A stretch of DNA of 20,356 bases from a virus, in the IMG/VR virus record IMGVR_UViG_3300025698_000077, positions 1 to 20,356 of that record; one strand, 5' to 3'. Position 1 is the first letter of the stretch. Every line of letters starts with the position of its first letter. Positions 1 through 20,356 of the stretch are shown piece by piece. Made by a program: the position numbers and the translations under genes. The notes under the pieces are model-generated. The model was not told where the DNA came from, did no database searches, and saw only the letters and a program-made list of their open reading frames with translations.

Positions 1-490
1 TCACCATCCCACCTTCCTCAGTGAGAGCAGGAAGACGCTTCGTAATGGTTCCGACATCCTTAGATCCACCATACAAAGAAAGCCCACCACTCATTGCAAC
101 CATTGTAGCGGCAACGTAACCAGTAGCGGCTTCAGCGAGTGCAGCGGTACTGAAACCAGCAGCATTACCAGCAACAGTAGCATCTGGAACCAAAACATTA
201 TCTGCGGTGAACAGATGAAACTTGTCCATAATCAGAGTTGCACCAGCAGCATCAAGCCCCTGATCATTCACATTACGATCATCCAAGACCGGAATGTATT
301 CATACTTTTTAATCTTTTTACCATGATACTTAGGCATCACAGTAGTATCTGCCAACTGTTGGAATACCTGACGGTTACGAATGGCAATAAGAGCCTTGCG
401 TTGCCATTTAAACAGATTAAACTGTTCACCTTCTGGAGCACCAACATCAACACTTGACTTCAAACCGTTTACGGGATCACTATAAATCAT
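1..490 (-). CDS. Major capsid protein, N4-gp56-like, partial (C-terminus outside window)
   Basis: This is the first 163 codons of a leftward gene that runs off the left edge. It starts at ATG 490-488, preceded by AAGGAAATTAGG. The N-terminal segment contains FNLFKWQRKALIAI, then MPKYHGKKIKKYEY and LDDRNVNDQG, a pattern I recognise from N4 gp56-type major capsid proteins of short-tailed phages. The protein would form the icosahedral shell. It lies directly downstream of the scaffold gene (gap about 20 bases), the usual portal, scaffold, capsid order. The identification rests on motif resemblance and position; the HK97-fold core cannot be checked because most of the gene is missing. Confidence 0.8.
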   Translation of the reverse strand, partial: MIYSDPVNGLKSSVDVGAPEGEQFNLFKWQRKALIAIRNRQVFQQLADTTVMPKYHGKKIKKYEYIPVLDDRNVNDQGLDAAGATLIMDKFHLFTADNVLVPDATVAGNAAGFSTAALAEAATGYVAATMVAMSGGLSLYGGSKDVGTITKRLPALTEEGGMV

Positions 491-509
491 AACTTTTACC
501 TAATTTCCT

Positions 510-1643
510 TTAGCCAACCTCTGCCATAAAGTCTGCATCAGACATCTTATCATAATCTTTTTCAGACTTCTTTGACTTTGGTTTACCTTTAATTGGAGCA
601 GCAGCTTTCTTGCGCTTTTTGCGACTAGCTTCCTGCTTCTTCTTAGCTTCTTTTACCAATGGATTAGGTTCTTTGTTTTTTGGATCAGATTCTTTCTTAA
701 CGCCATCACCCTCAAGAACCCCATTTTTCTGCAGTACCTGCGTTGCCTCACGGTACGCCTCAATGCTAGACAAACCTTTCATCCTACCTAAAGTTTGTTC
801 TTTTTCAACATGAGCTTGCACTGCATCAAATACACCACTTTGAATGTGGCTATCTATAATACCTACGATCTCAGGATTTTCGGCTATAATACCTCTACTT
901 TTCTGGTCCCATTGCTCTCCCATCACGGCTATTGACCTATCATAGCTTTCATTGCCACGAATATTGTCAATCGCTTGGTCGAGATCGAACTCAGAATCAG
1001 AGACACCATAATCTTTCGGCTTATACTCTTCGCCAGCCTCAGTATCGATATCAAGTGGATCTACTCCCGCTTCCTTAATTAGCTTAGCAATTGCACCAGG
1101 ATCTTTCTTATCCAAATCAATAAGGCGATTTATCTTATCTACATCAAGCAAATCGTTATTCTTAAGACTTTTGATAATCTTCAAATGTGGTTTAAGCTCT
1201 GACATCCGCTTTTGATACCCAACACCCATTTGCATGAGTCGTCTGGCATCTTCCACATTATCTACCTGCATGTACTTACCATTGGCTTTAAATGGCGCAA
1301 ATAAATCCTTATAACCAGCTTCAAAGTCGATATCAGGGGTATCTTCAGTATCTTGCTCTCCATCGAGAGTTTCCGTGTCTTTGTCTACTTGACCATCATC
1401 TTCTTCACTGCCATCTTCTGACTCATCATCTTCATCGTCTGATTGGTCATCATCCAGAGTGTCCTCTTGATCATCGACATCAGCTTCATCCAAATCTTCA
1501 TCAGGTCCATCTTGTTCATCGTTCACTACTTCACTATTTACTTCGGCAACGGTTCCAATAGGATCGTCAGACTCAGTTGCTTCCATAAAATCATCATCAC
1601 TCATATTCTCAAGATCAACGGTTTCGTCAATGCCATTAGCCAT
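510..1643 (-). CDS. Prohead scaffolding protein
   Basis: A 377-residue protein between portal and capsid genes, the normal place for a scaffold. Residues about 6-105 are extremely rich in Asp and Glu. The middle is helical and charged, with a DxxxINRLIDLDKKDPGAIAKL-type stretch. The last 60 residues are strongly basic (RKKRKKAAA, KPKSKKSEK), as in scaffolds that bind capsid through a basic C-terminal helix. The motif MSDxDFM occurs at both ends (residues 14-20 and 367-373). The ATG has a strong GGAGG Shine-Dalgarno seven bases upstream and overlaps the stop of the preceding gene (TAATG). Function is inferred from composition and position. Confidence 0.8.
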   Translation of the reverse strand: MANGIDETVDLENMSDDDFMEATESDDPIGTVAEVNSEVVNDEQDGPDEDLDEADVDDQEDTLDDDQSDDEDDESEDGSEEDDGQVDKDTETLDGEQDTEDTPDIDFEAGYKDLFAPFKANGKYMQVDNVEDARRLMQMGVGYQKRMSELKPHLKIIKSLKNNDLLDVDKINRLIDLDKKDPGAIAKLIKEAGVDPLDIDTEAGEEYKPKDYGVSDSEFDLDQAIDNIRGNESYDRSIAVMGEQWDQKSRGIIAENPEIVGIIDSHIQSGVFDAVQAHVEKEQTLGRMKGLSSIEAYREATQVLQKNGVLEGDGVKKESDPKNKEPNPLVKEAKKKQEASRKKRKKAAAPIKGKPKSKKSEKDYDKMSDADFMAEVG

Positions 1644-1990
1644 TAATTAACCTCCGGATCAACTTCTCTATCAAGTTCGTCCCGTGCAGCCTTAACATGC
1701 TCTTCCATCTCATTACCCTGTAGAACAGTCACCCTGAGCCAACGCTGAAAATAGGCAATACCGTATAGCATCTTTTGCATCTCAAGCTTAGTCCTATCGT
1801 CAAGATTATCTTCACCCAGACAGGACACAAGTCTCATAGACTCTTCCTGGAAATAATGATGGCCAACTACCTTATTAACCAATGGATTTTCAAGCATCTT
1901 GTTGATATCATCTCTCAAAGCTATGGCATGTTCTGCCTCTTCAATACTGATACGAATTTCTTCCATTTCACCTAAATTCTCGTCTTGCAT
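1643..1990 (-). CDS. Small helical protein between portal and scaffold
   Basis: A 115-residue acidic protein with no membrane segment or signal. It looks almost entirely alpha-helical: heptad-like stretches around EEIRISIEEAEHAIALRDD and a helical C-terminal half ending in KAARDELDREVDPEVN. It lies between portal and scaffold and its stop overlaps the scaffold ATG, so it is probably co-translated with it. Phages of this type often have a small helical gene here, and a role in head assembly is a reasonable guess. I do not recognise a specific family. Confidence 0.75.
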   Translation of the reverse strand: MQDENLGEMEEIRISIEEAEHAIALRDDINKMLENPLVNKVVGHHYFQEESMRLVSCLGEDNLDDRTKLEMQKMLYGIAYFQRWLRVTVLQGNEMEEHVKAARDELDREVDPEVN

Positions 1991-2019
1991 ACAGGGTCAC
2001 CTTATGAATGTGTTAATTA

Positions 2020-4035
2020 TTATTGTACACCAGCATTACCATCACCGACAGCACCAGCACCTTGTTCATCAGCTATCATTAAATCAACCAACTTCTGTTC
2101 ATTCTTATTCTTACTATCATTATCTTGTTTGTCAAGTTCATGTTGTCTATGTACTCCAGACTCTTGCTCGACAAAGTCAAGATCTTCTTTATCAGACTTA
2201 CTATTAAGACTTCTACCTTTTGCAATCTCTGTTTCTGTCTTAGCCTGCTTAAGCCCAACGTCCACAGCATTCTCTTGGCCCTTAGCCTGTTCATTGTAAA
2301 CCTGAGCTTCCAACAACTGAATCTCAAGCTTAGCCTTATACGCAGCAGCGGGATCTGGTTGTGGCTGGTATTCAGATATCATCTTACTAAGTTCTGGCAT
2401 CTTTCTAAGCCTGGCTATATCGCTAAGTATAATCTGCTTAAATTCAAACGGCATAGTCTCACCTGCGGTCTGCAACATAAACTCTAGGCCAGCAGCTTTC
2501 TCATTATCAGCTTCCGGAGTACTAATACTCAATGTAATATCAAACTCTCCAGCAAGATCATCTCTGCTTATATTAACAAATTCTTCATCAGTTATCCTAA
2601 GAATTTCCTCATCACTGATAAATTCTTGGTTCATACTTATAATCTTTCTACCTATCTGCACGATTCCATTAGCAAGCCGTCTAAGTATGTCAAGTTCTCT
2701 TTTGGTTGTAGCGTCTGTAGCAAGCCTAGCTCCACCAACACTGTTTCCAAGTGAATTCCCTGTAATGCCACCGCTACTAAATGCTTTAACGCCAGTAAGA
2801 CTCTCAGCTTCATTTGAAGTGTATCCAATCATATCCATAGCGCTTCTTGGAACATCAGGATATGTACCCATGTGAAATGCTTGCCTTGGGTCAACATTAG
2901 CATTGAACTTATAATCATCACCACGTTCATACTTACGTGCATTGACTGGATCAAGAGCGTCTTTACGGCTACCTTGCTGCCCATTTGCACTTCGACCCAT
3001 TACATCAAGAATACCTCGTGTAACAGCACCTATGACCTTTTGATTGTCCTCAATCAACGCACCATCTGGTTCACCGTAAACCTGCTTCCTACGTGGAAGG
3101 AATTGAACCAATGCAAAAGGTATCTTTTTATCTGGGAATGGAGTTTCTTCCAGTCTAAGCATAACGTCACCTGCCCACGCAGCTACAATAGGTTTCGTTA
3201 CTCCATTACCATCTATATCCCAATATCCAAAATACCTATAAACAACAAACTTCTTTCTAGCATCGTCTCTAAACCTAAAGTTACTTGCATCTGCACTTTC
3301 AAAGTCACTATCGGTCAAACTATCAGATGAATCGATAGATATCTTATCTATATTCTTATACCTACCATCTTTCTTAAGCTCACTCTTACTTGTCTCAAAA
3401 CTCCTAATAACAAACTCTGCTTTATCAAGATCACCATCGCAAGTTGGATCTATTATTGTATTATTATAGTGACATATTTCTAATGTTGGTTGGTTCTTAA
3501 CTGAAACAGTTTTAACCTGCAACTCAACACCAACCTGAACAGTTTCACCTGTTGCTGGGTCGATCCCCATAACTGGAACTTCTACTTCACGTTCGTCATC
3601 TTCTTCTTCCCAGCCTAACTCAACTATTACTGTTCCCTCGTCAACACACGTTCTGATAAATTCATCTATAAACTTAACTTTATTCAATTGATGGTTAAAC
3701 TGATAGTTCAGTACCTGTGCATTCTGTATGGCTGATTGCTTGTCTTCAAATGTATTTGGAGCAACATTAAATAAATCTGTAGTGCTAAGAAATGGATCAC
3801 TAAGACTTGGATACCTCCACTCAGCTTGTTTCCTGATAACCTTTGGTACTATCTTGCTCCTACCAGCCTTAGTCTTGATTATCTGCTCACCGTTATAGTT
3901 CTTGAGCCAGTTATCAACTTCTGTGACATGGGCATTGTGTGCATGTTCTGCCTCAGTAACGTCAGCCTTCAAATCTTGCAAACTTGGAGCATTTTTCCAA
4001 TCAACGAGACTATCATTATTTATATCATCGGACAT
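2020..4035 (-). CDS. Portal protein, N4/SU10-like
   Basis: A 671-residue protein that would form the dodecameric ring at the DNA entry vertex, binding terminase during packaging and the tail adaptor afterwards. The N-terminal region has GRSKIVPKVIRKQAEWRYPS followed by LSDPFLSTTDLFNV, typical of portals of the N4 / phiEco32 / SU10 groups, and a central stretch FALVQFLPRRKQVYGEPDGA that resembles portal stem/clip regions. The C-terminal third is coiled and rich in Gln, Lys and Glu. The ORF can begin at a GTG three bases earlier, but GAGG spaced six bases from ATG 4035 favours the ATG. It is the first gene after a 128-base gap that may carry a promoter. Confidence 0.88.
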   Translation of the reverse strand: MSDDINNDSLVDWKNAPSLQDLKADVTEAEHAHNAHVTEVDNWLKNYNGEQIIKTKAGRSKIVPKVIRKQAEWRYPSLSDPFLSTTDLFNVAPNTFEDKQSAIQNAQVLNYQFNHQLNKVKFIDEFIRTCVDEGTVIVELGWEEEDDEREVEVPVMGIDPATGETVQVGVELQVKTVSVKNQPTLEICHYNNTIIDPTCDGDLDKAEFVIRSFETSKSELKKDGRYKNIDKISIDSSDSLTDSDFESADASNFRFRDDARKKFVVYRYFGYWDIDGNGVTKPIVAAWAGDVMLRLEETPFPDKKIPFALVQFLPRRKQVYGEPDGALIEDNQKVIGAVTRGILDVMGRSANGQQGSRKDALDPVNARKYERGDDYKFNANVDPRQAFHMGTYPDVPRSAMDMIGYTSNEAESLTGVKAFSSGGITGNSLGNSVGGARLATDATTKRELDILRRLANGIVQIGRKIISMNQEFISDEEILRITDEEFVNISRDDLAGEFDITLSISTPEADNEKAAGLEFMLQTAGETMPFEFKQIILSDIARLRKMPELSKMISEYQPQPDPAAAYKAKLEIQLLEAQVYNEQAKGQENAVDVGLKQAKTETEIAKGRSLNSKSDKEDLDFVEQESGVHRQHELDKQDNDSKNKNEQKLVDLMIADEQGAGAVGDGNAGVQ

Positions 4036-4038
4036 CAC

Positions 4039-4162
4039 TAACCTCGTTTAACTATGTTTAACTTAATTATATTCTTTTTAGAAATACTAGAAACTATTTT
4101 TCTGCTTGAAACATGAACACTTATAGTTCTTCTTACCATATTAAATATAATTTTACTATTTA
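4039..4162 (-). promoter_or_regulatory. Intergenic leader upstream of portal; possible promoter
   Basis: This is the longest non-coding gap inside the leftward structural block. On the minus strand it has a perfect TATAAT (4071-4066) about 30 bases before the portal ATG, but no convincing -35 box at 16-18 bases. Just downstream AGTTAAAC occurs twice with a 10-base period (about 4043-4062), immediately before the Shine-Dalgarno. The segment is very AT-rich. It may be a late promoter using a phage-specific factor, or only an AT-rich spacer; no terminator hairpin was seen. Confidence 0.3.
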
Positions 4163-4534
4163 TCACGGTATCTTCTTTGGTATGGTTTGAACTACTTGGA
4201 ACATTCCAGCGGCAACTGTTGACACAATTCCACTACCAATCAGTTTAACATCGTAATGCATATTCCTAGATGGAACCAGCGTCATAGTTACCTTTGAAGG
4301 TATGGTGATTGAACCAATTCCATTAGTTGAATCATCACCAACCTCAAATAAGGTAGTCACCTTAAAGTCACCTATGACACCATCCTTACTATCTTTATTT
4401 AACTTTGCTGAAAATATAAGCGTCATCCCAGTAATATCTACAGGCGACCCATCAGAATACGTAAGCTTAACATCATATATTGGTGTGTCGCCTCTATATA
4501 TTGGACACAAGTCTTCTCTAATTAAACAATCCAT
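4163..4534 (-). CDS. Ig-like beta-sandwich virion protein (BppU-N-like)
   Basis: A 123-residue protein with alternating beta-strand patterns and no signal peptide. The opening YRGDTPIYDVKLTYSDGSPV followed by DITGMTLIFSAK matches the short N-terminal beta-sandwich found in baseplate and fibre-attachment proteins such as the BppU/DUF2479 group. That fold usually forms an adaptor between tail and fibre or decorates the virion. GGAG lies five bases before the ATG. It sits between the lysozyme and portal genes. The similar protein at 13441-13920 suggests a recurring fold. The fold assignment is by pattern only. Confidence 0.6.
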   Translation of the reverse strand: MDCLIREDLCPIYRGDTPIYDVKLTYSDGSPVDITGMTLIFSAKLNKDSKDGVIGDFKVTTLFEVGDDSTNGIGSITIPSKVTMTLVPSRNMHYDVKLIGSGIVSTVAAGMFQVVQTIPKKIP

Positions 4535-4549
4535 AGCTGCTCCAATTTC

Positions 4550-5008
4550 CTAAAGACAAAACTTCTGATACTTCTCAAGGGTAATCTCCCAATGCGCAGC
4601 ACCTCCGGCATTGTAAAATTCTTCGTGATACATTGCCATTCCTTCAAGAGTACTTGGTATTGGGCCAGGTGCTCTGTAGTATTTCACTCTTGCCATTAGT
4701 ATATTAAGGGCAATGTTGTATTCAAGTGCGTCTACATCAGGCATCCCAACATGGCAAGCTGAAAAAATCTGCTCCTTAAGCTTATCCCTGAAGTGCAAAT
4801 ATGACCCATAATTGTCACGCATTGTTGCTGGCTCAACCTGCATCAATCCCTTAGCTGGCCCCTTTACCTGGTGCAGATACGTGCCGAGGTCAGATTCGGA
4901 AGCAGCGGTCATCATCAATAGTGTCACAGCATCTTCAGAGTAGAAGTTGTCTACCTTCTTCAACACCCTTATGATTAGATCACGCAACTGGTCTTTATTA
5001 AAACTCAT
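4550..5008 (-). CDS. Lytic transglycosylase-type endolysin (lysozyme fold)
   Basis: A 152-residue protein with the segment AASESDLGTYLHQVKGPAKG followed by LMQVEPATM. I recognise this as the catalytic region of phage lysozyme-like/SLT enzymes that cut the peptidoglycan sugar backbone. E38 would be the catalytic acid and Q57 lies in the conserved GLMQ segment. The C-terminus has PGPIPSTLEGMAMYHEEFYN, typical of the same family. The ORF is open further upstream, but the start at ATG 5008 is chosen because it lies one base after the stop of the preceding gene (TGATATG). There is no signal peptide or SAR segment, so export probably needs a holin. It lies at the end of the lysis cluster. Confidence 0.8.
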   Translation of the reverse strand: MSFNKDQLRDLIIRVLKKVDNFYSEDAVTLLMMTAASESDLGTYLHQVKGPAKGLMQVEPATMRDNYGSYLHFRDKLKEQIFSACHVGMPDVDALEYNIALNILMARVKYYRAPGPIPSTLEGMAMYHEEFYNAGGAAHWEITLEKYQKFCL

Positions 5009-5009
5009 A

Positions 5010-5198
5010 TCACATCCACAACCTATAAATTTTATGTCCTTCAAACGAGTGGGACCTTCTACTATTTGGATCAGACAACTCAGCGTCCTCAAGATCATTA
5101 CCAGCATCATACGTCATACCAGAAGCGTGATAAAGCGCCAGTATTACCTGACGCTTCGTAGCAATTACCTTTGGTTCTCGTTTAAACCAGTTCCACAT
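5010..5198 (-). CDS. Small hypothetical protein upstream of lysozyme
   Basis: A 62-residue reading frame from ATG 5198, beginning MWNWFKREPKVIATKRQVIL and ending HSFEGHKIYRLWM. It starts one base after the stop of the 68-residue hydrophobic protein and ends one base before the lysozyme start, which supports it as a translated member of the lysis cluster. There is only a weak GAG upstream, so coupling to the preceding gene is likely. A longer form of the frame extends upstream, but that part overlaps the neighbouring gene in another frame and looks like a shadow. No family recognised. Confidence 0.65.
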   Translation of the reverse strand: MWNWFKREPKVIATKRQVILALYHASGMTYDAGNDLEDAELSDPNSRRSHSFEGHKIYRLWM

Positions 5199-5199
5199 A

Positions 5200-5406
5200 C
5201 TACTCAATAATCCCAAGAGCTTTCTCAGCAGCATCAAGAAGTGGGAGCATAATTTTATCATCCACCTTCGTCTCAGTATCCTTAACAAACTCACGAGCCA
5301 ATCCAATCAGTTTTTTACCATAAATCTTGAAGTTGTCAGGGGTAATCATATCCTCTACTAATCCGAGGATAATAGGAAGGGCCATCTTAAGTACTAAATT
5401 ATTCAT
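5200..5406 (-). CDS. Small hydrophobic phage protein, possible holin-like
   Basis: A 68-residue protein with a hydrophobic N-terminal helix (VLKMALPIILGLVEDM, residues 5-20) and an amphipathic, charged C-terminal half ending DAAEKALGIIE. I recognise the general pattern (LPxxLxLVExxxTPDNxKxY followed by DDKxxLPxLxAxxxAL) from small proteins found near podovirus lysis genes. The ATG has AGGAG spaced seven bases upstream. Neighbours are a phospholipase-like membrane protein and the lysozyme. It could help membrane permeabilisation, but it may also be a virion or cytosolic protein, since only one hydrophobic segment is present. Confidence 0.75.
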   Translation of the reverse strand: MNNLVLKMALPIILGLVEDMITPDNFKIYGKKLIGLAREFVKDTETKVDDKIMLPLLDAAEKALGIIE

Positions 5407-5455
5407 TTGTTTCTCCTGTTTTTAAACCAAACCCAAAGCTTGGATACGGGTACCA

Positions 5456-5731
5456 TTACCCTAAATTTTTTATTCTTTTCTTTCGGGCCGTACTGGCCCT
5501 CATATATGGGACTATCCCAAACAAGCTTGTCCCGACCAACATCACTAATGCTATTGCTGTATGATTCCTTCTTTTTACACACTTGTAAAGCCTCCAGTTT
5601 GCGGCAAAGAATGGGACACCAATGTAGTATGCCCGGTCGTGTTTTTGGCAGCAGTGGCTCCAATTACCTTCTGGGAAAAACGTGCAAAAGTCTTTCGTTG
5701 ACGTACTTACAAGCTGATGTTTCGTCATCAC
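5456..5731 (-). CDS. Phospholipase A2-like small membrane protein
   Basis: A 91-residue protein. Residues 14-38 carry DFCTFFPEGNWSHCCQKHDR and then AYYIG, which resembles the secreted phospholipase A2 active-site helix: CCxxHD with catalytic His31-Asp32 and a CTxFPxGxW lead-in seen in phage and bacterial PLA2-like proteins. C16, C27, C28 and C51 could form disulfides. A hydrophobic segment (about 59-74, AIALVMLVGTSLFGIV) should span the membrane, followed by a basic tail. If active it would cleave membrane phospholipids; its place between lipoprotein and lysozyme suggests a role in envelope disruption. The start may be GTG 5731 or ATG 5728; GAGGA lies upstream. The first 68 bases overlap a 37-codon ORF in another frame. 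Confidence 0.72.
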   Translation of the reverse strand: MMTKHQLVSTSTKDFCTFFPEGNWSHCCQKHDRAYYIGVPFFAANWRLYKCVKRRNHTAIALVMLVGTSLFGIVPYMRASTARKKRIKNLG

Positions 5732-5777
5732 ACCAAATCCTCATTCGATTAAAGTAGGTTACTTGCTTTCGGGCCAT
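5664..5777 (-). CDS. Possible 37-codon overlapping ORF upstream of the PLA2-like gene
   Basis: This frame begins at ATG 5777 behind GAGGATAGGGTC and encodes a small basic protein starting MARKQVTYFNRMRIWCDDET and ending LLHVFPRR. Its second half overlaps the start of the phospholipase-like gene. It fills part of the 125-base gap after the lipoprotein gene and could be a small lysis regulator, or a leader that couples translation into the PLA2-like frame. There is no recognisable domain. The Shine-Dalgarno is reasonable, but ORFs this short can be fortuitous. Confidence 0.4.
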   Translation of the reverse strand: MARKQVTYFNRMRIWCDDETSACKYVNERLLHVFPRR

Positions 5778-5856
5778 GACCCTATCCTCTACACTGAGAC
5801 TACTTTACTTTTAATAGAAACGCCACCAAGTACAGTAATCTTTCAATTATCACTGC

Positions 5857-6306
5857 TCATTCTACTGGAAACGAGGTTTCTGTACCATTGTCGTAAGCAT
5901 ACGCTCCTGTTCCCAAGAACAACTCACTTGCTGCTGATTGGTAGTTTGAATGAGAGTCAGCTCTTGTAGACTGAAAGAATACATCACGACCAGCAGTAAT
6001 ACCCTGAGTAGTATCGTCACCACTCTGCCAGAACAACGGAACCAGTGGAGTAACTATACGACCAACACCAAGTACCCAATCAAGGGCCGAGTCTTCTTTG
6101 TAGAAGTTCTGTTGTCCCATGTTACCAGCGAAGGCCATGGCCATAGCAATCCTTGCACCCTCGGAAGTGGAAGCGTTCATGCCTTTTGTGAAAGCTTTGA
6201 ATCTATCTGTGTTAGCCTGAGCTATCAAATTATTAGTTTTCTCGTGAGCACCACACCCAGACAGCAACATAAATACTATGATCACACACCCTATTGACCT
6301 CCACAT
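5857..6306 (-). CDS. Outer-membrane lipoprotein of the lysis region
   Basis: A 149-residue protein with a signal peptide MWRSIGCVIIVFMLLSGC ending in the lipobox LSGC (Cys18), so it should be lipidated and sorted to the outer membrane; residue +2 is Gly, not the inner-membrane-retention Asp. A second hydrophobic stretch lies at WVLGVGRIVTPLVPLFW. The ATG overlaps the stop of the preceding membrane protein (TGATG) and follows GGGGG spaced seven bases. The pairing of an inner-membrane coiled-coil protein with a lipoprotein is the usual arrangement of two-component spanins, but this protein is longer than typical Rz1 proteins and lacks their proline-rich region, so a virion or superinfection role is also possible. 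Confidence 0.75.
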   Translation of the reverse strand: MWRSIGCVIIVFMLLSGCGAHEKTNNLIAQANTDRFKAFTKGMNASTSEGARIAMAMAFAGNMGQQNFYKEDSALDWVLGVGRIVTPLVPLFWQSGDDTTQGITAGRDVFFQSTRADSHSNYQSAASELFLGTGAYAYDNGTETSFPVE

Positions 6307-6668
6307 CACTTGTCCCCCTTACTTAAATTGTCAAGCTTCTCGAATACAAAAACCAATTGCTTTTCTATGTTCTCCAGCGCAGCAGCTACACTACTGTCAA
6401 TATGGTTATGTTGTTCCTTGTTCTGGGCCATCCACATATCAAACCTTGTTTGCCACAACTCTTGCTTGGCATTACAGAGACTTAGTGGCGTTACGTTTTC
6501 TCCTAGTTTCTCAATTGCATTAACTATTTTTTGATCCATTTGCTCTTTAAGTGCCACGATACTAGCAGTGTTCTTACTTGACTTGTTCTTCAAAAAGAAG
6601 AAACTCCCCATTCCGGCACTAGTCACAACTCCTAATGCCCATTCCACTACAAGATCTGGCACATCCAT
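6306..6668 (-). CDS. Membrane-anchored coiled-coil protein, spanin-like candidate
   Basis: A 120-residue protein with one N-terminal hydrophobic segment (about residues 6-26, VVEWALGVVTSAGMGSFFFL) followed by a Lys/Ser-rich turn and a long helical, heptad-like region to the C-terminus (EKLGENV, ENIEKQLVFVFEKLDNLSKG). The topology fits an inner-membrane spanin subunit with a periplasmic coiled coil, and the next gene encodes a lipoprotein. A holin-like role is also possible. Start ATG 6668 lies twelve bases after the previous stop. No specific family identified. Confidence 0.65.
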   Translation of the reverse strand: MDVPDLVVEWALGVVTSAGMGSFFFLKNKSSKNTASIVALKEQMDQKIVNAIEKLGENVTPLSLCNAKQELWQTRFDMWMAQNKEQHNHIDSSVAAALENIEKQLVFVFEKLDNLSKGDK

Positions 6669-6680
6669 ATTGAGATTCCT

Positions 6681-7157
6681 TTATACTTCTGGTTTAACTT
6701 CAAGAGCTTGACCTTCACCTTTTGTCAGTAATACACCCAATGATTCTTGGTAGATCAACCTCTCGGTGTTCATTAGAGCGTCATTTCCAACTTGTATCCT
6801 GAATCTCCAAGTACCGTCAGCAAGTTCAGTCTGTGTTGACTTACGAAAATAATCTTCATAAGCTATTCGCTCATCTTCTGCGTCTTTACTGTTTGGCCAG
6901 TCTACAGGAACAAGATTGTCTTTCTCGGCAGTAGTAAATACATGGTAAAACATACCATCATCTAGTATACAACCATATCCATGACAGGCAGCATATGCCT
7001 CCGCAGTAAACAGGTTCTCGCCAGCATCGCTAAATTGATATATTGTTCCAAGAGCATGCTCTTTATTTGTTGAAGATCTGCGCCTGAATCGTTCTCCGAT
7101 TTCAATCATCACCGGTTCGTCAATCACTTCTTCTGGTACTATTATTTTTAATGCCAT
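6681..7157 (-). CDS. Conserved-looking phage protein downstream of tail fibre
   Basis: A 158-residue soluble, acidic protein with no signal or membrane segment. It starts MALKIIVPEEVIDEPVMIEI and ends in a Glu/Lys-rich tail. The ATG has GGGAG seven bases upstream. It follows the tail fibre gene after an 81-base gap and precedes the spanin-like gene. The segment NLFTAEAYAACHGYGCILDDG contains two cysteines and small residues but I cannot assign a fold. It could be a fibre chaperone or virion protein, by position only. Confidence 0.7.
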   Translation of the reverse strand: MALKIIVPEEVIDEPVMIEIGERFRRRSSTNKEHALGTIYQFSDAGENLFTAEAYAACHGYGCILDDGMFYHVFTTAEKDNLVPVDWPNSKDAEDERIAYEDYFRKSTQTELADGTWRFRIQVGNDALMNTERLIYQESLGVLLTKGEGQALEVKPEV

Positions 7158-7238
7158 TTCTATCTCCCGTTAAGTGAATATCCCGTATGGGTAAGCGTCT
7201 TTCTCTACCGTCTATGGTTTCAAATATCAATAATATTA

Positions 7239-8600
7239 TCAAAGACAGCCGAGGAGCTTAATCTCAGCATCCTCAGCCGTGGTACGTGGTGTTTTATAAT
7301 CCCATCGCTCGACTGGTTTACCCTCACAAGCTGTCATATAGTACTGTTTGTTTTGGTTCATTACTGGGTTTACTTCTCTTATGGAAATTGAACTTAACTC
7401 GACAGTTGCTGACAACGGTTCGATGTTGATATCTGGAATAGTTCCATCTGCTACTATGGTGAGGGGTGTACCTTCCCATGTAGTGTACGCGAGAGAACCA
7501 ACCTTTATCCTGAAAGACCCAGCCTCCAGCTCACAGTCAACATTGTAAGTTGCCGACAGCGTTACATCACCTAACTGAGACACTACTGGTCCAAAAGCCG
7601 CTCCAGAGTATGTAAGGACTTTATTGGCTACAGTCCACCCAGTTCCAAGGGTCCAATCATCAGCACCATAAATAAACTGACCATTGATTACAATATCAGC
7701 CCCAAGCTCACCCCAATTGGTTTGTGTCATAGGTAGTGGATGCCCAAGTCCATCAGTAAGATAATTCCCACTGGTACTAGCAGCTTCCATATCCATAATA
7801 GCCTGAGACACCATAGGCTCACCATTCCAGAATGTAGGGATAGTTACGCTATATGTGCCTATAATGTTACCCTCTGAGTCGTGACAGTCTAGTCCTTCGC
7901 CTTCGTTGATTGGAATAAGAGTTCCATTAATATCCACATTTCTTATGATCCCACTAAACGAAACGGTGTTTACTGAAATGTTTTTGATAGCGAAGGATAC
8001 ACCTGTTGGTATGTTAATGCTCTGCGTTTGATCTCCAACTGTAAGAGTGAGTACACCGTTGACTCTCACAAACGAACCAAACCCTGTAACATTAGTTACT
8101 AAACTAAAGTATCTAGTGTTGTCATCATTTAATTTGGCAGACCATTTTCCACCTAGAATCCTAAGCAAGCAAGGACCAGCACCAGCACCAAACAACATCT
8201 GGTGAACTAGATTACCTGCGCTTGAATCAACATAAAAAGTTATGTAAAAATCGTCATTGAATACCACTTCAGTATCTAGTATTATTTCATCATCAATCCC
8301 ATTAAAAGTACCAATAGGGCTAGTCTCAGGTGCGTAATGCGTATCTTTACAAAAGTTAAATGTTCCGCCTTTGTGATAAACATCAAATTGACTAACAGGG
8401 TAAGGGTACATCACGTCATCACCAGTAATCTCCCACCAACCATCAACAGCATTAGGGTTATACCCAGACGACTGAACACCAGCTCTCATGTTAGCTGTAG
8501 TCCCATCCCACGTAATGGTATGTAATCCGGTGTCGTCCCACGAGGTTAGTCCAGCTAGTGGACCTTCACTTAATCTAAAATGTGCAAATAGAGTACTCAT
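7239..8600 (-). CDS. Tail fibre / receptor-binding protein, lectin-like, C-terminal portion
   Basis: A 453-residue beta-rich protein. Residues about 85-230 (FNGIDDEIILDTEVVFNDDF, then YITFYVDSS and later FSGIIRNVDINGT) look like a concanavalin A/LamG lectin domain. Residues about 310-415 (NGQFIYGADDWTLGTGWTV and following) resemble a carbohydrate-binding beta-sandwich. The C-terminus is short and cysteine-containing. It probably binds a cell-surface glycan. The N-terminus (LFAHFRLSEGPL, then a TWDGT stretch) matches the middle, not the beginning, of related phage fibre proteins. The missing front appears to be encoded at 8968-9348, with an HNH gene between. The ATG overlaps the HNH stop (ATGA), and the Shine-Dalgarno GGAGGCTGGAG lies inside the HNH gene. 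Confidence 0.8.
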   Translation of the reverse strand: MSTLFAHFRLSEGPLAGLTSWDDTGLHTITWDGTTANMRAGVQSSGYNPNAVDGWWEITGDDVMYPYPVSQFDVYHKGGTFNFCKDTHYAPETSPIGTFNGIDDEIILDTEVVFNDDFYITFYVDSSAGNLVHQMLFGAGAGPCLLRILGGKWSAKLNDDNTRYFSLVTNVTGFGSFVRVNGVLTLTVGDQTQSINIPTGVSFAIKNISVNTVSFSGIIRNVDINGTLIPINEGEGLDCHDSEGNIIGTYSVTIPTFWNGEPMVSQAIMDMEAASTSGNYLTDGLGHPLPMTQTNWGELGADIVINGQFIYGADDWTLGTGWTVANKVLTYSGAAFGPVVSQLGDVTLSATYNVDCELEAGSFRIKVGSLAYTTWEGTPLTIVADGTIPDINIEPLSATVELSSISIREVNPVMNQNKQYYMTACEGKPVERWDYKTPRTTAEDAEIKLLGCL

Positions 8601-8971
8601 GCTCCAGCCTCCCTCATCTTATGGTGCACAACTTCATCGCTGGTTAGCTCCCTCCCGAGAACTTCTCTGGCTATATCTCTATGTTCCCTGACTCTATCGC
8701 CATGCCTGTCTGTAATATAAATATAACCTTGACTGCTCAGCCTAGATACACCATTCCAAAAATGCGAGTTCTCACCGCTTACCTTTTCCAAGAATGAGCA
8801 TCCGCATGAAAATGTATTGTTTCCACTAAGGTTATCACCCATAACAGCTACTGCGTTTCCACAGTCACACTCGCAGTGCCAAATTTCGTCTATACGTAAG
8901 ACTGTGAGTCTTCCGAACTTATGCCCTGTGAGATTTTCTTTTTTTCCCAACCTACTTAACCAATCAATCAT
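8597..8971 (-). CDS. HNH homing endonuclease, C-terminally truncated
   Basis: A 124-residue protein. The N-terminal half, LTGHKFGRLTVL then WHCECDCGNAVAV and TFSCGC, is the cysteine-rich zinc/DNA-binding module seen in phage HNH and AP2-type homing endonucleases (C33, C35, C37, C56, C58). The C-terminal half (GYIYITDRHGD, REHRDIAREVLGRELTSDEV, VHHKM) is the start of an HNH nuclease domain. Homologues continue past HHKNG with a DNRPENL helix holding the Asn and last His; here the protein stops ten residues after the HH pair begins, so the nuclease is probably crippled. It overlaps both neighbours by four bases (ATGA at each end) and separates two parts of what looks like one fibre gene. Confidence 0.82.
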   Translation of the reverse strand: MIDWLSRLGKKENLTGHKFGRLTVLRIDEIWHCECDCGNAVAVMGDNLSGNNTFSCGCSFLEKVSGENSHFWNGVSRLSSQGYIYITDRHGDRVREHRDIAREVLGRELTSDEVVHHKMREAGA

Positions 8972-9348
8972 AAGTCAGTCCATACGTTGAGGTCATAGAA
9001 TGTACCAGCAGTTGTGAATGTTATTTCCTTCAGTACTGTATCAACAACAGCAGTAGCAGTTCCTTGATACGTTATAGTAGCATCAGAAGGCATATCCGGC
9101 ATGGATAGTTTTTCATCAGTACCGTTCACAAAAATACAACTAGACTTGCTCATATCAAAGTTTTCAGCGTCTGGCTTCTTCCATGAGTCTAGTTTTTGAT
9201 CTACACCATCATCATTTCCCCTGAGCCAAACAAGGAGGTCTTCTGAGTATGGAGGCTGAGTCAACACCCCACCACCAACTGGCAATCCGAATGGATTACC
9301 TATTGTTGGCGCAATTATCTTCATTATAGTCGGATAGATAACACCCAT
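8968..9348 (-). CDS. Tail fibre N-terminal portion, upstream half of a split gene
   Basis: A 126-residue protein with a Gly/Pro-rich start (APTIGNPFGLPVGGGVLTQP) and a beta-rich domain SEDLLVWLRGNDDGVDQKLD through TYQGTATAVVDTVLKEITFT, ending in GTFYDLNVWTDL. In related phage fibre proteins such an ending leads straight into a PLAEG-type segment and a lectin domain, which is what begins the gene at 8600. It is therefore read as the front part of a fibre split by the HNH gene. The stop overlaps the HNH ATG (ATGA). AAGGA lies eleven bases before the start, a rather long spacing. Confidence 0.7.
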   Translation of the reverse strand: MGVIYPTIMKIIAPTIGNPFGLPVGGGVLTQPPYSEDLLVWLRGNDDGVDQKLDSWKKPDAENFDMSKSSCIFVNGTDEKLSMPDMPSDATITYQGTATAVVDTVLKEITFTTAGTFYDLNVWTDL

Positions 9349-9353
9349 GTCAA

Positions 9354-9641
9354 TTAATTCCTTATAATAACAGGTTGTTTACTAGGCTTCTTTCTATGAT
9401 ACAGTCTAACCCCAGTGCCTACCGCAGTAATCCTTAGTTTTATTGGAGCGAATATGCTTTTAGCTGTATTATCTACATCAAGATTGGCACTAACTCCTCC
9501 ATCTTTATATTCAAACCAATCAGAGGTAGTCTCACCCATCTGATCTACAGCTACTGTTCCTGTTGGGTCTGTCATGGCAATTGTAATCTTATCACCATCG
9601 GGGCTAAGCATCTTAACCCCTCCTGCTTGTTCTATCCACAT
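9354..9641 (-). CDS. Small beta-rich tail-tip protein
   Basis: A 95-residue protein made of short beta-like segments (DGDKITIAMTDPTGTVAVDQ, SANLDVDNTAKSIFAPIKLR) with no membrane segment. AGAGG five bases before the ATG is a good Shine-Dalgarno. It lies among tail fibre genes, five bases upstream of the fibre N-terminal gene, so a structural or connector role is likely. The sequence does not match a family I can name. Confidence 0.65.
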   Translation of the reverse strand: MWIEQAGGVKMLSPDGDKITIAMTDPTGTVAVDQMGETTSDWFEYKDGGVSANLDVDNTAKSIFAPIKLRITAVGTGVRLYHRKKPSKQPVIIRN

Positions 9642-9667
9642 AACGCCCTCTCTACGGGTTTATTAAA

Positions 9668-10342
9668 TTAATGCCATCCACCACTGAAATCATAGGCCAA
9701 TATATCGGCAGCAGTACTACTTGCGTTAGACATGATAGCCTTAATGGCAATAATGTGTCCAGCCATGGTAGTATAATTATCAGAACCACGAAGGAAATAT
9801 TCTTTAGCAAATGTTATAAACTCTTCATTTGTAAATGGAACAAACCCTTCTGTAGTAAGCCAAGATCCAGCATTAACAGTACCACGAAATGTTAAAATTG
9901 GATCTGTTCCAAGTTGAGATAAACAATCATTCTGTGTAGCCTGAATTGATTCTTTATCAGAAGTAAAGCTAACACCATTATAACTAAAATCTTTAAGATT
10001 TTCTTCTTTTTTTCGTTCAGCTAATGCTTCATTATGGTTTTTAAACGCAAGGTCCTTGGCAACATCAACATCGAGACCATAATACTCATTAAGCTTGTTC
10101 TGTGCTATTTGATTAACATCATTAAGAATCAAATCATAGGTGTCATAAGGAACGCTTTTCTTGATACCATCTACAATATGAAAACCTTTATCTGGTTCGT
10201 AATTAACTTTAACCATTCCTGCAAATGATACTGACGGTACACATCTGTTAAAATCTTCAACCGTATCAAATGCAACTTCATTTCCATTACTATCTCTAAG
10301 AAGTATAAACTTAGCTTTTTCTAACAACAATATTCTTTTCAT
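9668..10342 (-). CDS. DUF4376-like tail fibre accessory protein
   Basis: A 224-residue protein. The C-terminal half, from FSYNGVSFTSDKESIQATQN to FITFAKEYFLRGSDNYTTMA, follows the pattern of DUF4376, a domain common in phage fibre and assembly proteins (a tryptophan-containing GSWLTTEGFVPFT segment between two helices). The N-terminal 100 residues are mixed alpha/beta with a charged helix (ALAERKKEENLKD). It starts three bases after the stop of the tail-collar gene. It may be a fibre-tip or fibre-assembly protein. Confidence 0.7.
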   Translation of the reverse strand: MKRILLLEKAKFILLRDSNGNEVAFDTVEDFNRCVPSVSFAGMVKVNYEPDKGFHIVDGIKKSVPYDTYDLILNDVNQIAQNKLNEYYGLDVDVAKDLAFKNHNEALAERKKEENLKDFSYNGVSFTSDKESIQATQNDCLSQLGTDPILTFRGTVNAGSWLTTEGFVPFTNEEFITFAKEYFLRGSDNYTTMAGHIIAIKAIMSNASSTAADILAYDFSGGWH

Positions 10343-10345
10343 TAT

Positions 10346-11386
10346 CTATTCCATTGCAAAAGGTAGATTTCCTTTTACTATAAAGTTTAATGCGAACCAA
10401 GGAGGTAATCCCTCTCCAGACCACGTAATAGCATGATCATGATCAACTATCTCTGGATGTTGTCTATCACATGACATAGTTGCTGGCCCTGTATACATAT
10501 GAGTATGACCAAACGAATCTGTAAGACCATCAACGACAAGTTGATTATTACCAGAAATAGTACCATCACCAGTAGCTGACGCTTTAATGAAGCAATCTCT
10601 AAGGTCAAGAGTGCCTAGTGTACCATCACATTTTAACCAACCCTCTGGAATAATATCTGATTGGTACATAACAATAGGATTACCACCAATCCTAGCAGCA
10701 GCAGCCTTCCACGCCCTTAGAACAACATGTTTAATCTGACCTGTAACTGTAGTATTGGCTAAAGTATGGTCATGAGCAAACTGCGTACCTTGCCAAGTAT
10801 TTGTATTTCCGCAACCAAAGTCCGCCATATTTGGCCACATTGTCATATGATCATGACTCATAATAGAACTGTTGGTAGCTATACTATGTGCAGCAGCTCC
10901 AGCACCGGTTACACTAAAACCTTTAGCATAACCTCCATTTGCTTCAAGAGCATCAAACGCTATAGCATTACTAATCTCACCATCAGAGAATAATATACCA
11001 TTTTCTGGAACAAATGATTTAGCTGTAGCTTGTATCAGTTTAAGATTTGAAGACTCAGGTTTGTAAGAAAAATCTACAGTATGATCGTGAGCACCCTGTG
11101 GTGTATATGTGGTACCGGGTTTACCACTACCATTACCCCAATCTGTACCATATGCACTCTGTAAACCACCAGTATGAGCACCACTAGTTGTTGTTGTAGT
11201 AGTAATCAATGGAGAATCTGTAGCCCCTAAAGTCTTTGTACCTGATGCACCAACAATATAAAAGTCATCAGCATAAGTAAACGCTTGAAAGCCAGTAGGG
11301 ATGATTAGACTATCCAACCCTATAATGGCTCCAATCGGTAGCATAATACCGCTGGAACCAACAGTATACCACCAATTTTTAAACAT
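10346..11386 (-). CDS. Tail-collar fibre protein with two collar modules and HxH motifs
   Basis: A 346-residue protein. Residues 243-275 (IIPEGWLKCDG, then LDLRDCFIKASATGDG) are a phage tail-collar domain, and residues 15-60 show a degenerate second copy (LIIPTGFQAF, then DDFYIVGASGTKTLG). Each copy is followed by metal-binding-type HxH motifs: HDH at about 100, 178 and 205, then HTH at 294 and HDH at 316. Similar HxH motifs bind iron in T4 gp37 needle tips. The two halves end in similar segments, IKHVVLRAWKAAA and PPWFALNFIVKGN. This is probably a trimeric fibre tip. The start overlaps the previous gene by eight bases. Confidence 0.85.
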   Translation of the reverse strand: MFKNWWYTVGSSGIMLPIGAIIGLDSLIIPTGFQAFTYADDFYIVGASGTKTLGATDSPLITTTTTTSGAHTGGLQSAYGTDWGNGSGKPGTTYTPQGAHDHTVDFSYKPESSNLKLIQATAKSFVPENGILFSDGEISNAIAFDALEANGGYAKGFSVTGAGAAAHSIATNSSIMSHDHMTMWPNMADFGCGNTNTWQGTQFAHDHTLANTTVTGQIKHVVLRAWKAAAARIGGNPIVMYQSDIIPEGWLKCDGTLGTLDLRDCFIKASATGDGTISGNNQLVVDGLTDSFGHTHMYTGPATMSCDRQHPEIVDHDHAITWSGEGLPPWFALNFIVKGNLPFAME

Positions 11387-12221
11387 ACCCTACCCCACAA
11401 ACACCACCATCAATATTAAAACCACCATCCTCACTACAAAAGACAAGTCTATCTCTATATGCAGACAATGTTGGAACTGATCCACCTGGCCACTTAACAG
11501 CTGGGCTCCAAGTAATGTTATGATTAGAACTATTAAGTATTAACATTATAGTTTTATGTAAATTAGATTCAAAACCAGTAAAATAAATACTTGTTGCTCC
11601 AGCAATATTTATAGTAAATACATCACCAAGAGATACGTCTATAACAATTGCTCCTGATGTTTCTACAACATTTACTGAAGTGTTTCCACCTGAACCAATA
11701 GCAACCCACATTGTATTGTTAAATACAGATGCAGTATGTTCTTGAATACAGCGCCAAATATTTAAACCATAAACAACAATATCTCCAACATAATATTTAG
11801 CTGATAATGAATGAAATTTAACTGCTATAATATCAATAGGATTTCCATATGGATCACCAATACCAAACTTAAGATCTGTTGTATTTACAAACATCTCTCC
11901 ATGTCGCATTGATCCATTATCTGGTTCATCGCTTGCAGTATCGTAGATATCTGCATCTTGCGCATCGTTCATAACCTCAATAGTAATACGACCTTCAACA
12001 CTACTAGCAGCACCATGTGCTTGATTAAAAGCTTCACAAGTGAATACATTACCACTTGTATTTGTAACCTTTATTACTTCTTCTTCTACAGTAACATACA
12101 TCCAATCTCCAGAAGAGAGGATTGGAAACTGTGAAGCACTTGCAACAATCATCACAGTATGGCCAACCTCAACCGGAGAGTTAAGTACCGTAGAAGCATT
12201 ATTGCTATATCTAACTTTCAT
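11379..12221 (-). CDS. Tail fibre protein with chitin-binding-like module
   Basis: A 280-residue protein. Residues 1-85 are beta-rich and repeat-like. Residues 105-140 (RHGEMFVNTTDLKFGIGDP and on) match the short tail-tip segment common in phage fibres. Residues 142-175 (KYYVGDIVVYGLNIWRCIQE, then HTASVF and MWVAIG) resemble a type-3 chitin/carbohydrate-binding module (YxxGDxV, WxC, HT, W). The C-terminus (ITWSPAVKWPGGSVPTLSAY, then RLVFCSEDGG) is a typical fibre end domain. AGAGGG lies before the ATG. It overlaps the tail-collar gene and probably assembles into the same appendage. Confidence 0.8.
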   Translation of the reverse strand: MKVRYSNNASTVLNSPVEVGHTVMIVASASQFPILSSGDWMYVTVEEEVIKVTNTSGNVFTCEAFNQAHGAASSVEGRITIEVMNDAQDADIYDTASDEPDNGSMRHGEMFVNTTDLKFGIGDPYGNPIDIIAVKFHSLSAKYYVGDIVVYGLNIWRCIQEHTASVFNNTMWVAIGSGGNTSVNVVETSGAIVIDVSLGDVFTINIAGATSIYFTGFESNLHKTIMLILNSSNHNITWSPAVKWPGGSVPTLSAYRDRLVFCSEDGGFNIDGGVCGVGYV

Positions 12222-12252
12222 ATCTAACCCTCTTTCTGGTTATAAACTAACG

Positions 12253-12684
12253 TTATGCTACAGTAATTGTCCATATAATTGTCATAACGTCACCATCACC
12301 CTTGTTAACAACGTCAAACACTGTACGTGCAAGCATTACACCACCAGTTGCTTGATCGAATAGTCCAGCTTCAGTCAGAGCACCATCACCATCACCATTA
12401 CCCCAAGTACATGCATACTGAACTGTATTGGCAGTAAGAGAACCACCGGCAGTTTGTAAAGCATTACGGTCCACAGCACTAACTAATGCAGTTTGTCCAG
12501 CAGCTGCGCTAGCAGTACCTGAACCAACCTCCATATGGGTCATTGCATTTCCAACACCAGTCATCATACCGGCAACCCATTCTTTACCGGCATCAACAAC
12601 AAGGTTGTTAAATTCGCTGTGAAGGTTTCCGTTCATAAGCACTTGAAGCTTACCTGTGACTTTTACATTCGCTTTTACGTTCAT
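12253..12684 (-). CDS. Virion/tail-tip beta-structured protein
   Basis: A 143-residue protein with NNLVVDAGKEWVAGMMTG, then MEVGSGTASAAAGQTALVSA and an EAGLFDQATGG segment. This order (untethered N-terminal strand, NLVxDAG helix, GxGTxxxxxxxTxL strand, EAGLF near the end) is common in small phage tail-tip and fibre-base proteins. The ATG follows AGGAGTATAGG and lies one base after the previous stop. It is probably a structural component at the base of the fibre. Confidence 0.75.
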   Translation of the reverse strand: MNVKANVKVTGKLQVLMNGNLHSEFNNLVVDAGKEWVAGMMTGVGNAMTHMEVGSGTASAAAGQTALVSAVDRNALQTAGGSLTANTVQYACTWGNGDGDGALTEAGLFDQATGGVMLARTVFDVVNKGDGDVMTIIWTITVA

Positions 12685-12685
12685 C

Positions 12686-13441
12686 CTATACTCCTGTTAC
12701 AATAATTTGTACTTCTTCTGTAAGTCCAACAACCGTAATGACTGTAGACTCATTATTACTACCATTAATTATTAACTCATTAAATAAAAACGAATTAAAC
12801 GGACTATAATTACCTTCATCACCAACTTCATTATTAAACTCTTTGGTAATGGAATCTTCTACTTCAAGTAGATCACAGATACTCTTCCCACCAATTTGTG
12901 CAGTAAAATGCTCAATAAAGCTAACACTATCAGTTGCATCATATTGGATAGTTTTAGTAAGTCCAATCTCAGTTACATCACTAACAAATGAATTATCTTC
13001 AACAAATCCATCATCAATTGTTCCATCAGATATGTTTCCATATAGACTATCGTCAGTATCAACAGAATCTACTTTGGAAAAACTAATCTCTTTATTAAAA
13101 TATTCAACTGGATATATTATATCATTAAGCCTTACTATAGCCCTAGACAAATCAATATTAATATCTTCTTGCATAAAGATTGCGTCATCAAAATCAGACA
13201 ATCTTCTAACACCTACATTGAATTGTGTTTCATTGAACAATGCAGTACCAAGTCCACTACGTACTTGACTAATATACTTGTACAATACCTTACGTTGCTC
13301 ATCTAAGGCATCAATTGGATCAATTTTGTTTTTTGTAATATCATAACCAAGACTATCTTTAAAATAAACATCTTGATCAGTGCCGTCGAACCATCTGTTT
13401 AGACTAGATTCAATCTTACATGCGAATGCCCAAACAGCCAT
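12686..13441 (-). CDS. Structural protein of the neck/tail region, unknown family
   Basis: A 251-residue acidic protein rich in Asp, Ile and Asn. The N-terminal third is helical (WAFACKIESSLNRWFDG, ALDEQRKVLYKYISQVRSG). From residue about 125 the sequence changes to short Asp/Ser-rich strands (DDSLYGNISDGTIDDGFVED), resembling repetitive beta structure. The ATG overlaps the previous stop (TAATG). Position between the Ig-like protein and tail-tip genes suggests a tail component. No family recognised. Confidence 0.7.
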   Translation of the reverse strand: MAVWAFACKIESSLNRWFDGTDQDVYFKDSLGYDITKNKIDPIDALDEQRKVLYKYISQVRSGLGTALFNETQFNVGVRRLSDFDDAIFMQEDINIDLSRAIVRLNDIIYPVEYFNKEISFSKVDSVDTDDSLYGNISDGTIDDGFVEDNSFVSDVTEIGLTKTIQYDATDSVSFIEHFTAQIGGKSICDLLEVEDSITKEFNNEVGDEGNYSPFNSFLFNELIINGSNNESTVITVVGLTEEVQIIVTGV

Positions 13442-13920
13442 TACTTACCTCCTGCACATTCTTTGAAATATTCATCGAATGGATTACAATAGAAATCCTC
13501 TCTAACTTCAAAAGGTATATAGTTTCTAGCAGTAACTATTCTATCACCACTTCTGTCAGACCCCTTATATCTAACTTCAACCAATCCAATATATTTACCA
13601 TGCTCACCTCCAAACGAAGCACCGTCGAACCTAAATATAACCTTACCTTCTTCAAGTGGTTGCATTGGAACTCCAATAATTTCACTATGAAGCTCATCGG
13701 AGTTTTCTTCTTTTATGTACATTATTACTTCATTAAAACCAGCAAGACTCAGGTCTGGCCACTCCCATTGAGAATATAATGAATCTTCACTCTGACAGTC
13801 GCTAGACCTGAGATCGACAACAACCTCTTCAAGTCTGTCTTGTGCTGATATGAATATAGTATCTGTATACTTATTGTTAGAAATATTATATGGATCAAAT
13901 GAATTAAAATTACTAGACAT
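13441..13920 (-). CDS. Ig-like beta-sandwich virion protein
   Basis: A 159-residue soluble protein. The central part (FNEVIMYIKEENSDELHSEI to KYIGLVEVRYKGSDRSGDRI) has the alternating strand pattern and the closing YIPFEVRED strand of Ig-like proteins of the BppU-N type, like the shorter protein at 4163-4534. The C-terminus has two Cys and a GGK end. GGAG lies eleven bases before the ATG, inside the small upstream ORF. It probably forms part of the neck or tail-fibre attachment site. Confidence 0.65.
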   Translation of the reverse strand: MSSNFNSFDPYNISNNKYTDTIFISAQDRLEEVVVDLRSSDCQSEDSLYSQWEWPDLSLAGFNEVIMYIKEENSDELHSEIIGVPMQPLEEGKVIFRFDGASFGGEHGKYIGLVEVRYKGSDRSGDRIVTARNYIPFEVREDFYCNPFDEYFKECAGGK

Positions 13921-13924
13921 TATA

Positions 13925-14002
13925 CTATTGCTCCATGGTAGCGTTATAGTTCAGAACTTCTAACAATTTGTCTTGAGATACTGTATGTATAAATTTATTC
14001 AT
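13925..14002 (-). CDS. 25-codon mini-gene between adaptor and Ig-like protein
   Basis: The ORF starts at ATG 14002, which overlaps the stop of the adaptor gene (ATGA), with AGAGGA about six bases upstream. It encodes MNKFIHTVSQDKLLEVLNYN followed by ATMEQ. The product looks like a single amphipathic helix. Its last codons carry the GGAG that serves the next gene. The overlap and Shine-Dalgarno favour real translation, perhaps as a coupler that carries ribosomes to the next gene. No function can be named. Confidence 0.5.
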   Translation of the reverse strand: MNKFIHTVSQDKLLEVLNYNATMEQ

Positions 14003-14652
14003 ACAAATCCTCTCTCTTCAAGCTTAACGTTACTATTAAGATTATCGATTGCAGCAAGACCGCTTGTTTCAATGGCCTTACAGTCGGCGATGTATCTCAT
14101 ATAGTAAGTATTGTTTGTCTTATCAACATGTCCGTCAACACCAAGGAACGCTTTATACGCAACGTAATCAAGTATGGCTTGTGTGAATGCACTTGTAATA
14201 GAAATCTTATCTGTCGGTCCAGTTACCTTTTTCGGACTTGCAATGTAAATCAAACTAACCCTAACCTGACTATTGAGATCCTCTCCTTTAACCAAACAAA
14301 CAAATGGCTCAGGAAACATTAAGCTCAATGCCTTGTCAGTCTTATCAACCAACACTTTACGTTCATTATTAAGAGGAACCTGAGTCCCATCTTCTAGCGC
14401 AGCATTAATTGGATAAACAAAGTCATCTGGCAACGCAAATGTTTTATTGTTCTCTATGTCTTCTAGTAGGAATTCTTTCTGAAGGAGGGCAAACTTTTCA
14501 TGTAAAGCTGAGTTCGCTAAATTAAGGAGGCCAATGATATCTTGGAGATTCTTCTCTTGGATCTCATCTCTGAAATCACCACCTATATTCGCTAAGCCAA
14601 GAGGCTTTAATTCACTTGCTACTAGCAAGTTGATATACTCATACACTAACAT
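13999..14652 (-). CDS. Head-tail adaptor-like protein
   Basis: A 217-residue protein downstream of the large terminase. It has N-terminal helices, a central strand region (FALPDDFVYPINAALEDGTQ) and a C-terminal helical pair, AFTQAILDYVAYKAFLGVDG followed by YYMRYIADCKAIE. The AILDYVxYKA pattern is typical of DUF6682-type or gp4-like adaptor proteins that sit below the portal of short-tailed phages. ATG 14652 is chosen over GTG 14664 because GGAG sits about seven bases before it. The assignment is by pattern and position. Confidence 0.7.
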   Translation of the reverse strand: MLVYEYINLLVASELKPLGLANIGGDFRDEIQEKNLQDIIGLLNLANSALHEKFALLQKEFLLEDIENNKTFALPDDFVYPINAALEDGTQVPLNNERKVLVDKTDKALSLMFPEPFVCLVKGEDLNSQVRVSLIYIASPKKVTGPTDKISITSAFTQAILDYVAYKAFLGVDGHVDKTNNTYYMRYIADCKAIETSGLAAIDNLNSNVKLEERGFV

Positions 14653-14710
14653 TATTTGCTCCACGCATAGTTAATTGATACAACCTTTATAAACCAAACA
14701 AATAGCAATG

Positions 14711-16315
14711 TCAAACAAAGTAAGAGCTTTCCTCACTATCCTCATCCAACGACCTATTACCCCATACTCCACCATCACCAGCAGGCTTAGCTGTCTCATC
14801 CTCATATTCAGCACCACTTGGTCTCCATGTCTCCATCTCACCCAACATACTAACAGTATCTATCTGGTCGTCGTGAGCCGACTTAAACCCTTTTATGGTA
14901 GCCAATCTCAACTCCTGAAGTATTTCCATTAACTCACTACTCTCCATCAACTCTTCTGGAAAGTGTATCTTACCTGCCTTGAACAGAGGCACAGCATTCA
15001 TCTGGAACCTACTCATCTTATCCTTCGTTGGCCTCAATCCAGGCTTATTTGAACCAATAGGACAAGCTAAATTAAAGAAGTTGTTCCTGTCGTTCATCAA
15101 CTGTTTGATCCAAGAAAGAAACCCACCCTGTTGTCCAGTTATCTCAACTCCAACCGACTGTGGTTGCCACTTTTGAGCCAATCTAAACAAATGATTCATG
15201 CTCTCGTCCATCAACATTTTCTTACATACACCGTCAACCCAATACCAATCACCAATACTATTCAGGCCCCAAACATTCTGAACACTAAAGTCTGCATGTT
15301 CCTTATCGCTAGTCGCAAAGTCTGTAGTAATATAAAAGTTGTATGCACCCTTGTTCTTAACCACACTTCTTCGCTTGTACCACTGTAAATCACCATCCTC
15401 AATCAATCTTTCCTCGTCACTCATAATCCTCAACATAAGCTCCTGGTTAAAACTATTGATCTTCCCAGTCAACACAGCTTTATCGTATCTAGCCTTAACA
15501 AATTCATACGGAAACCTGTCTTCCCAGCCACCTCTGAACTCTTCCTTTTTACACGGAAATTCTTGACACACTGGAAACACACTAACATACCAAGCACCAC
15601 TCTCTACCGCCTTATACAATGGATCTTTAGCATTAAATGGAGTTCCACACCATATTATCTTTCTTCTACTTGGATGCAACGCATTGTCAATAGCCGAATA
15701 AACAACATCTTCAACCTTATCAATAACAGTTTTACTCCTAGCATCCTCATCACTAATAAGATCGTCCAGTATGGCAAGCTGTGGTCGAGTATTAAGCTCA
15801 ACTGTTCCCCTGACTCCAGTACTTACACCGTGACCAGTAACAACGAACTCCTTACCAAACTTATTAACAAAGTACCATCTTTGATCAGTTATCTTGCTCT
15901 TTGTTATATATTCTTGAAGGAACTCGCTGTTCTGGTATCTCCTTTCTATTCTGTTCCTCATCTTCTTAACACCGTTGTCAATACTATCACTAATATACAA
16001 TGCATAGTCAACTATTCCGAACCCTGGAATCGATCCAAATACAGCCAAATAAAGATAGAAATACTCAGCAAAGATGCTTGATTTGGCGAACCCCCTTGCA
16101 CACAATGCAACACTGTCCTGTTTCCTATTACAAAGGTTGTCTAACCACTTAAAGTGAATAACAGGACTTGCATTCTCTTCACCCTTATCACCATTGACCA
16201 TCTTGATAAAGTTGATAAACTCTAACGCAAACTCACTTGGTACATAGTTTGGATCATCACCGTAGTCCACATCTCTGAGCCAATCCTCTACAGTCTTCTT
16301 AACTAATTGACTCAT
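14711..16315 (-). CDS. terL: Terminase large subunit
   Basis: A 534-residue packaging motor. The N-terminal ATPase has a deviant Walker A, CARGFAKSS (about 72-80), Walker B LAILDDL (180-186), and the coupling motif IIWCGTPF (220-227). The C-terminal RNase H-like nuclease has YITTDFATS (Asp332), HADFSV (Asp342), VGVEITG (Glu391) and HDDQID near residue 481. All key residues are present and the length is normal for N4-like phages. The enzyme cuts concatemeric DNA and pumps it into the prohead through the portal. The ATG overlaps the stop of the preceding mini-gene (GTATGA). Confidence 0.95.
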   Translation of the reverse strand: MSQLVKKTVEDWLRDVDYGDDPNYVPSEFALEFINFIKMVNGDKGEENASPVIHFKWLDNLCNRKQDSVALCARGFAKSSIFAEYFYLYLAVFGSIPGFGIVDYALYISDSIDNGVKKMRNRIERRYQNSEFLQEYITKSKITDQRWYFVNKFGKEFVVTGHGVSTGVRGTVELNTRPQLAILDDLISDEDARSKTVIDKVEDVVYSAIDNALHPSRRKIIWCGTPFNAKDPLYKAVESGAWYVSVFPVCQEFPCKKEEFRGGWEDRFPYEFVKARYDKAVLTGKINSFNQELMLRIMSDEERLIEDGDLQWYKRRSVVKNKGAYNFYITTDFATSDKEHADFSVQNVWGLNSIGDWYWVDGVCKKMLMDESMNHLFRLAQKWQPQSVGVEITGQQGGFLSWIKQLMNDRNNFFNLACPIGSNKPGLRPTKDKMSRFQMNAVPLFKAGKIHFPEELMESSELMEILQELRLATIKGFKSAHDDQIDTVSMLGEMETWRPSGAEYEDETAKPAGDGGVWGNRSLDEDSEESSYFV

Positions 16316-16383
16316 ACTACAATCCTACCATTAACCAAAATTTCAAAGAACATCGAATAGAATCTACAGTACTTTTTCCTCAC
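16312..16383 (-). CDS. 23-codon mini-gene between small and large terminase genes
   Basis: A GTG at 16383 follows GGAGG with a five-base spacer; the GGAGG lies in the last codons of the small-terminase gene. The frame reads MRKKYCRFYSMFFEILVNGR then IVV and stops in TGA overlapping the large-terminase ATG (ATGA). The near-perfect Shine-Dalgarno and exact stop/start overlap argue for translation, probably as a bridge that couples ribosomes from the small to the large subunit gene. The product is basic then hydrophobic. It could still be a chance ORF. Confidence 0.48.
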   Translation of the reverse strand: MRKKYCRFYSMFFEILVNGRIVV

Positions 16384-16384
16384 A

Positions 16385-17257
16385 TTAGCCTCCAGGCCAA
16401 AAGTCTTTAACCAAATTATTCCTATTAACCGGATCAGGTTCCATCTCCTTAAACTCAGCATCAATAGCATCTTCTCTTCTCCTAATGACATCCATCTCAG
16501 CGATACCTTTTGCGCTCATACCACCAGACTCTATCATCCTCTTTTGCTCGACAGCCAAGGCTCTTGTGATACTCCTAAGATCCTCCACAGTATCATTGCT
16601 TACACCAACATTAATATCCACCTTCAAGCTCTCAGGGGCCTTTAAGTGCTCTATTAGGATAGCTGCCGCTTTCATTCTAACGGTATCACTGCTAGATGTC
16701 CTCATCAACGTTGCCTCAACATTAATAGCTTCCTGAAGGATATCACTATTAAGCAAATGTATAGCGGGCAATGTTCTCTCATGTATCTTCAACACCAACG
16801 GTGTCTTGTTGTACATTGTAACATGAGCAGATATATTCTTATTCGGGACCCCCTTATCAACCAGTCTCTGGAACCTGTCTGGGAACACCTTGACCCAAGA
16901 ACTCATCTGAGTATCGCCAAGCAGTTTATACGTGACATACTTTACAGCGTTGGCATAATCACTAATCTTCCACTTACCCTCCTGTAACACATTGATCCAA
17001 GAAAGAACGTTCTCCCTATAGACATCCCTAATCTCACTGTCGTCAATTGATGAATTAATAAGATCCACTATCTTCTGAGTTATATTCTTTCTAACACCAG
17101 TCGGAGCACATGCTCTAACCTGATGTATTGTCAACTCAGTAGCATCTATCGGTATTGGGGTATTCTCGCCATCAATTACATTAGTCATAACAACTGGCTC
17201 TGACCTTTGTATCTTGGTATCCTTAGCGCTAACCTTGACTCCTGGGTCCCAACTCAT
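16385..17257 (-). CDS. Terminase small subunit candidate
   Basis: A 290-residue protein directly before the large terminase. The central region VKVFPDRFQRLVDKGV followed by NISAHVTMYNKTPLVLKIHE and, later, VRMKAAAILIEHLKAPES, matches a family I recognise upstream of the large terminase in many short-tailed phages and usually taken as the DNA-recognition subunit. The rest is helical, with a long C-terminal helix (DAIDAEFKEME). The ATG overlaps the stop of the RepL-like gene (ATGA). It is longer than classical small terminases (about 150-180 residues), so the label is a probable role, not proven. Confidence 0.7.
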   Translation of the reverse strand: MSWDPGVKVSAKDTKIQRSEPVVMTNVIDGENTPIPIDATELTIHQVRACAPTGVRKNITQKIVDLINSSIDDSEIRDVYRENVLSWINVLQEGKWKISDYANAVKYVTYKLLGDTQMSSWVKVFPDRFQRLVDKGVPNKNISAHVTMYNKTPLVLKIHERTLPAIHLLNSDILQEAINVEATLMRTSSSDTVRMKAAAILIEHLKAPESLKVDINVGVSNDTVEDLRSITRALAVEQKRMIESGGMSAKGIAEMDVIRRREDAIDAEFKEMEPDPVNRNNLVKDFWPGG

Positions 17258-17592
17258 ATATTATTCCACCTTGCAATAGTTTGCACTCTTTGCTCTTCTG
17301 ATCCAATAAAAATAAAATAAGGACTAAGCATATATCCACCCTTAACTTTCTTTAAAGCTTTCCATTTAACCAATACAGATATGGCCCTACTAGTAGAAGG
17401 TTGTGTTGTATCCATACGATTAGCTATAGCTGATTGCTCTATAAACACAGTATTAGCCATATCAAACTTCATCCTTCTTGCCAATACAGCAAACAATCTT
17501 GTAGCCATTGGACTCTTGCAATTCTCAGCAAAGTTATCAAACTCATCAAACCTCACCGAGAACCTTGGTTTCTCTCTTTTCAACGTACTCAC
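17254..17592 (-). CDS. RepL-like winged helix-turn-helix protein
   Basis: A 112-residue protein starting at GTG 17592, with GGAGGG seven bases upstream. Residues about 50-93 form a winged helix: VFIEQSAIANRMDTTQPSTS, RAISVLVKWKALKKVKGG, then YMLSPYFIFIGSEEQR. The ending YMLSP-FxFxGS is very like RepL-type plasmid/phage replication initiators (GVYMINPDVIFKGS). It could be a replication initiator, a regulator, or an extra DNA-recognition component for packaging. Its operon position ahead of the terminase genes is unusual for an initiator. It overlaps the RHH gene by 47 bases and the small-terminase gene by four. Confidence 0.7.
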   Translation of the reverse strand: MSTLKREKPRFSVRFDEFDNFAENCKSPMATRLFAVLARRMKFDMANTVFIEQSAIANRMDTTQPSTSRAISVLVKWKALKKVKGGYMLSPYFIFIGSEEQRVQTIARWNNI

Positions 17593-17707
17593 GTATAGCC
17601 CTCCGTATTGTTGCGCTTAAGGAACGTTCTTCCTCGGTGGCAATCTTTGCTAATTTAAGCTTTAAGGTTGGTGTTATCCGCATCGTTATTGGTGCATCCT
17701 TGTTCAT
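17546..17707 (-). CDS. Ribbon-helix-helix (CopG/Arc-type) small repressor
   Basis: A 53-residue protein. Residues 6-17 (PITMRITPTLKL) are a beta strand rich in alternating residues, followed by helix A (KLKLAKIATEEER), a turn (SLSA) and helix B (TIRRAIREYVEKRE), the classic ribbon-helix-helix pattern of CopG/Arc proteins that bind DNA as dimers with the strand in the major groove. The start ATG 17707 has GGAGGA four bases upstream. The operator-like ATACC/GGTAT sites just upstream fit negative autoregulation. It is the first gene of the packaging operon. Confidence 0.8.
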   Translation of the reverse strand: MNKDAPITMRITPTLKLKLAKIATEEERSLSATIRRAIREYVEKRETKVLGEV

Positions 17708-17725
17708 ACATCCTCCATTTGTTTA

Positions 17726-17754
17726 AACATAAGGTATACCATTACGTATTACAA
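17726..17754 (-). promoter_or_regulatory. Promoter of the RHH-winged helix-terminase operon
   Basis: On the minus strand there is a -35 TTGTAA (17754-17749), a 17-base spacer and a -10 TATGTT (17731-17726), giving a start near 17718, about ten bases before the RHH ATG. The spacer contains the palindrome GGTATACC (17733-17740), so a bound repressor would block polymerase. The -35 and -10 match the sigma70 consensus only moderately. Confidence 0.55.
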
Positions 17755-17812
17755 TGCAATACATACTTCTAAATATACCCTGTGTGGTATGTTGATATAC
17801 CCTGTGTGGTAT
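17733..17812. promoter_or_regulatory. Operator array of ATACC/GGTAT half-sites
   Basis: Two tandem copies of ATACC-N6-GGTAT lie at 17775-17790 and 17797-17812, with the same CTGTGT spacer and a 22-base period (about two helical turns). A third, tight palindrome, GGTATACC (17733-17740), sits in the promoter spacer, GTATT-N7-AATAC lies between, and a single GGTAT is at 17834-17838. Such paired half-sites are what an RHH dimer-of-dimers binds. The 22-base repeats could instead be iterons of a replication origin for the RepL-like protein. Confidence 0.6.
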
Positions 17813-17865
17813 GTAGATGTATTCAAACCAACCGGTATCATTAGCAAAAACAAGTACCTTAAGTG

Positions 17866-17957
17866 TTATAGGCTAGCGCCGATTGAGCGACCCTGCCCTT
17901 CGGAAACTCCCCACCAGTACGCAACTCCGGACTCCAGGCTTAACGCCTGCGTCCTCC
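17866..17957. other. GC-rich structured spacer, no gene
   Basis: This stretch is clearly GC-richer than the surrounding DNA. It contains a hairpin GGAC-TC-CAGGC-TTAAC-GCCTG-C-GTCC (17929-17954) and a short GGCTAGCGCC element. It lies between the operator array and the rightward promoter. A 28-codon minus-strand frame (17959-17873) has no Shine-Dalgarno and is not called. It may be an origin element, a transcription-insulating hairpin or a small RNA; nothing decides between these. Confidence 0.35.
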
Positions 17958-17958
17958 A

Positions 17959-17987
17959 TTGCTATATGAAAAATAATATTATATAAT
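17959..17987 (+). promoter_or_regulatory. Rightward promoter
   Basis: There is a -35 TTGCTA (17959-17964), a 17-base spacer and a perfect -10 TATAAT (17982-17987). Transcription should start around 17993-17995. The first rightward ORF begins with ATG at 17993-17995 and has no Shine-Dalgarno, so the mRNA would be leaderless or nearly so. Confidence 0.6.
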
Positions 17988-17992
17988 ATTGT

Positions 17993-18253
17993 ATGATAAT
18001 TATTTCAGAGCACATAACCAAACAAGATGAATCCGATTGGTTCATAGAGACGAATACTGGCCTTGACGTGCCTGATTTCAATCCTCCTATACTACCTGAC
18101 CATATTCCAGAATGTTTTGCTGTAGCATGGCTTAAAAAGGATTATACGGCTAGATGTGATGAATACAAAACTGGGCTGCTCGTAAATTATGATGATAAAT
18201 TCCAATCCAATGAAAAACCTAGCTGTTCAGATGGTACACGGTGCCCTGGATAA
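17993..18253 (+). CDS. Rightward early-type hypothetical protein
   Basis: An 86-codon frame beginning MIIISEHITKQDESDWFIET, with acidic and Pro-rich segments (DVPDFNPPILPDHIPE) and CFAVAWLKKDYTARCDEYKT. It reads rightward, opposite to the structural block, which is usual for early genes. There is no Shine-Dalgarno and an in-frame TAA lies just upstream, so translation must start at ATG 17993 unless an internal alternative start is used. It overlaps the next ORF, in a different frame, by about 65 bases. No family recognised. Confidence 0.55.
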   Translation: MIIISEHITKQDESDWFIETNTGLDVPDFNPPILPDHIPECFAVAWLKKDYTARCDEYKTGLLVNYDDKFQSNEKPSCSDGTRCPG

Positions 18254-18512
18254 TATTCAGAAAGGAAACAAGTACGCTGAACAGTCCAGGCTCTTCCTCA
18301 GCGAGTATGGGGACACTTGGTGTGCAATTGTATTGGATATCCCTGTTGATGTCATTAGCAGGGGGATAGACGGTGTCCTGAGTGGTAGCAATACGCTTGG
18401 TTCATTGTCTGGAGAGAGAGCCAAGAAATACAAACATCATCCACTTGAAGGTTTAACAAAAGATGATGTTTGTCACAAAGGATCAGTACCGTTAAGTGAT
18501 ACTAGCTGGTAG
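18189..18512 (+). CDS. Rightward hypothetical protein overlapping the previous frame
   Basis: A 107-codon frame with NLAVQMVHGALDNIQKGNKY and FLSEYGDTWCAIVLDIPVDV, protein-like and soluble. ATG codons at 18189, 18192 and 18210 are possible; none has a good Shine-Dalgarno, so translation may depend on coupling from the preceding ORF, whose last codons overlap it. It could also be the second half of one gene separated by a +1 frameshift. A perfect 12-base inverted repeat lies inside its 3' part. Function unknown. Confidence 0.55.
   Translation: MMINSNPMKNLAVQMVHGALDNIQKGNKYAEQSRLFLSEYGDTWCAIVLDIPVDVISRGIDGVLSGSNTLGSLSGERAKKYKHHPLEGLTKDDVCHKGSVPLSDTSW
18430..18473. repeat. Perfect 12-base inverted repeat inside coding sequence
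   Basis: ACAAACATCATC (18430-18441) is repeated in reverse complement at 18462-18473, with a 20-base loop. It lies within the last quarter of the rightward ORF. In the leftward direction it lies downstream of the HTH gene end and is followed by ATTTCTT, so it could act as a weak terminator for read-through transcripts. Confidence 0.5.
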
Positions 18513-18532
18513 ATACTCTCCGGTATAAGAAA

Positions 18533-18551
18533 GATACACGATTCGTGTATC
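18533..18551. terminator. Hairpin between convergent genes
   Basis: GATACAC-GATTC-GTGTATC forms a seven-base-pair stem and a nine-base palindrome overall. It lies between the rightward ORF stop and the stop of the leftward HTH gene, overlapping the latter. On the minus strand it is followed by TTTCTTATA, a modest U-rich tail; on the plus strand there is no T tract. It is a plausible terminator, best for the leftward transcript. Confidence 0.5.
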
Positions 18552-18876
18552 ATCCATTAATCTTTGTTTCAACTTCTTTTATCAGCACTTCAAGCTTAGT
18601 TCTCAGGTCTTCCAGCTCTTCTTTCTTCTTAGTTTTGCCAATTATGTTCTTAAACCTTGTCACCACACCAGTAACTGGATTAGCTGTAATTTTCTTATTT
18701 ACCTCATTTTTGAGGTTAGCTTTTTTTGGGTAGTACCATCGGTCTAAAGTTTTCATTGGTATACCTGCTGCTTCACTTACTTGTTTGATAGCAGCTTTCT
18801 TGGTTACGTCTTTCTTCTTTACAATGTTATCGATAGTTTCCTTAGCTGCAAGTTTACAACTGTCTGTCCATGCCAT
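18550..18876 (-). CDS. Small HTH-like DNA-binding protein
   Basis: A 108-residue basic protein. The N-terminal region AAIKQVSEAAGIPMKTLDRW followed by YYPKK looks like a helix-turn-helix (helix, turn at AAGIP, recognition helix MKTLDRW). The C-terminal part has a basic linker and a leucine-containing coiled helix (EELEDLRTKLEVLIKEVET) that could dimerise. ATG 18876 is preferred because GGAGAG is four bases upstream; the alternative ATG 18888 lies over that Shine-Dalgarno. It is probably a phage transcription regulator and has its own upstream promoter. Confidence 0.65.
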   Translation of the reverse strand: MAWTDSCKLAAKETIDNIVKKKDVTKKAAIKQVSEAAGIPMKTLDRWYYPKKANLKNEVNKKITANPVTGVVTRFKNIIGKTKKKEELEDLRTKLEVLIKEVETKING

Positions 18877-18922
18877 GGTACTCTCCATTGGTTAAATTAA
18901 TAATGAATGGAACCATAACAAC

Positions 18923-18952
18923 ACATAACGATCTGTGCTCTATATATGTCAA
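18923..18952 (-). promoter_or_regulatory. Promoter of the small HTH gene
   Basis: On the minus strand a perfect -35 TTGACA (18952-18947) is followed 18 bases later by TTATGT (18928-18923). The predicted start is near 18916, about 40 bases before the ATG. The -10 is moderate and the -35 is strong. Confidence 0.5.
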
Positions 18953-18966
18953 ACACATACTTAGAG

Positions 18967-19533
18967 CTACATGAAATATGGATACTGACCCCGTAACTTT
19001 TCATACTCATGTCGTGTTAGATACCAACCATCAGGAGCATACCTCTTTTCATCAGTAGTTATCGGAACCAGTGCTCCCATAATATCATCTTTCTCTTGAG
19101 AGCTAAGCACAGTACCATCAAGTACCTTGGACACATCTAGTCTGCTGAACTTCTTTCTTACTTCGTATGGGTTCTGTGCTCCAAAGAGATTGCTAAAGTA
19201 TCTTGCCTTTGACACTTCAACTTTTCCCAATGCATACAGATAAGTTTCCATAACCTTTGTCTTGCTGCTCACCTCAAAGAAGTAGTTAAACTTCTGAAGC
19301 TTAAGCCTTGCCCGTTTAACAGTTATCTGCGCTATACCAAGTGCATTAGCTACTTTTTCATCTGTAATTACATAGTCTTCATATCGAAGAACTTGCCTGT
19401 AATACTCGTAAACGATTAGTGGAGTTGACCCAACATCATTAAGCATCTGTTTCTTTACGTCCATTGCCATTGGTCTCATATTACTCCTCCCTTCCTTGGT
19501 TCCATCCTTATTAATAATATATACACCACTCAT
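18967..19533 (-). CDS. Winged-helix DNA-binding protein
   Basis: A 188-residue protein. The start at ATG 19533 is chosen because AAGGAGG lies six bases upstream; the longer open frame has no such site. Residues about 42-85 (YEYYRQVLRYEDYVITDEKV, then ANALGIAQITVKRARLKLQK) are a winged helix-turn-helix as in phage replication and regulator proteins. The C-terminal half is charged and ends RHEYEKLRGQYPYFM. A strong sigma70-type promoter precedes it. Role is likely regulatory or replication-related. Confidence 0.7.
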   Translation of the reverse strand: MSGVYIINKDGTKEGRSNMRPMAMDVKKQMLNDVGSTPLIVYEYYRQVLRYEDYVITDEKVANALGIAQITVKRARLKLQKFNYFFEVSSKTKVMETYLYALGKVEVSKARYFSNLFGAQNPYEVRKKFSRLDVSKVLDGTVLSSQEKDDIMGALVPITTDEKRYAPDGWYLTRHEYEKLRGQYPYFM

Positions 19534-19540
19534 CCTATCC

Positions 19541-19630
19541 TCCTTATGACAAAAGTGATCCACCGAGACCGCATATTAGATCATATTTGATACAGAGTCA
19601 ATGCTCCACGTATCATTTTTGTCATAAGGA
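19541..19630. repeat. Perfect 14-base inverted repeat flanking a divergent promoter region
   Basis: TCCTTATGACAAAA (19541-19554) and its reverse complement TTTTGTCATAAGGA (19617-19630) are separated by 62 bases. The left arm, read leftward, contains the AAGGA of the winged-helix gene's Shine-Dalgarno. The right arm, read rightward, leads into the unassigned frame at 19.7 kb and contains TTGTCA, a possible -35. A smaller repeat TGATAC/GTATCA (19588-19593 and 19610-19615) brackets the leftward -35. Confidence 0.6.
19573..19601 (-). promoter_or_regulatory. Promoter of the winged-helix gene
   Basis: On the minus strand there is a -35 TTGACT (19601-19596), a 17-base spacer and a -10 TAATAT (19578-19573), close to the sigma70 consensus. 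Transcription would start near 19566, about 33 bases before the ATG, so the 14-base repeat arm lies in the leader. Confidence 0.65.
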
Positions 19631-19742
19631 TATCTTGTATTGTAAACTATAGAACCAATGCCAATAAGGATTGTAGAAGGTTTAAACCAAGAGTGATACC
19701 AAATGGCTGTGCTATAAAAGAATGTAACTTGTTTATTTATAA

Positions 19743-19979
19743 GAGAGAGATTCAAAAGATGATGACCGAGAGTATCAAATACATTTTGAAGTACGGAATA
19801 TTGCTCTACAAAGAACAAGTATCACAATCGCTACTAGATCCGAATTGGCACAACTTGAAAAAACTATTAGGGGTCATTTTAAAGATGATCCGAAGACTCG
19901 TCAGCTTGAGCATTGGTTGAGGTATATTGTTGAAGTTATGTCTTTTTGTGTCCGGAATGAGTTGTTGGATTTGGATTGA
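19743..19979 (+). pseudogene. Protein-like open frame with no usable start
   Basis: From the TAA at 19740 to the TGA at 19977 this frame is open and reads like a real small phage protein: EYQIHFEVRNIALQRTSITI, TRSELAQLEKTIRGHFKDDP, QLEHWLRYIVEVMSF. It has no ATG or GTG in a suitable place. An alternative frame, open from GTG 19693, supplies a possible front (CAIKECNLFIYKREIQ) and would need a -1 shift near the AAAAG at about 19754. It may be a broken gene, a sequencing indel, a frameshifted gene or a gene with an unusual start. Confidence 0.4.
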
Positions 19980-20143
19980 TTTATGTTTATTCCTATCCGA
20001 AAATTCCTGAAGTCGGCTACAGTCCTACGCTCCGCTCCATGCAGATTCCGTTCACTCGCTTAGTGTCCCAGCTCTTGTGCTCTGCACTGGCGAGACTGTG
20101 CCACACACTCATTCTCTCCACTTACCTGGTGCTCACTTGAACT

Positions 20144-20281
20144 CACCGACTTAAGGACATTTTCTAATGGTGAGTGTTTTTAAATATTAGCAGTCTTCTA
20201 AAAAATTGTTAGTCTTATAGTATTTATAAGGACTAACAATTTTAATTCTTAAATCTCCAAAACACTGACATCTAGTCGGTG
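20144..20281. repeat. Nested inverted repeats, possible structured RNA
   Basis: Three sets of arms nest inside one another: CACCGACT/AGTCGGTG (20144-20151 and 20274-20281), AGTGTTTT/AAAACACT (20173-20180 and 20259-20266) and AAAATTGTTAGTC/GACTAACAATTTT (20202-20214 and 20231-20243). AAGTCGG at 20010-20016 could pair with CCGACTT (20146-20152) instead of the outer arm, giving two exclusive folds. No ORF crosses this part. It may be a regulatory leader, terminator cluster or non-coding RNA. Confidence 0.45.
20202..20243. terminator. Strong AT-rich hairpin, possible bidirectional terminator
   Basis: A perfect 13-base stem (AAAATTGTTAGTC with GACTAACAATTTT) continues after a one-base bulge into TTATA/TATAA with a short loop. 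Run-flanking A and T bases on both sides could serve as U-tails in either direction. The stem is AT-rich, unlike typical GC-rich terminators. Confidence 0.5.
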
Positions 20282-20356
20282 GAAACAAAGGTGTAGTAGA
20301 GTCCCTTTAACTATTACAAGCGTGTTTCATGGTTCCCTATGCAATGGTATGCCTGG

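Follow-up and report, generated by a model that had tools for sequence, protein, structure and literature searches.

An open reading frame (ORF) for an HNH endonuclease-like protein sits tightly packed between two fibre-like ORFs of an uncultured N4-like bacteriophage, which raises the question of whether the endonuclease gene has divided one gene into two cistrons or lies, as such genes usually do, between two genes that have always been separate. The locus is found entirely on the minus strand, at positions 7239-9348 of what we call the window, the whole stretch of 20,356 nucleotides analyzed here (IMG/VR record IMGVR_UViG_3300025698_000077). Our best explanation, which we consider probable, is that an HNH insertion split a single-chain fibre-like gene, so that the locus now consists of three translationally linked cistrons with a probably inactive HNH remnant in the middle. 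A preliminary description had proposed that an HNH gene was domesticated within a tail fibre gene, without forming an intein. That interpretation is supported as regards the split of one chain and the lack of an intein; its notion of domestication is not, the HNH protein being truncated.

The phage was placed by means of its terminase, which shares 56-60 % identity with the terminases of Vibrio phage PG11 and the Pectobacterium phages CB1, Horatius and Possum. Possum and Horatius are given as Schitoviridae in PMC9569702, and judged by this protein the window phage belongs with the N4-like viruses of that family; the ORFs of the 20-kb window include no giant virion RNA polymerase. An N4-like terminase on another contig (L020, 3065-5587) is itself interrupted by a Hint/LAGLIDADG intein that lies in frame within the Walker A motif (RGGAK/ALSLETQ...VTHN/TT), and a second intein may start there at HDDA/CSSGDT. 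The neighbourhood of the split locus is a structural operon, with the locus situated downstream of 280- and 346-aa genes that match tail-fibre PHROGs.

Three ORFs make up the locus. The first (P0003, 126 aa; 8968-9348, minus strand) would be the 5′ part of the divided fibre-like gene and comprises an N-terminal segment and a small beta domain, with the C-terminal end GTFYDLNVWTDL. The second (P0002, 124 aa; 8597-8971, minus strand) is the putatively inserted HNH homing-endonuclease-like gene, truncated at its C-terminus: a Cys-rich N-terminal part is followed by the start of an HNH_3 domain as far as VVHHK. The third (P0001, 453 aa; 7239-8600, minus strand) would be the 3′ fragment, an assignment based on the match of its residues 7-112 to the protein of a relative described below. 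The ORFs occupy three different frames and overlap at both joins by the four nucleotides ATGA, an arrangement ordinary in this genome (the ORF table holds further cases at 6306-6309 and 17254-17257). Read directly from the sequence, a Shine-Dalgarno-like GGGAGG (8608-8613, minus strand) is formed by the final codons of the HNH ORF, whose last stretch, AAGATGAGGGAGGCTGGAGCATGAGT, puts this motif 7 nt ahead of the ATG of the 453-aa ORF at 8600; the 3′ end of the HNH ORF through to the start of P0001 reads AAGATGAGGGAGGCTGGAGC-ATG. The preliminary description had listed the three ORFs, the two overlaps, the three frames and a Shine-Dalgarno for the downstream half at the HNH 3′ end, all of which we confirm from the sequence.

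Three further IMG/VR contigs, 99.93-99.98 % identical at the DNA level, represent the same phage. All three have the identical arrangement, with no frame change in the 126-, 124- or 453-aa ORF in the parts compared, across which the sole change in the three ORFs is M135T, a missense substitution that one contig has in its 453-aa protein. Since the locus is intact in these near-identical contigs, its arrangement is unlikely to be an assembly error. The 346- and 280-aa fibre-type genes (window 10346-12221) hold most single-base differences among the four contigs, and these are missense, as expected for active receptor-binding proteins. In a very close relative (L013), an endonuclease gene with a complete HNH_3 domain (and a weak AP2 one) lies at 3458-3973, between the 221- and 159-aa genes; the window phage lacks this gene.

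The evidence for an originally single chain comes from the closest relative having this locus, IMGVR_UViG_3300033153_005235 (L014), found via a terminase search and 84 % identical in that protein. L014 and the window have corresponding genes, arranged alike, as far as a 95-aa gene (72 % identical), directly after which L014 has one uninterrupted ORF of 369 aa (P0004, 16978-18087) with no HNH gene. Over its residues 1-79, P0003 shares 62 % identity with the N-terminus of P0004; residues 7-112 of P0001 match residues 209-310 of P0004 at 52 % identity (E 8e-28). Joined in silico, the two pieces align to P0004 with a score of 480, compared with 268 and 266 for the separate pieces, and with no gap at the cut, across which GTFYDLNVWTD/TLFAHFRLSEG pairs gap-free with GKFYDLTLQDNTQDIHYRIAEG of L014. 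The 11 residues immediately left of the cut align to GKFYDLTLQDN, exactly at the predicted place, with a score of 27 that is the best 11-mer match in P0004 and that only 11 of 200,000 random 11-mers of that composition equal or exceed. The same gap-free joined-chain alignment delimits a putative insert of about 379 nt (8595-8973, minus strand; either end may be off by a few bases), which would follow codon D125 in the 126-aa ORF and precede codon T3 in the 453-aa ORF. That the flanking proteins are adjacent in one chain, as had been suggested, is thus borne out by P0004, which is collinear with them across the cut and is the one single-chain homologue spanning both in the searched collections (n = 1). 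Elsewhere in L014 (16051-16651), the homologue of the 224-aa protein of the window appears frameshifted near 16450.

The correspondence between the two phages is partial. Before the cut L014 has a Laminin-G-like segment, P0004 scoring 18.1 bits against Pfam Laminin_G_3, below the 27.6 cut-off; the small domain at the end of P0003 has its counterpart in the C-terminal domain of P0004 (46 % over 48 aa); and residues 113-453 of P0001 are without an L014 homologue except for a weak 31 % match elsewhere. Judging from these alignments, the fibre-like proteins of both phages are evidently mosaics with a history of domain shuffling. Neither P0001 nor P0003 nor the joined chain has a match in 50,697 phage records, no relatives of the pieces were found in the genome contigs searched, and among the viral contigs this locus was recovered only from the window phage, L014 and, partially, L046. 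DNA-pattern matches on two further contigs (L039 and L040) were rejected as chance, being outside any fibre-like ORF. Family search names neither piece a fibre, with no significant Pfam or PHROG match for P0001 or P0003; P0001 has no PDB match, and the similarity of the junction to an internal P0001 stretch is not significant. AlphaFold2 models, built from only two or three sequences, are poor (mean pLDDT 33.6 for P0004 and 30.9 for P0001). A fibre or receptor-binding function of the split protein can only be inferred, from its position and the sub-threshold Laminin-G match.

The middle ORF was called an HNH endonuclease in the preliminary description, and its homology justifies the family name: P0002 matches PHROG HNH endonuclease families (phrog_374, E 5.8e-16; phrog_20891, E 5.6e-6) far above chance. 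Its catalytic domain is incomplete, as the protein ends soon after HHK. These PHROG matches stop well short of the profile end, that to phrog_20891 reaching only position 178 of 219. The best phage homologue covering the full length, an ORF of Gordonia phage GAL1 (KR053194, L023; 36 % identity over residues 15-118), has a complete HNH_3 domain, whereas P0002 stops shortly after HHK: it ends VVHHK-MREAGA and then a stop, and lacks the Asn and last His of the HNH domain. Where P0002 reads HHKMREAGA and terminates, the GAL1 protein goes on as HHKNADRADNRPENLELW; aligned from VHHKMREAGA of P0002, the GAL1 counterpart is VHHKNADRADNRPENLELWNR. Pfam HNH_3 is detected in the GAL1 ORF (E 1.1e-10) as well as in the L013 HNH gene, with no such hit in P0002, and the missing part of the domain is absent from the other reading frames. 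Catalysis and metal binding by the HNH fold depend on this Asn and the last His. As P0002 has lost both, it is probably an inactive remnant of a dead endonuclease, and the idea of a domesticated HNH protein is unsupported. The GAL1 HNH reading frame (1501-1830) is unannotated, the annotated coding sequence there using a different frame.

We propose that an HNH homing-endonuclease gene entered a virion gene that encoded one fibre-like chain in an N4-like phage, and did so at a segment boundary; the direction of change was, we infer, insertion rather than fusion. The inserted endonuclease lacks the final part of its catalytic domain, which probably leaves it inactive. The outcome would be three cistrons whose translation is presumably linked: an N-terminal piece of 126 aa, what is left of the HNH gene, and a C-terminal piece of 453 aa that would start at a new ATG, with the Shine-Dalgarno provided by the end of the remnant.

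The preliminary description had the fibre forced to form from two polypeptides. Such an insertion may have left either a working or a broken protein, and we consider the re-association of the two polypeptides into a working structure about as likely as the loss of the protein's function. It is quite possible, at somewhat short of an even chance, that the insertion broke the fibre-like gene for good, that both pieces are decaying and that adsorption proceeds via the other fibre genes, the collar-type 346- and 280-aa genes upstream; this shares its insertion event with our best explanation and differs from it in the outcome. Those neighbours are indeed of tail-fibre type and carry most of the missense changes among the four near-identical contigs, and L046, by its end a close relative with 90-94 % DNA identity on both sides, is without the whole cassette, suggesting that the cassette can be lost. 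In L046 (4998-5644) the 95-aa gene breaks off at residue 38 and runs straight into the 158-aa gene, with window positions 7141-9526 missing; because this junction is within 700 bp of the contig end and both flanking genes are broken, it may be an assembly artefact. Decay sits poorly with the 126 and 453 codons, which stay open in all assemblies, and with the well-placed Shine-Dalgarno and start that the downstream piece keeps. In the conserved parts compared with L014, nonsynonymous change is far below synonymous, which also speaks against decay; this mostly reflects the time before the insertion, and since the comparison is saturated at synonymous sites, dN/dS cannot date the constraint to after it. 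As to a functional outcome in its most specific form, we hold it somewhat unlikely that the insertion gave rise to a two-chain virion adhesion protein in which the dead HNH ORF is kept as a translational bridge, its last codons being the ribosome-binding site of the second chain.

Descent of the 126- and 453-aa genes as separate genes, with the HNH gene intergenic as usual and the single chain of L014 a secondary fusion, would do away with the split altogether, and appears improbable. Fibre genes are modular, and free-standing HNH genes between structural genes are known in this phage group, the L013 gene at 3458-3973 being one. P0003 could moreover end naturally at the cut, because its last domain is similar to the domain with which the L014 protein naturally ends and L014 has another, Laminin-G-like segment at that place. 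However, the residues left of the cut run collinear and gap-free into the 453-aa protein, which itself begins midway through sequence that is internal in L014. Secondary fusion in L014 is the less likely course, since it would demand precise removal of the HNH gene and since the 453-aa protein starts within a conserved segment.

Splicing out of the HNH gene as part of a group I intron or an intein, which would give a single chain again, is very improbable even though HNH genes are often found inside phage group I introns and spliced virion genes exist (the tape measure and terminase genes of ICP1; PMC10448857): an intron is unlikely because the insert of about 379 nt is mostly HNH homology (residues 9-118), with no space for an intron core, and because an Rfam search of 7000-10500 at permissive thresholds (E up to 1) gave no match, while the flanking RNA does not fold better than shuffled sequence, which forms hairpins at least as strong as those near the starts of the HNH gene and P0001. 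An intein is excluded, as had been claimed at the outset, by the three different frames and by an insert length that is not a multiple of 3.

The insertion of an endonuclease gene into what had been a single fibre-like gene, our preferred explanation, has precedents among genes divided without splicing, namely mobE in nrdA of Aeromonas phage Aeh1 and mobA in gene 60 of phage T4; gene 43 of Aeromonas phage 25 is an ambiguous case (PMC2988022). The split nrdA of Aeh1, also cited in PMC10448857 and PMC8351571, encodes a fully functional reductase (PMC2988022; original Friedrich et al. 2007). It is alike in that a free-standing HNH gene lies within a coding sequence, with an ORF on each side, one ORF in relatives and no splicing; the window locus likewise has an uninterrupted relative gene that lacks the HNH gene (L014, n = 1), an endonuclease-family ORF between the pieces (truncated here) and no intron or intein. 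The Aeh1 gene encodes an enzyme shown to work in pieces, whereas the host gene in the window would encode a fibre-like virion protein interrupted by a truncated HNH ORF. In T4 the mobA insertion similarly divides the gene for one topoisomerase subunit into two cistrons (PMC2988022); the host gene is a different one, and the T4 topoisomerase, split subunit included, serves as a working model enzyme. Gene 43 of phage 25 (DNA polymerase) is a two-part gene with the endonuclease gene seg43 in between (PMC2988022); unlike in the window, its origin is ambiguous, a relative being split without the endonuclease, and its parts co-purify and are active. In its anatomy the window locus appears like these genes in pieces, and its fibre-like host gene and putatively dead endonuclease set it apart. 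In the open-access literature, our coverage of which was incomplete and leaves such an absence unproven, we came across no tail-fibre gene described as split by an endonuclease gene without splicing.

The enzymes ribonucleotide reductase, topoisomerase and DNA polymerase supply most of the known cases of unspliced splitting by endonuclease genes. If our explanation is true, a virion structural protein has been split in the same way, by an endonuclease that is now dead and with reading frames that have stayed intact, which would show how a split is tolerated after the element has ceased to move, and would offer one more path by which modular fibre proteins arise. Should the pieces be nothing but debris, the locus would instead be an example of how a fibre gene is lost.
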